Origin: Natrinema halophilum
GTDB lineage: Archaea > Halobacteriota > Halobacteria > Halobacteriales > Natrialbaceae
Assembly: GCF_013402815.2 (NCBI RefSeq)
Contig: NZ_CP058601.1
Span: forward strand, 4,278,001 to 4,342,000
Reading direction: 5' to 3'
DNA: 64,000 nucleotides
Part shown: positions 1 through 64,000 of the stretch, piece after piece
How positions within the stretch are numbered: position 1 is the first letter of the stretch
How the letters are laid out: each line of letters starts with the position of its first letter
The notes under the pieces: model-generated
Databases searched by the model: none
Told to the model about the DNA's origin: nothing
What the model saw: only the letters and a program-made list of their open reading frames with translations
Translations under genes and position numbers: made by a program

Positions 1-419
1 AACTTCTCGAAGTCGAGCACGTCGGTCAGCCAGCCGCGTGCATCTTCAATCTCGGTGTCGGCCATCCCGTAGGCGCGCCCGAAAAGCTCGAAGGTTTCGT
101 CGACGGTCAGTCGGTCGTAGAGACGTGGTTCTTGTGGGCACCAGCCAACGGTTCCGCCGCGGGTAACATCGCCAGCGTCGTGCTCGAGGACCCCCGCGAG
201 GATTTGCATGAGCGTCGACTTGCCACTCCCGTTTTCGCCCATGATGCCGACGATCTCTCCACACTTCACCTCGAGAGTTGCGTTGTCTAGGACGTCGACG
301 GAGTTTGTGAACGGGATCCGTGAGTCGTAGGTCTTTGCGACACCAGTTGCGCTTACTGCAATATCAGTGTCTTGCTGTTGGGCCTGACGTAGAGACGCAT
401 CGGCAGCCAATGTTGCCAT
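1..419 (-). CDS. ABC transporter ATP-binding protein (partial, 3' end outside window)
   Basis: The reverse strand from the ATG at 417-419 reads as an ABC ATPase. After a variable N-terminus comes a KTYDS-type strand, then the Walker A motif GENGSGKST (codons about 64-72) and a Q-loop in GWCPQEPRLYDRLT. The frame is open to the left edge, so the signature motif, Walker B and the C-terminus are missing. The style, with a Q-loop followed by DETFELFGRAYGM, fits exporters of the ABC-2 type, where this subunit drives a separate membrane permease. The permease should lie left of the window. An in-frame ATG at 447-449 would add ten residues (MKHVFVFLDT); the shorter start is preferred but not proven. 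The family call is solid; the substrate is unknown. Confidence 0.85.
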   Translation of the reverse strand, partial: MATLAADASLRQAQQQDTDIAVSATGVAKTYDSRIPFTNSVDVLDNATLEVKCGEIVGIMGENGSGKSTLMQILAGVLEHDAGDVTRGGTVGWCPQEPRLYDRLTVDETFELFGRAYGMADTEIEDARGWLTDVLDFEK

Positions 420-449
420 CGTGTCTAGGAATACGAACACATGTTTCAT

Positions 450-1000
450 TGCTATTTTGCTTAACTTCCTCTGCATATCCCTGCCCCAGAATTTGGATAC
501 CGAGGTATGAAGACGGTTCAATTTGGGACTCGAAGTGGGTTGATCATGCTGCCTGAGCTCGTGAGGGTAGTCGACGCTGTACTCCCGGCGACGCGATCCG
601 TTTACAGCCCACCCTGGTACTTCGTGAGAGCCCAGCGTCATGAGGACGTCGTACAACGCTCGATGGGGCAGTATCTTCCTCTGCTGTAGATCGAAACACC
701 TGCACAGGTAGCAATTCCACCGAACTGATGATGCACCCACTTCGGCCTGAATAAAACGTGGCCCACATGCTGCACTCACCCTTTGAATCCAGTACACAGG
801 TTCTAACAACTGTTTGGGAGGGCAGTAGCGACCGTGCTGAATAGAAGGCGCGAATGTAACACAGGTTTGGCCCCACTCCGAATGTCGTCCAAACGCTCAG
901 TGCAGGTGACACACACCGCTCGAGAAAGAGAATTCGGACAGCCCGTCCGGGCGTATGGTAGGCAGTGACACTATTTTAGGGAGAGAGACGTAGTACGAAT
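450..1000. other. Intergenic stretch, no supported gene
   Basis: About 550 bp between the divergent ABC ATPase and the molybdopterin oxidoreductase. Open frames here (for example 544-912 on the minus strand) are rich in Arg, Ser and Cys, poor in acidic residues and show no recognisable motif, unlike real haloarchaeal proteins. The stretch probably holds the two divergent promoters. No RNA gene or repeat was seen. Confidence 0.5.
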
Positions 1001-2092
1001 ATGGTCCGGAGAGTGGTAGCTGGTCTGCAGAATGTCCTCGCTTTCGTGTGGTTGCCGCCGCGGCTCGTCGACTGGTCGATCTTCGCAATCGTCTGTTTCG
1101 AGGCCGCTTCGGGGCTTCTTTCCTTCACTGTCGGATCGGTTGTTTGGTGGCCGCTGTTCTGGGCTCACCGGATCGCCGGGCTGACGCTTATCGTCTTGCT
1201 CGTCTTCAAACTCGCTCGCGTTCGGTACCGTCTCGCGAACAGTAGGCAGTGGCAACCGTCCACCCTTCTGTCGGTAGTCACTCTGCTCTCGGTCTTCGGT
1301 GTACTGGCGACCGGCATCAGCTGGGTGTTCGGCATGGATGTTCGCCTCTCCAATTGGACTCTCCTGAGCGTTCACGTCGGATTCGGACTCGTACTCATTC
1401 CGCTCATGCTATGGCACCTCACGACCCGATTTCGCCTTCCGAGACGACGCGACTTCGACCGACGTCGGACACTCCTACAGTACACTGTATTACTCGTCGG
1501 CGGTGCAGTGGCATATCGTGGACAGGAGTTCGCAAATCAGTTCCTGAACGGGCCTGGCGGAGACCGGCGATTCACGGGATCGCAGCCGCGAGACGGAGCG
1601 GGCAACGAGAGTTTTCCGATCACCGCGTGGGTCGCCGATGACCCCGACCCTGTCGATCTCTCAGACTGGACACTCACCGTCCGCGGAGCGGTGGAGACGC
1701 CGCTGGAACTCGACTACCAAGATCTGTCCTCTAACACTGAACGACGAGCGGTATTAGACTGCACGAGCGGGTGGTACACGGTACAACAGTGGCGTGGTCT
1801 CCGCGTCGGGGACGTGATCGATGCGGCCGGTGTGGACGAGGAAGGCCGGTTCGTTCGTTTCGTCTCGGTCACCGGCTACCGCTGGAGTCTCCCGATCCAC
1901 GAGGCGCGGAATGCACTCCTGGCGACCCATGTCGGCGGCGAGCGCCTCAGCCACGGCCACGGAGCCCCGCTGCGACTCGTCGCCCCTGGCCGACGGGGGT
2001 TTCAGTGGGTCAAGTGGGTCGAACGAGTGGATGTCCGACAACGCGGCGATACGGCGCAGTGGGTTGTAACCCTGGTCAGCGGATTCGAGTGA
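1001..2092 (+). CDS. Cytochrome b561-like membrane domain fused to a molybdopterin-binding oxidoreductase domain
   Basis: This 363-residue protein has two parts. Residues 1 to about 175 form a membrane module of about four to five helices, with histidines in the helices (for example FWAHRIAG, LSVHVGFGL, LWHLTTRF) like di-haem cytochrome b561 domains. Residues about 200-360 resemble the sulfite-oxidase/YedY molybdopterin fold. The segment VLDCTSGWYTVQQWRGLRV carries the family's Cys ligand, and YRWSLPIHEARN and PLRLVAPGRRGFQWVKWV match its later motifs. It probably passes electrons between a pterin-bound Mo or W centre facing outward and the quinone pool. There is no Tat signal, as expected if the N-terminal helices anchor it. 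The substrate cannot be told. The start is the first ATG of the frame. Confidence 0.82.
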   Translation: MVRRVVAGLQNVLAFVWLPPRLVDWSIFAIVCFEAASGLLSFTVGSVVWWPLFWAHRIAGLTLIVLLVFKLARVRYRLANSRQWQPSTLLSVVTLLSVFGVLATGISWVFGMDVRLSNWTLLSVHVGFGLVLIPLMLWHLTTRFRLPRRRDFDRRRTLLQYTVLLVGGAVAYRGQEFANQFLNGPGGDRRFTGSQPRDGAGNESFPITAWVADDPDPVDLSDWTLTVRGAVETPLELDYQDLSSNTERRAVLDCTSGWYTVQQWRGLRVGDVIDAAGVDEEGRFVRFVSVTGYRWSLPIHEARNALLATHVGGERLSHGHGAPLRLVAPGRRGFQWVKWVERVDVRQRGDTAQWVVTLVSGFE

Positions 2093-2117
2093 CGTCGCCA
2101 GCGAGTCGGTAGTCATA

Positions 2118-2221
2118 GTAGTCGTTGAACGTCATTGCACACCCCGCTCGCGAGTTCGCGGCCAGCGAGCACTCGCTGGCCGCAGCAATGCGAGCGGTAG
2201 GTAAATCGTTTCAACGACTAC
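2118..2221. repeat. 104-bp palindromic MITE-like element
   Basis: The ends are a perfect 12-bp inverted repeat, GTAGTCGTTGAA at 2118-2129 and TTCAACGACTAC at 2210-2221. Inside is a second perfect 12-bp hairpin, GCGGCCAGCGAG (2158-2169) against CTCGCTGGCCGC (2172-2183), and weaker pairing of CGCTCGC with GCGAGCG between them. The whole sequence can fold on itself. It lies between two convergent reading frames and supplies the stop codon (2218-2220) of the truncated frame on the minus strand. It could be a small non-autonomous transposon or an elaborate bidirectional terminator. No clear target-site duplication is visible. Confidence 0.6.
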
Positions 2222-2640
2222 GTCGGCGTCATCCACGCCGCCCCGCTGGAGAACTGCCACGTCTCACCGACCCACTCGTCGGGCTTCCCGACCTGCCACT
2301 TCCAGCGCTGTTCGCTCGTTTTGGCGTCGAATGCGAGGAGGTACGTCCAGGCCGCCTTATCCGAGGACTGGCTGATGAATACCGTCCCGTCGTTGACCAT
2401 CGGCTCCTGCGTGATGAACAGGCCGACAATGACACCGAGGACGATTCCATGGGCGACGTGACTCACCCAGTCGAGGGAATCGATGGGTCGGCGGCCGTAG
2501 ATAGCGTGGATCGCGGACGTCACGACGCCCGGGTCGATCAGTACCATGACGCCCCCGAACGCGATTGCACCGCCGAACGAGTCGCCGACGATCCATCCGG
2601 TCTTGCTACTCAGCCCGACGCGGCCGCTGTGTGTGATTCG
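2218..2640 (-). pseudogene. Chimeric remnant: membrane-protein fragment joined in frame to a PQQ-propeller fragment
   Basis: Read 3' to 5', the frame gives GRVGLSSKTGWIVGD and then hydrophobic segments (GGAIAFGGVMVLIDPGVV, HVAHGIVLGVIVGLFITQEP), typical of a small haloarchaeal integral membrane protein. Right after this comes VNDGTVFISQSSDKAAW and LLAFDAKTSEQRWKWQVG, a PQQ/BamB-type beta-propeller blade. Neither half is complete: no convincing start lies upstream and the frame ends within the palindromic element. The two parts were presumably brought together by deletion, and the propeller part was cut by the element. It is most likely not functional. The frame is clear; the parent genes are not identified. 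Confidence 0.6.
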
Positions 2641-2766
2641 CCAACTATCGCTGCACCGGTACCACGAACGGTTCCAAACGTGTTATCAGGTATTTTACAG
2701 CAGCCTCACGGCGGCGTCTCCGTCCGGATACCGCACATTGTTGTGGAGCGGGCGCCAAGCGTCTGC

Positions 2767-3315
2767 ATGGAGTACGAACTGCTCGGCTGGCCCCCTGACG
2801 GACCGAAACTCCGCCTCGACCACGAGCGGTTCAGCTACGCCGGCAAGTTCGTGATGACGAACACCGGCAAAGCGGTGGCTCGAGCCGACGACGGGTCGAT
2901 CGTCGCGGCGATCGCCTTCAATCCCGACCGCACGGACGACGCCACGTTGTGGCTGCGCTACGTGACTGTCGCCGGTGACCGTCGCGGCGAGGGGATCGGC
3001 CCCGCGCTCGTCCGCCTGGTCCGCGATCGGGCCGTAGAGCGCGGCTATGACCGGCTCCGGATCGCTGTCAACAACCCCTACGCCTACGAGGCGCTCTACC
3101 GGTCCGGCTTCGCCTACACCGGCGCGACGACGGGCATCGCCGAACTCGTGCTCGAGTTCCCGCGGCCGACCGAGGACGGGGGCTGGAACGAACGCGAGCG
3201 CTATCAGGCGGGACTCGATGAATTCCGCGGACGTGATCTCACCGCCGACGAGGATACGTTTCTCGAATCGCGACGTGACAGCGGGCCGCCCGAAGTCGAG
3301 TCGCGGGCGGGATGA
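2767..3315 (+). CDS. GNAT family N-acetyltransferase
   Basis: The 182-residue product has the GNAT core: beta strands ending in LWLRYVTVAGDRRGEGIGP, where R/G-x-x-G-x-G/A binds the acetyl-CoA pyrophosphate (residues about 69-80), then VERGYDRLRIAVNNPYAYEALYRSGF, the usual C-terminal N-x-x-A-x-x-x-Y motif. The frame is open upstream to 2125, but that part runs over the palindromic element and the antisense remnant, so the ATG at 2767 is taken as the start. The C-terminal tail of about 50 charged residues is unusual for a minimal GNAT. Target substrate unknown. Confidence 0.8.
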   Translation: MEYELLGWPPDGPKLRLDHERFSYAGKFVMTNTGKAVARADDGSIVAAIAFNPDRTDDATLWLRYVTVAGDRRGEGIGPALVRLVRDRAVERGYDRLRIAVNNPYAYEALYRSGFAYTGATTGIAELVLEFPRPTEDGGWNERERYQAGLDEFRGRDLTADEDTFLESRRDSGPPEVESRAG

Positions 3316-3513
3316 GCCAGGGTCCGATCGTCACGCTCGTGATCGTCGTCGTCGCGGCGTGGGTCCGCTCGGTGCCGGCGGGTCCGTTCCGGGCGGAACG
3401 GTCACGGCGATTCGCTGCTCTGAGGGGGCGCTTCGCTCCGGGCCGAGGGTTGCGACGTCGCCGTTGCCCCCGACCCATAAACCTACAACCTCCCATTATC
3501 CAACAGAGTCCAT

Positions 3514-5316
3514 ATGGCGGACGACATCGATCTGGGTGGGCGAGACGAGCCGTTGCGGGGTGGAGACGATCACGCCGAACTGCTGTCCGAACTGGACTCG
3601 CACGACCTTGCGGTGGCGACCGATGTCGACCCAGAAATCGACACCAGCCGGTTCGAACACGACCGCGACGCGGATCCGAATGCAGTGTTTCCCCAGTCGG
3701 TGGCCAGCGGTGGGCCGACCTCGTCCGGGGTAATCCTCTGGACGCGACTCGAGCCGGCGGTCTTCGACCCGGATGAGCCCCTGGCCGTGCGCGTTGCGAA
3801 CGACCCGGACTTCGACGACGTTGTCTACGAGGGGGTAGTCACCGATGCCGAGCAGATTCGGTCCCACGACTACACGGTCAAAGTCGACCTCGACGGGCAT
3901 CTGGACTCGGACCGCGAGTATCACTACCGATTTTACTACCGGGAGACGGCATCACGGATCGGTCGGTGCCAGACGCTTCCCGGGTCGGATGCGTCCCCCG
4001 AAAGCCTGCGTCTTGCAGTGCTCGCGTGTCAGAACTACCTCAACGGGTACTATCCGGCGTATCACTATGTCGCCCGTGAGGACGTCGATTTTCTCGTCCA
4101 CGTCGGCGACTTCATCTACGAGTCGGACGACGGCGACTTCAAGGGCCTCGGCTCGTACGACTACCCCGGGCGCGAAAAGGAACTCCCGAGCGGCAACGGT
4201 CGCGTGTGGGGTCTCGAGGACTACCGGTACCTGTACCGGACGTATCGAAGCGACCGATTCCTCACGGAAGCGCTGGAAGCGCACACCGTGATCGCCGGAT
4301 GGGACGATCACGAGATGGTCAACGATCTGTACTGGGACAAACGGGCGGATGCGCCCGCGGGCGACCACCCGCGAGGCGACGACCCAGCGTTTATGACCGA
4401 TCTCATTGCGGACGCGATGCACGCGTGGTGGGAGTACATGCCCGCTCGCGTCCACTACGATCCGCGCGGCGACAGTCTTCAGGACCGGTTCCAGCTCTGG
4501 CGAGAGTTCGAATTCGGCGATCTCGTGACGCTCGCGATGACCGACGAGCGACTGTTCCGTGATCCTCCTCGCGAAGCGATACCGACGCCCGACAACGTCG
4601 GCCCGCACCGCGAACCGCCCGGACGGACGATGCTCGGCGGAGCCCAACGCGAGTGGCTCATCGACACGATCACCGGCTCGGATGCGACGTGGACGGTATG
4701 GGCCGACGAGGTCCTGACCGTCCCCCTTCGCGTCGGGTCCGGCCCGCTCTCGCTCTACCCCGTCCAGGGCGGCTGGGACGGGTATACGAGAGAGCGGATG
4801 CAAATCAGCGAGTCGATCGCAGAGGCCGACGTCGACAACTTCGTGACCCTGACCGGCGACATGCACTGTTATATCGCCGCATATTCGAAATCGTCGTACC
4901 CGGGTCGGGTTACGGGCGGGGAGGGCGTCGCGCAAGGCGAACGGATCGGCGTCGAGTTCATGACGCCCGCAGTCACCTCACTCAACGTCGCGGAGGCCCT
5001 GCATCTGACTCGCGGCTGGCGGCGAACGCTTACGGAACCGCTGTTGTCGTGGCTGGTCCCGGCGATGAATCCGCACATCGAATTCTTCGACAGCCACCAC
5101 TGGGGGTATTCGGTGGTCGAATTTACGCGAGATGCGTGTACGTACATCGGGTACGCAGTCGACAAAACGACGAACGCGCCGGACGCTGATCGGTCCGTCG
5201 TGGCGGCGTATCGCGTACCGGACGGCGAAGTCTCGCTCGAGGACGTGACCGACCGGTATCGGGCACTGGAGGGCGACTCGAGCGACCGAAGCGGAACGTC
5301 CCGTCGGTGGATTTGA
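3514..5316 (+). CDS. phoD: PhoD-like alkaline phosphatase/phosphodiesterase
   Basis: The 600-residue protein follows the PhoD layout. The N-terminal beta domain includes FPQSVASGGPTSSGVILWTR. The metallophosphatase domain carries LVHVGDFIYES (metal-binding Asp), VIAGWDDHEMVND (the GxWDDHE/ND motif) and FVTLTGDMHCYIA (late His). Bacterial PhoD is a secreted Fe/Ca phosphatase releasing phosphate from mono- and diesters. Here no Tat or Sec signal is visible; the protein starts with an acidic MADDIDLGG segment. It may be cytoplasmic, or the start may be misplaced. It stands alone with no phosphate transporter nearby. Family call strong; localisation uncertain. Confidence 0.88.
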   Translation: MADDIDLGGRDEPLRGGDDHAELLSELDSHDLAVATDVDPEIDTSRFEHDRDADPNAVFPQSVASGGPTSSGVILWTRLEPAVFDPDEPLAVRVANDPDFDDVVYEGVVTDAEQIRSHDYTVKVDLDGHLDSDREYHYRFYYRETASRIGRCQTLPGSDASPESLRLAVLACQNYLNGYYPAYHYVAREDVDFLVHVGDFIYESDDGDFKGLGSYDYPGREKELPSGNGRVWGLEDYRYLYRTYRSDRFLTEALEAHTVIAGWDDHEMVNDLYWDKRADAPAGDHPRGDDPAFMTDLIADAMHAWWEYMPARVHYDPRGDSLQDRFQLWREFEFGDLVTLAMTDERLFRDPPREAIPTPDNVGPHREPPGRTMLGGAQREWLIDTITGSDATWTVWADEVLTVPLRVGSGPLSLYPVQGGWDGYTRERMQISESIAEADVDNFVTLTGDMHCYIAAYSKSSYPGRVTGGEGVAQGERIGVEFMTPAVTSLNVAEALHLTRGWRRTLTEPLLSWLVPAMNPHIEFFDSHHWGYSVVEFTRDACTYIGYAVDKTTNAPDADRSVVAAYRVPDGEVSLEDVTDRYRALEGDSSDRSGTSRRWI

Positions 5317-5553
5317 CGGTGGCGGCCTCGAACCAGTCGTCAATCGCATCCACAAGACGGGACCGATGCGAACGAAAACGCAAACGCCGTCCCCGTTTTC
5401 GTTTCCGTCCGCTGCAGGTGGTCGCTACCGACGTGGAGAAACGGACGGCAAAACGAGTTCCACGCATCTCCGGGGACCGCCTCGAGACGAGTCTGCTGCT
5501 ACAGTCGAATCAAACGATTCGATGGGCTGCAAGTACCGGAGTCGATAGATGAA

Positions 5554-5949
5554 TCAATCGCTCGCGATGGCGGCGGACGATGCCGATTTGGATTTGGACT
5601 TCGGCTTCGTCATTTCGATTTCTATCTCTCCGCCGGTGACGGAGACGAGCACGTCGTCGAAGCTCTTGTGGTACTCGGTGGCGTGCTTGCCGGAGGTGTT
5701 GATTCGGACCTGTTCTTCCACCAGGTCGGCTTCGGTCAACAGTTCCACCTTCCGGTACGCCGTCGACATTGGGATGTCACATCGCTCGGAAAGTTCCGTC
5801 GCCGTGAGCGACTCCTCGTTCGTTGCCTCGAGAATGGATCGACAGGCAGCATCGTCGAGTGCCGTAAGCACTGCCTGGGGATCGACCTGTTCCGTGTGCT
5901 GCCATCCTCGCGTCCGGGTCTCGCGTGCGTCGGGGTTCGGGGGAGCCAT
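5554..5949 (-). CDS. Winged-helix transcriptional regulator (ArsR/HTH_20-like)
   Basis: 131 residues. A typical haloarchaeal winged helix runs from about residue 27 to 100: ALDDAACRSILEATNEESLTATELSERCDIPMSTAYRKVELLTEADLVEEQ, with the recognition helix PMSTAYRKVELL. The tail is rich in Lys and Ser (KPKSKSKSASS), unusual in this acidic proteome. It is divergent from the HTH-10 gene at 6194 and may control it. Ligand unknown. Confidence 0.85.
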   Translation of the reverse strand: MAPPNPDARETRTRGWQHTEQVDPQAVLTALDDAACRSILEATNEESLTATELSERCDIPMSTAYRKVELLTEADLVEEQVRINTSGKHATEYHKSFDDVLVSVTGGEIEIEMTKPKSKSKSASSAAIASD

Positions 5950-6193
5950 CTGTTACGCTTTCTAGTTCCGACCGGAGCCCCTCCAATTGAGACCCACTAA
6001 ATACAGGGGGCTTTATATGGGGAGTGGTCGTGCCACCGACGGCGCCGTTCTCGAATGCGATCGCCAGGTGAGCAACTGGGAGGACTATCTCAAAAGACGA
6101 TGCCCGACGAGGGACAAATTCGAGCGGTCACGGCCGATCGTTCCTCACACAGGTGCGCAGGGTTTAGGGAGTCGGCCCACCCAACTGATTGCA

Positions 6194-6853
6194 ATGGCTT
6201 CGGGAATCCGAGCGGAGGTGAAGATCGAGGATCCGCCAGACTGTGTCGTCGCTCAGGCCTCGGCCGAGACAGACGGGCGGATTCACTCCGTCTCCAAGAG
6301 TAACAACCCGTCAGCGCCCGAGCGCGTAACCGAGGAGTTCATGCTCGAAGCAGAACGCCATCCCGACGAGTTCGACACCGATGCTGATCTGTCACGGATT
6401 TTCTCGTATAGTTCGAGTTCGGTCTATCGGTTCGAGCGCAAACTCGGCCGTGGATGTCCCTGTGAATCCGTCGAGAAGCACGATTGTCCTGTCGTCGACG
6501 TCCGCACCCAGGGTTCGATGTTGTATCTGACATTTCATGCGCCGGACATGCATGGGCTACAGGCAGTCATCGGCGAATTACGGGACCGATATGCGAGCCT
6601 CGACGTCCAGCGGTTGCTCCAGTCCCAGCAAGACCACGACGAACGAAACCTCGTTTTCGTCGACCGTAGTACGCTGACCGACCGTCAGTTCGAGGTCCTC
6701 GAGACTGCCCATCGGATGGGGTACTTCGAACACCCAAAGCGAGCAAACGCCGGCGAAGTTGCCGAGGAGCTCGGAATCACCAGCACGACCCTGACCGAGC
6801 ACCTCGCAGCAGCACAGTCGAAGCTGTTGGACGCTATTCTCGATTACGAATAA
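6194..6853 (+). CDS. HTH-10 (bacterioopsin-activator-like) transcriptional regulator
   Basis: 219 residues from the ATG at 6194. The frame is open further upstream to 5987, but that part is not protein-like. The N-terminal half is the ligand/partner domain common to Bat-like regulators, with an unusual Cys cluster GRGCPCESVEKHDCP (residues about 86-100). The C-terminal HTH-10 domain starts at LTDRQFEVLETAHRMGYFEHPK and ends with the helix-turn-helix SAEELGITSTTLTEHL-type sequence. The Cys cluster could bind metal or sense redox state (inference). Homologues usually regulate a nearby gene; none is obvious here. Confidence 0.85.
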   Translation: MASGIRAEVKIEDPPDCVVAQASAETDGRIHSVSKSNNPSAPERVTEEFMLEAERHPDEFDTDADLSRIFSYSSSSVYRFERKLGRGCPCESVEKHDCPVVDVRTQGSMLYLTFHAPDMHGLQAVIGELRDRYASLDVQRLLQSQQDHDERNLVFVDRSTLTDRQFEVLETAHRMGYFEHPKRANAGEVAEELGITSTTLTEHLAAAQSKLLDAILDYE

Positions 6854-6933
6854 CCGAGCGAACTCGACGATTCGATAGCGGAGTCACGCACGTGTTTCGA
6901 ACGGTTCGTCGACTGACCTTCGTCCGTCAGTCG

Positions 6934-7212
6934 TCACTGCATTCCGGACGGAAGGGTGACACGCAACTCGTTGTCGACCTCGTAAAAATACCCCCGCTCG
7001 ATCAAGCGTGTAATCGCATGATCGGCGTCCTCCGGCTCGAGCGCCAGTTCGTCCGCCGAACGGAGGATTTCGATCGCGCGTTCACGTTCGATAGAGGGAA
7101 CGGTGTACTCTCTCTTCTCGGAATCCGTATCCGTTGTGTAATCCGAAAGGATGGCGTAGGCGTCCGTGATCCACTCGGGGAGCGGGGGTCGTGGATCGCC
7201 GGTCGAGGGCAT
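6934..7212 (-). CDS. Conserved haloarchaeal hypothetical protein
   Basis: A 92-residue acidic protein starting MPSTGDPRPPLPEWITDAY. It has a winged-helix-like pattern: EREYAIEIL-type helices, then a helix with ALEPEDADHAITRLIERGYFYEVDNELRVTLP, which looks like the recognition helix and wing of a small winged-helix domain. The resemblance to a DNA-binding wing is inferred from the alternation pattern only. It is convergent with the HTH-10 gene. Real-gene status is well supported by codon use and acidity. Confidence 0.7.
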   Translation of the reverse strand: MPSTGDPRPPLPEWITDAYAILSDYTTDTDSEKREYTVPSIERERAIEILRSADELALEPEDADHAITRLIERGYFYEVDNELRVTLPSGMQ

Positions 7213-7790
7213 CTATCAGCTCACCCGTATGTGAACTGTTCATCGGCATGCCGCTTAACTGTATCCCACGTGAAAAAAGGAACTATCGGTCGGCCGAAAC
7301 AGTATCGACACGGGAAGCGAGCTAGAGGCCGTCTCTCTCTCTCTCCCTACCCGTGCAAGTTACCGAGATCTCGACTCGTCTCGAACAGTAACGGACGGAG
7401 ACGGAAGACAGTCCAATCCGTACGGCTGGTGGATCGACCGGCGATTCGCCGACGACCTCTGACGCGCAGTGTTTCGACGTGCAAACACGAGGGAACGGCT
7501 GTCACTGTGGCCTCTGTCGAAGACGTGTCCGAATCGAATTCGGCCGAAGCCGGACGACCGTTCGACGGACGTGTCGATCCGATGCGCGCCGGAAAACCGT
7601 CGGAACGCCGAGTGCCCCATCGTGAAAGACTCACAGGTTTACGCCGTGGAAGCGCCACACGAGTCGGTTCGAAACTCGAGACTCATGAACGTATCGGGAC
7701 CTACAGGCAAACGGTATCGAACCGCAACGATATATATATTGGACCCACAGCAATACGTACACAACCGAGGTTTCACATCACCGCTCCGCT
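7213..7790. other. Intergenic stretch, only a promoter seen
   Basis: Nearly 580 bp with no credible gene. The open frames on both strands (for example 7347-7658 minus) are Arg/Ser-rich shadows. The only clear signal is the TATA box before the small zinc-ribbon gene. Confidence 0.45.
7729..7739 (+). promoter_or_regulatory. TATA box for the zinc-ribbon gene at 7791
   Basis: The sequence GATATATATAT is the most AT-rich run for hundreds of bases and matches the haloarchaeal TATA consensus. Transcription would start about 26 bp downstream, near 7760, leaving a leader of about 30 nt. Confidence 0.55.
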
Positions 7791-7943
7791 ATGAGTCGAT
7801 ATCAGTTTACGTGCCCCGAGTGCGGGCAGGAGATCGAAGTCAACGAATCGATGCGGGAAGCCACGCTTACACACGGCTGTCCTGTCTGTGCGACGTCGGT
7901 GACGCCATCGGACTTCGGTGCGGAGCAACAGAGTGAAAACTGA
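7791..7943 (+). CDS. Small zinc-ribbon protein (50 aa)
   Basis: A short gene with a complete frame: ATG at 7791, TGA at 7941. The product is a two-Cys-pair zinc ribbon: YQFTCPECGQEIEV, then HGCPVCATSV, giving CxxC at residues 8-11 and 30-33. It resembles the DUF7560-type small zinc ribbons common in haloarchaea. Such micro-proteins are abundant in this group and some affect stress response or surface growth; no specific role can be given here. Confidence 0.82.
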   Translation: MSRYQFTCPECGQEIEVNESMREATLTHGCPVCATSVTPSDFGAEQQSEN

Positions 7944-7991
7944 CGTTCGCTCGTGTACGCTTCGATTCTCGTTTCCCAGCGAAACGGCGTA

Positions 7992-8444
7992 TTATGCCTC
8001 GCGATCGACGTCGGTTCGTCGCCCGTTGAGTGTCGTCGGCTCGAGGCGATAGAGTTCGATATTCAGCGATTTCTTTCCCTCGGCCCAGATTTCGAATAAC
8101 GGCCGTTTCGCATCCCCGTACTGGGCGATTTCCCCCGGTGTGAGGTCGGGCGGATCGATGTTCTCTAGTTTTCCCGTGGCGATGATGCTCCGGTACGTCG
8201 ACCCAGACTCGTCGTAGACGACGAGTCGAGCCTGGGGAGAGGATTCTAGAAACTGACGCTTTTCGCTTTCGGGCGTCGACACCAGGCGCATATAGAACTC
8301 ACGCTCATCGTGGTCGTAACCGTACGAAATAGGGATTGCATAGGGTTCGTTGGTACGTGCAAGCGATAGCACCCCCGTCTCGCGACGACTGAGAAAGTCG
8401 TCGATCTCACCGTCGGTCATCTCGGTCTCCTGATCGATGGCCAT
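7992..8444 (-). CDS. Pyridoxamine 5'-phosphate oxidase-family (FMN split-barrel) protein
   Basis: 150 residues from the ATG at 8442-8444. The N-terminal helix EMTDGEIDDFLSRRETGVLS and strand ARTNEPYAIPISYGYDHDEREFYMRLV are the usual opening of the FMN-binding split-barrel family, followed by FLESSPQARLVVYD and YRSIIATGKLENID. These proteins bind flavins or haem; the true pyridoxamine oxidase activity is rare in this subgroup. A TATA-like ACCATAAAG lies about 30 bp upstream (minus strand), suggesting a leaderless transcript. Confidence 0.82.
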   Translation of the reverse strand: MAIDQETEMTDGEIDDFLSRRETGVLSLARTNEPYAIPISYGYDHDEREFYMRLVSTPESEKRQFLESSPQARLVVYDESGSTYRSIIATGKLENIDPPDLTPGEIAQYGDAKRPLFEIWAEGKKSLNIELYRLEPTTLNGRRTDVDREA

Positions 8445-8563
8445 CGTCTCAGTGCTTTGCCAATGGGGGAACACTATCTTTATGGTTGCCATCGAATCCG
8501 AGGCGTATCGTCGACGGGATATCGGACGAGCGCCACTGCTGCATACCGTCGATTCATCCGGCT

Positions 8564-8947
8564 TCACTCATCCGGTTCGGATGCCGTCCCGACGCGTCCG
8601 ATAACCACTGGGTCGCGAATCTCGAGTGCCGTTTCGAACTCGGATTCGCGATCCGTCCGCCGACCGATCGATAACAACTGTTCTTCGTGGGTGCGACGGA
8701 CGGCTGCCAGTTCGCGATCGGTCACGTCGAGTGCGTTTCCGATCTCGTTCCAGTGGCCGCGGTCGACGAGAAAAATCTCGAGGGTTTCGTCCGAGAATAG
8801 GCGTTCGTAGTCCCGTCGGTACCGGTCGAGTTCCGGCTCCAGCAGCGTCTGTACGCGGTCGATCAGAGAGGGAAGCGCGGATCCCGGCACGCTGGCTTTC
8901 GCGGCCGTTAGCAAGAGTACCTGCCCGGCGATCGGTTCGCCCGACAT
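8564..8947 (-). CDS. Conserved haloarchaeal hypothetical protein (127 aa)
   Basis: Starts MSGEPIAGQVLLLTAAKASV. It is mostly helical and acidic, with a central ERLFSDETLEIFLVDRGHWNEIG stretch and HEEQLLSIGRRTDRE. No enzyme motif is seen. Its start codon lies directly against the stop of the next upstream gene (8948), so the two are very likely co-transcribed and perhaps translationally coupled. I recall it as a haloarchaea-restricted family but cannot name a function. Confidence 0.75.
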   Translation of the reverse strand: MSGEPIAGQVLLLTAAKASVPGSALPSLIDRVQTLLEPELDRYRRDYERLFSDETLEIFLVDRGHWNEIGNALDVTDRELAAVRRTHEEQLLSIGRRTDRESEFETALEIRDPVVIGRVGTASEPDE

Positions 8948-9208
8948 TCATCCACCCGCGCGCATCGCCTTCTGTGCGAACCGTTCGACGAGCGACTCGA
9001 GGGTGTCTTCTTCGCCCTCGAAGATGACTGTCACTTCGGTCAGCGACAAGGACGGCCCGATTTCGACCGTTTCCGAGGAGAGCGTCGCCGTCCAGTCGTC
9101 GCCCTCGACGGTGTGCTCGTCGATCCGTCGTCCGCCAAGGTTCGTCAAATAGCGGACCGCGAGCCGTTCGGAGATACCGCGAAAGGAGCGCTCCAGACGC
9201 GTTGCCAT
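8948..9208 (-). CDS. Small haloarchaeal protein, possibly MoaD-associated domain
   Basis: 86 residues, MATRLERSFRGISERLAVRY to AQKAMRAGG. The alternation of charged strands (DDWTATLSSETVEIGPSLS, LTEVTVIFEGEED) gives a small alpha/beta fold. It ends in Ala-Gly-Gly, so a free C-terminal Gly-Gly is present, as in ubiquitin-like modifiers. Similar domains are found attached to or near MoaD-like proteins; a true MoaD lies 420 bp away on the same strand. Whether the terminal Gly-Gly is used is unknown. An in-frame upstream extension is not protein-like. Confidence 0.72.
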   Translation of the reverse strand: MATRLERSFRGISERLAVRYLTNLGGRRIDEHTVEGDDWTATLSSETVEIGPSLSLTEVTVIFEGEEDTLESLVERFAQKAMRAGG

Positions 9209-9351
9209 ACACTTCGTTCGACGGCTGGACGGATATACTGTCGGGCAGCGGTCGGTGTCAGACGTCTTCGAAACGGGCGCTACAACGCGCGTACGAATCG
9301 CCCACGGCTGCTGGAGTTCAAAATTAATTCGTTCTCGCCTTTGCGGTGCGA

Positions 9352-9540
9352 TCACACACCATAACGGAGGAGTGCCACGGCGATAATTCCTGCAGCGAGT
9401 CCGTACAACGGGCCGGTTGTGATAGCCAGGGCACTCGCGAGCAACACGAATACGATGCCGATGAACAGGCATATTTGCTGACTCGTCGTCCGAGTTTCAT
9501 CGCGGTCGACGACCCTGTCGAACCCGAGATGAACTACCAA
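9352..9540 (-). CDS. Small two-helix membrane protein (62 aa)
   Basis: After a charged N-terminus the sequence has two hydrophobic helices, ICLFIGIVFVLLASALAI and GPLYGLAAGIIAVALL, with a short tail RYGV. Size and shape fit the many small membrane proteins of haloarchaea. No motif gives a function; the start is the first ATG and may be too far upstream. Confidence 0.5.
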   Translation of the reverse strand: MVVHLGFDRVVDRDETRTTSQQICLFIGIVFVLLASALAITTGPLYGLAAGIIAVALLRYGV

Positions 9541-9628
9541 TTCAGCAATTTCCTCGATCAGACATTACTGCCTATACTCCGCGGGAAAAAGGCTGTCATG
9601 GCGGCGAACTTCGATTTTCGGTTACACG

Positions 9629-9907
9629 TTATCCGCCGGCGACCGGCGGGAACACCGAGACCACGTCACCGTCTCTCAGCGTCGTTTCGACGCCAGCCAT
9701 ATGAACCACGTTGCGCCCGTTTTTCAACACGCTCAACTGGGGCCGAATCGTCCCGCTCTCGAGCAATCGCCCTTCGAGGTCGTCGTACTCGGCTTCGAGT
9801 GCGGCGAGGACCTCGCCGACGGTCGCGTCGTCGTCGACCGTGCGCGTTCGTTCCTTTTCCCCAACGGCTTCCCGGAAGGTAGCGAAGAACCGGAGATCGA
9901 TTTCCAT
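9629..9907 (-). CDS. moaD: MoaD/ThiS-family ubiquitin-like protein (SAMP type)
   Basis: 92 residues from the ATG at 9905-9907. The beta-grasp fold is clear: MEIDLRFFATFREAVGEKER, then DDATVGEVLAALEAEY, LSVLKNGRNVVHMAG, and the end GDVVSVFPPVAGG. The terminal Gly-Gly is the thiocarboxylated or conjugated end. Family members carry sulfur for molybdopterin synthesis, and in haloarchaea (SAMP1) are also attached to lysines of other proteins by the E1-like UbaA. Which role holds here cannot be read from sequence. An upstream open extension to 10192 is Arg-rich and is not coding. Confidence 0.88.
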   Translation of the reverse strand: MEIDLRFFATFREAVGEKERTRTVDDDATVGEVLAALEAEYDDLEGRLLESGTIRPQLSVLKNGRNVVHMAGVETTLRDGDVVSVFPPVAGG

Positions 9908-10103
9908 ACTCGAGAGACGTGCGCGGATGCCATAAGTCCGGGCGCAAACCCATCGGTGCTGGCGAGGGGGTACTCCTGCTTCGACCGCGATCCGACGAAC
10001 GAACGTCGCGATACCTGTGTCCTCCGTCGATTCCGGCCTTGCGGATGCGTGAGTGATGATTCGGGGCTTCTCCCGACGGTCGACTGACGGTCGCCGTCCG
10101 TGT

Positions 10104-10454
10104 TCAGGCCGCCGTCGTTTCCGGTGAGGACGTATAGGAGACGGAGTCGAGTTCGGCCCGCTCGAGCGCGTCGTCGATCCGACGTGTGCCACGGTCCGCT
10201 GCGACGTCCGCCTCGTCGGCCTCCACGGTCACTGTCACCGAAAACGTGAGCGTGATCGTATACGGATCGAACGGTGCGGTCGGGTGTTCGTACACCTCTG
10301 CGTCGCGAACGGCCCACTCGGTTATCTTCCCATCGGTTGCGAGGGCTCCGAGAGCGTCGTCGAGTTCCGCCGTCGCGTCGTCACGAGCGGTCGTATCGGA
10401 TCCTCCATGAAGAGTAATGAGCGTCGTCCCGTCGCGGGACACAGCGAACTCCAT
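10104..10454 (-). CDS. Conserved haloarchaeal hypothetical protein (116 aa)
   Basis: Starts MEFAVSRDGTTLITLHGG. Acidic with two regions: an N-terminal alpha/beta part with an Asp-rich helix DATAELDDALGALATDG, and a C-terminal strand region DPYTITLTFSVTVTVEADEADVAA. No catalytic pattern is seen. It stands alone on the minus strand between the MoaD-like gene and the next hypothetical. Confidence 0.65.
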   Translation of the reverse strand: MEFAVSRDGTTLITLHGGSDTTARDDATAELDDALGALATDGKITEWAVRDAEVYEHPTAPFDPYTITLTFSVTVTVEADEADVAADRGTRRIDDALERAELDSVSYTSSPETTAA

Positions 10455-10547
10455 ACGACCGTTAGCCAGGCCGAGAATTTGAAGGCTTGGGACGAGGGGG
10501 TCGGTGTGAGCAGGGCGTGTGTGCTCTCCAGGCCCGTTCGCAGGCTG

Positions 10548-11039
10548 CTATTCGATCCGAAAGGAGACGTCGTGGTCCGACAGTAGCGATCGCATTCGTT
10601 CGACGCCGCTGTGAACGTCCCAGCCCTCGCGGGTGTAGTGCTTGTACGGATGTCGAAGCCAGGAGTACTCTCGGTGAGCAAATACGTCGACGGCACCGGT
10701 ACTTCCGCCGGTCCGAAATAGCGCGACATGTAGCTGCCACGTCGCCAACGACGATTCGCGTCGAACCCAGCTTCCAGCCGAGAGCCTGCCGTCGTCGTGG
10801 ACTTTCAGGGAGGCGATCGGTTCTGGATCGAAATCCATCCCGTCGAGCGTGGACCGAACTCCACTGAGGGGCCGCCTGACGGTTCCGACGTACTCGTCCG
10901 GATGCTGTCTACAGATAGCGTAGCCACCGAGTGGCTCTTTGATCCGATGAAGCGCGGGGAGAATCCGACGACGAACGCGCGTCGTCAGATCGATCCCACC
11001 AGCAATGTCCGAAGCAGTTTCGTCGGTTGTCGTCGCCAC
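10548..11039 (-). CDS. Conserved haloarchaeal hypothetical protein (163 aa)
   Basis: Starts MATTTDETASDIAGGIDLTT. The middle and end are rich in aromatic and His residues (SSLATWQLHVALFRTGG, VFAHREYSWLRHPYKHYTR). The repeated pairing of Trp, His and Tyr suggests a folded beta-rich domain. No family is recognised. It is flanked by same-strand hypotheticals but separated by over 90 bp on each side. Confidence 0.65.
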   Translation of the reverse strand: MATTTDETASDIAGGIDLTTRVRRRILPALHRIKEPLGGYAICRQHPDEYVGTVRRPLSGVRSTLDGMDFDPEPIASLKVHDDGRLSAGSWVRRESSLATWQLHVALFRTGGSTGAVDVFAHREYSWLRHPYKHYTREGWDVHSGVERMRSLLSDHDVSFRIE

Positions 11040-11219
11040 GGGTGCTTCTCTCGAGTGTGACTACAAAATCGTTACTGTTCAAGAGTTTGTGTATTTGTCC
11101 CGACTTATTTCCGAGAGGGGCGAAAACGGACCGGTAGGCCCCCGTGTGGACGTTTGTCTACGTATTACACAGTTGGTATAAGCTGGTGTAATCACCAGCC
11201 GTCGAGCGGGAAGCGACCG

Positions 11220-11606
11220 TCACAGGTCGCGCAGTCGAATACCGTCTTCTACCAACCTCGCGTTTCGTTCGCGATCGAGTTGATCGCCGAGGTCGTCATG
11301 GTCGTGAAGCTGGGCGATTACGTCCGCGTAGAGAGTTCGCCACGCAATCGCGTAGATGGGGGACTGCCCCCAGGCTCGCAACTCGGGGACCATGTCGTCG
11401 TACGTCTCGTAGCGCTCCTCGAATCGATCGATTACCTCGAGAACGCGGCTGACGGCTTCTCGCTCGTCGTCGGCTTCCTCGAGTATCCCGTTCAGTTGCC
11501 GTTCCCATCCTGCGACTGCCTCTTGCATGTCCGCCGCTGCGTTCTCGTCGTCGGCCGGTAGTCGCTCCAGGATCGGTTTCGGAACGCCGAGTGTAATCTC
11601 CTCCAT
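11220..11606 (-). CDS. Conserved hypothetical helical protein (128 aa)
   Basis: From the ATG at 11604-11606: MEEITLGVPKPILERLPADD. Strongly acidic and predicted almost all helical (DMQEAVAGWERQLNGILEEADDEREAVSRVLEVIDRF is written here only in part: VSRVLEVIDRFEERYETYDD). It ends in VEDGIRLRDL. No motif gives a function. The open frame extends upstream to 11783, but that part lacks haloarchaeal composition. Confidence 0.65.
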   Translation of the reverse strand: MEEITLGVPKPILERLPADDENAAADMQEAVAGWERQLNGILEEADDEREAVSRVLEVIDRFEERYETYDDMVPELRAWGQSPIYAIAWRTLYADVIAQLHDHDDLGDQLDRERNARLVEDGIRLRDL

Positions 11607-11861
11607 GCACGCGTGTATGCGATCCGCTGACAAGAAGATGGGCCCCTGGTCTGCCGGCGCCGAGGCGAAGCCCGCGGTGAGTAGACGGATTCCGATCTGC
11701 GGACGACGTATCGCTCGATCGACGCAGATCTCACGGCACCGATGAGGGACCGATTCCAAACGAACCGTGCGGTTCTCCGCCATCGACAGGACGTAGTACT
11801 GAACGGTCGGGAGGGTCCGATCCGGAACGTTTACTTTCCGCGTCGACAGTCATCGCATCGA

Positions 11862-12320
11862 ATGGGATCGGCTTCCAACGACAGGATCGGTACTGACGAC
11901 GAGGTTGACACGGTACTTACATTTAGCCTCGATAGCTCTCGATACTGCATCAGCGCCGGATCTGTAGTCTCCGTTCTCGGCATCGCAGACGACTCGACGC
12001 TCGCGGATGCCGACGATCCGTGGAACGCGGGGACGATAACCGTTACCGACGAGAGAATCAGCGTCGTCGATCTCCCGCGCGTCTTTGGATCGACCTTCCG
12101 AACGTCTGTCCGGGTCGATAACCCGGAACTACTCGTTCTCGATGTCACGGACGACGATGGCTACTACTACGGCTGGCTTGTGGACGACGTCGACGGCCCT
12201 CGAACCGTTCGGCCTGAGTCGCTCGAGCCATCGCATATGAACACGACCCACGTCAAGGGTAGAGTCCAGATCGATGGCACGAAGACAGTTTGGCTCAACG
12301 AGCAAGCGATTCATCGCTGA
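11862..12320 (+). CDS. CheW-like domain protein
   Basis: 152 residues from the ATG at 11862. The CheW fold is seen in VLTFSLDSSRYCISAGSVVSVL, RISVVDLPRVFG (the ITVVDL-type strand), LLVLDV and YYYGWLVDDVDGPRTV, where CheW has GLVVDEV. CheW couples chemoreceptors to the CheA kinase. Here it is isolated from other che genes and lies among hypotheticals, so it may serve another signalling complex or be a chemotaxis satellite. Moderately sure of the domain. Confidence 0.75.
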   Translation: MGSASNDRIGTDDEVDTVLTFSLDSSRYCISAGSVVSVLGIADDSTLADADDPWNAGTITVTDERISVVDLPRVFGSTFRTSVRVDNPELLVLDVTDDDGYYYGWLVDDVDGPRTVRPESLEPSHMNTTHVKGRVQIDGTKTVWLNEQAIHR

Positions 12321-12374
12321 TGGATGAACGATGACCGGTCGAACTCGATCGAAGACCGTTCGACGGTGATTGCC

Positions 12375-13148
12375 TTACCGGAGCCCCGGGGGTGGTCCGC
12401 TGTCTGAATCGTCGTTGACGTCGACACCGTACTTCTCGCGTTGTTCCTGTAACTGTTTGACCTGACGGTAATAGTAGCCAATCCCGATACCGCCGAACAG
12501 AACAGCCACTCCAATGAGACCGAGGAACAGCGGGATATCTCGGACCAGATAGTATCGAAGCGAGATCGTCCTGTCTGCTTCGATTTCGTCCCAGGTGAGT
12601 CGCTCCTGCCCTCCGACGATTTCGCGCTCGTATCCGCCCGGAGTGACGTCTCCGAACAGGAAATTCGTCGTTCGATGTTTGTCCGGAATCGTCACCTGGT
12701 AGGACCCACTAACGTAGGTCGGTAATCTGATCGTCTTGCGGCCAGCCTCGCCGGAGAACGCGAGCGTGCCGTTTTCGTCCGGAACCTCGACGGTCGTTGC
12801 TGATCGTCCCTGTTCGATATCGAGTTCGGAGCCAGTCAGCTCGGTGCCGTTTGGATACCAGTAGCGGACGCTGTGTATCTGTAAGGGCTCTTCGCGATAG
12901 ATCGTCGATCTGTAAAGAGACAGTTCGTTCGTGGCGCTGAGGTTATAGACTGCTCGGAACTCGCCGCTTCGTATCAGGTTCCCGTCTTCGATGTCGATCC
13001 TGACGTCTGCGTCGCTTCCACGGAGGTCGCTGTAATTTTGCTCTCGATCGAGCTGTTCATCCGAAACGCCGTTGAAAATCGCTGCACAACCCGCTCCCAT
13101 CGTAAGCAAGGCAACCGCGATCACTGCATATACGAGTCGCCGATTCAT
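12375..13148 (-). CDS. Membrane lipoprotein with C-terminal helix (DUF5803-like)
   Basis: 257 residues. The N-terminus MNRRLVYAVIAVALLTMGAG is followed by a lipobox Cys in GAGCAAIF, so it is likely a Sec lipoprotein. The large extracytoplasmic part is Ser/Thr/Asp-rich and beta-like (YNLSATNELSLYRSTIY, YVSGSYQVTIPDKHRTTNFL). A single helix FLGLIGVAVLFGGIGIGYYY then leads to a charged cytoplasmic tail. It follows the DUF2110 gene by one base and belongs to the tfe cluster. Homologues sit next to tfe in other haloarchaea (recalled, not checked). Confidence 0.78.
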   Translation of the reverse strand: MNRRLVYAVIAVALLTMGAGCAAIFNGVSDEQLDREQNYSDLRGSDADVRIDIEDGNLIRSGEFRAVYNLSATNELSLYRSTIYREEPLQIHSVRYWYPNGTELTGSELDIEQGRSATTVEVPDENGTLAFSGEAGRKTIRLPTYVSGSYQVTIPDKHRTTNFLFGDVTPGGYEREIVGGQERLTWDEIEADRTISLRYYLVRDIPLFLGLIGVAVLFGGIGIGYYYRQVKQLQEQREKYGVDVNDDSDSGPPPGLR

Positions 13149-13149
13149 G

Positions 13150-13836
13150 CTATGGCACGACACAACGAAGTTCCGCCGGGAGGTACTCGCCGATGCTCGC
13201 CAGCAATCCCGGTGGATCGGTGTTCTCGGTGCAGAGTACGCTTTGTTCGAGTAATCCGAGCCGTTCGACGGTGACGTAATCCTGTGCGTGACCCGCCCGG
13301 TTGAGCGTCGCTCGCACTTCCGCTCGAGTCGCGCTATTGACGTTGAGACGGCCGGTGCCTCGAGTCCACTCGTAGAGGCGATCACATTCGGCGTCGGCGA
13401 GCCGGTGTGGTTCGCCGTCCGCGTCATCCTCGCTGCCGTATACGAACTGCATCGGCATGTGCTGGACGAGCCCGTATCTGTCGCGGATCTGCGCCGGTGA
13501 TCCGGGCCCGAGTCCGAGTTCGTCGGTCTGTATCCGAACCGCCTGTCCGGCGTCGAGGACGATTCCCGCTTCGTCCCAGGATTCCAGCGTCCCGACGTAG
13601 GTTTCCCCCACCTCGAGATCGGGGACGATCTCGCCGAATTCCTCTCGGAGGACGTTACGGGCGACGATAGCGTCTTCACCCTCGATGGTCACCGACGGGA
13701 AGTCGTCGTGGCGAACGCCAAGTTCGAACGCCACGTCGAGGTCCCCGATCTCGTTGTCGACCAGCGAACGAAGCGAGTCCAGCGCTCGTTCGCGGGCGCC
13801 CCCCTCGACGTATATCTTGGTTGCGAGTACGACCAT
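13150..13836 (-). CDS. DUF2110 family protein
   Basis: 228 residues, starting MVVLATKIYVEGGARERALD. The N-terminal part is an alpha/beta domain; then GETYVGTLESWDEAGIVLDAG resembles an S1-like strand set, and the end GTGRLNVNSATRAEVRATLNRAGH resembles a helix-hairpin-helix. DUF2110 is an archaeal family commonly found beside transcription factor E. Its ATG overlaps the tfe stop by one base, so it is co-translated. A role in transcription or nucleic-acid handling is inferred from this linkage. Confidence 0.83.
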   Translation of the reverse strand: MVVLATKIYVEGGARERALDSLRSLVDNEIGDLDVAFELGVRHDDFPSVTIEGEDAIVARNVLREEFGEIVPDLEVGETYVGTLESWDEAGIVLDAGQAVRIQTDELGLGPGSPAQIRDRYGLVQHMPMQFVYGSEDDADGEPHRLADAECDRLYEWTRGTGRLNVNSATRAEVRATLNRAGHAQDYVTVERLGLLEQSVLCTENTDPPGLLASIGEYLPAELRCVVP

Positions 13837-14360
13837 CAGGCGTCCGCGTCGATGTTGAGTTCGTCCTCGAGTGCGTCGAGGCGGTCGTCCATCGCGGTGA
13901 CCAGTCGATTATTGTCCATCGATTCGAGCGGCGAGCCACACTCCGGACACTCGAAGCCGAAGTCCATTGCCTCGCCGAACTCGAATCGGATAGAGCAGAT
14001 CTCACAGAGGTAGAACTCGTGGTTTCGCTCGTACTCGCGTCGGTCCTCGAGGGCCTCGTGGAGCCGATACATCTCCTCTTCGAGATTCTCAGGAATGTTG
14101 TCGTACTCGAACGTCCAGAGGTAAGTCAGCCACCCGGAGTCTTCGTCGCGCAACCGGCGATAGCTGGCGAGATCGTTCTCGTACAGAATAAACAGCGCTC
14201 GGCGCACGTCGTTTAACTCGAGATCGAGTTCCTCCGCGAGTTCCTCGTCGGTCACCTCTCCGTCAGGGGGTGCCGCCGCGACGGGCATCCCCTTTGGACC
14301 GACCAGCTCGTGCAAATATTTCTGGATCACCGGGTCCTCGAGCAGGTCCTCAAAAGCCAT
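13836..14360 (-). CDS. tfe: Transcription factor E (TFE alpha)
   Basis: 174 residues from the ATG at 14358-14360. The N-terminal winged helix (DEELAEELDLELNDVRRALF, residues about 39-60) is followed by the linker helix and a zinc ribbon with FYLCEICSIRFEF and FECPECGSPLES, giving CxxC pairs at both ends. TFE stabilises the open promoter complex with RNA polymerase, the archaeal counterpart of TFIIE-alpha. It heads a cluster with DUF2110 and the lipoprotein. All key Cys are present. A strong call. Confidence 0.93.
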   Translation of the reverse strand: MAFEDLLEDPVIQKYLHELVGPKGMPVAAAPPDGEVTDEELAEELDLELNDVRRALFILYENDLASYRRLRDEDSGWLTYLWTFEYDNIPENLEEEMYRLHEALEDRREYERNHEFYLCEICSIRFEFGEAMDFGFECPECGSPLESMDNNRLVTAMDDRLDALEDELNIDADA

Positions 14361-14795
14361 TACCAACGTATAACGGCATGAAGCCATTAAGTCTTATCAA
14401 CTACTCGCCGACAGTGGCTCGCGGTGCGGGCGTGAATTCGGCCGTCGTCTCGAATGGCGACGGTGAGGACTCGATTTGGGCTATCGACTGACGGTTCGAC
14501 AGCCGATCCCGAACCCGAAATCTGTCGGACGGATACGGCGAACCGACTCTGTCCGATTTCCGGGACGGACGAAAGAATCCGGAGCGACCATTCAACGGGC
14601 CGCTCGGTCGGTCACTGCGCCGAATCGGGCATGTGACCCACCCTCGGTTCGGCCATCGTTCGCACGCAGAGGTCCCATATCTGGTACGAACGCGTCGAGA
14701 GCGGTGCCGGCCCCGTGACGATCGTGAGCTACCGATCCGAAGCGCGTTCACGGCGAAAACAGCGCGAACGCACACGACTTCGGTCGTAGAAGAAG
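14361..14795. other. Intergenic stretch, nothing recognised
   Basis: About 430 bp upstream of tfe and downstream of the acyl-CoA ligase. Open frames here are Arg-rich on both strands and lack start signals. It probably contains only the tfe promoter and the ligase terminator. Confidence 0.45.
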
Positions 14796-16370
14796 TCAGC
14801 CCGCGTCTTCGAGTTTGTACTTCTGTACCTTTCCGGACGTCGTCCGTGGGAGCTCGTCGATGAATTCGATCTCGCGTGGGTGTTTGTAGCCAGCGACTTC
14901 ATCGAGACAGAATTCTTTGATATCTTCGGCCGTAACGTCCGCGCCGGGCTCGATATCGGATGCAGGGACGACGAAGGCCTTTGGTACCTCGTTTCGGCGC
15001 TCGTCGGGAACCCCGACGACGGCGGCGTCCGCGACGGCGTCGTGATCGAGCAGGAGGTTCTCGAGTTCGCTGGGGTAGACGTTGTAGCCGGCGGTGACGA
15101 TGACGTGCTTCTTTCGGTCGACGATCTCGTAGTAATTATTTCCGTTGCGTCGGGCGATGTCGCCAGTTCGGAAGTAGCCGGTTTCGGTGAAGGCGGCGTC
15201 GGTCGCTTCGGGCAGCTCGTGGTAGCCTTTCATCACCTGTGGCCCACGAACGAGGAGTTCTCCTTCGTCGCCCGATGGGACTTCCTCACCCGAATCGTCG
15301 ACGATTTTGCAGTCGGTCATCCGGAGCGGCTGGCCGATCGTGCCGTGTTCCAGGCCGAACGTCGACCCCATCTGGGTGTGGGTTGCACCGTGGGTTTCGG
15401 TTAGCCCGTACCCCTCCGAGATGTCGACGCCAGCGGTTTCTTCGAACCGTTCCTGAACCGCGGTCGAAAGCTTCGCGCCGCCTTCGGAGGCAGACTCGAG
15501 GCTGCTGAGGTCGTATTCGCCGAAGTCGTCGGCGTCGACCATGTCCGCGTACATCGTCGTTACGCCGACGAAGTGGGTGATCTCTTCGTCCTCGATGAGT
15601 TGCATACACTCCGCGGCGTCCCACTCGAGCGCGCTGCGAAAGTAGAGCCGCCCGCCACCGACGAGCGGCTGGAGGGCGGTGTGGGTAAAGCCGGTGATGT
15701 GATACAGCGGGAGCCAGGTGAGGCTGCGAACGTCGTCGGGTTCGACGTCGACGTTAGATGCGGTCAGGGGCCACAGCAACTGCGCTCGCGTGTTGTCGTG
15801 GGTAAGCTGGACGCCTTTCGGATCGCCGGTCGTTCCGGAGGTGTACGGCAGCAGGGCCACGTCGTTGCCGTCGCGCTCGACCAGCGTCGATTCGCCGCGA
15901 AGTTCCTCGAACGCCTGATCGTCCGGGTCGCGATCCCAATCCTCACTCCGTATGGTGATCACGTCGGGTTCCATTCCGGCGTCTTCGGTCGCCTGATCGA
16001 CGATCGGACGAAGCGCCGGATGGGTGACGATCGCGCTCGCGTCCGTATCCTCGAGCTGATACGCCACTTCGCGACGCTTGTACTGTGGATTGACTGGAGA
16101 GATCACGACCCCTGCTTTGAACGCGCCGATCGAAGCGATCAGGTACTGCGGACAGTTCGGCAGAAAAAGGAGCATCCGATCGCCCGGCTCGAGGCCGAGA
16201 TCGTGCAGGCCGCCGGCGAACGCAGCGGTCCAGTCGCGTACCTCCTCGTGCGTCCACCGCCGGCCGTGGTGTTCCATCGCTTGCGCGCCACCGTGGTGGG
16301 CTGCCGTCTGATCGAAGAGCTTCGCGACGTTTCCGTCTCGCGCAGAGAGTTCGACCGCTTCCAGATTCAT
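14796..16370 (-). CDS. Medium/long-chain acyl-CoA ligase (AMP-binding family)
   Basis: 524 residues with all core motifs of the adenylate-forming family: the P-loop YTSGTTGDPKGVQLTH (about residues 177-192), ISEGYGLTETHGATH, TGYFRTGDIA, the hinge DRKKHVIVTAGYNVYPSELE and the catalytic Lys in RTTSGKVQKYKL. It activates a carboxylic acid to acyl-AMP and then acyl-CoA. The short length and YGLTETHG fit fatty acyl or aryl acids better than acetate. Chain length cannot be fixed. A TATA box on the minus strand at 16393-16402 lies about 28 bp upstream of the ATG, so the message is probably leaderless. Confidence 0.9.
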   Translation of the reverse strand: MNLEAVELSARDGNVAKLFDQTAAHHGGAQAMEHHGRRWTHEEVRDWTAAFAGGLHDLGLEPGDRMLLFLPNCPQYLIASIGAFKAGVVISPVNPQYKRREVAYQLEDTDASAIVTHPALRPIVDQATEDAGMEPDVITIRSEDWDRDPDDQAFEELRGESTLVERDGNDVALLPYTSGTTGDPKGVQLTHDNTRAQLLWPLTASNVDVEPDDVRSLTWLPLYHITGFTHTALQPLVGGGRLYFRSALEWDAAECMQLIEDEEITHFVGVTTMYADMVDADDFGEYDLSSLESASEGGAKLSTAVQERFEETAGVDISEGYGLTETHGATHTQMGSTFGLEHGTIGQPLRMTDCKIVDDSGEEVPSGDEGELLVRGPQVMKGYHELPEATDAAFTETGYFRTGDIARRNGNNYYEIVDRKKHVIVTAGYNVYPSELENLLLDHDAVADAAVVGVPDERRNEVPKAFVVPASDIEPGADVTAEDIKEFCLDEVAGYKHPREIEFIDELPRTTSGKVQKYKLEDAG

Positions 16371-16388
16371 GAACTGTGGTACCGAAGG

Positions 16389-16999
16389 TCATGATATAAA
16401 AGTATCTCTTCTTACATTCGGCGGACGAAAGCAGGTGATCAGGCTCGAGCACGTCGACACGATCACCATGGTTCGTACCGATGCATCTCCTTGTAAAAAT
16501 ACGGACACTGTCTCTGGTAACGAATTCGCGAACGGATCGAGGTGAGTGACGTCGCTGCCGTGGTCGTTCTCGCCGGTATTCTCTCCCGGATCGGACTCGA
16601 GCGCACCGAAACTGCGACGAACTTGCTGCTGTTCGTTTTCGTCCAGTCCGCCGTCGATGTCGTCTCCGGTCCAACCGGTATCGATGTCACCATCGATCCG
16701 GGAATCGCCGAAGTCGCCTTCTGTTCGATCGTCGTTACCAGGGGCATCGTTCAGGTGCGGGACGGCGGCTGGGGAGGCGGTTGGGTGCCCGCCTCGATCG
16801 GCTGCTGGCTCTGTCGTGACGGCGTCGACGAATGGCGAACGGAGAGTGGCGGTGGACCACCGTCGACGAAGTGGAGTCGACGGGAGCGGAGGTCCAACTC
16901 ACCGGGTGAGTACTCGAAATTTTCCGCGAGGCCGACCGTCCGCTTACCGCTGGGGAGAGCTGTGACCGACCCGTACTCATCAGCGTTATTGAAAGTCAC
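16389..16999 (-). pseudogene. Frameshifted acidic haloarchaeal protein gene
   Basis: The start codon at 16997-16999 opens MTFNNADEYGSVTALPSG, then KRTVGLAENFEYSPGELD, which looks like a real protein up to PPPLSVR. From about 16840 this frame turns into low-quality Ser/Gln/Pro sequence and stops at 16751. The neighbouring frame takes over exactly there with FVDAVTTEPAADRGG, DDRTEGDFGDSRIDGDID and VRRSFGALESDPGENTG, acidic and protein-like, and runs to a stop at 16389. A single-base indel near 16835-16845 explains this. It is either a recent pseudogene or a sequencing error. No function is known; it directly precedes the acyl-CoA ligase. Confidence 0.65.
16393..16402 (-). promoter_or_regulatory. 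TATA box of the acyl-CoA ligase gene
   Basis: On the minus strand the sequence is ACTTTTATAT, centred about 28 bp before the ATG at 16370. This is the spacing of haloarchaeal leaderless promoters. It lies inside the last codons of the broken upstream frame. Confidence 0.55.
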
Positions 17000-17224
17000 A
17001 CTGAGAAACGTGACGTTTGAGTAGCGAGTGATGATGGATGGCCCTTCGAAATCACCGTTCCTCGGGTTCGTTGCACGTACGATAGCGTTGGCTCGCCGTG
17101 CGGGTGTTCAGTTCTCATTACGCTAATCACGGAAGCCGTTCACGCTCCGCCAGGGATGCTGTCTCCGGAACTGGCGAGTATTCTCCAACTTCTAGCTCTC
17201 AGTTCGATTTGAACGACAGTTACA

Positions 17225-17232
17225 CTTTTAAC
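17225..17232 (+). promoter_or_regulatory. TATA box for the membrane protein gene at 17255
   Basis: CTTTTAAC lies about 26-28 bp before the ATG, as expected for a leaderless transcript. Confidence 0.5.
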
Positions 17233-17254
17233 TGATCTCCGGACATCATCTCCT

Positions 17255-17623
17255 ATGGGAGAAATATACCGAGAACTGGGGTTCGATGCACTCCTTGCTA
17301 TCGCAAGCGGACTCACACTCGCGGCATACATGTTGGGAGTCATCTTAGACCCGCTACCTGCAGCAACTGTCGGTTTCTTTCTCGTTGTGGTGGGAGTGAT
17401 GACGCTGGTCCCGCGCCAGGCACGTGCAACGGCAGTAGCACTCGGATCTGTAGCTGTTGGATTCGCAGGGATCGTCATTCCACGCGCGGTCACCTCACTC
17501 GTCACAGCTCCTGTCGCCAATGACCTCGTGGTCACGCTCATCGGGAGTGGCCTGGTATTGCTTCTCGCTTTCGCGCTTCTGCGGCTGACAGCATTTCACC
17601 CTCAGAACGAAAACCCAGCGTAA
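17255..17623 (+). CDS. Small membrane protein, four helices (122 aa)
   Basis: MGEIYRELGFDALLAIASGL begins a protein made almost entirely of hydrophobic segments: ALLAIASGLTLAAYMLGVIL, TVGFFLVVVGVMTLV, AVALGSVAVGFAGIVI, and VTLIGSGLVLLLAFALL. Topology suggests four membrane helices with short loops. No family motif seen. It stands alone with its own TATA box. Confidence 0.7.
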   Translation: MGEIYRELGFDALLAIASGLTLAAYMLGVILDPLPAATVGFFLVVVGVMTLVPRQARATAVALGSVAVGFAGIVIPRAVTSLVTAPVANDLVVTLIGSGLVLLLAFALLRLTAFHPQNENPA

Positions 17624-17868
17624 GCTGCGATTGAGGGTTTCAACAAGGCCGACTCCTCGAATCGGATTTTGTCCGTCTCCACGAGATTCTCCGGCCGTCT
17701 GGTTCGATAGAACGGGGTGGAAACGGATACGTATTCGACGAAGACGAACGAGAGACGGCAGCGATCGATCGGATGATCTGTCGTCGGTTGATTCGTCCGG
17801 GCCGCCTCTTTCGACCGCTGCCCTGATCCGTCCGCTCCGGCTCTTTCAGCCGACTGGCTGAGCCGACC

Positions 17869-17889
17869 GCCCACGAGTACTCCGTGGGC
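17869..17889. terminator. Hairpin downstream of the aTrm56 gene
   Basis: GCCCACG (17869-17875) pairs with CGTGGGC (17883-17889) around a 7-nt loop, directly 3' of the methyltransferase stop. A second stem CAGCC/GGCTG lies at about 17848-17861. No long T-run follows, so termination is inferred from position. Confidence 0.4.
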
Positions 17890-17890
17890 G

Positions 17891-18442
17891 CTATTCTTCG
17901 TCGTCTACCGACTCGACGCGCTTGCCCGTTTCCATCGGGGTCACGCGCCGATCAGCGTCAACCCATTCTTGCTCGAGTTCCCGACCCTCGAATAGCCGGT
18001 CGAGGAAAACGGCGAGACCGGCCACTTCTGAGTGGGGCTGGTTGGTGACGCCGACGTTCCAGTCGGCTTCTTCGTAGACGTCGAACGACACTTTTTCCGA
18101 GCCGACGACGAGCAAGAGTGCGTCGCCCGCGGATTCGTGGGCCGCCCGGATGTCCGCTTCGACGTCCTGGACGCGCTCGCCGTACATCGTGAGGTGGACG
18201 ACTCGGCCCTCCCAATCGCGGATGTCGCCGAGCGGGGAGTCGGTGAGCTCGGCCGCGAAGGGGCCGCCGAACCGGTCGGTGATGTCCGCGACCGTCTCGA
18301 GCGACTGGCCGGCGTTGTCGGGAAAGAGAACGCGGTCGGCACCCAGCGCTCGAGCGGTCAACCCGACGTGGGTCGTCATCCGATCGTCCCGACCGGGGCG
18401 GTGGCCGAGTCGGAGAACGGCGACCTCGCTATCCTCGTGCAT
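17891..18442 (-). CDS. trm56: tRNA (cytidine(56)-2'-O)-methyltransferase (aTrm56)
   Basis: 183 residues from the ATG at 18440-18442 (a GTG twelve bases upstream is possible). The SPOUT fold is seen in VAVLRLGHRPGRDDRMTTHV, LTARALGADRVLFPD, and the knot region LLLVVGSEKVSFDVYEEADW followed by NVGVTNQPHSEVAGLAVFLD. aTrm56 methylates the ribose of C56 in the T-loop of archaeal tRNAs, replacing the C/D guide RNP used in some archaea. The family call is strong from HSEVAGLA and VGSEKV. Only a hairpin is seen downstream. Confidence 0.9.
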   Translation of the reverse strand: MHEDSEVAVLRLGHRPGRDDRMTTHVGLTARALGADRVLFPDNAGQSLETVADITDRFGGPFAAELTDSPLGDIRDWEGRVVHLTMYGERVQDVEADIRAAHESAGDALLLVVGSEKVSFDVYEEADWNVGVTNQPHSEVAGLAVFLDRLFEGRELEQEWVDADRRVTPMETGKRVESVDDEE

Positions 18443-18544
18443 GCCCTGTTCCACTCTCTGACGAGGTTAGGTGGTTTCGTTTTCGGCGTGTTGTTCTCGG
18501 AACGCACCCGTCGGGAGCACAGCCACTCGCAGCGACCTACCGCG

Positions 18545-19195
18545 TTATCGCACGCGTCTCCCCTTCGCTTCCGGGCCTGACAGAAACCATTTGAGCACCG
18601 TCGCCTGCCCGCGACGGAGAATCGTACTCGCGGTCGACTTGTCGACGTCGACTGTGTCGGCGAGGTCCGCGAGCGTACACTCCCGCGGAACTTCGAAGTA
18701 GCCCTCGCGTATGGCGGCTTCGAGGACCTCCCGCTGGCGATCGGTCAACAGCGATTCCGTCTCCGTCGTGGTGATCACCGACTGCAGTTCGTACGCGACG
18801 TCCGCCGTCTCCAGTACCGTCTGGAGGCGCTCGAGTTCCTCGCGCGTTCCGGTCAGGTCGAATGTAAACCAGCCGTTCCGGGCGACGATTGGGAACTCGA
18901 TGGGGAGCGACGAGGTATCGACGAACTCGTACAGGTTCGTATCTGACACCTCGTACTTGCCGAGCGCGCGTCTGCCGGCCGATTCGAGCAATTCGAAACG
19001 GGCGATCGCCGGATGAGCGCGCATCGCGTCGACGCAGGCGTCGGCTTCGTCGGCGACGATTTCGCCGAGTTCGATCGCTTTCCCCTCCAACCGATAGCCG
19101 GCCAGGAGTTTGAAGCTCGCATCGGGAAACGCCTCCGAAACCTCCCTCACCCACACGCCGTCCGGCAGACGGATACGAAACTGCGCGCGGATCAT
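18545..19195 (-). CDS. HTH-10 (Bat-like) transcriptional regulator
   Basis: 216 residues from the ATG at 19193-19195. The N-terminal domain starts MIRAQFRIRLPDGVWVREVS. The C-terminal HTH-10 domain is LLTDRQREVLEAAIREGYFE, then PRECTLADLADTVDVDKSTASTILRR, where STASTILRR is the recognition helix. It is divergent from the DUF4188 gene at 19325, which it may regulate (inference). Its upstream open extension to 19618 is not coding. Confidence 0.87.
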   Translation of the reverse strand: MIRAQFRIRLPDGVWVREVSEAFPDASFKLLAGYRLEGKAIELGEIVADEADACVDAMRAHPAIARFELLESAGRRALGKYEVSDTNLYEFVDTSSLPIEFPIVARNGWFTFDLTGTREELERLQTVLETADVAYELQSVITTTETESLLTDRQREVLEAAIREGYFEVPRECTLADLADTVDVDKSTASTILRRGQATVLKWFLSGPEAKGRRVR

Positions 19196-19324
19196 CGTCG
19201 ATCCTCGATGACGGTCGGCAGTCGGTCTACGGTCGGCTCGTACCGGTCTGCGACGACCGGATATCGGACGGCGGGAGTCGACACCAACATGTTGGGGCAA
19301 TCGGCAAGCAGGAACGCCACGAGT

Positions 19325-19891
19325 ATGAGTGTGATGACGGAACGGGACGACGCTACTGAGGACGTGATCGAACGGAGAGTCACCGCCGAACGCGACGAGG
19401 AGTTCGTCGTCTTCCACATCGGAATGCGAATTAACGCGTTCTGGAAGGTTCATCGATGGCTCCCGCTGCTGTTGCTCGCTCCTCGGCTGGTTCGTGAGTT
19501 GCTCGGTGATACGGAATCCGGCCTCCTCGAGAGTCGAACGGTGGTGGGCCCCGGCATCAGGAACGTCGCCTTCGTCCAGTACTGGGAATCGTTCGATGCC
19601 CTCCGGGCGTATGCCCACGACGGCGACCGGTTACACGTCCCCGCCTGGCAGAAGTACTACGAGAACGGAACCAAAGAGGACCCCGCCGTCGGCATCTGGC
19701 ACGAAACCTATCTCGTGGACGCCGACGGATACGAGACCGTGTACAATAATATGCCAGCACAGGGACTCGCGGCGTGTGACGGGACGGAGGTGGTGCCGGC
19801 GACGGACGGTCGAGAGACCGCGGCCGACCGACTGGAACGCGCTGGCGAGGCAGATACGTCCGTCGACGCGGTATCCGACACCGAACAATAA
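19325..19891 (+). CDS. DUF4188 family protein (monooxygenase-like fold)
   Basis: 188 residues from the ATG at 19325. Characteristic segments: DEEFVVFHIGMRINAFWKVH, RWLPLLLLAPRLVREL, then FVQYWESFDALRAYAHD and FVWHETY-like AVGIWHETYLVDADGYETVY. DUF4188 proteins belong to the dimeric alpha-beta barrel group of small monooxygenases; the actual reaction is unknown. It is divergent from an HTH-10 regulator, a frequent arrangement for DUF4188, and precedes a cupin by 25 bp. Confidence 0.85.
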   Translation: MSVMTERDDATEDVIERRVTAERDEEFVVFHIGMRINAFWKVHRWLPLLLLAPRLVRELLGDTESGLLESRTVVGPGIRNVAFVQYWESFDALRAYAHDGDRLHVPAWQKYYENGTKEDPAVGIWHETYLVDADGYETVYNNMPAQGLAACDGTEVVPATDGRETAADRLERAGEADTSVDAVSDTEQ

Positions 19892-19916
19892 ACAACCGGC
19901 GCGAGTGAGAGGCGGT

Positions 19917-20393
19917 ATGGAAAAGGTAAACGAGTCGACCGTCGACTGGAAAGCGTACGACCGCGAGGAAACTGTCTTCCGGCGAAAGGAACTTTCGAGC
20001 GCCGTCGATGCCTCGGACCTCGGTTGCAGCCTGTACGAACTCCCGGCGGGAATGCGGTCGTGGCCGTACCACTATCACACGGCAAACGAGGAGGCGATCT
20101 ACGTACTGGAAGGTGACGGACAGCTGAAAACTGCTGACGGCCTCGAGTCGCTGACGGCCGGCGACTTCGTGACCCTGCCGGCAGACGAAAGCGGCGGTCA
20201 TCGGATCATCAACGACGGCGACGAGCCGCTCCGGTATCTGATGATGTCGACGATGAACGAGCCGGACGTCACCATCTATCCCGAGATGAACAAGTTCGGC
20301 GTCTACGTCGGCTCACCCCCGGGTGGTCGCGACGAACGGACGTTCGAGGGATACTACCGGATCGACGACGAGACGGAATACTGGGACGAGTAA
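19917..20393 (+). CDS. Cupin domain protein
   Basis: 158 residues. The metal-site motif is YHYHTANEEAIYVLEGDGQL (residues about 50-69), with G-x5-H-x-H-type ligands and a following Glu, and the second cupin motif is GDFVTLPADESGGHRIINDG with a late His. The whole resembles sugar- or small-molecule-binding mono-cupins with unknown activity. It follows the DUF4188 gene closely on the same strand and is probably co-transcribed with it. Confidence 0.85.
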   Translation: MEKVNESTVDWKAYDREETVFRRKELSSAVDASDLGCSLYELPAGMRSWPYHYHTANEEAIYVLEGDGQLKTADGLESLTAGDFVTLPADESGGHRIINDGDEPLRYLMMSTMNEPDVTIYPEMNKFGVYVGSPPGGRDERTFEGYYRIDDETEYWDE

Positions 20394-20493
20394 GCGGACG
20401 AGGACGGACTCGAACGATCCCTCCGACAAGCTTTTTCGAAACCCTGCGGAACAGTCTCACCATGGTCGACTCCGGGAGCCGGGTGACGGTTCG

Positions 20494-20715
20494 ATGACGG
20501 GGCTTCGCGAGTGGCTCGAGACCGCCCGCGAGGAACGGTGGGGGATTCTGACCGATCTGGCGTTCGCTGTCGTCTGGGTGACAGCGGTCGATCTCGTCTT
20601 CCGGGTCCTCGACGGGCCGACGTGGGCGTACTACATGTTCATGCTCGCGGGAATCGCGGCCTATTTCGGCCTGATCTGGAGTTTCAAACTCGCGACCGGT
20701 CAACAGGATCGGTAG
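20494..20715 (+). CDS. Small membrane protein (73 aa)
   Basis: MTGLREWLETAREERWGILT leads into two hydrophobic helices, LAFAVVWVTAVDLVFRVL and YYMFMLAGIAAYFGLIW, and a short polar tail. A conserved small haloarchaeal membrane protein by appearance; function unknown. The TATA-like CAAGCTTTTTCG lies about 60 bp upstream. Confidence 0.65.
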   Translation: MTGLREWLETAREERWGILTDLAFAVVWVTAVDLVFRVLDGPTWAYYMFMLAGIAAYFGLIWSFKLATGQQDR

Positions 20716-20789
20716 CGCTCGGTCGTCCGTCGACCGGGCCGGTGTGGACGGTTTCACAACCGGAAAAATGCCGTCGTCTCCGCAATCCG

Positions 20790-21251
20790 CTAGTCGGTAT
20801 CCTCGACGTCGACGACGAGGACCGGAACGTGCGTCGATCGAAGCGTCCGTTCGGTGACGCTGCCGAGCAATGCTCGTCTGATCCCCGAGCGACCGTGCGA
20901 CCCCATGACGACGAGGTCGACGTCCTGATCGTCGATGTAATTCGCGATCAGCGAGTGCGGTTTCCCCGCCGAAACGTGCTCGACGGTCTCGAGGCCGCGG
21001 TCTCGAGCGCGGTCGGCGACGTAGCCGGTCGCTCGATCGGCCCGCTCGCGGACCTCCTCCATCTCGCCGTACCGGCCCTGTTCGATGCGGTCGAGTTGTT
21101 CGCCGCCGAGGCTGAGGCTCATCGAATCGGTGTCGACGACGTACAGGGCGTGTACGGTCGCCCCGTACTGCTCGGCGAGATCGAGCGCGTGTTCGACGGC
21201 CGCTTCGGCCGTATCGCTGCCGTCCGTGGGAACGAGTATCTGGTCGTACAT
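20790..21251 (-). CDS. Universal stress protein (UspA family)
   Basis: 153 residues. It opens MYDQILVPTDGSDTAEAAVE and carries the ATP-binding signature VVMGSHGRSGIRRALLGSVT (G-x2-G-x9-G-S/T). It follows the symporter gene by two bases and is almost certainly co-transcribed with it. In haloarchaea many transporter operons end with a UspA, thought to act as an ATP-dependent modulator; that role is inferred here from position. Confidence 0.9.
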   Translation of the reverse strand: MYDQILVPTDGSDTAEAAVEHALDLAEQYGATVHALYVVDTDSMSLSLGGEQLDRIEQGRYGEMEEVRERADRATGYVADRARDRGLETVEHVSAGKPHSLIANYIDDQDVDLVVMGSHGRSGIRRALLGSVTERTLRSTHVPVLVVDVEDTD

Positions 21252-21253
21252 TG

Positions 21254-22936
21254 TTAGTCTCCCGAAGGGGTCTCGCCCCCGTCGGTGACGACGTCTTCGG
21301 CGGTTTGCTGGCGAGTCATGGGTTCGGGGCTGTGACACTGGCGGACGATCTTTTTCGTCTCCATATCCGGCTCGTCGGTCGCCATCGACACGACGATAGT
21401 GACGGCGAACACGACCGGGACCGCGATTAGTGCGGAGCCGATCGCGGGTACCCATTGGGCGAGCACCGGAACGTACGGGCCTTCGGCACCAGTGTACGTC
21501 GGCATCACTTCGTTTATCATCGGAATCGTCCAGATGGTCAGTCCGGTGAGCATGCCGGCGAGCGCGCCCTGCCGATTGGTGTTTTCCCACCACATTCCGA
21601 GGAAGAACATCGGGAAGAGCACGGAACCGGCAAGCGAGAACGCATAGGACACCAGCGCAGCGATGGGTGCCGCCGGGTTGAGCGCGGCCACCGTCGTCAG
21701 CACGCCCAGTGCGACGATGCTCAGACGCCCGACCAGCACCTGCTGGCGCTGGGTCGCGTCGGGGTTGATGATATTCGTGTAGATGTCGTGAGATATCGCC
21801 GACGAACCGGCGATGAACAGCCCGGCGACCGTCGCGATCGCCGCGGCGATACCGCCAGCGGCGACGAGGCCGACGAACCACTGTGGAAGTTCCGCCAACT
21901 GCGCCGCGAGGACGACGATGACGTCACCGGCGGCGCTGCTCATCCCGGGATCGCCGTAGACCGCACCGACGTTCTCCGAAAAGAGATCGGTGCCGAACGC
22001 GGCGAACGCGGGGGCGCTCCAGTACAGCAGGCAGATGAAGAACAGCCCCCAGACCGTCGACCAACGGGCGGTCCGCTCGCTCTCGACCGTGTAGAACCGA
22101 ACCAGCACGTGCGGGAGTCCGCACGTGCCGACGATCAACGAGAAACACGTCGCGATCCACAGATAGTAGCTCCCGCTCGTGAAGGGTTCGCTGAACTCGT
22201 TGCCGAGTTGGCTGATCAGCGCTCCGTACTCGAGTTGCGGAAGCACCGTCGAGTACCCCTGCGTGAAGCCGACGACGTAGAGGCCGACGATGAACGCGGT
22301 GATGAGGATGACGTACTGGACGGCCATGTTCTTCGTCGCGCCCAGCATCCCCGAGATAGTGAGGTACCCGACCGTGATTGCCATCATGAACACGACCATC
22401 GACTGGTAGCCGGATAACCCGGGTAGCCCGATGTCGCCGAAGATGTAGAGGCCGACCAGACCCATGCCTCGAGCCTGTCCGATCGAGTAGACGAACCCGA
22501 TGAGGAAGGTGGTAACCGCGGCGATCGCACGTGCAGCGTCAGAATTGAAGCGGTCGCCGACGAAATCCGGTGCGGTGTACTTCCCGAACCGGCGTAGCTG
22601 TGCGGCCAGAAAGATTAACAAAATGAAATAGCCCGTCGTCCAACCGACGACGAACGCCAGGCCATAGAAGCCAGACAGTGCGATCAGCGCCGCCATCCCG
22701 AGGTAGGATGCGGCGGACATCCAGTTTGCGCCGATCGCCATTCCGTTCTCGACGTTTCCGATGGATCGGCCGGCGACCCACATGTCCTCGGTATCGGCAA
22801 CGCGGAAGACGAAACCGATCGCGAGGAACAGGAGCAACATCGAAAGGACCAGGATGGCTGGGCCGATCTTGAACGAAACGTTCAGTCCCTCCGGGAGGAG
22901 CCCGCTCTGCAAGACGACGCTTGCAGCCCCGGTCAT
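21254..22936 (-). CDS. Sodium:solute symporter, large subunit (acetate/carboxylate type)
   Basis: 560 residues, about 13 membrane helices, of the SSS family. Recognisable parts are VADTEDMWVAGRSIGNVENG near the N-terminus, ANWMSAASYLGMAAL, GLPHVLVRFYTVES and SSAISHDIYTNII. It matches the VC2705/ActP-like subgroup, which pairs with a small DUF4212 subunit, and that partner is encoded just upstream with a 4-bp overlap. The ActP-like features and the adjacent acetyl-CoA synthetase suggest acetate or another short acid as substrate; that is inference. Sodium coupling is a family property. Confidence 0.9.
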   Translation of the reverse strand: MTGAASVVLQSGLLPEGLNVSFKIGPAILVLSMLLLFLAIGFVFRVADTEDMWVAGRSIGNVENGMAIGANWMSAASYLGMAALIALSGFYGLAFVVGWTTGYFILLIFLAAQLRRFGKYTAPDFVGDRFNSDAARAIAAVTTFLIGFVYSIGQARGMGLVGLYIFGDIGLPGLSGYQSMVVFMMAITVGYLTISGMLGATKNMAVQYVILITAFIVGLYVVGFTQGYSTVLPQLEYGALISQLGNEFSEPFTSGSYYLWIATCFSLIVGTCGLPHVLVRFYTVESERTARWSTVWGLFFICLLYWSAPAFAAFGTDLFSENVGAVYGDPGMSSAAGDVIVVLAAQLAELPQWFVGLVAAGGIAAAIATVAGLFIAGSSAISHDIYTNIINPDATQRQQVLVGRLSIVALGVLTTVAALNPAAPIAALVSYAFSLAGSVLFPMFFLGMWWENTNRQGALAGMLTGLTIWTIPMINEVMPTYTGAEGPYVPVLAQWVPAIGSALIAVPVVFAVTIVVSMATDEPDMETKKIVRQCHSPEPMTRQQTAEDVVTDGGETPSGD

Positions 22937-23394
22937 TCGTCGTCACCTCCTCCAGTCTGGTGCCCGCCGTCGGTCACCGCAGCTTCGCCACCGCGGCCGG
23001 TTTCCTCGGTGGTCGAGTGCTCGATACCGTACTTCCGGTCGAGCGCATCTCGCTTCCGTGCGTACCAAAACGAGAGGATCAGTGCGCCGGTCGGCGCACC
23101 GATTGCGACGAGGAAATAGTGCAGCGGAAAGCCGAATCCCGGAACCTGGCTCGTCATGACGCCGGGTGCGAATCGCGTCAGCGTCACCGGACCGAAGACG
23201 ATGACGAACCAGATCGCGAAGCCGGTCCAGACCACGCGGAGATGGTCGCGCATGAACAGCGTACTCGGCTTCAGCAGGTTTACCTCCGCGTTGAGATAGT
23301 CGGTGTTTCGGTGGGCCTGGCCGGGTTTTCCGGCAACGCCACCGTCAGTTGCGGCTCGTTCGGCAGTCGAATCATGGTTGTTATTGTCTGGCAT
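22933..23394 (-). CDS. DUF4212 small subunit of the sodium/solute symporter
   Basis: 153 residues with two membrane helices, VVWTGFAIWFVIVFGPVTL and FPLHYFLVAIGAPTGALILS, joined by the family motif RFAPGVMTSQVPGFGFPLHY, and a C-terminal YARKRDALDRKYGIE. It overlaps the large-subunit gene by four bases (ATGA). The long polar, Gly-rich N- and C-terminal tails are extra to the core. It probably assembles with the large subunit in the membrane. Confidence 0.9.
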   Translation of the reverse strand: MPDNNNHDSTAERAATDGGVAGKPGQAHRNTDYLNAEVNLLKPSTLFMRDHLRVVWTGFAIWFVIVFGPVTLTRFAPGVMTSQVPGFGFPLHYFLVAIGAPTGALILSFWYARKRDALDRKYGIEHSTTEETGRGGEAAVTDGGHQTGGGDDE

Positions 23395-23447
23395 ATGATC
23401 GTAAATTGCGTGTTATGGTGCGTGTGTCCTCGAAAATCGGATGTTTG

Positions 23448-25424
<1,977 letters not shown>

Positions 25425-25710
25425 GGTACACTCCCTCAATCAACAACGATCATAGTAAAGGCGGCCTCTAGCTGTGCAAAATCGACCCGCTATTTGTGGA
25501 TCCGCGTTGGAGTTACTGACTACGATCCGACCTGAACGAGGTTCGTTTCACCGGGAAAATACAGAACACAATCGCCCATCATCGTTCGGTACTGATCGGT
25601 CCGTGTCGGATCGGAATTCTCACGGGGAACAGAATGGCTGTCTAGAGATTTAGGATCGAATCGTTCATCCGAAGGCACCGATCGGCTCCTGATTGCCCGC
25701 CGTCACCCAG

Positions 25711-25856
25711 TGGTCGCGAGTTACCTGTTCAATTCCTGCCTGTGGTCGCGAGTTACCTGTTCAATTCCTGCCTGTGGTCGCGAGTTACCTGTTCAATTCC
25801 TGCCTGTGGTCGCGAGTTACCTGTTCAATTCCTGCCTGTGGTCGCGAGTTACCTGT
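25711..25856. repeat. 32-bp tandem repeat, four and a half copies
   Basis: The unit begins TGGTCGCGAGTTACCTGTTC. Copies start at 25711, 25743, 25775 and 25807, identical over 32 bp, with an 18-bp partial fifth copy at 25839-25856. There are no spacers. The last partial copy contains the stop codon (25849-25851) of the Bat-like gene, so the array consists of duplications of that gene's 3' end. It is a minisatellite and not a CRISPR array. Confidence 0.95.
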
Positions 25857-28059
25857 CCGGTTCGTCGAAGAACGTCCGAAGCAATTCGTGCTGGCCTTTC
25901 CGCAGGTGGTTGTGCAACGTCGGCGAGGAAACGCCCATCGCGTCGGCAACTTCCTCGGCGGTGCTTTCACGGGGCCAATCGTAGTACCCTCCGAAGTAGG
26001 CCGCCCGGAGCGCCGCCTCCTGACGATCCGTCAGCCGATCTTCGAGGCCCTCCCGGAACTCGCGAGCCGTCTGGACGGTTCGTTCGACTTCGCGTTTCCC
26101 GACCAGTTTCGAGTCGGGAAACGCTGCGCGGAGGCCATCGACGATCGTTCGGAGATCTGCGTCGGCCGCGCAGTCACCGGTGATCGTCGCCGCCCCACCC
26201 TCGAAAACCGCTCCGTGAACGGTAACGCCGTACTCGCTCAAGGTGACGACCGGACAGGAGCCATCGACGATGAACTCGACGCGCCAGCCGTCCTCGTGCG
26301 TCTCGACGAGACGGCAGTCCTCGATCCCCGGATCGGCCTCGGCGAGTACGAAGACGTCCGCCGGCGATGCCCCCTCGAGGCGAACGTAATAGAGCCGCGT
26401 CGATTCCCCGATCGGGACCAGCGAATCGAGCTCGAATCGGCAGTCGAATTGCCCCGAGGCGTCGACGAGGAACGATCGGTCGTCGCGACACGTAACCTCG
26501 AGTTCGGTCACCCGATCCGATAACAGAAGGTTTCGCCGACGAATGGCGGCGATCGCGTAGCCGATCTGGTGGCCGATCGTCTCGAGCCAGCCTCGCTCGT
26601 CGTCTTCGAACGCAGCCTGACGCTCGGTCGCGACCGAAAGCGTCCCGTAAACGGTATCGCCGTAGGCCAGGGATACCCGTGCGACGGCTCCCTCGAACGA
26701 CTCGCCGTCGATCGTCGCCGTGACGTCGTCCGCAACGATGACCGATCGGTCTTCTGTGCCGACGGGATCAGACGGCCGCAGGTCATCGCCGACGGACGAT
26801 TCGTCCTCGCGCCATTTGTCGGGTACGACCTGCTCGACCACGTCCGGCTCGATCCCGCCTGACGCGCGCCATTCTCGACGGTGGTCCGCCACTGTCGCCC
26901 GGTCGATCCAGGCGAAGTCGTAGGCACGACCGTCGGCGAGCGCCGCACACGTCGTCGTCTCGACTTCCTCGTGATCGGTCGACTCGAGCAGCGCGTGGGT
27001 GACGTCTCGATGGCACCGAGCGACCGCGTACAGTTCTGCGAGTTCGGCACGGCGCTCGCGCGCAGCCTCGAGTTCGTCGTGGGCGGCCGTGACGTCGCGC
27101 ACGAAGACGGCAAAGCCCCTGTGGCGTCCCCGGTCGTCTCGAAGCGGCGAGACGACTTCGGTCGCGCGAAACAGCGAACCGTCCTTGTGGACGCGCCAGC
27201 CGTCGGTTTCCATGCCTGACTCCTCGAGAGCCGTCGAGAGGGTCCGTTCGGGTTCACTCTTCTCGACGGCGTCGTCGGGATAAAAAGCCGAAACGTGCGT
27301 CCCGACGATCTCTCCGGCTCTGTAGCCGAACATTGCGGCCGCGCTACGGTTCCAGCGTTCGACGTAGCCGTCCTCGTCGAGACGAACCAGCCCGTACCGG
27401 TCGCTCGCGGCGAGCAACAGTCGGACGACGCTGTCGTCACTCACCGCGGGACCGGACTGTGGGATACCAGATCGGGGGCCGGACGGCCGCTCGACGGCGT
27501 CGAACGCGTCGACTATCTCGGCGTCCGACGGTTCCGGCAGATAGGGCTCGAGAGCTTCGAAACTCTGCCAGCCGCCCGCCGTCTTGACAACACGGGGGTT
27601 GACGTCGTGTTCGATCAGGGCCGTGTGGGCGAAATACTGTCGGAGGTCGCTCGTAGAGACGTCCGCAAGGTTCGGATCTCCGATCAGTTCGCTCGCGCGT
27701 TCGGCGACGTCCGAGACGAGCATCTGGAGCCGGCGGGCCGTAACGGTGAAAATCCGATCGTCGCGCGTGAGGTCGTTACTGCGGGCGTACCGCCGCAGCT
27801 CGCGTTCGACGCGAGTCGGAAGGTACGCGGTTCGGTCGCGCCCGGCATCATCGTCCGGCACCCGCACCAGATATCGGGGCGGATCGATCCGCACCTGTTC
27901 GATGTCGTCGATCGTGAGTCGCGTCAGCTCTGCCGGTCGGAGCCCCACGTCACCACAGAGACGAAGCACCAGCGCCTCGCGGTAGGTCCCGGCGGCATCG
28001 AGGAACGTTTCGAACTCCTGTCGCGTCAGCACCGACGCCTCGGGCTCCTCGAGACTCAT
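25849..28059 (-). CDS. bat: Large Bat-type sensor/regulator: recombinase-like domain, PAS, GAF, HTH-10
   Basis: 736 residues in four parts. Residues 1-180 resemble a tyrosine recombinase catalytic domain: R41 in GDVGLRPAELTRL, then STSDLRQYFAHTAL with R139 but Ser136 in place of the catalytic His, W164 in GGWQ and Y173 in ALEPYL. Residues about 210-335 are a PAS domain (RWNRSAAAMFGYRAGEIVG). Residues about 340-500 are a GAF domain with several Cys. The end is the Bat linker and HTH-10 (LTDRQEAALRAAYFGGYYDW, then GVSSPTLHNHLRKG). Such Bat proteins respond to light or redox. Between two acs genes, this one probably controls acetate metabolism (inference). Confidence 0.9.
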   Translation of the reverse strand: MSLEEPEASVLTRQEFETFLDAAGTYREALVLRLCGDVGLRPAELTRLTIDDIEQVRIDPPRYLVRVPDDDAGRDRTAYLPTRVERELRRYARSNDLTRDDRIFTVTARRLQMLVSDVAERASELIGDPNLADVSTSDLRQYFAHTALIEHDVNPRVVKTAGGWQSFEALEPYLPEPSDAEIVDAFDAVERPSGPRSGIPQSGPAVSDDSVVRLLLAASDRYGLVRLDEDGYVERWNRSAAAMFGYRAGEIVGTHVSAFYPDDAVEKSEPERTLSTALEESGMETDGWRVHKDGSLFRATEVVSPLRDDRGRHRGFAVFVRDVTAAHDELEAARERRAELAELYAVARCHRDVTHALLESTDHEEVETTTCAALADGRAYDFAWIDRATVADHRREWRASGGIEPDVVEQVVPDKWREDESSVGDDLRPSDPVGTEDRSVIVADDVTATIDGESFEGAVARVSLAYGDTVYGTLSVATERQAAFEDDERGWLETIGHQIGYAIAAIRRRNLLLSDRVTELEVTCRDDRSFLVDASGQFDCRFELDSLVPIGESTRLYYVRLEGASPADVFVLAEADPGIEDCRLVETHEDGWRVEFIVDGSCPVVTLSEYGVTVHGAVFEGGAATITGDCAADADLRTIVDGLRAAFPDSKLVGKREVERTVQTAREFREGLEDRLTDRQEAALRAAYFGGYYDWPRESTAEEVADAMGVSSPTLHNHLRKGQHELLRTFFDEPDR

Positions 28060-28182
28060 GGTTCGCTCGTTCTGGAGACGCGAACATAACTGTATCGTCT
28101 GTGGCCGCGTTCTATGGCGAATAAGTAGGTTGGCCGCATCTCCACCCCTAACGTCCGTTTCGCGATAGTAGGAAAAGCGAAA

Positions 28183-30177
28183 TCATGGCGTTCGTTCGCT
28201 GCCGTCGTCTTCGATTTCGGCCTGTATCTCGCCGACGATCTCGGGATTGCGCAGCGCGCTCGTATCGCCCAGTTCTTCGCCGTTGGCGACGTCCTCGAGC
28301 AGACGGCGCATGATCTTGCCCGATCGCGTCTTGGGGAGTTCCGGCGTGAAGACCACGGCCGTCGGTCTGGCGATCGGCCCGATCGAAGACTCGATATTTT
28401 CGAAAATCGCCTGTCGGACGGCTGTGTTCGGATCGCGGCCGCGCTCCGTGCTCACGTACGCGTAGATTTCGGTGTCACCAGTCTCGCTCGAGCGGCCGAC
28501 GACAGCGGCCTCGGCGACGCCATCGACGTCGGCGATTGCGCTTTCGATTTCCATGGTGCCCAGTCGGTGGCCGGAGACGGAGATCACGTCGTCGACCCGG
28601 CCGAGGACGGAGATGTAGCCGTCATCGTCGATGCGGGCCGTGTCACCGCTGAAGTAGCGCCACTCGTCGGCATCGGGGTCGGAGAACCGCTGCCAGTACT
28701 CGGCGACGAATCGCTCGTCGTTGTCGTACAGCGTTCTGGCCATCCCCGGCCACGGACGGGTAATCGTGAGGTAGCCGGCCTCACCCGGCGTGACCTCGTC
28801 TCCGCTCTGGTCGACGATCTCGACGTCGATTCCCGGGAGCGCCGGACCGGCGGAGCCGGGTTTCATCTCGTCGATTCCCGGCAGCGTCGAAATCGCCACG
28901 GCACCGGTTTCGGTCTGCCACCAGGTGTCGACCACTGGACAGTCGCCGCCGCCGACGTGTTCGCGGTACCAGTTCCACGGGCGGGGGCTGATCGGCTCAC
29001 CGACGGTACCGAGCAAGCGCAGGCTCGAGAGGTCGTATCCGCCCGGATACTCGGCACCCCATTTCATGAACGCACGAATGGCCGTCGGCGCCGTGTAAAA
29101 GACGTCGACGGCGTTGCGGTCGACGATCTTCCAGAGCCGATCGCGATCCGGATAATCGGGAGTTCCCTCGTACATCACCGTCGTCGTCCCCAGCGCGAGC
29201 GGGCCGTACACGATGTACGAGTGGCCGGTGATCCAGCCGATGTCGGCCGCACACCAGTAGGTGTCGGCAGGTTTTACGTCGAGAACGGCGTGACTCGTCC
29301 ACGCCACGTGGGCGAGATAACCCCCGGTTGCGTGGACGACGCCCTTCGGCTCGCCGGTCGTCCCCGACGTGTACATGAGAAACAGCATGTCCGTCGCCTT
29401 CCGGGAGACCGGCTCGACAGTTTCGCCAGCGAACTCCTCACGGAGCTCGTGATAGTCCCACTCGTCGTCGCCGAGTACGTGTGGTAAATCGTCTCCGAGC
29501 CGGTCGACGACGACTGTTCGGACGTCTTGCTCGCATCCGATACGGGCGTTGTCGGCCTTACTCTTCTGGTTGAAGGCATCTCCGCGGCGGTAGTATCCGT
29601 CACAGGTGACGAGGTACTCGCTGTCAGCAGCCGCCATTCGCGTCGCGAGTGCATCCGCCGAGAGCCCCGCAAAGACGACGCTGTGTGGTGCGCCGATCCG
29701 AGCGCAGGCCAGCATCGCGATCGGCAGTTCCGGGATCATCGGCAGGTAGATCGTGACGACGTCATCCTCTTCGACGCCGAGGTTCCGCAGGGCCGCCGCG
29801 AATTCGTTGACCTCGACGTACAGATCCCGATAGGTGTAGGTCCGTCGCTCCCCTTGCTTTCCCTCCCAGCGGATCGCCGCGTGGTTCTTTCGCCCCGCCT
29901 CGAGGTGTCGGTCGAGGCAGTTGTAGGCGGCGTTGAGCCGACCGTCCGGAAACCACCGATAAAAGGGCGCATCCGTTTCATCGAGAACGGTCTCGTATTC
30001 GTCGTCCCACGAAAGGAGGTCTGCCGCTCGCTCCCAGCACGCCGGCCAGTTCTCTGCGAACGCCTCGTAGATGCCCGGGTCCGAGACGTTCGCCTGTTCG
30101 ACGAACGACTGCGGCGGGCTGTGGGTGGCCCCCGTCAACGCGGCGGCGTCTCGGTTCCACCCGTTCCGATCGTCCAT
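28183..30177 (-). CDS. acs: Acetyl-CoA synthetase (AMP-forming), copy 2
   Basis: 664 residues, collinear with copy 1 and with the same motifs: YTSGTTGEPKGVVHATGG, WWQTETGAVAIS, GRVDDVISVSGHRLGTMEIE and TRSGKIMRRLLEDVANG. It differs in the N-terminus (MDDRNGWNRDAAALTGATHS) and in ETGA for ETGG after the Trp pair. The divergence is spread over the whole length, so it is not a recent duplicate. It may prefer another short acid such as propionate, or serve under other conditions. It lies 120 bp upstream of the Bat-like gene on the same strand. Confidence 0.93.
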   Translation of the reverse strand: MDDRNGWNRDAAALTGATHSPPQSFVEQANVSDPGIYEAFAENWPACWERAADLLSWDDEYETVLDETDAPFYRWFPDGRLNAAYNCLDRHLEAGRKNHAAIRWEGKQGERRTYTYRDLYVEVNEFAAALRNLGVEEDDVVTIYLPMIPELPIAMLACARIGAPHSVVFAGLSADALATRMAAADSEYLVTCDGYYRRGDAFNQKSKADNARIGCEQDVRTVVVDRLGDDLPHVLGDDEWDYHELREEFAGETVEPVSRKATDMLFLMYTSGTTGEPKGVVHATGGYLAHVAWTSHAVLDVKPADTYWCAADIGWITGHSYIVYGPLALGTTTVMYEGTPDYPDRDRLWKIVDRNAVDVFYTAPTAIRAFMKWGAEYPGGYDLSSLRLLGTVGEPISPRPWNWYREHVGGGDCPVVDTWWQTETGAVAISTLPGIDEMKPGSAGPALPGIDVEIVDQSGDEVTPGEAGYLTITRPWPGMARTLYDNDERFVAEYWQRFSDPDADEWRYFSGDTARIDDDGYISVLGRVDDVISVSGHRLGTMEIESAIADVDGVAEAAVVGRSSETGDTEIYAYVSTERGRDPNTAVRQAIFENIESSIGPIARPTAVVFTPELPKTRSGKIMRRLLEDVANGEELGDTSALRNPEIVGEIQAEIEDDGSERTP

Positions 30178-30353
30178 ATTTCGTGCGAATCGTAGTCGGA
30201 CAGCGGAATAAACGTTCCTCCGAATCGCCGTCCAGCGTGCGATTTGTGACCCCCGACTGCGGTGTGCGATCCGTGAAATTCAGGGTGGGCGCTTTCACAG
30301 ATCGTATTCGGCAATCGTCTCCCCCGTTGCTGTCCAGCCGGTTGCATTCGCCG

Positions 30354-30854
30354 TCAAAGGCCGTTCTGGGTCGAATCGATATCGGCCATGTCGTCCGGAT
30401 CGGCGTCGCTGTCGGGTTCGCGAACCACGTAGACGTCGTAGCGCTGATCGTTTGCGACGGGGCTCCCGACGCTGGACTGGGGTGCGATGACCGAGCCGGC
30501 GTTCTCGGAGCCGATGAAGACGACCGAGGCCTCGATTTCGCCGGCGATCCGCCGAATTTCGCGAACGACGTTCGTCGTCGACGTCGCAGTTGGCTCGTCG
30601 GAACTCACCCGTTCGATTCGAACGGTCGCTGCCGGTGCAACCTCGGTGGCGCGACGGTTCATCCCTTCGGCGATCGCTTCCGGATCGAACGGTTCGCCCT
30701 CCGTAATCCACCCTCGATCCCGAGCATATCCGGCATCGTCCGGAATGACCGTCACCACGATGACCTCCTCGTCGAGCAGGTCGCCGAACGTCGACGCGCG
30801 CTCGAGCGCTTTCGTCGCTAACTCCGATCCGTCGAACGGAACGAGCAGTGACAT
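30354..30854 (-). CDS. UspA-family protein with a degenerate nucleotide loop
   Basis: 166 residues opening MSLLVPFDGSELATKALERA. The usual G-x2-G-x9-G-S/T signature is replaced by FIGSENAGSVIAPQSSVGSP, so ATP binding may be weak or absent. The C-terminus has a polar tail DSDADPDDMADIDSTQNGL. It sits between an acs gene and a canonical UspA, all on the minus strand. Confidence 0.82.
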   Translation of the reverse strand: MSLLVPFDGSELATKALERASTFGDLLDEEVIVVTVIPDDAGYARDRGWITEGEPFDPEAIAEGMNRRATEVAPAATVRIERVSSDEPTATSTTNVVREIRRIAGEIEASVVFIGSENAGSVIAPQSSVGSPVANDQRYDVYVVREPDSDADPDDMADIDSTQNGL

Positions 30855-30955
30855 ACGGCTACGTCACACAACCGCGAAGGTAAGTGTTCTCCCTCCATCA
30901 CTCGGGGTGGCATCCATACTGTCGGTTCCTGCCGGGCTCACCCTGTCGTTCGTAC

Positions 30956-31408
30956 TCAGGCCGACCCGGTAGAAGACGCACTCGAGTTCCCGACGACCAG
31001 TACCGTCCGATCTGCGACCCTGACGACTCTGTCCACGGTGCTTCCGAGCAATGCACCTTTGAAGGAAGACCGGCCGCGCGCTCCGACCACGACCACATCG
31101 ATATCCGTCGCTGTCGCGTACTGGAGGATCTCTTCGTGGGGAACACCGGTTCGAACCGTTGTCTCGACGGCCACGCCGGCATTCGCCGCCCGCGCTTCGA
31201 GTTCCTCGAGCCAGCCCGCAGCCCGCTCTCGAAGGTGTTGTTCGGCCTCTTCAGGGTCGATTATACCCGTGTCGTATGCAGTTCGGTCGTCGACGACGGC
31301 GATTCCGTACAGCGATGCGTCGAATCGCTCGGCGAGTTCGACTGCGTGGTCGACGGCGGTCGACGCGGTCTCGCTTCCGTCGGTCGCGACCAGTATGGAA
31401 TCGTACAT
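30956..31408 (-). CDS. Universal stress protein (UspA family)
   Basis: 150 residues from the ATG at 31406-31408. Opens MYDSILVATDGSETASTAVD and has an ATP-binding signature VVVGARGRSSFKGALLGSTV. It is one of three Usp genes in the acetate locus. The frame is open upstream to 31522, but the extension is not protein-like. Confidence 0.9.
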   Translation of the reverse strand: MYDSILVATDGSETASTAVDHAVELAERFDASLYGIAVVDDRTAYDTGIIDPEEAEQHLRERAAGWLEELEARAANAGVAVETTVRTGVPHEEILQYATATDIDVVVVGARGRSSFKGALLGSTVDRVVRVADRTVLVVGNSSASSTGSA

Positions 31409-31647
31409 GCGTACCGATAGGGGTTGCTGTGAGATAGTACTGTGGCTCTCGGGATGGCGAACTGACCCTGATCCAATTCCGCACGGTGCTGCGAGCAGGG
31501 GTAGAGACGGTGAACGCGACAACAGTGTGCTTCGAGACTAGATCAAGGGGCCCCGCAAACCGGGCCCAGCCTGATCCATCGGCTTTCGAGTCGCGCAAAC
31601 GGACAGCGAGCGTCACGGAGTGCTGTGTCGACTGTTACTCCGGACGG

Positions 31648-32385
31648 TCAGCCGCCCTCGCCTCGTCGCCTCGACTCCTCGGTCGCGACCCCTCGTGCAG
31701 CCGTCGCCTTCACAGAGGCGACGACTGACCGACCGGACTCCAGTCCGAGTGCCTCGACGCTCCGACGCGTGACGAGCGCCACGAGCTCGGGGAGCTCGTC
31801 GCCGGCTGTCGGTTCGTTTTCGAGTTCGATTCCTACTCGAGCGACGGCGTTGCCGGTCTCGAGCCACGAGACAGTTCCCGGAAAGCGGTTGCGGACGCTG
31901 GTTCCGTCGGCCGGCGGTGCGTCGCTCGGAGCGTGAAGGCTGACCGCGTCAGATCGAATCGACACGGCAACGGATGGGGTGTCCGCGGGAACGACCGCGA
32001 GGACCGTCCCCGCACCCGTCTCGACGGTTGCGAGTTCTCCGTCGCGTTCGACCACTGTTCCCGAAAGCACCGACTCGTCGACGCGAGCGACGCCCTCGTA
32101 GGCCGCGACCAGCCGGTCGAATCGCTCGAGGAGACTCCGGGCCGCCTCCGTCAACGAACTGCCGCCCCCATCGGCCCCACCGCGAGTGCGCTGTACCAGA
32201 GGCCCGACCGAGTCCTCGAGCGCGACGACCCGTTGTTGGAGGCGCGGATACGACCGCTCGAGTGCGTCGGCCGCGCCGGACAGCGAACCACAGTCGTCGA
32301 TGGCGCGCAGCATCTCGACGTCGGTGCGATCGACGGTCACGTCGTCGATTCGCAGGTAGGGATCGAACTCCTTTTCCATGGTCAT
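31648..32385 (-). CDS. ModE/LysR-type HTH regulator with TOBE domain (molybdate/tungstate responsive)
   Basis: 245 residues (MTMEKEFDP; an alternative ATG two codons later). The N-terminal winged helix [20 protein letters not shown], then [20 protein letters not shown] is the ModE/LysR type. After a Gly-rich loop [18 protein letters not shown] come two TOBE/MOP-like parts, [20 protein letters not shown], and [20 protein letters not shown] with [13 protein letters not shown] domains bind molybdate or tungstate. It is divergent from the Tup transporter operon and very likely represses or tunes it in response to the oxyanion. Confidence 0.85.
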
Positions 32386-32551
32386 CGGTGGATCACACGG
32401 CGGGTCCGGCACCTCGAGTGAGGAACCGCTCGAATTCGGATTCGTGTTCGGATGGTAAGTTCGTTTGCATCGAATCCACCGAGCGCGACAACCACAGAAC
32501 GCGGATCGATTGCCGAGTCCTCACTCGAAGATTCGGTTCGACCTGCATGCA

Positions 32552-32561
32552 AAGGTATTTG
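32552..32561 (+). promoter_or_regulatory. TATA box of the tungstate transporter operon
   Basis: AAGGTATTTG lies about 29 bp before the ATG at 32586, indicating a leaderless transcript. The 200 bp between the divergent regulator and the operon should hold the operator; no clear palindrome was found. Confidence 0.5.
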
Positions 32562-32585
32562 TGGAGCCTTTCCATCGATGTTCCC

Positions 32586-33515
32586 ATGGCGATACAACGA
32601 CGACGGTTCGTCGCAGCTGTGGGGACAGGTGCGCTCGCCGGACTCGCGGGCTGCTCGGGGTTGACCGGGAAAACGGACGATGGGAATCCGACCGTCGCCG
32701 GCGAGACGCTGACGTTGACGACGACGACGAGTACGTACGATACAGGCTTACTTGGCGAACTCAACGTGCCATTTCAGGACATGTACGGTGTAACGGTCGA
32801 CTCCGTCGCAAAGGGGACCGGGGCAGCCCTCGAGACGGCACGGAACGGTGATTCGGACGTCGTGATGGTACACGCCCGATCGCTGGAGGACGAATTCATG
32901 CGCGAGGGATACGGCGTGAACCGTCGCGACCTCATGTTCAACGACTTCGTCATCGTCGGACCGGAGTCCGATCCAGCCGGCATCCAGGGCACGAGTTCGG
33001 CGGCCGACGCGTTCGCAACGATCGCGGATTCACAGGCGGCGTTCGTCTCTCGAGGGGACAACTCCGGAACGCACACCAAGGAACTCATCGTCTGGGACCA
33101 GGCCGGCGTCGAACCGGGCGGTGACTGGTATCAGGAAACCGGTCAGGGAATGGGCGAGGTGTTGAATATTGCCAACCAACAGAGCGCGTACACTCTCTCG
33201 GACCGGGGAACCTTCCTCTCGCAGCGATCCGAGATCGACCTCACGATCCTCGTTCAGGGACCGATCGAGGGCGGTCCGGAACTCCTCGCCAATCCGTACG
33301 GGGTCATCGCGGTCAATCCGGCAGTTCACGAGAACGTCAATTACGACCTGGCGATGGCCTACATCGGGTATCTCACGAGTCCGCAGGCACAGGACCTCAT
33401 CGAAAATTACGAAGCGAACGGGGAGCAGTTGTTCTTCCCCCGTGCCCTCTCCGAGGAACCGAACTTCCAGCAGTACGTTCCGGAAGGCTGGAGTGGGACT
33501 AACTCAGACAGGTAA
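32586..33515 (+). CDS. tupA: Tungstate-type ABC transporter substrate-binding lipoprotein
   Basis: 309 residues. The N-terminus [19 protein letters not shown] has a twin-arginine motif (RRR), followed by a lipobox Cys in LAGCSGL, so it is a Tat-exported lipoprotein. The mature part begins with [20 protein letters not shown], the TTTS segment that marks TupA and separates it from phosphate and molybdate binders. Later come [17 protein letters not shown] and [17 protein letters not shown]. It captures tungstate outside the cell for the permease. The operon order binding protein, permease, ATPase is standard. Confidence 0.88.
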
Positions 33516-33517
33516 CC

Positions 33518-34237
33518 GTGCTTGTCGGTACGCTCACACCCGTCGCGACGCCGTTCCTCGTGGACATCCCTTTCGATACGGTGTACGTTCGGAGCATCAT
33601 CGTCGTCTCGTTGTACGTCAGCGTTATCGCCGTCCTGTTGAGCGCCGCCGTGAGCCTGCCAATCGCGCTGATCGTGGGATTTTCCAGGTTCCCGGGAAAG
33701 CGGTTTCTCACGTCGGTCATCAACACGGGAATGGGCTTCCCGAGCGTGGTCGTCGGGTTACTGGTCCTGTTTCTCGTCTCGAATCAGGGTCCGCTCGGCG
33801 AGTTCGAACTCGTGTTCACGAAGCGGGCGATGATCATGTCGCAGTTCGTCCTCGCGACGCCGCCGATAACCGCCATCAGCCTCGCAGCGATTGCCGGCGT
33901 CGATCAGAACGTTCGCGACGCCGCCCACGCTCTCGGGGGGACTCGCGTTGACGTCGCGCTCGTGACAATCAAGGAAGCTCGCTACGGGATCGCGACGGCG
34001 GTGCTTGCCGGATTCGGACGTGCGATCAGCGAAGTCGGCTCCGTTCTCATCGTCGGCGGGAACATCGCCGGGGCGGATGGCGTCTCGAAAACCCGAACGC
34101 TGACGACCGCCATCTCGCTCGAGGCCCGTCAGGGCCGATACGAGACGGCGATGGTTCTCGGCGGGATACTGTTTATCCTCGTCTTGCTCGTCAACGCGGT
34201 GGTCGTTCGCCTCGGCGACCAAGGGGTGCAACGGTGA
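33518..34237 (+). CDS. tupB: Tungstate ABC transporter permease
   Basis: 239 residues with a GTG start at 33518, two bases after the binding-protein stop. About five or six helices: [35 protein letters not shown], and [18 protein letters not shown]. The cytoplasmic EAA loop is present as [20 protein letters not shown]. It forms the membrane channel with the TupC ATPase, whose start overlaps its end by four bases. Confidence 0.88.
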
Positions 34238-35016
34238 TGACCCGTTCGGCAGTGATCCGAGCTGCGGACGTCTCGCTTTCGTACGGAACCGAACAGGTGC
34301 TGCGGGACGTGTCGCTCTCGGTCGACCCCGGCGAGGTAGTCGCCGTTATCGGCCCCTCGGGCGTCGGGAAAACGACGTTACTTCGCATTTTAGCCCTTTC
34401 TCTCGAACCCGAGGAGGGGACCGTCGAACTCGACGGAACAGACGCGTGGGCCGTCGACGACGCCGAGCGACTCTCGATGCGGCGGCGAATCGGAATGGTG
34501 TTTCAGGATGCGAGCCTGTTCGACGCATCGGTCGAACGAAACGTGGAATACGGGCTCCGAGTGCGTCGATCGTGGTCGACGCGACTCCGCGACAGTCTCC
34601 GATCCGCCGTTCGCTCCAATGGCACGGCCGACGCCGTTCGGGAGTCACTCGAAGTCGTTGGGCTTGCGAACGACCTCGAGCAGCAGACGTCGTCGCTGTC
34701 GGGCGGGGAAGCCCAGCGCGTGTCGTTCGCTCGAGCCCTGGCGTACGAACCGGACGTGCTCCTCCTCGATGAGCCGACGTCTGACCTGGACCCGAGAAAC
34801 ACGGCGGTCATCGAGGACGCGATAGGCGAGGCGCGCGAGCGGGGAATCGGAATCGTCATCGCGACCCACGATATGCACCAGGCAGAGCGCGTAGCCGATC
34901 GCGTTGCAGTGTTACTCGACCACCGTCTCACCGAAGTCGGGCCGACGGAGCAGATCTTCGAGAATCCGTCCGAAGACCGAACGCGGAAATTCATCTCCGG
35001 CGAACTTATCTACTGA
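34234..35016 (+). CDS. tupC: Tungstate ABC transporter ATP-binding protein
   Basis: 260 residues. Walker A is [14 protein letters not shown], the Q-loop is in [11 protein letters not shown], the signature is [20 protein letters not shown], Walker B is [12 protein letters not shown] and the H-loop is [14 protein letters not shown]. The ATG overlaps the permease stop (ATGA), so translation is coupled. It has no C-terminal TOBE domain; oxyanion sensing is left to the divergent regulator. Confidence 0.9.
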
Positions 35017-35367
35017 CTGCTTCGGTCTTCGGGATCGCACCAGCTCCGTCTCGTTCCGGCCGGCCACAGGCGCGTCTCGAGCGAGTCAGGTCGTCGAGAG
35101 GGACCAACGTTCGCCTTGCCGGGCAGAACTGGAGATCTATCCGTTGTGTCCGCCTTCTGGATCGAGGACGTCCTCGTCGACACGGGCGAAGAGTCGATAC
35201 CGGCTGACGACCGGTCGAGGAGACCGACCGTTGTCGAGACAATACACGGTGAGCTGTATCGGACGAATGCGAAAAAGACGAATTCATCCGGAAACCAATG
35301 CACGAATTGTCGCTGAAGTGTCGGAGAACTACCGGATACAATAACACTCACCCTACAAAAATTCGAA

Positions 35368-35499
35368 ATGCTCAAAGAAACCGTTCGGTACGAGTGCGAA
35401 GATTGCGACTACGAAGTCGAGCGGAAATACGTCGATACGGACGGTGATGACCTCGTGTGTCCCGAGTGTGGAAGCAAGCGGGTACACCTGGATGACTAA
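35368..35499 (+). CDS. Small zinc-ribbon protein (43 aa)
   Basis: A complete short frame, ATG at 35368 and TAA at 35497. Product MLKETVRYECEDCDYEVERK, then VCPECGSKRVHLDD at the end. Two CxxC pairs (residues 10-13 and 33-36) form a rubredoxin-like or zinc-ribbon fold. It lies 136 bp before copA on the same strand and might be co-regulated with it. Function unknown. Confidence 0.8.
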   Translation: MLKETVRYECEDCDYEVERKYVDTDGDDLVCPECGSKRVHLDD

Positions 35500-35634
35500 C
35501 GGACGACTCCGAGAAGTGGGTGCATGAGTAAGGGTGCCACTGGCGATTCACTTTTGAATCGAAAGTCTACTTGCACCTATGGGAAGTAATCGAAAGGGCA
35601 AACCGATTGAATAAGCGGTCCGTATATACACGTA

Positions 35635-38289
35635 ATGAGTCAGCGCCGAAGTCACGTCGACATCCAGGGGATGAGTTGCGCGAACTGCTCGCAGACTATC
35701 GCCGACGGCGTCGAGTCCCTCGAGGGGGTCTCGGAGGCGAACATCAACTTCGCGACCGACGAGGGGAGCGTGGAGTACGACCCGGACGAGGTCTCGTTGG
35801 ACCAGATATACGGCGCAATCGAAGACGCCGGATACTCGCCGGTCACGGACTCGGTGACGATAGGCATCACCGATATGTCGTGTGCGAACTGTTCCGAAAC
35901 GGTCCAGGAGGCGCTCGAAGAAACGTCGGGCGTCGTCCGGGCCGACGTCAACTTTGCGACTGACGAAGCACAGGTTTCGTACAATCCGGCCGAAGCAACG
36001 GTCACGGACTTCTACGACGCCATCGAGGATGCGGGCTATGCGCCCGTCCGTGAGGCCGGCGATTCAGAGGGGGCGTCGGAGGACGACGCTCGCGAGGCCG
36101 CCCGCCAAGAAGAGATCCAGCGACAACTGCGACTGACCCTGTTCGGTGCGGCGCTCTCGGCACCGCTCCTGTTCTTCCTCGTCGAGAAGTTGCTGCTTGG
36201 CGGCGGCATCGTCCCGGAGACGGTGTTCGGCGTCGAGTTCGGGTGGGTCGAGTTCCTGCTTGCGACGCCCGTCCAGTTCGTCCTCGGGTGGCCGTTCTAC
36301 AAGAACTCCTACAAGGCGCTCGTCACGAACGGCCGCGCCAACATGGACGTCCTCATTGCGCTTGGATCGACCACCGCGTACGTCTATTCCGTTACGGTGC
36401 TCTCGGGGCTGATCGCCGGCGGCATGTACTTCGACACGGCGGCGCTGATCCTCGTGTTCATCACGCTCGGAAACTACCTCGAGGCCCGCTCGAAAGGACA
36501 GGCCGGCGAGGCGCTCCGGAAGCTCCTCGAAATGGAAGCCGAGACGGCCACCGTCGTCGACGAGGACGGCAACGAAGAGACCGTTCCGCTCGAGGACGTC
36601 CGAACCGGCGACCGGATGAAGGTTCGCCCCGGCGAAAAGATTCCGACCGACGGGGTCGTCGTGGAGGGCCAAAGCGCAGTCGACGAGTCGATGGTCACCG
36701 GCGAGTCCGTCCCCGTCGAGAAAGGAGAAGGCGACGAGGTAGTCGGCTCGACGATAAACGAGAACGGCGTCCTCGTCGTCGAAGCGACGAAAGTCGGAGA
36801 GGACACTGCCCTCCAGCAGATCGTCCAGACGGTCAAGGAGGCCCAGTCCCGTCAACCGGACATCCAGAATCTCGCGGATCGCATTTCGGCGTACTTCGTC
36901 CCGGCCGTCATCGCGAACGCCCTTCTCTGGGGGACCGCCTGGTTCCTGTTCCCCCAGGCACTCGCTGGATTCGTCGACTGGCTCCCGCTCTGGGGGCTCG
37001 TCGCGGGTGGTCCCGGTGTCGCCGGCGGCGCGGTTTCGGTGTTCGAATTTGCCGTCATCGTCTTCGCGTCGTCGGTGCTGATCGCGTGCCCCTGCGCACT
37101 GGGATTGGCGACGCCGGCCGCGACCATGGTCGGGACTACCATCGGCGCACAGAACGGCGTACTGTTCAAGGGCGGCGACGTGCTCGAACGCGCGAAGGAT
37201 GTCGATACGGTCGTCTTCGATAAAACGGGAACGCTCACGAAAGGCGAGATGGAGTTGACCGACGTCGTCGTGTTCGACGACGGACAGCCGGTCGCCGACG
37301 GCGGTTCCGCGAGCGAAGCGACCGGGTCCCCGTCGGACGAGCGACCCGACGGCGGCGCAGTGACCATCCGTGACCGCCTCAGCGAAGACGACGTCCTTCG
37401 GCTGGCTGCGACGGCCGAAAGCGGTAGCGAACACCCGCTCGCGCGAGCCATCGTCGACGGCGCAAAAGACCGCGGCATCGACGTGACGGACCCCGGTGAC
37501 TTCGAAAACGTCCCCGGACACGGTATCCGCGCCACGGTCGAGGGGAGCGAGGTGCTCGTCGGGAACCGCAAGTTGCTCCGTGACAACGACATCGATCCCT
37601 CGCCCGCCGCAGAAACGATGGAACGCCTCGAGAACGAAGGCAAAACCGCCATGCTCGTCGCTCGCGTGCCGGCCGACTCCACCGAGGGGGAACTCATCGG
37701 CGTCGTCGCCGACGCCGACACGGTCAAAGAGAGCGCCAAAGATGCGGTGAGGGATCTACAGACGCGCGGGGTCGACGTGATGATGATAACGGGCGACAAC
37801 GAGCGGACCGCTCGCTCCGTCGCTGAACAGGTCGGTATCGACCCCGAGAACGTCCGCGCCGAGGTCCTGCCCGAAGACAAATCGGACGCCGTCGAAGCGA
37901 TCCAGAACGACGGCCGTCAGGCGATGATGGTCGGCGACGGCGTCAACGACGCACCCGCGCTCGCCGTCGCGTACGTTGGCACGGCCATCGGATCGGGGAC
38001 GGACGTCGCCATCGAGGCGGCAGACGTCACCCTGATGCGTGATGACCCGCTGGACGTGGTCAAGGCCATCCGCATCTCGGACGCGACGCTCGCCAAAATC
38101 AAGCAGAACCTCGTGTGGGCGCTCGGATACAATACGGCGATGATCCCACTCGCGTCGCTCGGTCTGCTCCAGCCCGTGCTGGCAGCCGGTGCGATGGCGT
38201 TCTCCTCGGTCTCGGTGCTTACGAACAGTCTCCTATTCAGGCGGTACACCCCCGATCGAGACTACAAACTGCTCGGCCGGCTGCGTTGA
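35635..38289 (+). CDS. copA: Copper-translocating P1B-type ATPase
   Basis: 884 residues. Two N-terminal heavy-metal-binding domains carry GMSCANCS (Cys15, Cys18) and DMSCANCS (Cys83, Cys86). The membrane domain includes the ion-binding CPC motif in [19 protein letters not shown] (Cys485, Cys487). The phosphorylated Asp is D529 in [11 protein letters not shown], the ATP domain has SEHPLARAI, and the late motif is [13 protein letters not shown]. It pumps monovalent copper out of the cell; CPC with two CxxC HMA domains supports Cu(I). An inserted acidic loop ([20 protein letters not shown]) in the nucleotide domain is typical of haloarchaea. Confidence 0.95.
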
Positions 38290-38373
38290 TCGCTGGTCGA
38301 CGATCGCTGTCACCTCGCGGCGAATGCGTCGTCGAACCCCAGCGTTAAGCCTCTCCGCGAAATAGTGGATTGC

Positions 38374-38790
38374 ATGGATTATACAATACAACAGTCCGTG
38401 TCCGGTAGCTTCGAAGACGTCGTCGACGCGACAGTCGCTGCGCTCGACGAGGAGGGGTTCGGCGTCCTCTGCGATATCGACGTGCAGGCGACGCTCGAGA
38501 AGAAACTCGGCGAGGAGTTTCGCAAGTACAGAATTCTCGGCGCGTGTAACCCGGGTCTTGCACACGAGGGACTCTCGGAAGAGATCGAACTCGGTGCTCT
38601 TCTCCCCTGTAACGTCATCGTTTACGAAACTGACGACGGCACCGTCGTGGTCAGCGCAGTCGACCCGAATCGGCTCGTCGGCGTCGCGGACAACGCCGAA
38701 CTCGACTCGATCGCAACCGAAGTCCGCGACCGGTTCGATCGCGCGCTTTCGGCCGTCGCAGACGAAATCGATGCCGCATCCGCGGACTGA
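38374..38790 (+). CDS. DUF302 family protein
   Basis: 138 residues from the ATG at 38374 (a GTG nine bases upstream is possible). The DUF302 core reads VSGSFEDVVDATVAALDEEG, FGVLCDIDVQATLEKKLG, then ILGACNPGLAHEGL and GALLPCNVIVYETDDGTVVV. The conserved GACNP and LPCN Cys residues are both present. DUF302 proteins often sit with thiol-redox and copper genes; function unknown. It is 85 bp after copA and likely in the same transcription unit. Confidence 0.88.
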   Translation: MDYTIQQSVSGSFEDVVDATVAALDEEGFGVLCDIDVQATLEKKLGEEFRKYRILGACNPGLAHEGLSEEIELGALLPCNVIVYETDDGTVVVSAVDPNRLVGVADNAELDSIATEVRDRFDRALSAVADEIDAASAD

Positions 38791-39155
38791 TTCGCGACGG
38801 CTCCGCCGGCAACTCGACACTGCTATTACCGTTTTCTGCTCGTCAGGACAGTCGCCGCCACACGGTACTCACGAGAGGATAGATTCGGTGCCACAGAGGG
38901 TGGCGCAATAGGCGGGACACGAACTGTAGACGCTCGAAGCGACCTCACCGACGAGGCGGACGACGTTCATCGGAACGCCCTCGTGCAGTCTCCATACCAC
39001 GTCGAGCACGCAGCGATGGGCCAGCCCGTGGACTCGGAGAGCCGATTCCGTTTCGTGTGGTCACTCGTCACTGCCGAAGAGCAGCGTTTGAATCGAAGCT
39101 TCGGGCCCTCCGCAGGTTATGGTTTTGGGTACGAATGTAGATACGACCCAACACC

Positions 39156-39565
39156 GTGGACTCGATCGTGGCCCAGATACTCCTCTTCACCCAGGAAACG
39201 TGCGGTGCGTGTGCGATGCAACGGGAGAAAAGCGACGGCTTCGAGGAAGCAATCGAAGACCCAACTCAGCAGTCGACCGGGCCCACCCAGCGGCTCGTCG
39301 ACATCGTGCGCGGATGAAGCTACGCCCTCCGAGTGAGCAGGACCCGGGACGATCGGCGGCAGTTCGTCGGGCGGTTCGGGGTCCCCACAGTTGCGACGCG
39401 GGACTCGTGCGGCCAGCGGCCGCGGACGAACCGCCCGTCGTCAGCATGCGGACTCACACCGTCGACTCGTTCGGGCTTGCCGTCGATCCATACTGGTCCC
39501 TGATCCGACCGGTCCTCCGTCGAATCTCGCGCGAGTCCGTCCGGAGATTGCCTTTTTGTGCGTAG
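39156..39565 (+). pseudogene. Decayed thioredoxin/glutaredoxin-like gene
   Basis: From a GTG near 39156-39168 the frame gives VAQILLFTQETCGACAMQRE, a thioredoxin-fold start with CxxC, then meets a TGA at about 39315. The same frame continues protein-like as YALRVSRTRDDRRQFVGRFG and VPTVATRD, which is the cis-Pro strand of the fold. A neighbouring frame then supplies DEPPVVSMRTHTVDSFGLAV and DPYWSLIRPVLRRI. One nonsense codon and one frameshift therefore break the gene. It sits between DUF302 and the SHOCT protein, where a copper-locus redox protein would be expected. Confidence 0.6.
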
Positions 39566-39591
39566 ACGCTACCAGACAATAGTGATGCGCT

Positions 39592-39960
39592 ATGTCCACG
39601 GAACGCACCACAGACGGGTGGCCTCGACTCGTCCTGATCGTTCTGGCCGTGATCGTCCTCTTCCCGCTGGTGATGCTGATCGTCGCAATACCGATGATGG
39701 GACTGATGGGCTGGTGGTGGAGCGGTAGCATGACCGGTGGATTATCACTGATCTGGGCTATCGGGATGCTGCTCGTCTGGCTTCTCGTCCTCCTCGGCAT
39801 CGGGTACCTTCTCTATCGCGGCCTCGCCGGCGGTGCCGGGCCATCGCCGACCAGCGATCGAGCACTCGAGGAACTCCGCGTCGCGTACGCCCGCGGTGAT
39901 CTCTCCGAAGCGGAGTTCGAAGAGCGTCGTGCGAAACTCGAGCGCGAGGAATCGCAATAA
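39592..39960 (+). CDS. Membrane protein with C-terminal SHOCT domain
   Basis: 122 residues. Two hydrophobic helices, RLVLIVLAVIVLFPLVMLIV and LIWAIGMLLVWLLVLLGIGY, are followed by a linker and the short SHOCT motif ALEELRVAYARGDLSEAEFE and RRAKLE. SHOCT modules act as small oligomerisation elements. Such proteins are frequent at the end of haloarchaeal copper loci. Confidence 0.85.
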   Translation: MSTERTTDGWPRLVLIVLAVIVLFPLVMLIVAIPMMGLMGWWWSGSMTGGLSLIWAIGMLLVWLLVLLGIGYLLYRGLAGGAGPSPTSDRALEELRVAYARGDLSEAEFEERRAKLEREESQ

Positions 39961-40481
39961 TGTACGGTCCTCTCCTCGAGGGGACAGCGGTGTGTGCTCC
40001 TCGCGACAGTCGCCGCCGCCATCACACGTATCTCGGGTGCGGTTACCGGGGATCACCAGGGTAGTTTGGAGACCGCCCTGTCTTCTCGATGAGTTGAATT
40101 TGTGCCCGACGCAGTCGTTCAGACACCGTGGGTGGAGACATATCGGTTCTGGGCACCCTCCTCGAATAATGCCTACTGCGGACTGTCGAAATAACCTCGT
40201 TCGTGGGCTATCCGGTGTGCCTCGGGCTGGCTGTCGGTAAGTCCATTCCCGGGGTTCTCGACTCTCTATCACGCGTGAGGCGGATGCTATACCCAGCTAG
40301 CGCTTCCACCACAGACACAGCGTCGGTCGGGTACCTGCGTTCATTCCAAACCCATCGCTATGCCGTCACGGCATATTGATTGCGCACAAGCAACTTCTCG
40401 GCTCGAAATCGATGGTGCAACAGCGCGTGCAACAGTGAATCGGCCTGATTACGACGCGGTCCCAACCGATGCCCTATGGTG
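39961..40481. other. Intergenic stretch, nothing recognised
   Basis: About 520 bp between the convergent SHOCT gene and ABC permease. No gene-like frame; the region is somewhat less GC-rich toward its right end. It may contain decayed sequence, but no family was recognised. Confidence 0.4.
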
Positions 40482-41354
40482 TCAGATATCCGCACTGTTG
40501 AATCGGTAGTATCCGACAACAAACGGGACGACGAGCCAGAAGAGGAGTACAATGAGACCGACTGCTGGAGTCACGTAGAACGGGTCGGCGTCAGCGGGCG
40601 TTATTTCGACACCGCCGCCGGTCTGGGCCGGAGCAGCACCGACTGTGTCCGCGAGATCAGGCAAGAGTGCAACGATCGACGTAAAGTACGCTGCGGACGG
40701 CGAGAGCTGGGTAACGAGAAACATCCAATCGGGTATTTCGGTCGGGAGCGTAAAGCCTTCGACGATGTAGAGTATCCCCATCGGGACAACATCCCAGAAT
40801 AACTCGAAGATTACGAAAAAGCCGAGCGCGAGCGTCGTCGCCCGTGACGTGGAACCTGTCGTCGCCGAAAGTCCCACCATGATACCCGCATACACGGCCG
40901 CGAACGACAATGTAACGAGGACGAACACCAGCATAGCCAGCGCATTGATCTCGCCGAGCAACATCGATCCGAATCCGAGTCCGAGTACGATCCCGACACT
41001 CAGACCGAACGAGAGCACTGCTGCTCGGCCAACGACTTTGCCAACGAAAACGTGCAATCGGGTAGTCGGTAACGAGAGCAGAAGTTTGATACTCCCAATC
41101 TCACGTTCTCCAGCGAGCGACTTGTAACAGACGACGATGGCTGCAAGCGGGACGAACAACCCGATGAGACCGACGCTAAAAAAGAGCAGGCCGCCGAACG
41201 TCGCTCCCGCTGGTTCGCCGAACATCTCGGGGACCTCGACGTACGCGTACGACGATATCACCGATAGCAGGACGAATACCGTAACGAGCGCCCACAATGC
41301 CCGCGACTGCACGGCGTCTCGGAAGTCCTTTTTTGCAACAGTCATCCAGGTCAT
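40482..41354 (-). CDS. ABC-2 type transporter permease (NosY-like)
   Basis: 290 residues, six membrane helices. It opens MTWMTVAKKDFRDAVQSRAL, the amphipathic start common to these permeases, and contains VCYKSLAGEREIGSIKLLLS, where the GERExGT-like segment marks the NosY/ABC-2 family. Then come helices such as VLSFGLSVGIVLGLGFGSML and VYAGIMVGLSATTGS. It pairs with the ATPase at 41351-42271, which overlaps its start by four bases. Substrate unknown. Confidence 0.88.
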   Translation of the reverse strand: MTWMTVAKKDFRDAVQSRALWALVTVFVLLSVISSYAYVEVPEMFGEPAGATFGGLLFFSVGLIGLFVPLAAIVVCYKSLAGEREIGSIKLLLSLPTTRLHVFVGKVVGRAAVLSFGLSVGIVLGLGFGSMLLGEINALAMLVFVLVTLSFAAVYAGIMVGLSATTGSTSRATTLALGFFVIFELFWDVVPMGILYIVEGFTLPTEIPDWMFLVTQLSPSAAYFTSIVALLPDLADTVGAAPAQTGGGVEITPADADPFYVTPAVGLIVLLFWLVVPFVVGYYRFNSADI

Positions 41355-42271
41355 ATTTCAGCCCCTGGTTCGTCGGCAGTATAGCGGACGAACAGATCCT
41401 CGAGCGAGGATTCAACGACCGAGAAATCTTGGATGGGCACCACGTCGGCGTCGATTGCACGCAACACGTCGAACTTCGAGACGCCATCAACGATAACCCG
41501 AAGCCGTCCATCAGCGGCTGTTGCACGTCCGACACCGTCGAGTTCAGATACGTGCGCCACGATCTCGTCGGTGAGGTCAGCGACGGAGACATACAGGGTT
41601 TCCCCCGTTTCCGTGGCGTCACGGAGGCCGTCGATCGTATCGACGGCGACGAGTTCCCCCCGATTTATGATCGCCACGCGATCGCAGACCGCCTCAACTT
41701 GCTCCATGACGTGACTGGAGAAAAAGACCGTCGTCCCGCGATCGTTCTCCGCTCGAATTATCTCGCGCATCTCACGGGCCCCGTTTGGATCCAATCCTGT
41801 CGATGGTTCGTCGAGGATGAGGAGGTCCGGATCACCGATGAGTGCCATCGCAAGAACGAGTCGCTGACGCATCCCCTTCGAGTAGCCACCTGCTTTTCGG
41901 TATGCGGCATCGGCAATTCGCACCCGCTCGAGAAGCGCTATCGGATCTTCGTCCACACCCTTCATCTCCAGTGCGAACTCGAGGTGTTGGAGACCGGTGA
42001 GCCGATCGTATACGTGGTAAGCGTCCGGGAGAACACCCGTTCGTTGCCGGACGGCTTTTCCTTCTGTCTGTGCATTGTGACCGAGAACGGTCACTATCCC
42101 CTCGGTCGGCCTGATAAAGTCCAATAAGATATCGATCGTTGTGGACTTGCCAGCACCGTTCGGCCCGAGAAACCCGAAGATTTCGCCCTCCTCGATCCGG
42201 AGGTCGAGATCATCGACTGCAACGACGTCACCGAATTGTTTCGTCAACCCGTCGATTTCAATCGCGCCCAT
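41351..42271 (-). CDS. ABC transporter ATP-binding protein (NosF/CcmA-like)
   Basis: 306 residues. Walker A GPNGAGKSTTIDILLDF, the Q-loop GVLPDAYHVYDRLTG, the signature GGYSKGMRQRLVLAMALIGD, Walker B LLILDEPSTGLDPNG and the H-loop VFFSSHVMEQVE are all present. A C-terminal domain of about 80 residues ends VVESSLEDLFVRYT. It starts the two-gene exporter operon. A TATA-like AATACTTATG lies on the minus strand about 80 bp upstream. Confidence 0.9.
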   Translation of the reverse strand: MGAIEIDGLTKQFGDVVAVDDLDLRIEEGEIFGFLGPNGAGKSTTIDILLDFIRPTEGIVTVLGHNAQTEGKAVRQRTGVLPDAYHVYDRLTGLQHLEFALEMKGVDEDPIALLERVRIADAAYRKAGGYSKGMRQRLVLAMALIGDPDLLILDEPSTGLDPNGAREMREIIRAENDRGTTVFFSSHVMEQVEAVCDRVAIINRGELVAVDTIDGLRDATETGETLYVSVADLTDEIVAHVSELDGVGRATAADGRLRVIVDGVSKFDVLRAIDADVVPIQDFSVVESSLEDLFVRYTADEPGAEI

Positions 42272-42473
42272 CGTGCCACCTCGAAAACATCACAGTGCCG
42301 CGTCCGGTTACCCTGACAAACGTCATTGGTGATTGTTTTCATCGAAATAGCATAAGTATTGTTGTTTAGTTTACATATTGACAATAGATTTACTCAAAGA
42401 TGTTTGAGAGCGCTCTCGCATCCTCGTAGCTTCTACCCGCAGAATAAGGATGGGATTCCACACGAGTGGTCAT

Positions 42474-43385
42474 CTAGGTAGTGGATATAGTGTCATCGGG
42501 CTGTCCGAGTGAGACCGTCGTCGTATCATCCATCGTGAAAGAAAGACTTTCATCGGCCAGTGTAATTTCGAACGAAGCGACAAACGGGTCATCGGAGACG
42601 ATATCAGTCACGATGACACCCGCTGTGAGATACTCGAAAAATTCCCACAGTGGCACGTCCAGTAGGGAAATATCGTGTTTCCAAAACAGATAGCGGACTG
42701 CTGGGTGAAACGCGACCGCGACTTCGATCGGTAGCGAAATTCTGTGCCGACATTCCCGACACGAGTTGACGTGGAGATAGATCGATTTTCCATCGTACTC
42801 GTACACGTCAACATCTGTATCGATAGGACCGAAGCACTCCGGACAAATGCCCCCTCGGAGTTGAACGTACATACTCCAGATTCGATACCCGAAACTTTCG
42901 ATGATTTCTGCCGACGTTCGACCTCGAGTTTGACTCTGTGGAAAGAAATCGGTTACGAGAATCGCCTCACACGACGTGCAGCGAATACGAAATTGTTCGG
43001 CGTCGAGCGTCGCTAGAAGTGACGCTTCTTCACAGGACAAACAAACGCCGGCGACGTCTCTATCATCGAACGTCGACGTGCTCTCGTACAGATCAGAGAG
43101 GATCGCACGAACGATTTTGTGACCGCTATACGTGAGCCGGTATCCGTCGGGCGTTTCGCGAACGAACTGGCCGTCGAGACGATCGAGGTGATACGAAAAC
43201 TGGGACGAACTATCGACGTTTACTGCGTTGTACAGTTCAGTAAAGCTCATTGTGTGCCACGGCTTTTGATGCTCTTGATCCACCTTATCCAATGCCAGTA
43301 GTATTTCCAGCCGATGGGCGTTCCCGAGCGAACTGATCGCATCGACCACTTCCTGCTCGATTTCGTAGCTTTGGTCAACTCCCAT
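42474..43385 (-). CDS. ArsR-type winged-helix regulator with Cys-rich zinc-ribbon region (DUF7351-like)
   Basis: 303 residues. Residues about 15-100 form an ArsR-like winged helix: ISSLGNAHRLEILLALDKVD, MSFTELYNAVNVDSSSQFSY, then HLDRLDGQFVRETPDGYRLT. The rest carries four CxxC pairs: VCLSCEEASL, IRCTSCEAIL, GICPECFGPI and NSCRECRHRI, so two zinc ribbons are likely. A paralogue lies at 51559-52545. It probably controls the adjacent ABC exporter on the same strand (inference). Confidence 0.85.
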   Translation of the reverse strand: MGVDQSYEIEQEVVDAISSLGNAHRLEILLALDKVDQEHQKPWHTMSFTELYNAVNVDSSSQFSYHLDRLDGQFVRETPDGYRLTYSGHKIVRAILSDLYESTSTFDDRDVAGVCLSCEEASLLATLDAEQFRIRCTSCEAILVTDFFPQSQTRGRTSAEIIESFGYRIWSMYVQLRGGICPECFGPIDTDVDVYEYDGKSIYLHVNSCRECRHRISLPIEVAVAFHPAVRYLFWKHDISLLDVPLWEFFEYLTAGVIVTDIVSDDPFVASFEITLADESLSFTMDDTTTVSLGQPDDTISTT

Positions 43386-43651
43386 GTTTCGTCGCTACTA
43401 TCCTTCTCAACTCCAGTCGAGTTAAGCGCGCGTACCTCCTGCGAATGAGAAGCGACAGCGTTAATCCCCGCCGGTCAAGTTCTCCCTGCCCAAGACATCA
43501 GACGTCGACCCGGATCAGGCAGACAGATAGATCCCAGCGTACGGCAACGGTCTGAGAACGATCGGTTCGCCTACCAGCACGAACGGCCCACCTCGACGAG
43601 ACGAATCAATGGTCAACGGCTGAACGCAACTTCTAACCACTTTACCGAATA

Positions 43652-44070
43652 CGCCACGTGGAGCTAATCAGTCGGTATGAACACGAGCAGGAACTCCAGC
43701 GCATTCTCGGTTGAATTTCCGACGAGTTCGCAGAACGTGTCGGATACGACCGCGACGAACTGTTAGAAGAATCTCCGATCCTCATCAGCGATGAGGGGAT
43801 GAACTACCCGGGCCTACTCGCCGGTTTCGGTGACTCCTTGAGGCCGAGGCTTCCGTTCCTTTCGGGCGTGCTTCCTGCTTCGACGAGACGTGTGTGCATT
43901 GTGGCTTACGTATTTTCGATCACGTGCCCATCTGCGTGCGCGACTGCACAGCCAACTGTGGCTCACCTAGCTACTTCTGTACCTGTGGGTGTCTGTCGGC
44001 GAACATCGACGAGAACGAACTGCCCTGCAGCGACGCTTGTGAGTGGTCACCGGAGTACCGTTACTCTGTC
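43652..44070 (+). pseudogene. Decayed gene with a cysteine-rich C-terminus
   Basis: The frame reads HVELISRYEHEQELQRILG, then a TGA at about 43711, then ISDEFAERVGYDRDELLEES and PILISDEGMNYPGLLAGFGD. After one frameshift near 43835 the next frame gives SCFDETCVHCGLRIFDHVP, ICVRDCTANCGSPSYFCTCG and CLSANIDENELPCSDACEW, with twelve Cys in about 60 residues. No ordinary start is seen. I do not recognise the family. A metal-binding role is suggested by the Cys content and by its place just upstream of the arsenic operon. Confidence 0.5.
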
Positions 44071-44125
44071 AAACCACCTTCTCTGTACACCTCTGTCCTG
44101 ATTTTGGGGACGAGATTTCCAGAAG

Positions 44126-44133
44126 GCTTATCT
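44126..44133 (+). promoter_or_regulatory. Likely TATA box of the arsenic operon
   Basis: GGCTTATC lies about 28-30 bp upstream of the arsR ATG at 44158, fitting a leaderless transcript of the whole operon. Confidence 0.4.
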
Positions 44134-44157
44134 GAAGAGTTGTTCATACATTCATCT

Positions 44158-44556
44158 ATGAGTCAGCAGTCAGAACGACTTGAGCGGCTGATAACGGATC
44201 AAGAAGGCGAATGCTGTGCCGACGATATCGACGCCCACATCGAGACGCTCGAACGGCACGTTACGGACCTCCCATCAGATACTGCACGGGACCAAGCGGC
44301 ACTCAAGACCCTCAGTAACGATACTCGATACACAATCGTTCGACTTCTCGCCGCTGCTGGGCGGGAACTGTGCGTCTGCGAAATTACGCCCGTCGTCGAT
44401 GTTAGTGACAGTGCGGTGAGCCACGCGCTCTCCGACCTCTCCGACGCTGGCCTCGTGACCCGACGCAAAGATGGCACCTGGCGCTACTACGAAGCGACCG
44501 ACCGAGCAACTGGACTCCTTACGGCGCTCGATCAAACCCGGGAGGCATCCAAATGA
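44158..44556 (+). CDS. arsR: ArsR/SmtB-family arsenic repressor
   Basis: 132 residues. The winged helix is KTLSNDTRYTIVRLLAAAGR, ELCVCEITPVVDVSDSAVSH, then ALSDLSDAGLVTRRKDGTWR. The ELCVCEI motif gives the classic As(III)-sensing Cys pair on the helix before the recognition helix. A further Cys pair lies at GECCADD near residue 20. It should repress the operon it heads until arsenite binds. It overlaps arsC by four bases. The open extension upstream belongs to the decayed Cys-rich frame. Confidence 0.92.
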   Translation: MSQQSERLERLITDQEGECCADDIDAHIETLERHVTDLPSDTARDQAALKTLSNDTRYTIVRLLAAAGRELCVCEITPVVDVSDSAVSHALSDLSDAGLVTRRKDGTWRYYEATDRATGLLTALDQTREASK

Positions 44557-44996
44557 ATTCGCCTGCCGTTCGCGTGGCGTTTACGTGCGTACAGAACGCT
44601 GGCCGCAGTCAGATGGCAACCGCGTTTGCCGAGCAAGAACGGCGAGACAGAGGTCTTGATGACGAGGTAGAGATTCTAACTGGTGGAACGCACCCGGCAG
44701 ATCACGTCCACGACATCGCCGTTGAAGTGATGGAAGGAGACGGGTTCGACCTGTCTGACCGAACGCCACGTGAGATCACGACAGCTGAACTGAACTCTTG
44801 TGATTACGTGGCGACGATGGGTTGCTCGACGCTCGACCTTGAGACAGACGACCCGACGGTCGATGTTCGAGACTGGGCACTTGATGACCCCGATGGAAAG
44901 GATCTCGACGAGGTTCGTGAAATCCGTGAGGAGATCCGACAGCGAATTCGAGACCTCTTCGACGAGGTCGAACAGGAGGTGAACGAAGATGTCTGA
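44553..44996 (+). CDS. arsC: Arsenate reductase (low-molecular-weight phosphatase type)
   Basis: 147 residues. The phosphatase loop is FTCVQNAGRSQMA, matching C-x5-R (Cys11 area) of thioredoxin-coupled ArsC. A later Cys pair lies at NSCDYVATMGCSTLDLE, the resolving Cys positions, and DWALDDPDGKDLDEVREIRE holds the family's DP-x-G motif. It reduces arsenate to arsenite for export or methylation. It overlaps arsR (4 bp) and arsM (8 bp). Confidence 0.92.
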   Translation: MNSPAVRVAFTCVQNAGRSQMATAFAEQERRDRGLDDEVEILTGGTHPADHVHDIAVEVMEGDGFDLSDRTPREITTAELNSCDYVATMGCSTLDLETDDPTVDVRDWALDDPDGKDLDEVREIREEIRQRIRDLFDEVEQEVNEDV

Positions 44997-45831
44997 TTCA
45001 GCGCAGGCGAAGTCCGACGAGCCCCTTGATCCGGCGACACAACGGCGTGTTGTTCGTGATCGATACGCCAGGATTGCGACGGAAACCGAGGCAAAGGAAC
45101 GTGGTTGCAGCACCTCGGACGGGTGTTGCACCGAGGATGCTTCTGGTACGGGAGATACTGCCGAGACGGCAACGCAACTCGGCTACTCGACAGCTGACGT
45201 CGAGAGCATCGACGGCGAGGCGAATCTCGGGCTCGGCTGTGGTAACCCACAAGCGCTCGCGTCGCTCACCGAGGGTGAGACTGTCGTGGATCTCGGATCT
45301 GGGGCTGGCTTCGACTGCTTTCTCACAGCGCAGGAAGTCGGTGAAGCAGGTCAGGTAATCGGGGTCGATATGACGCCGGAAATGGTCGAGAAAGCCCGCG
45401 CGAACGCTACTAAGAACGAAAGTGAGAACGTCGAATTTCGGCTGGGGGAGATCGAGCACCTGCCAGTCGCCGACGACAGTATCGACGTCATCATCTCGAA
45501 TTGCGTGGTGAACCTCTCCCCGAACAAACCACAGGTTTTCCGAGAGGCCTTCCGCATCCTTCGACCGGGCGGACGACTCGCTATCTCGGATGTCGTCATG
45601 ACCGCCGACGTATCACGGGACATCCGTGCCGATCCGGACTCTGTTGCCTCCTGTGTCGCAGGCGCATCAACTATCGACCGACTGAATGAGATGCTTACTG
45701 ACGCCGGGTTCGAGCAAATCGACATCTCTCCGAAAGATGATAGCGACCAGTTCATCCGCGAGTGGGACGACGAATACGACGTGAGCGAATTCCTCGTTTC
45801 TGCGAGCATCACTGGTCGGAAACCGGAATGA
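44989..45831 (+). CDS. arsM: Arsenite S-adenosylmethionine methyltransferase
   Basis: 280 residues. A Rossmann SAM site is seen as ETVVDLGSGAGFDCFLTAQE (motif I) and VIGVDMTPEMVEKARANAT. The arsenic-binding Cys are C-rich: GCSTSDGCCTEDA near the N-terminus, SNCVVNLSPNK (the ArsM Cys174-like position) and VASCVAGAS (the Cys224-like position). It methylates As(III) to methylated, often volatile, forms. The reading frame overlaps arsC. The family call is strong. Confidence 0.93.
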   Translation: MSDSAQAKSDEPLDPATQRRVVRDRYARIATETEAKERGCSTSDGCCTEDASGTGDTAETATQLGYSTADVESIDGEANLGLGCGNPQALASLTEGETVVDLGSGAGFDCFLTAQEVGEAGQVIGVDMTPEMVEKARANATKNESENVEFRLGEIEHLPVADDSIDVIISNCVVNLSPNKPQVFREAFRILRPGGRLAISDVVMTADVSRDIRADPDSVASCVAGASTIDRLNEMLTDAGFEQIDISPKDDSDQFIREWDDEYDVSEFLVSASITGRKPE

Positions 45832-45837
45832 CCACTG

Positions 45838-47004
45838 ATGAGTAACAGTGTCGCCCACGAACACGGACCGAACTGTGATTGCAAAAGCTGTGGTGACCCT
45901 CGGTCGATGAATTTTCTCGACAAGTATCTCACCGTCTGGATCTTCGGTGCGATGGCCGTCGGTGTTGGACTTGGGTTCGTCGCCCCGTCGGTGACACAGC
46001 CGATTCAGGATCTTCACCTCGTCGAGGTCGGACTGATTCTGATGATGTACCCGCCGCTTGCGAAGGCAGACTACTCCCAGCTCCCGACCGTGTTTCGCAA
46101 CTGGCGCGTCCTCGGATTGAGTCTCGTCCAGAACTGGCTCATCGGGCCGACCCTAATGTTTGGACTGGCAGTGGTCTTTTTCAGCGGGCTCGTTCCCGGA
46201 TTGCCCGCTCGTCCCGAGTACTTCCTCGGCCTCGTGTTCATCGGGATGGCCCGGTGCATTGCGATGGTGCTCGTCTGGAACGAACTCGCAGAGGGCTCGA
46301 CCGAGTACGTCACCGGGCTGGTCGCGTTCAACAGCCTCTTCCAGATTCTGACCTACGGTGTGTACGTCTGGTTCTTCGGGCTATTCCTCCCACCGCTGCT
46401 CGGGATGGAGAGCCTCGTCGCCGGAATCGAGACGTTCAACATCACGTCGATGCAGGTTTTCCAGGCGATTGTGATCTTCCTCGGAATTCCGTTCGCCGGG
46501 GGGTTCCTGACTCGCTACGTCGGAACCCGGGTGAAGAGTGAGGATTGGTACGATGACGTGCTCGTTCCGAAAATCGATCCGTTGACACTCGTCGCACTGT
46601 TGTTCACTGTGATCGTAATGTTCGCCACACAGGGTGAGAACATCGTCGCGTCACCTGGAGACGTGCTCCTGATTGCCGTACCGTTGACGATCTACTTCGT
46701 AGTGATGTTCCTGGTGAGCTTCGGTATGGGGAGGGGGATCGGCGCAGACTACTCGACAACGACCGCCATCGGCTTCACTGCCGCTTCGAACAACTTCGAG
46801 TTGGCAATCGCCGTCGCGGTCGCAGTCTTCGGTGTCGGGTCGGGTATTGCCTTCACGACCGTAGTTGGCCCGCTGATCGAGGTGCCGGTGTTGCTTGCGT
46901 TGGTCAACGTTGCGCTGTACTTCCAGCGCCAATTGGATTGGGGAGGGACAACTACGAAGAGCCGTTCTACACCCGCACCAAGGTCCGCTTCCAAGGAGGA
47001 TTGA
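45838..47004 (+). CDS. acr3: Arsenite efflux permease, ACR3 type
   Basis: 388 residues, ten membrane helices. The hallmark is GMARCIAMVLVWNELAEGST, whose Cys is required for arsenite transport in ACR3 proteins. Also typical are LMMYPPLAKADYSQLP near helix 2 and TTTAIGFTAASNNFELAIAV in helix 9. An N-terminal extension HEHGPNCDCKSCGDPRS holds His and three Cys and may bind metal; it is not part of the core family. It follows arsM by six bases. Confidence 0.94.
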   Translation: MSNSVAHEHGPNCDCKSCGDPRSMNFLDKYLTVWIFGAMAVGVGLGFVAPSVTQPIQDLHLVEVGLILMMYPPLAKADYSQLPTVFRNWRVLGLSLVQNWLIGPTLMFGLAVVFFSGLVPGLPARPEYFLGLVFIGMARCIAMVLVWNELAEGSTEYVTGLVAFNSLFQILTYGVYVWFFGLFLPPLLGMESLVAGIETFNITSMQVFQAIVIFLGIPFAGGFLTRYVGTRVKSEDWYDDVLVPKIDPLTLVALLFTVIVMFATQGENIVASPGDVLLIAVPLTIYFVVMFLVSFGMGRGIGADYSTTTAIGFTAASNNFELAIAVAVAVFGVGSGIAFTTVVGPLIEVPVLLALVNVALYFQRQLDWGGTTTKSRSTPAPRSASKED

Positions 47005-47032
47005 CGTCACCGCACTGACGACCCCTTACTTT

Positions 47033-48040
47033 ATGACACGACTCTCAAAACAGCGGGTTCAGCACAACCAGGTCGCGTTGTACGCCCTCGCCGTGCTTCT
47101 CGCAATCGGTACTGGCCTCGGACGACCGAGCGCGAGTACGATTCTCGAAACACTCATCAATCCCGTTCTGGCGGTACTATTGTACGTCACGTTCCTGGAA
47201 ATTCCGTTCGTTCGGATTCGGCGTGCGTTCCGGAACGGCCGGTTTATACTGGCTGCCCTCGGAATGAATTTCGTCGTCGTCCCGGTCGTCGTGTTCGGCC
47301 TCACGCGGTTTCTACCGCAGGAGCCAGTGATTCTCGTTGGGGTGTTTATGGTGTTGTTGACGCCGTGTGTCGACTACGTCATCACGTTCACGGAACTTGC
47401 CGGCGGTGACTCAGAGCAAATTACTGCCGTGACGCCGGCGCTGATGCTCATCCAGTTGCTGGTACTTCCGCTGTACCTGTGGTTATTTCTGGGTCAGCAG
47501 GTAGCCGGGTTCATCGAGGCTGGACCGTTCATCGAGGCATTCGTCGTGATTATCGCACTGCCGCTGACGCTCGCGTGGGTCACCGAATATTGGGCTGAAC
47601 ACTCCAATCGCGGTAAGGAGTGGCAGAACACGATGGGATGGTTACCGGTGCCGATGATGGGTGTGACGCTGTTCGTCGTCGTCGCTTCCCAGTTGCCTCG
47701 CGTTCAGGATTCGATCGATCAAATTGCTGCTGTCGTCCCGATCTACGTTGCCTTTCTGCTGATCATGCCACTGCTCGGGCGGCTCACGGCTGGCTTGCTC
47801 GGCATGGAGGTCGGAGAGAGCCGTGCGCTCGTGTTCACGTCCGTCACGCGAAACTCGCTGGTAATCCTTCCCTTGGCACTCGCGTTGCCGTCGGAGTACG
47901 CGCTCGCACCGGCGGTCGTCGTGACCCAAACGCTCGTCGAACTATCGGGGATGGTCGTTCTCACTCGGGTCGTCCCGAGTTGGCTCGTGCCCGACACCTC
48001 CCAACGGTTCCTCAGTCTCGATATCGGGCGAAGCGACTGA
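47033..48040 (+). CDS. Second arsenic-operon carrier (bile acid:sodium symporter/ArsB-like superfamily)
   Basis: 335 residues from the ATG at 47033, ten helices. It is related in fold to ACR3: NPVLAVLLYVTFLEIPFVRI, LTPCVDYVITFTELAGGDS with a Cys in the equivalent helix, and FTSVTRNSLVILPLALALPS. The Cys of LTPCVDY corresponds roughly in position to the ACR3 Cys. Its role may be export of arsenite, antimonite or a methylated arsenical; the sequence does not decide. The ATG is 28 bp after acr3. Confidence 0.85.
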   Translation: MTRLSKQRVQHNQVALYALAVLLAIGTGLGRPSASTILETLINPVLAVLLYVTFLEIPFVRIRRAFRNGRFILAALGMNFVVVPVVVFGLTRFLPQEPVILVGVFMVLLTPCVDYVITFTELAGGDSEQITAVTPALMLIQLLVLPLYLWLFLGQQVAGFIEAGPFIEAFVVIIALPLTLAWVTEYWAEHSNRGKEWQNTMGWLPVPMMGVTLFVVVASQLPRVQDSIDQIAAVVPIYVAFLLIMPLLGRLTAGLLGMEVGESRALVFTSVTRNSLVILPLALALPSEYALAPAVVVTQTLVELSGMVVLTRVVPSWLVPDTSQRFLSLDIGRSD

Positions 48041-48135
48041 TCGGTGGGCCACTTTCGCCGTGCTCAAAATAGTGATCCTCTCTTGACGACCGTGAGGACG
48101 GAATTATATCGGTCCCTCGCTCGCACGTCGCGAGA

Positions 48136-48732
48136 GTGCCTGAGATTCGCGCATCGACAGACTCTTTCTTCGAGTCTCTGATTCGTTTGTCGACCCCATA
48201 GCCGCTCAGAGTACATCGACTCTCAATCTGCTCGGAAATATAGGTATTCTTCGAGTGTCCTTGGGCCCGATCGACTGTTCATGACTGGGTTCACAAGGCT
48301 GACTTACAGCCCACTTCCTGTCGCAGTCCGGATCACGTCGCGGTTGACGAGACGGTGATCCGACTCGGCGATGACCTGTATTGGCTGTACGCTGCTGTCG
48401 ATCCGGAGTCAACCGAATTACTCCATACTAAGCTTGAACCGACTAGAACCAAAGTCATCGTCCGTTCCTTCTTCACGGAATTGTGCGAGAAACACGACGT
48501 CAATGACGCCGTGTTTCTCGTCGATGGCGATAAGGCGCTGAACTATGCTTGTCAACGGCATGGCCTCGATTTCAGATGCGAACGACATGGAAATCGGAAC
48601 AGTGTCGAACGTGTCTTTCGTGAGATAAAGCGTAGAACCTCCTCTTTCTCAAACTGCTTTAGCAACGCTCATGCAGAAACTGCTGATCAGTGGCTCAAAT
48701 CATTCGCCTTCGCATGGAATCAGCGTATCTGA
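48136..48732 (+). pseudogene. IS6-family transposase remnant
   Basis: The C-terminal two thirds are intact in one frame: HVAVDETVIRLGDDLYWLYA, then VDPESTELLHTKLEPTRTKV, VFLVDGDKALNYACQRHGLD and ERHGNRNSVERVFREIKRRT. These hold the DDE residues of the IS6/IS26 transposase (D in VDET, D in LVDGD, E in NSVERVF). The N-terminus is broken: a GTG at 48136 begins PEIRASTDSFFESLIRLS, then a stop and at least one frameshift occur before STVHDWVHKADLQP. Terminal inverted repeats were not found by eye. It marks the right boundary of the arsenic operon. Confidence 0.85.
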
Positions 48733-49036
48733 ACACGATGACTGGCGGAGGCTGAAGATAGATAGGGGTAGACGCATTACTAGTTGAGTCTGGCTTGAAC
48801 CGGAAACGATAGCTGTCAAGAATGGTGTCGCTCGGCTGTTCGATGTACGCTCGGATACTTCTGCTATGCAGCGTGTCCGATTGTGTGTTGAATGACACCC
48901 GCAGAACTTCGTCGTTTTCGTACTCGTACCGATAATACTCTGATTGACCGTTTTGCTGTTCAATTGGTGCTTCGAGAACCGTCTCATCCGCAAAAGCCGT
49001 GCAATTAGCGAGTGAAGTCCCAGCTAACCCCGCCAT
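48695..49036 (-). CDS. Probable Tat lipoprotein, damaged at both ends
   Basis: From the ATG at 49036 the product begins MAGLAGTSLANCTAFADETV. In the same frame, upstream codons read KRDRQQYLAV, so the true signal peptide begins earlier but has no start codon unless one A is added to the run of four A at about 49060. The rest (EYYRYEYENDEVLRVSFNTQ) is beta-like and typical of haloarchaeal lipoproteins. Its C-terminus overlaps the last 38 bp of the IS6 remnant, so it was probably truncated by that insertion. Function unknown. Confidence 0.5.
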   Translation of the reverse strand: MAGLAGTSLANCTAFADETVLEAPIEQQNGQSEYYRYEYENDEVLRVSFNTQSDTLHSRSIRAYIEQPSDTILDSYRFRFKPDSTSNASTPIYLQPPPVIVFRYADSMRRRMI

Positions 49037-49365
49037 TACGGCCAGATATTGTTGTCGATCACGTTTTGCAAAACAACTGACTGAACAGACAGTAAAGCTT
49101 CTAGAGGGCTAAATCGGAGTTATGGTCGACGAGAGAGAGTCTAGAACAGGGTTTGACTGTAGTAGCTATATACGATTGTTTAGACTATCGGAGAAAGACC
49201 ACTGGCCCTTAGACGTCTCTCTAGAATGACTGTAAACGTTTCTGAGGGAAATGAATGAAAGCTTCCGAACGCTCCCGAGTGATCATCACCGTGTAGAATC
49301 TGCCAGGAATTATGTATCAGACCAATAAAATTCTCCGGTGAGGGTAGCGCGTTCCAGATCTCGCC
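49037..49365. other. Intergenic stretch, AT-enriched
   Basis: About 330 bp between divergent genes, less GC-rich than the core chromosome. It contains several AT-rich runs usable as promoters, but no gene with convincing composition. Confidence 0.4.
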
Positions 49366-50184
49366 ATGTTCCGAACACACATTGAACGACACCGGATTCC
49401 GGCCTTCCTCCTCGTCGTGTTCGGTTGGACGTGGGTATGGGACGTGGTGTACTATGCGTTCGGCTGGTGGGACTCATTGCCGGTCTACATCAACTCGTTC
49501 CCCCGACAGTGGGGCCTCCCGATCGGTGCGGTACTCGTCGTCTGGGCGAGCGATGTCCCGCTTCGGGAGTGGCTCGGCCGGGTGTTCCAGTGGCGGTTCC
49601 CTCTGTGGTTGTACTTCGGTGCGGTGTTCCTTCCAGTACTCATCGGGGAAATCCAGCCGGCGATCGCCGCTCTCAGCGGCGGATCGGTGCGCTACTCGCC
49701 GCCGGCCCCGCTTCACCTGCTATTCGGATTCTTCCTGCTCAATATCTTTCTCTTTGGTGGCGTCGAGGAGTTCGGGTGGCGTGGATTCCTCCAACCGCAG
49801 TTCCAAGAGCGGATGTCGGTCCTGACAGCGAGCCTTGCGGTCGGGGTTCTGTGGTGGACCTGGCACCTTCCCCTGTTTCTCGGGCATCCGAATTTCACCC
49901 TCGACCCGCTGTTCCTCGTGTATTATACGACGTTTGTCCTCGGCGTGTCTACCGTCCTCGGTTCGCTCGCCAATGTCACGGACGGCGCAGTGATCCCGGC
50001 AGTGGTTATGCACGCCGCGATCAACGTCGGGAGCGTTCTAGAGGGCTCCGGTGGTGTGCTGGAGGGAATACTGCCGGTCGCACTCGTCATCGGCGCTGGG
50101 GCATGGTGGCTGATCGCCGCCATTCTCGTCGGGTTGTACGGGCGCTCGATGACGCCTGGCTCCGCGATCGAGCCGCTGTCGTAG
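49366..50184 (+). CDS. CPBP-family intramembrane metalloprotease
   Basis: 272 residues, about eight membrane helices. The family motifs are FGGVEEFGWRGFLQPQF (EExxxR, residues about 130-146), then WWTWHLPLFLGHPN (FxxxH) and PAVVMHAAINVGSV (HxxxN). CPBP proteases process prenylated proteins in eukaryotes; many microbial ones are linked to bacteriocin immunity or are of unknown role. All catalytic residues are present. It stands alone. Confidence 0.9.
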   Translation: MFRTHIERHRIPAFLLVVFGWTWVWDVVYYAFGWWDSLPVYINSFPRQWGLPIGAVLVVWASDVPLREWLGRVFQWRFPLWLYFGAVFLPVLIGEIQPAIAALSGGSVRYSPPAPLHLLFGFFLLNIFLFGGVEEFGWRGFLQPQFQERMSVLTASLAVGVLWWTWHLPLFLGHPNFTLDPLFLVYYTTFVLGVSTVLGSLANVTDGAVIPAVVMHAAINVGSVLEGSGGVLEGILPVALVIGAGAWWLIAAILVGLYGRSMTPGSAIEPLS

Positions 50185-50375
50185 CCGCCGATCAGTCCAG
50201 CAATCCCTCCCGTGTCCTCGAAAATTGAGTCCCACCGTGTGAACATTTTTGCTAAGGCCGTCTAATTGAGGTTCGAAATATTTGAGGCCAGCAACGGCGC
50301 CATGGAAAAACAGGGGACGTTGGTCCACTTTCCCGCTCCTCGTAGTACAAATCGGCCAGTTTAACTGAAATAAGA

Positions 50376-50586
50376 CCCTCCGGTAGAAGATGTCCGTGTT
50401 GTAGCACCGACGACGGACGGTCTGGAATGTGTAGCCCTCGCCAGCGTCTGGGTTCTTTTCCAGGTGCAGCATCCACTTCACCAGCCGTGTGCGATGGTCC
50501 TCGTAGTCAACCAACTGCCGGTCGGATAGTTGATCTCGTGTCGGGCCAGGTATGATTGGGAGGTCGTCGATTGGTCCATCAGTCAT
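50376..50586 (-). pseudogene. N-terminal fragment of a haloarchaeal tyrosine recombinase
   Basis: From the ATG at 50584-50586 the product reads MTDGPIDDLPIIPGPTRDQL, then SDRQLVDYEDHRTRLVKWML, and VRRRCYNTDIFYRRV. This is the N-terminal core-binding start of a common haloarchaeal site-specific integrase. After about 70 residues similarity is lost and the frame runs antisense into the CPBP gene. The catalytic domain is missing. It marks an earlier integration event. Confidence 0.7.
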
Positions 50587-50913
50587 AAGAAGCCCGATAT
50601 CTCCAGGGAATCGCATGGCTGCGTGGCGATGCTCGGATTAGGCGAGTTGCGGTAGACGTGCCCATGGTCAGGTCGTTGATGTGAAGACACGAAAACCGCA
50701 AGACAGCGATGGCGATGCAGGCTTGCGTTCACCTGACGAACGAATCGGCCTTTGAGACGCGAGGCGGCCATCTCACGTTCTCCGTTCCTGATAACTAGCG
50801 AGCCAGTCTGTACTTGCCGTATCTGCTGTGTAGGATACAATGCCTGTGTCTCGCAATTCGAGGCTATGGCCTATCGCCAAAACAACTAATTTGATTGTCT
50901 TTGTGCAGGTCGT
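50587..50913. other. Intergenic stretch, probably decayed mobile DNA
   Basis: About 330 bp between the integrase fragment and the next membrane protein. A minus-strand frame (50583-50840) is open but has His/Arg-rich composition and no motif. Nothing can be assigned. Confidence 0.35.
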
Positions 50914-51552
50914 ATGGGTCGAGATATTAGACGACAGTGGAAAGTGCTCGAACGGTGGTGCCCGATGGTGTTCCTCTTCGCCGGCACACTGTTAGTTGGG
51001 TACGCCACGTTCAATGGAATTCACGCGTTTACCGGAATCGAGTACGAGAGCGCCGAAAACGTGTTCGGCCCGGGTGGGTTCGCCCTCGGATTCCTCGGAC
51101 TGCTCGGCTTGTATCCAGCACTCCGTGATCGAAGTCCGAAACTAGCGCGTGTGGGTGCGATCTGTGCTGTCCTCGGGGCAGTGGCGTTTTCCGTATTCGT
51201 CGTTGCAAACCTGGGTGAGATTGCGGGGCTGATCTCGCCCGACCCGCCCGCATGGGCCGTTGTCTTCCTCGCAATGGCTGCCATCGGGATGATTTCGGGA
51301 TACCTCACGTTCGCAGTGGCGGTCGTGCGGTCCGACGTCCATTCGCGGATGCTCGGCCTGCTGTTACTTGTCCCACTCGCCATATTCGCCACCATGCTTA
51401 CCACGTCGAGGGTGGGATTCTTCCCTCAGGAGCTGGCCTTCGCCATCAGCTCCGGACAGGCCCTGGCTTACCTGGCCATCGGGTACATCCTCCGAACAGG
51501 GCGAACCCGTACCGAACGTGAAATCCCGTCTAACGACGTGATCGTGAGTTAA
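50914..51552 (+). CDS. Six-helix membrane protein, paralogue A
   Basis: 212 residues. Helices include MVFLFAGTLLVGYATFNGI, GGFALGFLGLLGLYPALRD, VFLAMAAIGMISGYLTFAV and LGLLLLVPLAIFATMLT. It shares its plan and several segments (FGPGGFALGFLGLLGLYPAL against GPAGFFFGGVGLLGLYPAL) with the gene at 52757. Function unknown. The regulator gene follows by six bases, so the two are probably coupled. Confidence 0.78.
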   Translation: MGRDIRRQWKVLERWCPMVFLFAGTLLVGYATFNGIHAFTGIEYESAENVFGPGGFALGFLGLLGLYPALRDRSPKLARVGAICAVLGAVAFSVFVVANLGEIAGLISPDPPAWAVVFLAMAAIGMISGYLTFAVAVVRSDVHSRMLGLLLLVPLAIFATMLTTSRVGFFPQELAFAISSGQALAYLAIGYILRTGRTRTEREIPSNDVIVS

Positions 51553-51558
51553 CGATCA

Positions 51559-52545
51559 ATGACGGACACCGAGTCCGAGGCGTTCCCGCTAGACGCAGCC
51601 GTTGAGGTAGCGAACGCTCAAACCACCGAGGCCTTCGCCCTCCTCGGCGACAACACACGATTGGCAATCCTGCTCGCACTCTGGGAGGAGTACGATCCAC
51701 ACGCCAACGACAACGCGGTGCCGTTCTCCACGCTGTTCGAGCGAGTCGAATACGACAACCCGGGGAACTTCAACTATCATCTCGATCAACTCACGGGCCA
51801 GTTCATTCAGCAGCGAGCAAAGCGCGGGGGCTACGAACTTCGGGTGCCGGGCCTGAAGCTCGTCCAGGCCATTGTCTCCGGCGCGGGCATACAGGACTCG
51901 ACGTACGAGGCGACAGAGATCGACAAGTCGTGTCCGCTCTGTGGCGCGCCGACGGCGATCCACTACGAGGAGGGGCTTCTCTTCCAGTCCTGCACCGAAT
52001 GTGACGGTCCGACGCCCGGCCGCACGAACGTCGATGGATTTCTGAACGCGGTGAAATTCGAGCCGGCGGGTCTGGCCGACCGAACCGCCGAGGAGATACG
52101 CGCTGCAAGTCTCATCACGTCGTTACGGACGTTACAGTCCATGTTCGACGGGGTCTGCCCGACTTGCTCTGGACCGGTCGAGAGTTGGCTCGAGTGCTGT
52201 CCGGACCACGATCGAGCAGAAGTCTGTGAGAACTGCGGATCGAAATTCGCTGCCTGGGCTCGATTCCGGTGTCGGGTCTGCAAGGACCACGGCAATGCGT
52301 CACCCAAAGAACTCGCGTTGTTCCATCCGGCGGTGATCGCCTTCTACGACAATCACGACATTTCGACGAGGTTCCATACGAACGATCCTGAGAGCCTGAG
52401 ACAAGGGTTTGATCTCGTACATGCCCACGAGATGGAACTCGTTTCGACGGACCCGGCTGAGGTGATCATCACCGCTTCTCTCGAAGACGACGAGGTCCAA
52501 CTGACGTTCGACGAGACGGCCAACGTCGTCGATGTAGCCCGATAG
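51559..52545 (+). CDS. ArsR-type winged-helix regulator with zinc-ribbon region (DUF7351-like), paralogue
   Basis: 328 residues. The winged helix is FALLGDNTRLAILLALWEEY, then FSTLFERVEYDNPGNFNYHL and DQLTGQFIQQRAKRGGYELR. Cys pairs follow in SCPLCGAPTA, QSCTECDGPT, GVCPTCSGPV and EVCENCGSKF, then RCRVCKDHGN, and the end FHPAVIAFYDNHDISTRF matches the FHPAVRYLFWKHDISLL of the paralogue at 42474. It sits between two paralogous membrane proteins and probably controls them. Confidence 0.87.
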   Translation: MTDTESEAFPLDAAVEVANAQTTEAFALLGDNTRLAILLALWEEYDPHANDNAVPFSTLFERVEYDNPGNFNYHLDQLTGQFIQQRAKRGGYELRVPGLKLVQAIVSGAGIQDSTYEATEIDKSCPLCGAPTAIHYEEGLLFQSCTECDGPTPGRTNVDGFLNAVKFEPAGLADRTAEEIRAASLITSLRTLQSMFDGVCPTCSGPVESWLECCPDHDRAEVCENCGSKFAAWARFRCRVCKDHGNASPKELALFHPAVIAFYDNHDISTRFHTNDPESLRQGFDLVHAHEMELVSTDPAEVIITASLEDDEVQLTFDETANVVDVAR

Positions 52546-52756
52546 TTCTAGGTTTCGCGTCTGGTCCAGGTAAACAGCGCCGGCCGAGAACCAGTTCATG
52601 TCAGCCATCCAATTATAATGTCATACAAATTATATTTATCGTCCCCCGTTTCCTCGGTCGTCCTGCGTTCATGACACACGATGTCGCCGAACGGCGGACC
52701 GTATCGTCCAGAGAACTCCTCCTCGAAACTGAAGCGAGTCTCAGAGGTGACGCGCA

Positions 52757-53362
52757 ATGACCGAACCCGAGGGAGCATTTAAATCGCTCGATGGAAAGAG
52801 TTCGACGTTGTTCCTCCTTGGCGGTGGTCTACTAGTCGTCTTCGCAGCGAACACGGCCCTCAGGACGTTCGTCGGGACATCATTCCCGCCGGTGCAAGGT
52901 CTCATCGGTCCCGCCGGATTCTTCTTCGGCGGGGTTGGTCTGCTCGGGTTGTATCCCGCCCTCGCCAACCGGACATCTCAATTAGCACGAGCCGCTGTGG
53001 TCGTGGCTGTGATTCCTGTCGTGGGGTGGCCCGTGATTATTCTACGAGGCATCGCTACTCAAGTTATAGGGATAACCCTGCCCGAGGTACTTGCAGCGCT
53101 TCCAATGGTGGTCATCGCGTCGATGCTCCTGGCGTTCGCTTCGTTCGGCATCGCTAGCCTTCAGGCAGGCATCCACTCGCGGATCACCGGCGTTCTCCTG
53201 TTGATACCGGCCACGGGATTCCTCCTCCTGATAACGAACGCCGCACCCCACTTCGTTATCGACATCGGGCACGCCGTCGGCTACCTCGGGGTCGGGTTTA
53301 CTCTCCAGAGTACGGGCATCCCTACCGATAGCACAGAAACGGCGGTCGACCCGACTCCGTAA
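52757..53362 (+). CDS. Six-helix membrane protein, paralogue B
   Basis: 201 residues, related to the gene at 50914. Helices include TLFLLGGGLLVVFAANTAL, GPAGFFFGGVGLLGLYPALA, VVVAVIPVVGWPVIIL and LPMVVIASMLLAFASFGIAS. The shared GLLGLYPAL and the Q/V-x-S-R-I/M-x-G-L/V-LLLI/V-P segment (HSRITGVLLLIPATGF against HSRMLGLLLLVPLAIF) show common descent. Function unknown. It is separated from the regulator by 211 bp with AT-rich sequence (about 52600-52640), so it has its own promoter. Confidence 0.77.
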   Translation: MTEPEGAFKSLDGKSSTLFLLGGGLLVVFAANTALRTFVGTSFPPVQGLIGPAGFFFGGVGLLGLYPALANRTSQLARAAVVVAVIPVVGWPVIILRGIATQVIGITLPEVLAALPMVVIASMLLAFASFGIASLQAGIHSRITGVLLLIPATGFLLLITNAAPHFVIDIGHAVGYLGVGFTLQSTGIPTDSTETAVDPTP

Positions 53363-53471
53363 ACGTGTCTCAACCCGCTAATCCAGGCCGGATCAAGACG
53401 ATTCATCTTCAGATTCGGTGGGAGCAAGGGCTCGAATACAAGCCTTCAAATCCCTATCTTCGGCTTTCAGA

Positions 53472-53921
53472 ATGGGCAGGGGGGTCCGAATCGTGACCCA
53501 ATTGGGCCATGGAACTCTCGGCCGCCGTGAAGCGCTCGCAGTCGGAGCAACCAGTCTCGTTGGAGGCATCGCCGGTTGCTCGTGGCAGTCCTCGTTCCCA
53601 AACGCCGACGTGGTTGCAGGGCCAGATGGACAGCTCGTCTTTGAGCCCGAGGACCTGACCGTATCGGTTGGTGAAACCGTAACGTGGGGCTTTCCGACGA
53701 GCGGGCACAACGTCTGCTGCCGATCGGACGATAGTGACAAGGTGAGGCTACCGGATGACGCAGAACCGTTCGCCAGCTACGACCCAGGCGAGTCACCACA
53801 AGGGACGGTCGTCCCGCTGGGAGAGACCTACGAGCACACCTTCGAGGTGCCGGGTGAGTACGTCTACGTCTGCATTCCTCACGTTGGCCAGGGCATGGTG
53901 GGGACAGTCCTGGTTACGTGA
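53472..53921 (+). CDS. Halocyanin/plastocyanin-type blue copper protein (Tat lipoprotein)
   Basis: 149 residues from the ATG at 53472; a GTG at 53493 (MTQLGHGTLGRREALAVGAT) may be the true start. The twin arginine GRREALAVGATSLVGG and lipobox Cys IAGCSW show Tat export and lipid anchoring. The cupredoxin domain ends TSGHNVCC with the first His, then YVYVCIPHVGQGMVGTVLV with the Cys, His and Met of a type I copper site. It probably carries electrons outside the membrane. Confidence 0.88.
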   Translation: MGRGVRIVTQLGHGTLGRREALAVGATSLVGGIAGCSWQSSFPNADVVAGPDGQLVFEPEDLTVSVGETVTWGFPTSGHNVCCRSDDSDKVRLPDDAEPFASYDPGESPQGTVVPLGETYEHTFEVPGEYVYVCIPHVGQGMVGTVLVT

Positions 53922-54108
53922 CTGAATTCCTGAATTTCTCCTGTGCACCGAGTTCCTGCATCAACGAAGTCAATTCTCTGTTGGATATATCCGCGATAGT
54001 CAGCATTCCCATCCGGTTCCACACGAATTCTACGTCAATCAGCGATTGATTTTCTTCGTTCTGGCCAGTTTGACTGTACGCAAATCCCGGTGGAAGCCAC
54101 TCCCGATT
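53914..54108 (-). pseudogene. C-terminal fragment of an unidentified protein gene
   Basis: The minus strand carries an open frame without start: NREWLPPGFAYSQTGQNEEN, then QSLIDVEFVWNRMGMLTIAD and ISNRELTSLMQELGAQEKFR, ending with a TAA at 53914-53916. The composition is protein-like. It overlaps the last eight bases of the halocyanin gene tail to tail. Just upstream the frame is closed by a TGA at 54109. It looks like the tail of a gene cut by the integration of the element to its right. The family is not recognised. Confidence 0.45.
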
Positions 54109-54255
54109 TCAACCATCGAACGAAAGCAACGGCGCTGCGCTCGATAAATGGATTGCACCGTCGCTGTCGGGCGATGACACACCTCAAAACATGGGCGCTG
54201 CAGGGGTTGAGTGTACGAGTCGTATCTGTCTGCTTGCTTCCAGTTTTCATAGGAA

Positions 54256-55299
54256 TCACTTATTGATTATTTTCCAGCGTCGCGCTGCTCGCTCGCGCCG
54301 GCTAGCACGGTCGTAATGCTTGTCGAGAATCTCTTCCGAGGCGTCGAGGCGATCGGAAACGACACCTCGTGGTACCCCGTCATTTCTGTACTTCGTCACC
54401 CTCGCCTTTCGGACGTCGTGGGGTGACCGGCTCGAGGGGCACTTGCTCATGTGCGTATGGTCGATCGCTTCACAGGTGTCGGTATCACGATCGTGAGGAC
54501 ACTCCTCGCCACGATGGCACGGTCGCGTCCACCTGTAGACCGTATCTCGAACGCAGCTGCGGCTCACCCGCCCTTGCTTCGTTGTAATGAGGGGGTCCCG
54601 CCCATGCCCATCCCTCACGTCCGATCGCGGTCCATCGATAAAATCTTGGACCATCCGCGCGGTTTCTTCGGTGATCCGGTTGTAGCGCTCACCCTGCTCG
54701 TTGTTCTTCAGTGGTGTCTTGCTCTCTGGCCGGTGAACGAAGTCGATTCCCGGCGTTCGCCCCTCGAGTTCGCAATCCTGTAGATCGATGGCACGGATTC
54801 CACCGAGGCGAGCTCCGGATTCCCAGATCAACGTCCAGATGACGTGATCCCGACTTGCGTACTCATAGCGCGACAAATACTCGAGAATCGGTGGAACTCG
54901 TTCAGGCACGATCTTGCTATCGCTCACTTCGTCACCGAGCGATAGATCCGGCAACGGTACTTTGAGGTACAGATCCTCCGGCACGGCTTCGATGTCGCTA
55001 CAGAATTGAAGGAATGCGCGAACGGTGGTGAGATTCGAGTGCAGTGTCTTTTTGGCGATCTCTTCGTCTTGCCCGTTCGAGTAGCCGCCCTCGCGTCTCC
55101 AGACGCGGAACTGGTAGAGATGACGTCCATTCAGTTCGTTCATGTTGTCGATGCCACCCTCTTGCCGGCACCACTCGACGAACGCCCGAAGATCGCTCTT
55201 GTGGCTCGTCTGCGTCCATTCAGCGGAGCCGTCCTTCATCGCGTCGAGGTGCAATTCGACAGCGTCTGATGGTGCGATCGCCTGGAGATCGTCGCTCAT
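54256..55299 (-). CDS. Tyrosine recombinase/integrase
   Basis: 347 residues from the ATG at 55297-55299. The N-terminal core-binding domain is AEWTQTSHKSDLRAFVEWCR. The catalytic domain has Arg164 in SGARLGGIRAIDLQDC, the H-x-x-R box SPHDVRKARVTKYRNDG (His294, Arg297) and the nucleophile Tyr329 in EILDKHYDRAS. The usual LGH box is changed (VVSDRLDASEE), with Asp near the third catalytic position. A Cys/His-rich insertion, CHRGEECPHDRDTDTCEAID, may bind zinc. It integrates and excises the element. Its start overlaps the 33-aa zinc-ribbon gene. Confidence 0.9.
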   Translation of the reverse strand: MSDDLQAIAPSDAVELHLDAMKDGSAEWTQTSHKSDLRAFVEWCRQEGGIDNMNELNGRHLYQFRVWRREGGYSNGQDEEIAKKTLHSNLTTVRAFLQFCSDIEAVPEDLYLKVPLPDLSLGDEVSDSKIVPERVPPILEYLSRYEYASRDHVIWTLIWESGARLGGIRAIDLQDCELEGRTPGIDFVHRPESKTPLKNNEQGERYNRITEETARMVQDFIDGPRSDVRDGHGRDPLITTKQGRVSRSCVRDTVYRWTRPCHRGEECPHDRDTDTCEAIDHTHMSKCPSSRSPHDVRKARVTKYRNDGVPRGVVSDRLDASEEILDKHYDRASRRERAARRWKIINK

Positions 55300-55397
55300 G
55301 CCCGACCCCCTCCGCATTTCGACCAACCACATTCCGGGCAGAACGGACACCCGCCGGACGGGTGGACACGGCCGCTGCCGCAATCTGGGCATTTCAT
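55296..55397 (-). CDS. Micro zinc-ribbon protein (33 aa)
   Basis: A very short gene with the product MKCPDCGSGRVHPSGGCPFC and then PECGWSKCGGGRA. Cys pairs CPDC, CPFC and PEC plus SKC give enough ligands for one or two zinc sites. Its ATG overlaps the stop of the 56-aa gene upstream and its stop overlaps the integrase ATG (ATGA at both joints), so all are translated together. This coupling is the main evidence that it is real. It may act as a recombination directionality factor or DNA-binding accessory (inference). Confidence 0.75.
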   Translation of the reverse strand: MKCPDCGSGRVHPSGGCPFCPECGWSKCGGGRA

Positions 55398-55564
55398 CGG
55401 CTTGCCCTCTGTTCTGTGTGATTACGCTCGCTCGCCTGATCGTATTCGGCCGCGATCTCCGACGCGCAACTCGAGCAGACGTACCCCTCTGGTGTGATCG
55501 TCTCGGCGTCATCCTCACACAGCGGAGTGTCGCATTCACCGATTCGAGCAAGCTCGAGGCTCAT
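55394..55564 (-). CDS. Micro zinc-finger protein (56 aa)
   Basis: The product begins MSLELARIGECDTPLCEDDA and continues ETITPEGYVCSSCASEIAAE, ending EQRASR. The pattern C-x4-C then C-x2-C is a treble-clef or DksA-like finger; similar small proteins lie next to integrases in many haloarchaeal elements. The start and stop both overlap neighbouring frames by four bases (ATGA). Likely a DNA- or RNA-polymerase-binding accessory; role unproven. Confidence 0.75.
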   Translation of the reverse strand: MSLELARIGECDTPLCEDDAETITPEGYVCSSCASEIAAEYDQASERNHTEQRASR

Positions 55565-55638
55565 CGTCCCACCTCGAGAGCATAATTCCAGTTACAATAT
55601 TCGGCACATTTACCGTTGTAGCGTCTCTTTTTGATCAT
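55561..55638 (-). CDS. Possible leader peptide or C-terminus of a longer protein
   Basis: The frame from the ATG at 55636-55638 gives MIKKRRYNGKCAEYCNWNYA and LEVGR, overlapping the next gene by four bases. The same frame is open up to 55992 (143 codons), with plausible sequence from SRYNRLTDSDRTRSLFHQAA onward. It contains the 17-bp repeat twice in frame, coding FGSIG each time. The four-base coupling suggests some translated frame ends here, but its true start is not decided. Confidence 0.35.
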   Translation of the reverse strand: MIKKRRYNGKCAEYCNWNYALEVGR

Positions 55639-55766
55639 GGTCTCACTGTTGTGGGACCGCGGACTCACCGCGCGCGCTGCCTGGTGGAACAAGGAGCGCG
55701 TGCGGTCGCTGTCCGTCAGTCGATTGTAACGGCTGTTCTCTCCCTTCTTAGTGGTTGGAAGCCGAA

Positions 55767-55858
55767 TTCCGATACTTCCAAAAAGGGTGTATTCCGGTGA
55801 CTGACACGCTCTCGTGAATGTTGCGCCGGGTTTCAGCGTCCTTCCGATACTTCCAAAA
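55767..55858. repeat. Pair of 17-bp direct repeats upstream of the integrase genes
   Basis: TTCCGATACTTCCAAAA occurs at 55767-55783 and 55842-55858, exactly 75 bp apart (about seven helical turns). On the minus strand the copies read TTTTGGAAGTATCGGAA, facing the integrase operon. They could be arm-type recombinase sites, operators or iterons. Confidence 0.7.
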
Positions 55859-55913
55859 TCGGTATCCGAAGGGACCATGGGCTTTGGGCCGTGAACTATG
55901 CTATCCGTTCTAT

Positions 55914-56002
55914 CGGGGACTTTATCCCCCGTAGCTTCGTGCGATTGCATGCTTCCGTACCATTGATACGGAAGCCAGGCGGCCGGTGCCATCTACACCG
56001 GC
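55914..56002. repeat. Three stacked hairpins in the element's divergent intergenic region
   Basis: First, CGGGGA with TCCCCCG around CTTTA (55914-55931). Second, a perfect 9-bp stem GCTTCCGTA/TACGGAAGC with the loop CCATTGA (55951-55975). Third, a perfect 7-bp stem GCCGGTG/CACCGGC with the loop CCATCTA (55982-56002). The two last loops are both 7 nt and share CCAT. This could be an origin, a recombination site or an RNA structure. Confidence 0.65.
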
Positions 56003-56183
56003 TCCGCTTTCTCTTGAGAACCCAACTGAGCAGCAGCGGGTTCGTCTGGCTTCCGTTGCGCTCACACAGACACAGGGGCTACTTAATACTACCTCACGAC
56101 TTCGTCATCTATAGAGCATGGAAACGTGTTATTTTATCCCCGACCGAACAGGTAATACGGGATATGTGCAATTATAGAAACGA

Positions 56184-56465
56184 ATGTACCGGCGGGTGGA
56201 CTGGATGAAAGCAGCAGATCAAGCGATCCTTCAGCTACTGGGTCCACCAAAGTCTCTCGAATTAACACCAAATAATATTGCCCGCAATACTGGCCTCAGC
56301 CGTGGATATACCAGTAAGCGACTTAGTGCTCTCGTCGAGCATGGACTCGTTAATGTGGATGAGGAATCGGGATCTCACCCATTCTATAGTTTGTCCGACC
56401 GTGGAGAGCAATTTCTTGAAGGTAAACTCAGTGTAGATGATCTTTCTCATACCGATCATGACTAA
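56184..56465 (+). CDS. PhiH1-repressor-like winged-helix protein
   Basis: 93 residues. MYRRVDWMKAADQAILQLLG opens the typical form, followed by LTPNNIARNTGLSRGYTSKR (helix-turn-helix) and LSALVEHGLVNVDEESGSHP, then FYSLSDRGEQFLEG, the wing. Haloarchaeal phage PhiH1 repressor homologues have the same plan. It probably represses the element's genes, perhaps the operon downstream and the divergent integrase. Lower GC than the chromosome supports foreign origin. Confidence 0.85.
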   Translation: MYRRVDWMKAADQAILQLLGPPKSLELTPNNIARNTGLSRGYTSKRLSALVEHGLVNVDEESGSHPFYSLSDRGEQFLEGKLSVDDLSHTDHD

Positions 56466-56558
56466 TTCTCAATCCTGATAATTAGCAGTGATTAGATAAC
56501 AGTTGGTGTGAATACGGCCTATCTATTCACAGAAGATTTGAATCTGGCAGGGTTACTT

Positions 56559-56615
56559 TCCCACCAATCTTGGTGGGATTATCTTACTCCTCAGGAGTTA
56601 TAATATTCTGAATAT
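56559..56615. promoter_or_regulatory. Cluster of palindromes before the histone-fold operon
   Basis: An 8-bp stem TCCCACCA/TGGTGGGA with a 4-nt loop (56559-56578) is followed by two perfect 13-bp palindromes of 6-1-6 form: ACTCCTCAGGAGT (56586-56598) and ATATTCTGAATAT (56603-56615), separated by TATA. The first may terminate the repressor gene; the paired palindromes look like operators. They lie 104-133 bp before the next start codon. Confidence 0.6.
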
Positions 56616-56718
56616 ATCGGCGTTTCCGGGGCAGTGGAGTATCCCCGTCTAACGGTCAACTGGACGGTTGACTGCTGGCCACCACGAATCGGTGAAAAAG
56701 ACTAATTGATATGACTGT

Positions 56719-57084
56719 ATGGATGCACTCATGACAGGTGATGAGGAGGACTCTAATAGCCCAGCGTCCCCGGTCAAACCCCACTCTCTCAAGAATTTCG
56801 TGAAGGAACAGTCCGACATGCGGGCGGGATCGGACGCCGTGGACGAACTCCACCACCACCTCGATTTCATCGCCGAACGCATCTGGCTGGAGGCGGCCAA
56901 AGAGGCCGAGGACGACGATAGGAAGACCGTCAAGCAACGCGACGTGCAGGAGGCAATCGACTCCGTGACCCAGCCCCACGATCTCATCAAGGAGACCTCC
57001 CGCCACCTCAGCTACATGCAGAACATGATCGACGGACAGGTGGAGAAGTCCCCGCTCTACGCGGAGAACCGGTATGACGACTGA
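56719..57084 (+). CDS. Single histone-fold protein
   Basis: 121 residues (an ATG four codons later, MTGDEEDSNS, is also possible). The core reads SLKNFVKEQSDMRAGSDAVD, ELHHHLDFIAERIWLEAAKE, then DRKTVKQRDVQEAIDSVTQP. The DRKTVKQRDV segment is the loop 2/helix 3 motif of archaeal histones (RKTVKxxDI). Ordinary haloarchaeal histone is a fused doublet of about 150 residues; this is one fold with an acidic N-terminus and a C-terminal extension QPHDLIKETSRHLSYMQNMI. It overlaps the next gene by 11 bases, so it is part of a three-gene unit. It may bind DNA as a dimer, or act as a scaffold for its partners. Confidence 0.8.
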   Translation: MDALMTGDEEDSNSPASPVKPHSLKNFVKEQSDMRAGSDAVDELHHHLDFIAERIWLEAAKEAEDDDRKTVKQRDVQEAIDSVTQPHDLIKETSRHLSYMQNMIDGQVEKSPLYAENRYDD

Positions 57085-58564
57085 TCGCTTCCTGTTCAGG
57101 GATGGATACTCCATCGACGAGAAGATCAGACGCATCCCCACCCCGAACATCTCTCCCGAGACTCCCGAGATCAACAGACGTCTCAGCGAACTAGATCTCT
57201 CCGAGCAAGACCTGAAACGTATCGGGAAGAGGGACTTCTTTGAGGAAGCCGAGGAGAAGCTCGATACGTCCGAATACCACCGATTCGTCTCCACGCTTTT
57301 CGACAGCTACGGCACCGAGGGCGACAAGTTCAATATGCAGCTGTTCGTCGCGGAGGAGTCGATTTCCCACGACGAACTTTCACGGCGGGCCGAACACTAC
57401 CGCGGAGATCGAATCGACTCCGACTTCGACTCGCTCGTCGAACCCATCGTCCTGACCGATAGCGACAGCGACTCAGACTCCGTGGACATGCAGTACCGAA
57501 CGACTGCGAGGCTAGAGGACATCAACCCGGACGAGAAGATCCCGATTCAGATCATCAACAAGGAGTCCGGCCAGACAGTCGAGCAGTACGGCGAAAACTA
57601 CAAGATTAAGGCTCCGGCTCGGTACCGAGTCGAGGCGAGGGTGTACACGGAGACCGGCCTCGTCGCTGTCTCCAACTACTCGAAAATCGCCGACGGACTG
57701 AAGACTGATATTGCGAAGACCGTCACCGAGATGGGACGGTCGGGGCCGTCGACGGGCGTCGGCGAGACAAGCCTCCTTGACCTGAACGAGACGGAACTGC
57801 TCTTCCTCCTACAGGAGATGGAGGGAGAAATCTCCGGTCTGGGGTACACCATCGAGATCGCCGGCGTAGACACCGCCGACTATACCGGTCAGCACGACGA
57901 GGACATCTTCGACACCGAACTCGTCCGCGCCGCCGACGACGCGGGACAAATCAGGAAGGTCAAGTTCTACGTCGATCATCCCCATGCCGACGCCGGCGAC
58001 GAGGAGGACGTGATGCTCCGCATCTTCGACGACGGTCACCTGACCACCTCAAAGCCCGTCCCGGCAGACCTCCTCGACGCTATCGTAGAGGAAATCCACA
58101 CCATCCGGGGGTACAAGGAGTTCCTCACCCCATTCGTCGAACTCATCCGCTCCTACGCCGGCGTGAAGTTTCGGGGGCGGTCGTCTACCATGCTCAACAG
58201 CCACGTCAGCGACACCAACCGCGCTCTCGATACCCTCATCGAGACCTACTTCGGCGAGCAGGACACGCAGACGGAGGAACTCCGGCTCTACAAGTCCATG
58301 ATCGCCAACATCGGAATCAAGCTCTGCGACGATGGAGTCCCGGCTGTTGAGGACGTGGACGGTGTGACCGAGGTTGACGACTTCTACGAGTACGACGGCA
58401 AGATAGAGGCGTTCTTCAACGACTACGCTAGCCACAGACTCGATAGACCCGACATCGACTTCGACGCCCTTTCCAACCACCTCCACCATCTCCTCATTCA
58501 GGACTGGGACAGTCCGGCCGACGTCATCGAGTACGCCACCGAGAAGTATGATCTTAGCCGATGA
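57074..58564 (+). CDS. Unknown 496-aa protein of the histone-fold operon
   Basis: I do not recognise this protein. The N-terminal 120 residues are helical and charged (YSIDEKIRRIPTPNISPETP, LSEQDLKRIGKRDFFEEAEE). The middle is beta-rich (YRTTARLEDINPDEKIPIQI, APARYRVEARVYTETGLVAV), with an Asp/Ser run DSDSDSDSVD near residue 130-137. The C-terminal 180 residues are helical again (TSKPVPADLLDAIVEEIHTI, FVELIRSYAGVKFRGRSSTM). No signal peptide or membrane helix is seen, so it is cytoplasmic. It overlaps both neighbours (11 and 17 bases), indicating translational coupling and probably a complex. Confidence 0.75.
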   Translation: MTTDRFLFRDGYSIDEKIRRIPTPNISPETPEINRRLSELDLSEQDLKRIGKRDFFEEAEEKLDTSEYHRFVSTLFDSYGTEGDKFNMQLFVAEESISHDELSRRAEHYRGDRIDSDFDSLVEPIVLTDSDSDSDSVDMQYRTTARLEDINPDEKIPIQIINKESGQTVEQYGENYKIKAPARYRVEARVYTETGLVAVSNYSKIADGLKTDIAKTVTEMGRSGPSTGVGETSLLDLNETELLFLLQEMEGEISGLGYTIEIAGVDTADYTGQHDEDIFDTELVRAADDAGQIRKVKFYVDHPHADAGDEEDVMLRIFDDGHLTTSKPVPADLLDAIVEEIHTIRGYKEFLTPFVELIRSYAGVKFRGRSSTMLNSHVSDTNRALDTLIETYFGEQDTQTEELRLYKSMIANIGIKLCDDGVPAVEDVDGVTEVDDFYEYDGKIEAFFNDYASHRLDRPDIDFDALSNHLHHLLIQDWDSPADVIEYATEKYDLSR

Positions 58565-59756
58565 GGCCGACGTACTAGAAGAAGCCTTCTACCGGGCCGA
58601 GGTGAGCGATGTCTCCACCCTCGAGTACCGCGGTGAGCAACTGCACCAGTACGCAGACTACCTCGGCATCGAGCGCGACATCGTCCCCTCCCTCAACTCA
58701 TACTTCTCAGTCTCGGCGGAACGACGCTGCGAGAAGCACAGCATCCCGGTCTCGTCCTGCGGGTGCCACGAGGAAAGGGAGGCCGAGACCACCATCTACA
58801 ATCTCGAACCCGAGGCACTCGTGGAGGACTGGGTCAGGACCCTGCGCGACGGAGACGTGTTTGACTCTGTTGAGCTGGAGACCTTGACCCCCACCAGACA
58901 CGCCCTCACGGCGAGGATCGACAGATCTGAGATCACCTTTCAGTGCTTCTTCGACAGGGACGACTTCGACCGGTACGACTTCGAGCCACTCGCACTGGAG
59001 TTCGGCGTCTCCTTCTTCGGTGATCACACCGCCGTCGAGCGCGAGTACTGCTACTCGTGGCGACAGTTTCTGGAGGACGGCTTCCGTGAACAGCTCACCC
59101 GCGACGTGAAACGCCTGAAGGAGACGATCGGGGCTGACTTCTACGAGTACAAGCCACTTGAGGACTTCCGGGACAGGGTGCGGCAAAGCCTCCGCCAGTA
59201 CTTCTCCGACTCTGGGTACGAGGTGCGCCGAGAGGTTGGCGAGGTGTGCCCGGTGGAGACCACTCAGTACGGAATCGACACCGGAAAAACTGATTTCGTC
59301 GCGTCCAAGGATGAGAGCGACTACATCGTCTGCCATTGCCAGAAAACACCCGGCTGGCACGTTCACCACTTCGCCGACAATCGCATCGAGTCCGCTGAGC
59401 AGACCCCGGTAATCAAGGACATGACCGGCAAGATCGAAGGGAAGATCAACACCTTCCTCGACATTCAGACAGACAAGAAGACCGCCTCCCGATTCGTCAC
59501 CGTCATCTCCACCCTCTTTTCGGTGGTCTTCGTCGTTCTCCTCTTTGACCGCCTCGGCTCCCTCTCGTCGTTCCTCCGTCAGCAGTTCCAACTAGGAGGC
59601 AGTCTGGAGGCAATCGGCGTCGGACTATTGATCCTTGATGCCATCGCGGTCATCGTCCTCGCCGCCGTCATCACCCGTCCGTACTACCTCGACTACCGAT
59701 TCAGCTGGAACATCGAGCCGTTCGATGAAGAGAATACTTCCGAGGCGGACAACTAA
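58548..59756 (+). CDS. Membrane-anchored protein with a Cys/His motif, third gene of the histone-fold operon
   Basis: 402 residues, not recognised. Near residue 58-75 lies RRCEKHSIPVSSCGCHEERE, a CxxH...CxCH zinc-like motif. The middle is mixed alpha/beta; residues about 240-270 hold KTDFVASKDESDYIVCHCQK and TPGWHVHHFADNRIE, which resembles the core of a restriction-endonuclease fold (D-x-V-A-S... and V-C-H-C-x-K), a weak likeness. Two helices near the end, FVTVISTLFSVVFVVLLFD and IGVGLLILDAIAVIVLAAVI, anchor it with a large N-terminal cytoplasmic part. It overlaps the 496-aa gene by 17 bases. Confidence 0.72.
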   Translation: MILADEADVLEEAFYRAEVSDVSTLEYRGEQLHQYADYLGIERDIVPSLNSYFSVSAERRCEKHSIPVSSCGCHEEREAETTIYNLEPEALVEDWVRTLRDGDVFDSVELETLTPTRHALTARIDRSEITFQCFFDRDDFDRYDFEPLALEFGVSFFGDHTAVEREYCYSWRQFLEDGFREQLTRDVKRLKETIGADFYEYKPLEDFRDRVRQSLRQYFSDSGYEVRREVGEVCPVETTQYGIDTGKTDFVASKDESDYIVCHCQKTPGWHVHHFADNRIESAEQTPVIKDMTGKIEGKINTFLDIQTDKKTASRFVTVISTLFSVVFVVLLFDRLGSLSSFLRQQFQLGGSLEAIGVGLLILDAIAVIVLAAVITRPYYLDYRFSWNIEPFDEENTSEADN

Positions 59757-59962
59757 CCCCGACAGACTACCAGATCTTCAGGTACTCATCAACGACGTCC
59801 TACGCCGACGCGTCCAGACCGTACACTTTGCGGAGTACCAGCTCGTCCAACTCGTAGCACAGCTCCTCAAACTCTTCTATCGGTTAGAAACCTGTAGCAA
59901 AGCCAGTAGGTGGTTTATGACAAGCAAGGATTAATGAGTTTTCTCTCTATCTAATACGTTGA
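59757..59962 (+). other. Short intergenic region with a possible gene fragment
   Basis: Directly after the membrane-protein stop, the +1 frame reads RLPDLQVLINDVLRRRVQTV and HFAEYQLVQLVAQLLKLFYR, a helical leucine-rich stretch, to a stop at 59935. It has no start codon of its own. It may be a decayed gene or chance. Promoter-like AT-rich sequence follows at 59930-59960. Confidence 0.35.
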
Positions 59963-61789
59963 ATGACAGGGCAGGATGACGGTAGGGTATCTCCCGCCTC
60001 TTACCCAGACTCGGATACAGATGAGCAAGCTACAATAGAGGTTCTGGAACAGCTATTTCCAGACGAAATTAAATCCCATATTGACTCGCGGGACAAAGTC
60101 CCTAATCACGATGGGCATATTGAGCTCGTAGATTCGGACGGAACCCCTATAGGCCGAATTGTTGTTCAAGTCAAGAAGTTGCCAGATGAGATGCGTGACC
60201 CTCCACGAAAACAGGTAGAGACAAAACATCTTGCCTACTGCCGTACGGTCACAGACCCCTTTGTTTTGATTGCCGTTGACGTTGATCATGAAGTAGGATA
60301 CTGGAAGCACATAACATCGGAGTGGTTTGAGGAAGAAAATCTAGACTCTCAAAAATCTAAAACAGTCCCATTTGACGAAGAGAACAAGATTGCCGAAGAG
60401 AGTGGGTATAGGAACGATTGGATACAGGTGATAGAAGATACAAAAAAGAGGATAGAAAACTATGACGAGTATGAGGAGCTAAGGAAAAGAGCTAATCCAG
60501 CAATTGGAAAATCGGAAGAGCGATTTGAAAACATTCATAGATTCTTGGACAAGTTACACAATCTATTAAATACAGACTTCCAGACTATAAAAGAGAACCA
60601 ATATCCTAGCGTTTGGAAATTTGGATTCGGGAGTATTGATTATGGGGTGGAAAGCCTACACTATACCCTATATCCAATCGAAAGCGATGAAAATGATGCG
60701 CAGATACGGGATGTAGACCCGGACTGGGAGGAGATCCATCGGTTGGGTGCTTCGAGACGGAGGGGTGTTGCAGGCAATCCAATTGAAAGAGAGCCAGAGC
60801 GGTTTGCTTACAATGCTATAAAAAAAGAAGTTGAAAAACAGATTGAAGACAGGAACCTCAACTACTCCAGTTGTACATTTCTTGCAGAAGAATATGTATA
60901 TCCGTTTGTCCACAAATATGCATCATTACTGGGGATACAACGAAGTTCTGAATATGAAATAAGTGACATTAGGGAAGGATACTATCGCTATCTACAATTT
61001 TGGCTTACCGAGGAAATTCGTGGTCTTCTTCAGGACCACAGTATTGGCGAAGTGGGGGTCCATCTGGAGGGTTACTTAGATCGAGAAGAGGAGCCTCGAT
61101 TTGCAAGAATCCACGAATCTGCGCAGGAGCAGACTCAGGAAGCCTCGAATGATCCACCGAAGCATCGAATCCACGGACCCAATTTCGACCAAGAAATCCT
61201 GGAGAGAATGCTCGATGTCCTTGAAGATAGCCCACAGGCTACGATAACAAAGCCCTATGCAGAAAGGGATAGAACAAGAGATGACGTTGGGTCTACAGAT
61301 ACAATCTGGGATTTCTACACGGATGAAGCAATTGTCAAAAATGCAGAGAGTTATTACACTAATTATCCAAAAGAATACCAAAGATTACTAACTCAGAATT
61401 TTGAATCATTAGAGTCAGAGTTTTCATATCCACACACTGGATTTCTCCTTGTAGTCGTTGATGTTGAAAACATCCGAGCAGGTCTAGGGGGAGGTTGGTG
61501 TATCCGTCAATTCTGGCTTGAAGACGATGGGGATGAATTAAGAATTGAATTTCACCGGGCCAACGACACAGAACTTCCGAAAGATATCCATCAACATATA
61601 GACACTCTAGAATATGATGGGGAAGAATATCAAGTAGTTGCGCAATCAGTAGGCTCAGATCATAAAATAATGGATGCAGCGAGAGGTGAGAAGCCTGTTT
61701 TTGAGGATGTCCATGAAGAACTCAACAGAGATCTAGAATCTTACTTGCGTGAGAAGGAAGCAGACATCATCCCAGGGGCTATGAGGTAA
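59963..61789 (+). CDS. DUF4365-domain protein (PD-(D/E)xK nuclease-like), AT-rich
   Basis: 608 residues. Residues about 15-150 match DUF4365: EQLFPDEIKSHIDSRDKVPN, then HDGHIELVDSDGTPIGRIVV and QVKKLPDEMRDPP, with Asp50 and the pair Gln69-x-Lys71 in the place of the D...(D/E/Q)xK catalytic site. The following FVLIAVDVDHEVGYWKHI is also typical. The rest is long, helical and unknown. DUF4365 occurs in many restriction or abortive-infection contexts. The gene is far more AT-rich than its surroundings and uses codons such as AAA, ATA and AGA freely, so it was acquired from another source. It has its own promoter region. Confidence 0.8.
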   Translation: MTGQDDGRVSPASYPDSDTDEQATIEVLEQLFPDEIKSHIDSRDKVPNHDGHIELVDSDGTPIGRIVVQVKKLPDEMRDPPRKQVETKHLAYCRTVTDPFVLIAVDVDHEVGYWKHITSEWFEEENLDSQKSKTVPFDEENKIAEESGYRNDWIQVIEDTKKRIENYDEYEELRKRANPAIGKSEERFENIHRFLDKLHNLLNTDFQTIKENQYPSVWKFGFGSIDYGVESLHYTLYPIESDENDAQIRDVDPDWEEIHRLGASRRRGVAGNPIEREPERFAYNAIKKEVEKQIEDRNLNYSSCTFLAEEYVYPFVHKYASLLGIQRSSEYEISDIREGYYRYLQFWLTEEIRGLLQDHSIGEVGVHLEGYLDREEEPRFARIHESAQEQTQEASNDPPKHRIHGPNFDQEILERMLDVLEDSPQATITKPYAERDRTRDDVGSTDTIWDFYTDEAIVKNAESYYTNYPKEYQRLLTQNFESLESEFSYPHTGFLLVVVDVENIRAGLGGGWCIRQFWLEDDGDELRIEFHRANDTELPKDIHQHIDTLEYDGEEYQVVAQSVGSDHKIMDAARGEKPVFEDVHEELNRDLESYLREKEADIIPGAMR

Positions 61790-61952
61790 CTGCCACTGCG
61801 GTTAGGTTTGACACTCATGGTAGTCCGAATCCTTGTAGAGTGCATGTTATTTGTGAAGCCTCTGGCGGATCGGCCAAGTCTAACGTCACCTCATCATCCT
61901 CAAACGCACGCATAAATCTGTTAGCTTTGAATAAATTCTCTGAACTCAATTT

Positions 61953-62408
61953 ATGATCCTGTTCCTCTGCACCCAGCAGCGGAACTACGGCTACGGCATC
62001 ACGCGGCTGAAGGACACGCAGGTTGTCGACTTCGACGACCTGGACTACTCCCGGATCGAGAACGGCGAGGCCTTCCTCGTGGAGGTGACGACGCCGTTCG
62101 TGCTGGAGTCGGAGTATCCCAAGGCCGCCGACCAGGACGTCCCGTGGTGGTGGAAGGAGAGTCGTCGGGATCTCCGTGAGCGAGAGGAGAAGATCCTCGA
62201 GCAACGGGAGGTCTACAAGCTTCAGACCGTCGACCACGGGCAGGTCGTGAAGTACGAGGGCGACCGCCCCATCGAGACCGCGAAGAGCGGCATCCTTCGG
62301 GTCGGCAGTCACTCGAAGTACGGCTTCGGAGAGCTTCGAGTGAAGCCGGTCGAACCCCGGTCAGATCAGTGTAAGAACTCAGAGAAGAACGGCGAAACAA
62401 CGGAGTGA
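61953..62408 (+). CDS. Orphan RAMP-like (Csx10/Cas5-type) domain protein
   Basis: 151 residues. Two glycine-rich loops with the RAMP look are present: QQRNYGYGITRLKDTQ (Gly13, Gly15) and SGILRVGSHSKYGFGELRVK (Gly113, Gly118, Gly124, Gly126). The order between them, a strand GEAFLVEVTTPFVLES, a charged helix and TVDHGQVVKYEGDRPIETAK, parallels the C-terminal half of Csx10-type CRISPR RAMP proteins, where AxxAGSVYVFEG precedes the GIGExxxEGFG loop. An N-terminal half is missing and no cas genes or arrays lie nearby. It may be a remnant or a stand-alone RNA-binding domain. GC content returns to the host level. The RAMP assignment is inference. Confidence 0.5.
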   Translation: MILFLCTQQRNYGYGITRLKDTQVVDFDDLDYSRIENGEAFLVEVTTPFVLESEYPKAADQDVPWWWKESRRDLREREEKILEQREVYKLQTVDHGQVVKYEGDRPIETAKSGILRVGSHSKYGFGELRVKPVEPRSDQCKNSEKNGETTE

Positions 62409-62516
62409 GAAATCCGAACGATGACAGGCGAATCGGCGACTAAACATCACGCGGTTCCGTGAATAAAGAAATCGTATTCACAACAACTGATAATACACCA
62501 ATCTATAGTAAGTGAC

Positions 62517-62915
62517 ATGACCTCAAGACGGCGTCTCATTGCTAGCATCGGAACTAGTGCGTTAGTATCTATTTCAGGTTGCATAGGTGGGACCAGTGAA
62601 TCATATGATAGTTATTCAACTGGATACGAATTATACAGCGAAGCCCACGATGCACATGTGAACGGAAATAATGAGGATGCTATTACCTTGTATGATAAAG
62701 CAGCCAAAAAATTTGGAGAGGCGGAAAAAGCAGCAAGTGACGATACCGTGGAGAAATATTGCTATGAAGCACGAAAGCTGGCAAATCACAAAGCCCGCAC
62801 CATAGAAGAAAATGGCAATGACGACTATGAAAGTTCCTTACAAACAGCTTCACGTGGGCGCGAAGTCGCCCAATATGAGGTTCGTTCTCCTTCAGACATA
62901 AAGTGGGAAAGCTGA
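62517..62915 (+). CDS. Tat lipoprotein with helical repeat (TPR-like)
   Basis: 132 residues. The signal MTSRRRLIASIGTSALVSIS has a twin-arginine and ends in the lipobox SGCIGG. The mature part is helical: GYELYSEAHDAHVNGNNEDA, ITLYDKAAKKFGEAEKAASD, then EKYCYEARKLANHKART. The spacing of Tyr, Ala and Gly resembles TPR-like helix pairs. Base composition is AT-rich. No partner is known. Confidence 0.75.
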   Translation: MTSRRRLIASIGTSALVSISGCIGGTSESYDSYSTGYELYSEAHDAHVNGNNEDAITLYDKAAKKFGEAEKAASDDTVEKYCYEARKLANHKARTIEENGNDDYESSLQTASRGREVAQYEVRSPSDIKWES

Positions 62916-62931
62916 ATTCCTTTTTAAATAA

Positions 62932-63192
62932 TCATCGCCACTTACTTTCAATCGACGTTCGGTATCGAAGGCCGATCACAGAGGTATTTGCAATCTCCTG
63001 AATAGTTGCGGGATCGTATTCTTCTCGAGCATCGTCGATGTTCCGTTCATGCTCGATCAAGTTCTCGAGAGCCGCATCAATCACGACGGACATCGGCGGG
63101 TCGTCATAGTCGTCCGCGGCGACTATCTCGCTCGCGCGCTCGAGTTTCCGTTGCCGTTCGTCGGTAAGTTTGAGGCTGGTCCGTTTGGTCAT
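62932..63192 (-). CDS. Ribbon-helix-helix-like small protein (DUF7386-like)
   Basis: 86 residues. MTKRTSLKLTDERQRKLERA is the N-terminal strand and helix of a ribbon-helix-helix protein, followed by DDPPMSVVIDAALENLIEHE, and the end SVIGLRYRTSIESKWR. Similar proteins are common in haloarchaeal plasmids and proviruses and are thought to be regulators or antitoxins. No toxin partner is seen next to it. Confidence 0.82.
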   Translation of the reverse strand: MTKRTSLKLTDERQRKLERASEIVAADDYDDPPMSVVIDAALENLIEHERNIDDAREEYDPATIQEIANTSVIGLRYRTSIESKWR

Positions 63193-63436
63193 GGTTTAAA
63201 CGAGGGTATGCACTGGGGGGTGATTCGCGTTGCTCGCGGGTGAGTGAGTGGCCAGTCCTTTTTGAATGGGGGCGGGGCTCCAGCGTGATCACGGCAAGGG
63301 CTGGTCGGATCGGCTCCAGTTCTATGCACCTCTCGAGCCCATAGCCCACGGTAGGGTGCATACATCGAAGTCGTCGTATACATTCGCGGCGGACCCCGTG
63401 GGGTCGGATCTGAAGACGCCATTCCAGCGGGCTCGA

Positions 63437-63622
63437 TCACGTGTCGATCCCCTCGACGAGCTCGAGTGACCATTCTCCATCATCGACGTGACGAATGTGA
63501 ACGTGATGATCGCCCTCGAGCCGACCGTCTTCGTCGAGAAGCCCCTCGACGCGCATGTCGTCTTTCGGGAGTGTGATCCCGACTGAATCGCGGTCCAACT
63601 GGCGGAGTTTGTTCAGCGCCAT
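63437..63622 (-). CDS. AbrB-like small protein (DUF8053-like)
   Basis: 61 residues from the ATG at 63620-63622: [20 protein letters not shown], then [20 protein letters not shown], ending [10 protein letters not shown]. The swapped-hairpin pattern (GITLPKDD...G) is that of SpoVT/AbrB-type DNA-binding domains. An upstream in-frame ATG at 63664 would add 14 residues. Such genes are frequent in haloarchaeal proviruses near structural genes. Confidence 0.75.
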
Positions 63623-63727
63623 ATCCGGCGGGCAACCCCCCATCTCATAAAGATTGGTGACCATTGGGATTCCCGAGGTATTCCGGACTCTTTCCTTTGG
63701 GCGAATTGGACCGCCTTGCGTTGCACA

Positions 63728-64000
63728 ATGGCAACTGCAAACCTGAGCGGACTGAAGAATCACGAAGGCGTCGACTTCATCGACGCCGTGCTGGCGCCGC
63801 TATTCGTCGCGGCGACACTCTCACTGAGTGGCCTGGGCACGATCGGCCTCGACAATCCAATTTCGTTCTATCTGTCTGACGTGCTGTATAGCGCGTCTGG
63901 CACCGAGATCACCTGGGCGTTCATCTTTACGATGGTCGCCCTGGGAGTCGCCTGGACATCGAATGAGGCGCGTGAGTGGGATGACTTTTCAGAAGAGCAA
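63728..64000 (+). CDS. Small membrane protein, partial (provirus-like)
   Basis: The frame opens [20 protein letters not shown] and continues [20 protein letters not shown], then [20 protein letters not shown] and WDDFSEEQ at the window edge. At least two hydrophobic helices are seen. It is divergent from the AbrB-like gene. The arrangement resembles small membrane structural proteins of pleolipovirus-like proviruses, but that is inference and the gene is incomplete. Confidence 0.65.

What the first reader, a model, noticed from the sequence alone, without database searches (positions are those of the whole stretch)
56559..59756. Three-gene overlapping operon with a single histone-fold protein and two unknown partners inside an integrative element
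A protein with a clear histone fold (RKTVKQRDV motif) but only one fold, unlike the fused-doublet haloarchaeal histone, is translationally coupled (11- and 17-base overlaps) to a 496-aa protein I cannot assign and to a 402-aa membrane-anchored protein with a Cys/His cluster. The overlaps indicate a fixed stoichiometric unit. It lies beside an integrase, a phage-type repressor and a DUF4365 nuclease-like gene, as defence systems do. A histone-fold subunit used as a DNA sensor or scaffold with a membrane effector would be a new architecture. The overlaps and motif are seen in the sequence; the defence role is inference.
Basis: partly seen in the sequence, partly recalled or inferred. Interest (0 to 1): 0.85.

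Follow-up and report, generated by a model that had tools for sequence, protein, structure and literature searches.

The report
Mobile histone, RdgC-like and membrane operon
Three overlapping genes in a salt-loving archaeon make a histone-fold protein, an RdgC-like DNA clamp and a membrane protein; this trio was described in 2024 with no known function, and here it proves to be a mobile cassette that often sits next to antiviral defence genes.

Summary
In detail: 121-, 496- and 402-aa genes overlap by 11 and 17 bases, and the first has a real histone fold. The trio is not new. It matches the 'RdgC histone' operon of Schwab et al. 2024 (PMC11390915): histone first, RdgC-like protein second, transmembrane protein third. 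Here ORF2's predicted fold hits E. coli RdgC first, then CENP-N, archaeal TBP and, weakly, lambda RexA. ORF3 has a winged-helix-like start, a CxC/HxH site and two C-terminal membrane helices.

New here: (1) in 391 haloarchaeal genomes the three genes occur in the same 13 (one copy decayed), never apart. (2) DNA similarity between copies stops at the trio's edges, so it moves as a ~3.2 kb cassette; DUF4365, integrase and HTH are not part of it. (3) All three genes are under purifying selection (dN/dS 0.02-0.13). (4) In 5 copies ORF2 is two genes. (5) Neighbours are rich in defence systems (R-M, Druantia, Pycsar, Hma, DISARM-like, SoFic) against same-replicon controls. (6) The host element is a chassis with swapped cargo.

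Most likely a Rex-like anti-invader system (about 50%); function is inferred. Homology to the Haloferax volcanii and Bacillus type operons was not tested.

The parts
56719..57084 (+). ORF1, 121-aa RdgC-type histone: conserved PxK stretch, one histone fold (about residues 23-83), C-terminal helical tail
   Evidence: Pfam PF00808 1.5e-4, NCBIfam NF043032 2.5e-10, PDB 1f1e/8bdk; 15-member family alignment; dN/dS 0.02-0.13
57074..58564 (+). ORF2, 496-aa RdgC-like protein: N-terminal helical domain, two alpha/beta lobes with a junction near residue 225-230, C-terminal helical domain
   Evidence: AF2 model (pLDDT 63); Foldseek: E. coli RdgC E=3.1e-5 prob 1.00, CENP-N 1.1e-4 prob 0.98, archaeal TBP, RexA weak; phage RdgC proteins; split into two genes in five relatives
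58548..59756 (+). ORF3, 402-aa membrane protein: winged-helix-like N-terminus with Cys-rich wing, middle alpha/beta domain, CxC/HxH site, two C-terminal membrane helices
   Evidence: AF2 model (pLDDT 76); alignments; hydropathy; no confident PDB fold match
56658..56718 (+). Upstream stretch that travels with the trio (86% identical in Halorientalis regularis), presumed promoter region
   Evidence: blastn boundary at 56658 against L033; promoter role inferred
56560..56577 (.). Perfect palindrome CCCACCAAtcTTGGTGGG, a possible operator; not conserved upstream of other copies
   Evidence: only exact match in the window; 0.07 matches expected by chance with up to 3 mismatches
54256..55551 (-). Tyrosine integrase of the host integrative element (context, not part of the trio)
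   Evidence: Pfam/NCBIfam tyrosine-recombinase matches; 32-55% identical integrases in congeners with other cargo
56184..56465 (+). Winged HTH of the element chassis (context)
   Evidence: HTH_IclR 5.5e-6; kept in congeners without the trio
59963..61789 (+). 608-aa DUF4365 protein, separate cargo gene (context)
   Evidence: Pfam PF14280 3e-9, PADLOC Aga_REase 3.9e-7; DNA similarity of other trio copies ends before it

Best explanation
This is an RdgC-histone operon: a compact, horizontally moving three-protein module. Shown: one translationally overlapping unit of a histone-fold protein, an RdgC-fold protein and a two-helix membrane protein, kept and transferred as a unit and often beside known defence systems. 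Inferred: the histone and the RdgC-like clamp bind or bridge DNA together (histone tetramer through its C-terminal helix, RdgC-like dimer around the duplex). They recognise invading or abnormally structured DNA, for example replicating virus or plasmid DNA or a recombination intermediate, and pass that state to the membrane protein through its winged-helix and metal-site domains. The membrane protein then anchors the DNA at, or perturbs, the membrane so that invader replication stops. The plan resembles lambda RexA/RexB exclusion (RdgC-fold DNA binder plus membrane protein), with a histone added.
For: Membership by architecture: same gene order and parts as in PMC11390915; ORF2 fold is RdgC, prob 1.00. 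Unit: histone and ORF2 in the same 13 of 391 genomes, ORF3 in 12 of them. Cassette: DNA identity 71-94% confined to the trio plus about 60-190 bp while flanks differ, across genera and families. Constraint: dN/dS 0.02-0.13, ORF3 usually the least constrained. Defence neighbourhood: PADLOC defence genes within about 6 kb at 8 of 17 loci: Hma (L010), SoFic plus DrmMI-type MTase (L013), IIG/N6 MTase (L028), Snf2/DrmD-like helicase plus MTases (L029), Pycsar (L031), Druantia DruE (L033), type I R-M (L035), PDC-M19A 70 bp away (L036). Neighbour proteins match 116 PADLOC families at E<=1e-20, against 20 (14 of them UvrD-type GajB models) for 15 same-replicon control stretches. RexA shares the RdgC fold and works with membrane protein RexB (PMC11077077); RexA itself appears in the fold search, weakly.
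Against: No experiment. No PADLOC or Pfam model covers ORF2 or ORF3. Defence neighbours are also expected for any cargo of plasmids and islands; the controls are same-replicon but not all from islands, and counts of families are not counts of genes. Nine of 17 loci have no clear defence neighbour in range. The same chassis carries pilins and unknowns in congeners, so cargo is not always defence. PMC11390915 reports low to moderate expression and suggests no defence role. ORF2's model is of middling confidence (pLDDT 63, pTM 0.52) and TM-scores are low. ORF3's TM hairpin could be only an anchor. Direct homology to the Haloferax volcanii or Bacillus type operons was not tested; no other Haloferax in the set of 15 matched.
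Confidence: 0.5

Rival explanations
1. Membrane-anchored DNA segregation or maintenance module: a histone plus a CENP-N-like reader tethers a replicon to the membrane, a centromere-like arrangement for plasmids and elements.
For: ORF2's second-best fold match is human CENP-N, including the CENP-A nucleosome complex; five copies are on plasmids, some near orc1/cdc6 or ParA; winged-helix plus membrane helices could anchor DNA.
Against: Copies also lie on large chromosomal contigs, in the window inside a small integrative element; occurrence is sporadic (13 of 391); the CENP-N match is a fold shared with RdgC and TBP, not evidence of shared function; defence neighbours are unexplained.
Confidence: 0.15
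2. Xenogeneic silencer or nucleoid protein of mobile elements: the histone bridges foreign or element DNA and the partners regulate its expression or recombination, without an effector step.
For: RdgC histones are predicted DNA bridgers and a similar coiled-coil histone bridges DNA in vitro (PMC11390915); RdgC modulates RecA (same paper); the histone keeps the RKT motif in the window copy.
Against: Does not explain the obligate membrane protein; the RKT motif varies in distant members; the published expression rank is low to moderate.
Confidence: 0.2
3. Counter-defence or transfer factor that protects incoming element DNA from host nucleases or aids its establishment.
For: Carried by mobile elements and plasmids; RdgC-type proteins are encoded by many phages.
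Against: No homologue of ORF2 or ORF3 in 50,697 phage records and none of ORF2 in the viral contigs scan; lies beside defence rather than transfer genes.
Confidence: 0.1

Closest known systems
RdgC-histone operon (Schwab et al. 2024, PMC11390915)
   Same: Histone-fold gene first, RdgC-like gene second, membrane protein third; RdgC-like protein with extra N- and C-terminal domains; membrane protein with winged helix, middle domains and TM; Halobacteria
   Different: Nothing in the window copy contradicts it; several relatives have ORF2 split into two genes, which the passages read do not mention. No sequence comparison with D4GVY1 or the Bacillus operon was possible
RexA/RexB of phage lambda (PMC11077077)
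   Same: RdgC-fold DNA-binding protein encoded with a membrane protein; exclusion of other phages
   Different: No histone; RexB is a 16-kDa protein with four predicted TM helices, without ORF3's soluble domains; fold match to RexA is weak (prob 0.21)
E. coli RdgC
   Same: Best PDB fold match of ORF2 (E=3.1e-5, prob 1.00)
   Different: ORF2 is longer by helical regions at both ends; no detectable sequence similarity; E. coli RdgC has no histone partner (own knowledge)
CENP-N with the CENP-A nucleosome (kinetochore)
   Same: Same RdgC/TBP-like fold family working with a histone partner
   Different: Fold similarity only; no evidence of common descent of the pairing or of a segregation role
Coiled-coil histone HMfC and HmvA
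   Same: Histone fold with C-terminal helix; HmvA is the family profile's best PDB match
   Different: Not encoded with an RdgC-like or membrane partner (PMC11390915 for coiled-coil histones; own knowledge for HmvA)

Membership tests
RdgC-histone operon | Single histone fold, encoded by the first gene of the operon | tested here: met
   first gene at all 17 non-decayed loci
RdgC-histone operon | C-terminal helix forming a tetrameric coiled coil | tested here: inconclusive
   About 35 residues with helix-like spacing follow the fold; no structure of ORF1 or of a multimer was computed
RdgC-histone operon | Second gene encodes an RdgC-like protein with extra N- and C-terminal domains | tested here: met
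   Foldseek RdgC prob 1.00, phage RdgCs; helical N- and C-terminal regions in the model
RdgC-histone operon | Third gene encodes a TM protein with winged helix, two further domains and TM domain | tested here: met
   H-E-H-H-E-E order at residues 4-86 and two C-terminal TM helices; winged helix read from secondary-structure order only
RdgC-histone operon | TM protein found only with the RdgC histone | tested here: met
   ORF3 profile: 12 genomes, all with the histone and ORF2, plus one weak TM-only hit; the same five plasmids
RdgC-histone operon | Sequence homology to type members (H. volcanii D4GVY1, Bacillus cereus) | not tested
   Sequences not at hand; other Haloferax genomes in the set gave no match
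Known anti-phage defence system | Match to a described defence protein family | tested here: not met
   No PADLOC match for ORF2 or ORF3; a weak chance-level one for ORF1
Known anti-phage defence system | Location in defence-rich regions | tested here: met
   8 of 17 loci; 116 against 20 PADLOC families
Known anti-phage defence system | Protection against viruses | not testable with these tools
   needs an infection assay
RexAB-type exclusion | RdgC-fold protein plus membrane protein homologous to RexA and RexB | tested here: inconclusive
   Fold shared with RexA only weakly; ORF3 shows no credible fold match

The most novel reading that the evidence does not exclude
The RdgC-histone operon is an immune system in which a DNA-bridging histone and an RdgC-fold clamp sense foreign DNA and trigger a membrane effector: it would be the first histone-based prokaryotic defence system known to me, and a prokaryotic parallel of a CENP-N-fold protein working with a histone.
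Probability: 0.4. Interest if true: 0.88.

Novelty: new member of a known kind. Interest (0 to 1): 0.55.

Why it matters
The operon class has been known since 2024 without a function. Its behaviour as a sharply bounded mobile cassette, nearly always complete and often beside restriction, Druantia, Pycsar and DISARM-like genes, makes a defence role directly testable in culturable haloarchaea. If true, histones would gain a role as parts of an immune sensor, and the pairing of an RdgC/CENP-N fold with a histone would exist in prokaryotes.

Tried and rejected
DUF4365 as fourth gene: rejected, DNA similarity of other copies stops before it. HTH and integrase as parts: rejected, they belong to the element chassis. 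Upstream palindrome as conserved operator: rejected, absent upstream of other copies. Viral origin: ORF2 and ORF3 not found in phage records; ORF2 not found in viral contigs. Sequence search of ORF2 and ORF3 profiles against PDB: nothing credible. ORF3 fold search: best hits LINE-1 endonuclease at E=0.016, prob 0.2, judged chance. Structured RNA near the element: none. N6_Mtase density in 12 carrier genomes: one gene beside the trio in G384 and one in G345; supportive, but the family was chosen after seeing those loci, so not used. Literature search in the held library found no paper assigning the operon a function.

Full report
Observation. Three + strand reading frames, 56719-57084, 57074-58564 and 58548-59756, overlap by 11 and 17 nt. 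ORF1 carries one histone fold by Pfam, NCBIfam and PDB comparison, and a 15-member family profile finds HmvA, other archaeal histones and H2A/H2B. ORF2 and ORF3 match no curated family.

Identity. The arrangement is the one Schwab et al. (PMC11390915) named RdgC histones: histone gene first, then an RdgC-like protein, then a membrane protein with a winged helix, two unknown domains and a TM part, in certain Halobacteria and Bacillus. I tested this independently. An AlphaFold2 model of ORF2 from seven relatives (pLDDT 63, pTM 0.52) matches E. coli RdgC first (E 3.1e-5, prob 1.00), then human CENP-N, archaeal TBP and, weakly, lambda RexA; in the viral library, several of the top matches are phage RdgC proteins. 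RdgC, RexA and the yeast CENP-L/CENP-N orthologues Iml3/Chl4 are described as sharing a fold in PMC11077077, and Chl4/Iml3 as resembling RdgC and TBP in PMC4080450. Low TM-scores mean the lobes are placed differently or poorly modelled. ORF3 (pLDDT 76) shows the helix-strand order of a winged helix at residues 4-86, with Cys-rich residues in the wing in close relatives, a CxC-(6)-HxH site at 262-273 kept in 13 of 14 aligned sequences and two C-terminal membrane helices; no PDB fold match is credible. Sequence comparison with the type members was not possible, and no other Haloferax species in the set of 15 matched.

The unit. Profiles of the three proteins were run separately over the same 391 genomes of the class. 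The histone (above 120 bits) and ORF2 occur in the same 13; ORF3 in 12 of these. The exception, G050 (L038), keeps the histone but has a truncated ORF2 and no ORF3: a decaying copy. Four more plasmid copies and one MAG copy were found. Gene order is kept at all 17 other loci, with overlapping reading frames; in two of these a frame is interrupted in the deposited sequence (ORF3 in Haloferax larsenii, where the contig holds an ambiguous base; ORF2 in the MAG). In five (L013, L029, L035, L036, L037) ORF2 is two adjacent genes, residues about 1-225 and 230-496, overlapping by 4 nt in L013 and L029; the two genes are annotated separately in Natronomonas gomsonensis. The cut falls between the two alpha/beta lobes of the model.

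A mobile cassette. Between copies in different genera, DNA similarity covers the trio and little else: 93.6% over 3.2 kb between Natronorubrum thiooxidans and a species of the window's genus (L010/L011), 86% between the window and Halorientalis regularis (L033) from 56658 to 59873, with no alignable flanks apart from one unrelated 264-bp match. dN/dS is 0.02-0.13 for all three genes in four pairs. So the functional unit is the trio with a short upstream stretch; DUF4365, integrase and HTH are excluded.

Host element. In the window the trio sits in a small integrative element. Congeners carry the same chassis (integrase, a conserved stretch at about 55545-56060, winged HTH, right end near 63437) with other cargo: 0.7 kb with a lipoprotein-like gene in G060, pilin-like genes in G068, G070, G073 and G078, an AlbA/Schlafen protein in G072, and a 10 kb load with MazG-like and HNH proteins in G068.

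Defence association. PADLOC matches within about 6 kb at 8 of 17 loci: HmaB/HmaC with a PglZ-like protein; SoFic and a DrmMI-type methyltransferase; a type IIG-like methyltransferase; Snf2/DrmD-like helicase with methyltransferases; Pycsar cyclase and effector; DruE; type I R-M; PDC-M19A. As a control I took 15 stretches from the same replicons: 114 neighbour proteins match 116 PADLOC families at E<=1e-20; 101 control proteins match 20, of which 14 are GajB/UvrD helicase models. Genes were called by a simple longest-ORF rule in both sets. One neighbour match labelled BrxA was not traced and is not counted. The control does not separate 'defence module' from 'any cargo of an island'.

Mechanism. 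Shown: parts, unit, mobility, constraint, neighbourhood. Inferred: histone and RdgC-like protein bind DNA jointly; the membrane protein is anchor or effector; the trigger is invading DNA. RexA/RexB is the nearest working model: an RdgC-fold DNA binder that interacts with a membrane protein and excludes phages. I give defence of this kind about 50%, silencing or recombination control 20%, segregation 15%, counter-defence 10%. The CENP-N match is noted as a structural parallel, not as evidence of descent.

Novelty. A new member of a known, functionally unassigned kind; the split-gene form, the strict co-occurrence over genomes, the cassette boundaries and the defence association were not in the passages of PMC11390915 that I read.

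Noticed in passing
window 54256-63700; L084-L092: Integrative-element chassis (integrase, ~500-bp conserved stretch, winged HTH, right end near 63437) shared across the genus with swapped cargo: lipoprotein, archaeal pilins, AlbA/Schlafen, MazG-like/HNH genes.
   Followed up: partly
window 61953-62408: 151-aa ORF with weak similarity to Cmr3/Cas7 RAMP proteins (PADLOC 1.3e-3); a stretch including most of it (61978-62492) recurs at 81% identity elsewhere in the same genome and in congeners.
   Followed up: no
window 59963-61789: 608-aa DUF4365 protein with an N-terminal match to an Argonaute-associated REase domain (PADLOC 3.9e-7); a candidate stand-alone nuclease cargo.
   Followed up: no
L092:8754-10019 (-): 422-aa protein joining an N-terminal winged HTH to a TFIIB (Zn ribbon plus repeats), in the cargo of a related element.
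   Followed up: no
L013, L029, L035, L036, L037: RdgC-like protein encoded as two adjacent genes, giving a four-gene form of the operon.
   Followed up: partly
L038:8749-9316 (-): Decayed copy: histone intact, RdgC-like gene truncated, membrane gene lost.
   Followed up: partly
window 48263-48740: Stretch repeated many times in congeners (about 70-90% identity), holding a truncated transposase-like frame.
   Followed up: partly
L010:13233-19302 (-): HmaB- and HmaC-like genes with a short PglZ-like protein between them, in Natronorubrum thiooxidans; looks like a Hma/BREX intermediate.
   Followed up: no
L036:7271-7777 (-): PDC-M19A-like gene 70 bp downstream of the trio on the same strand, possibly co-transcribed.
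   Followed up: no
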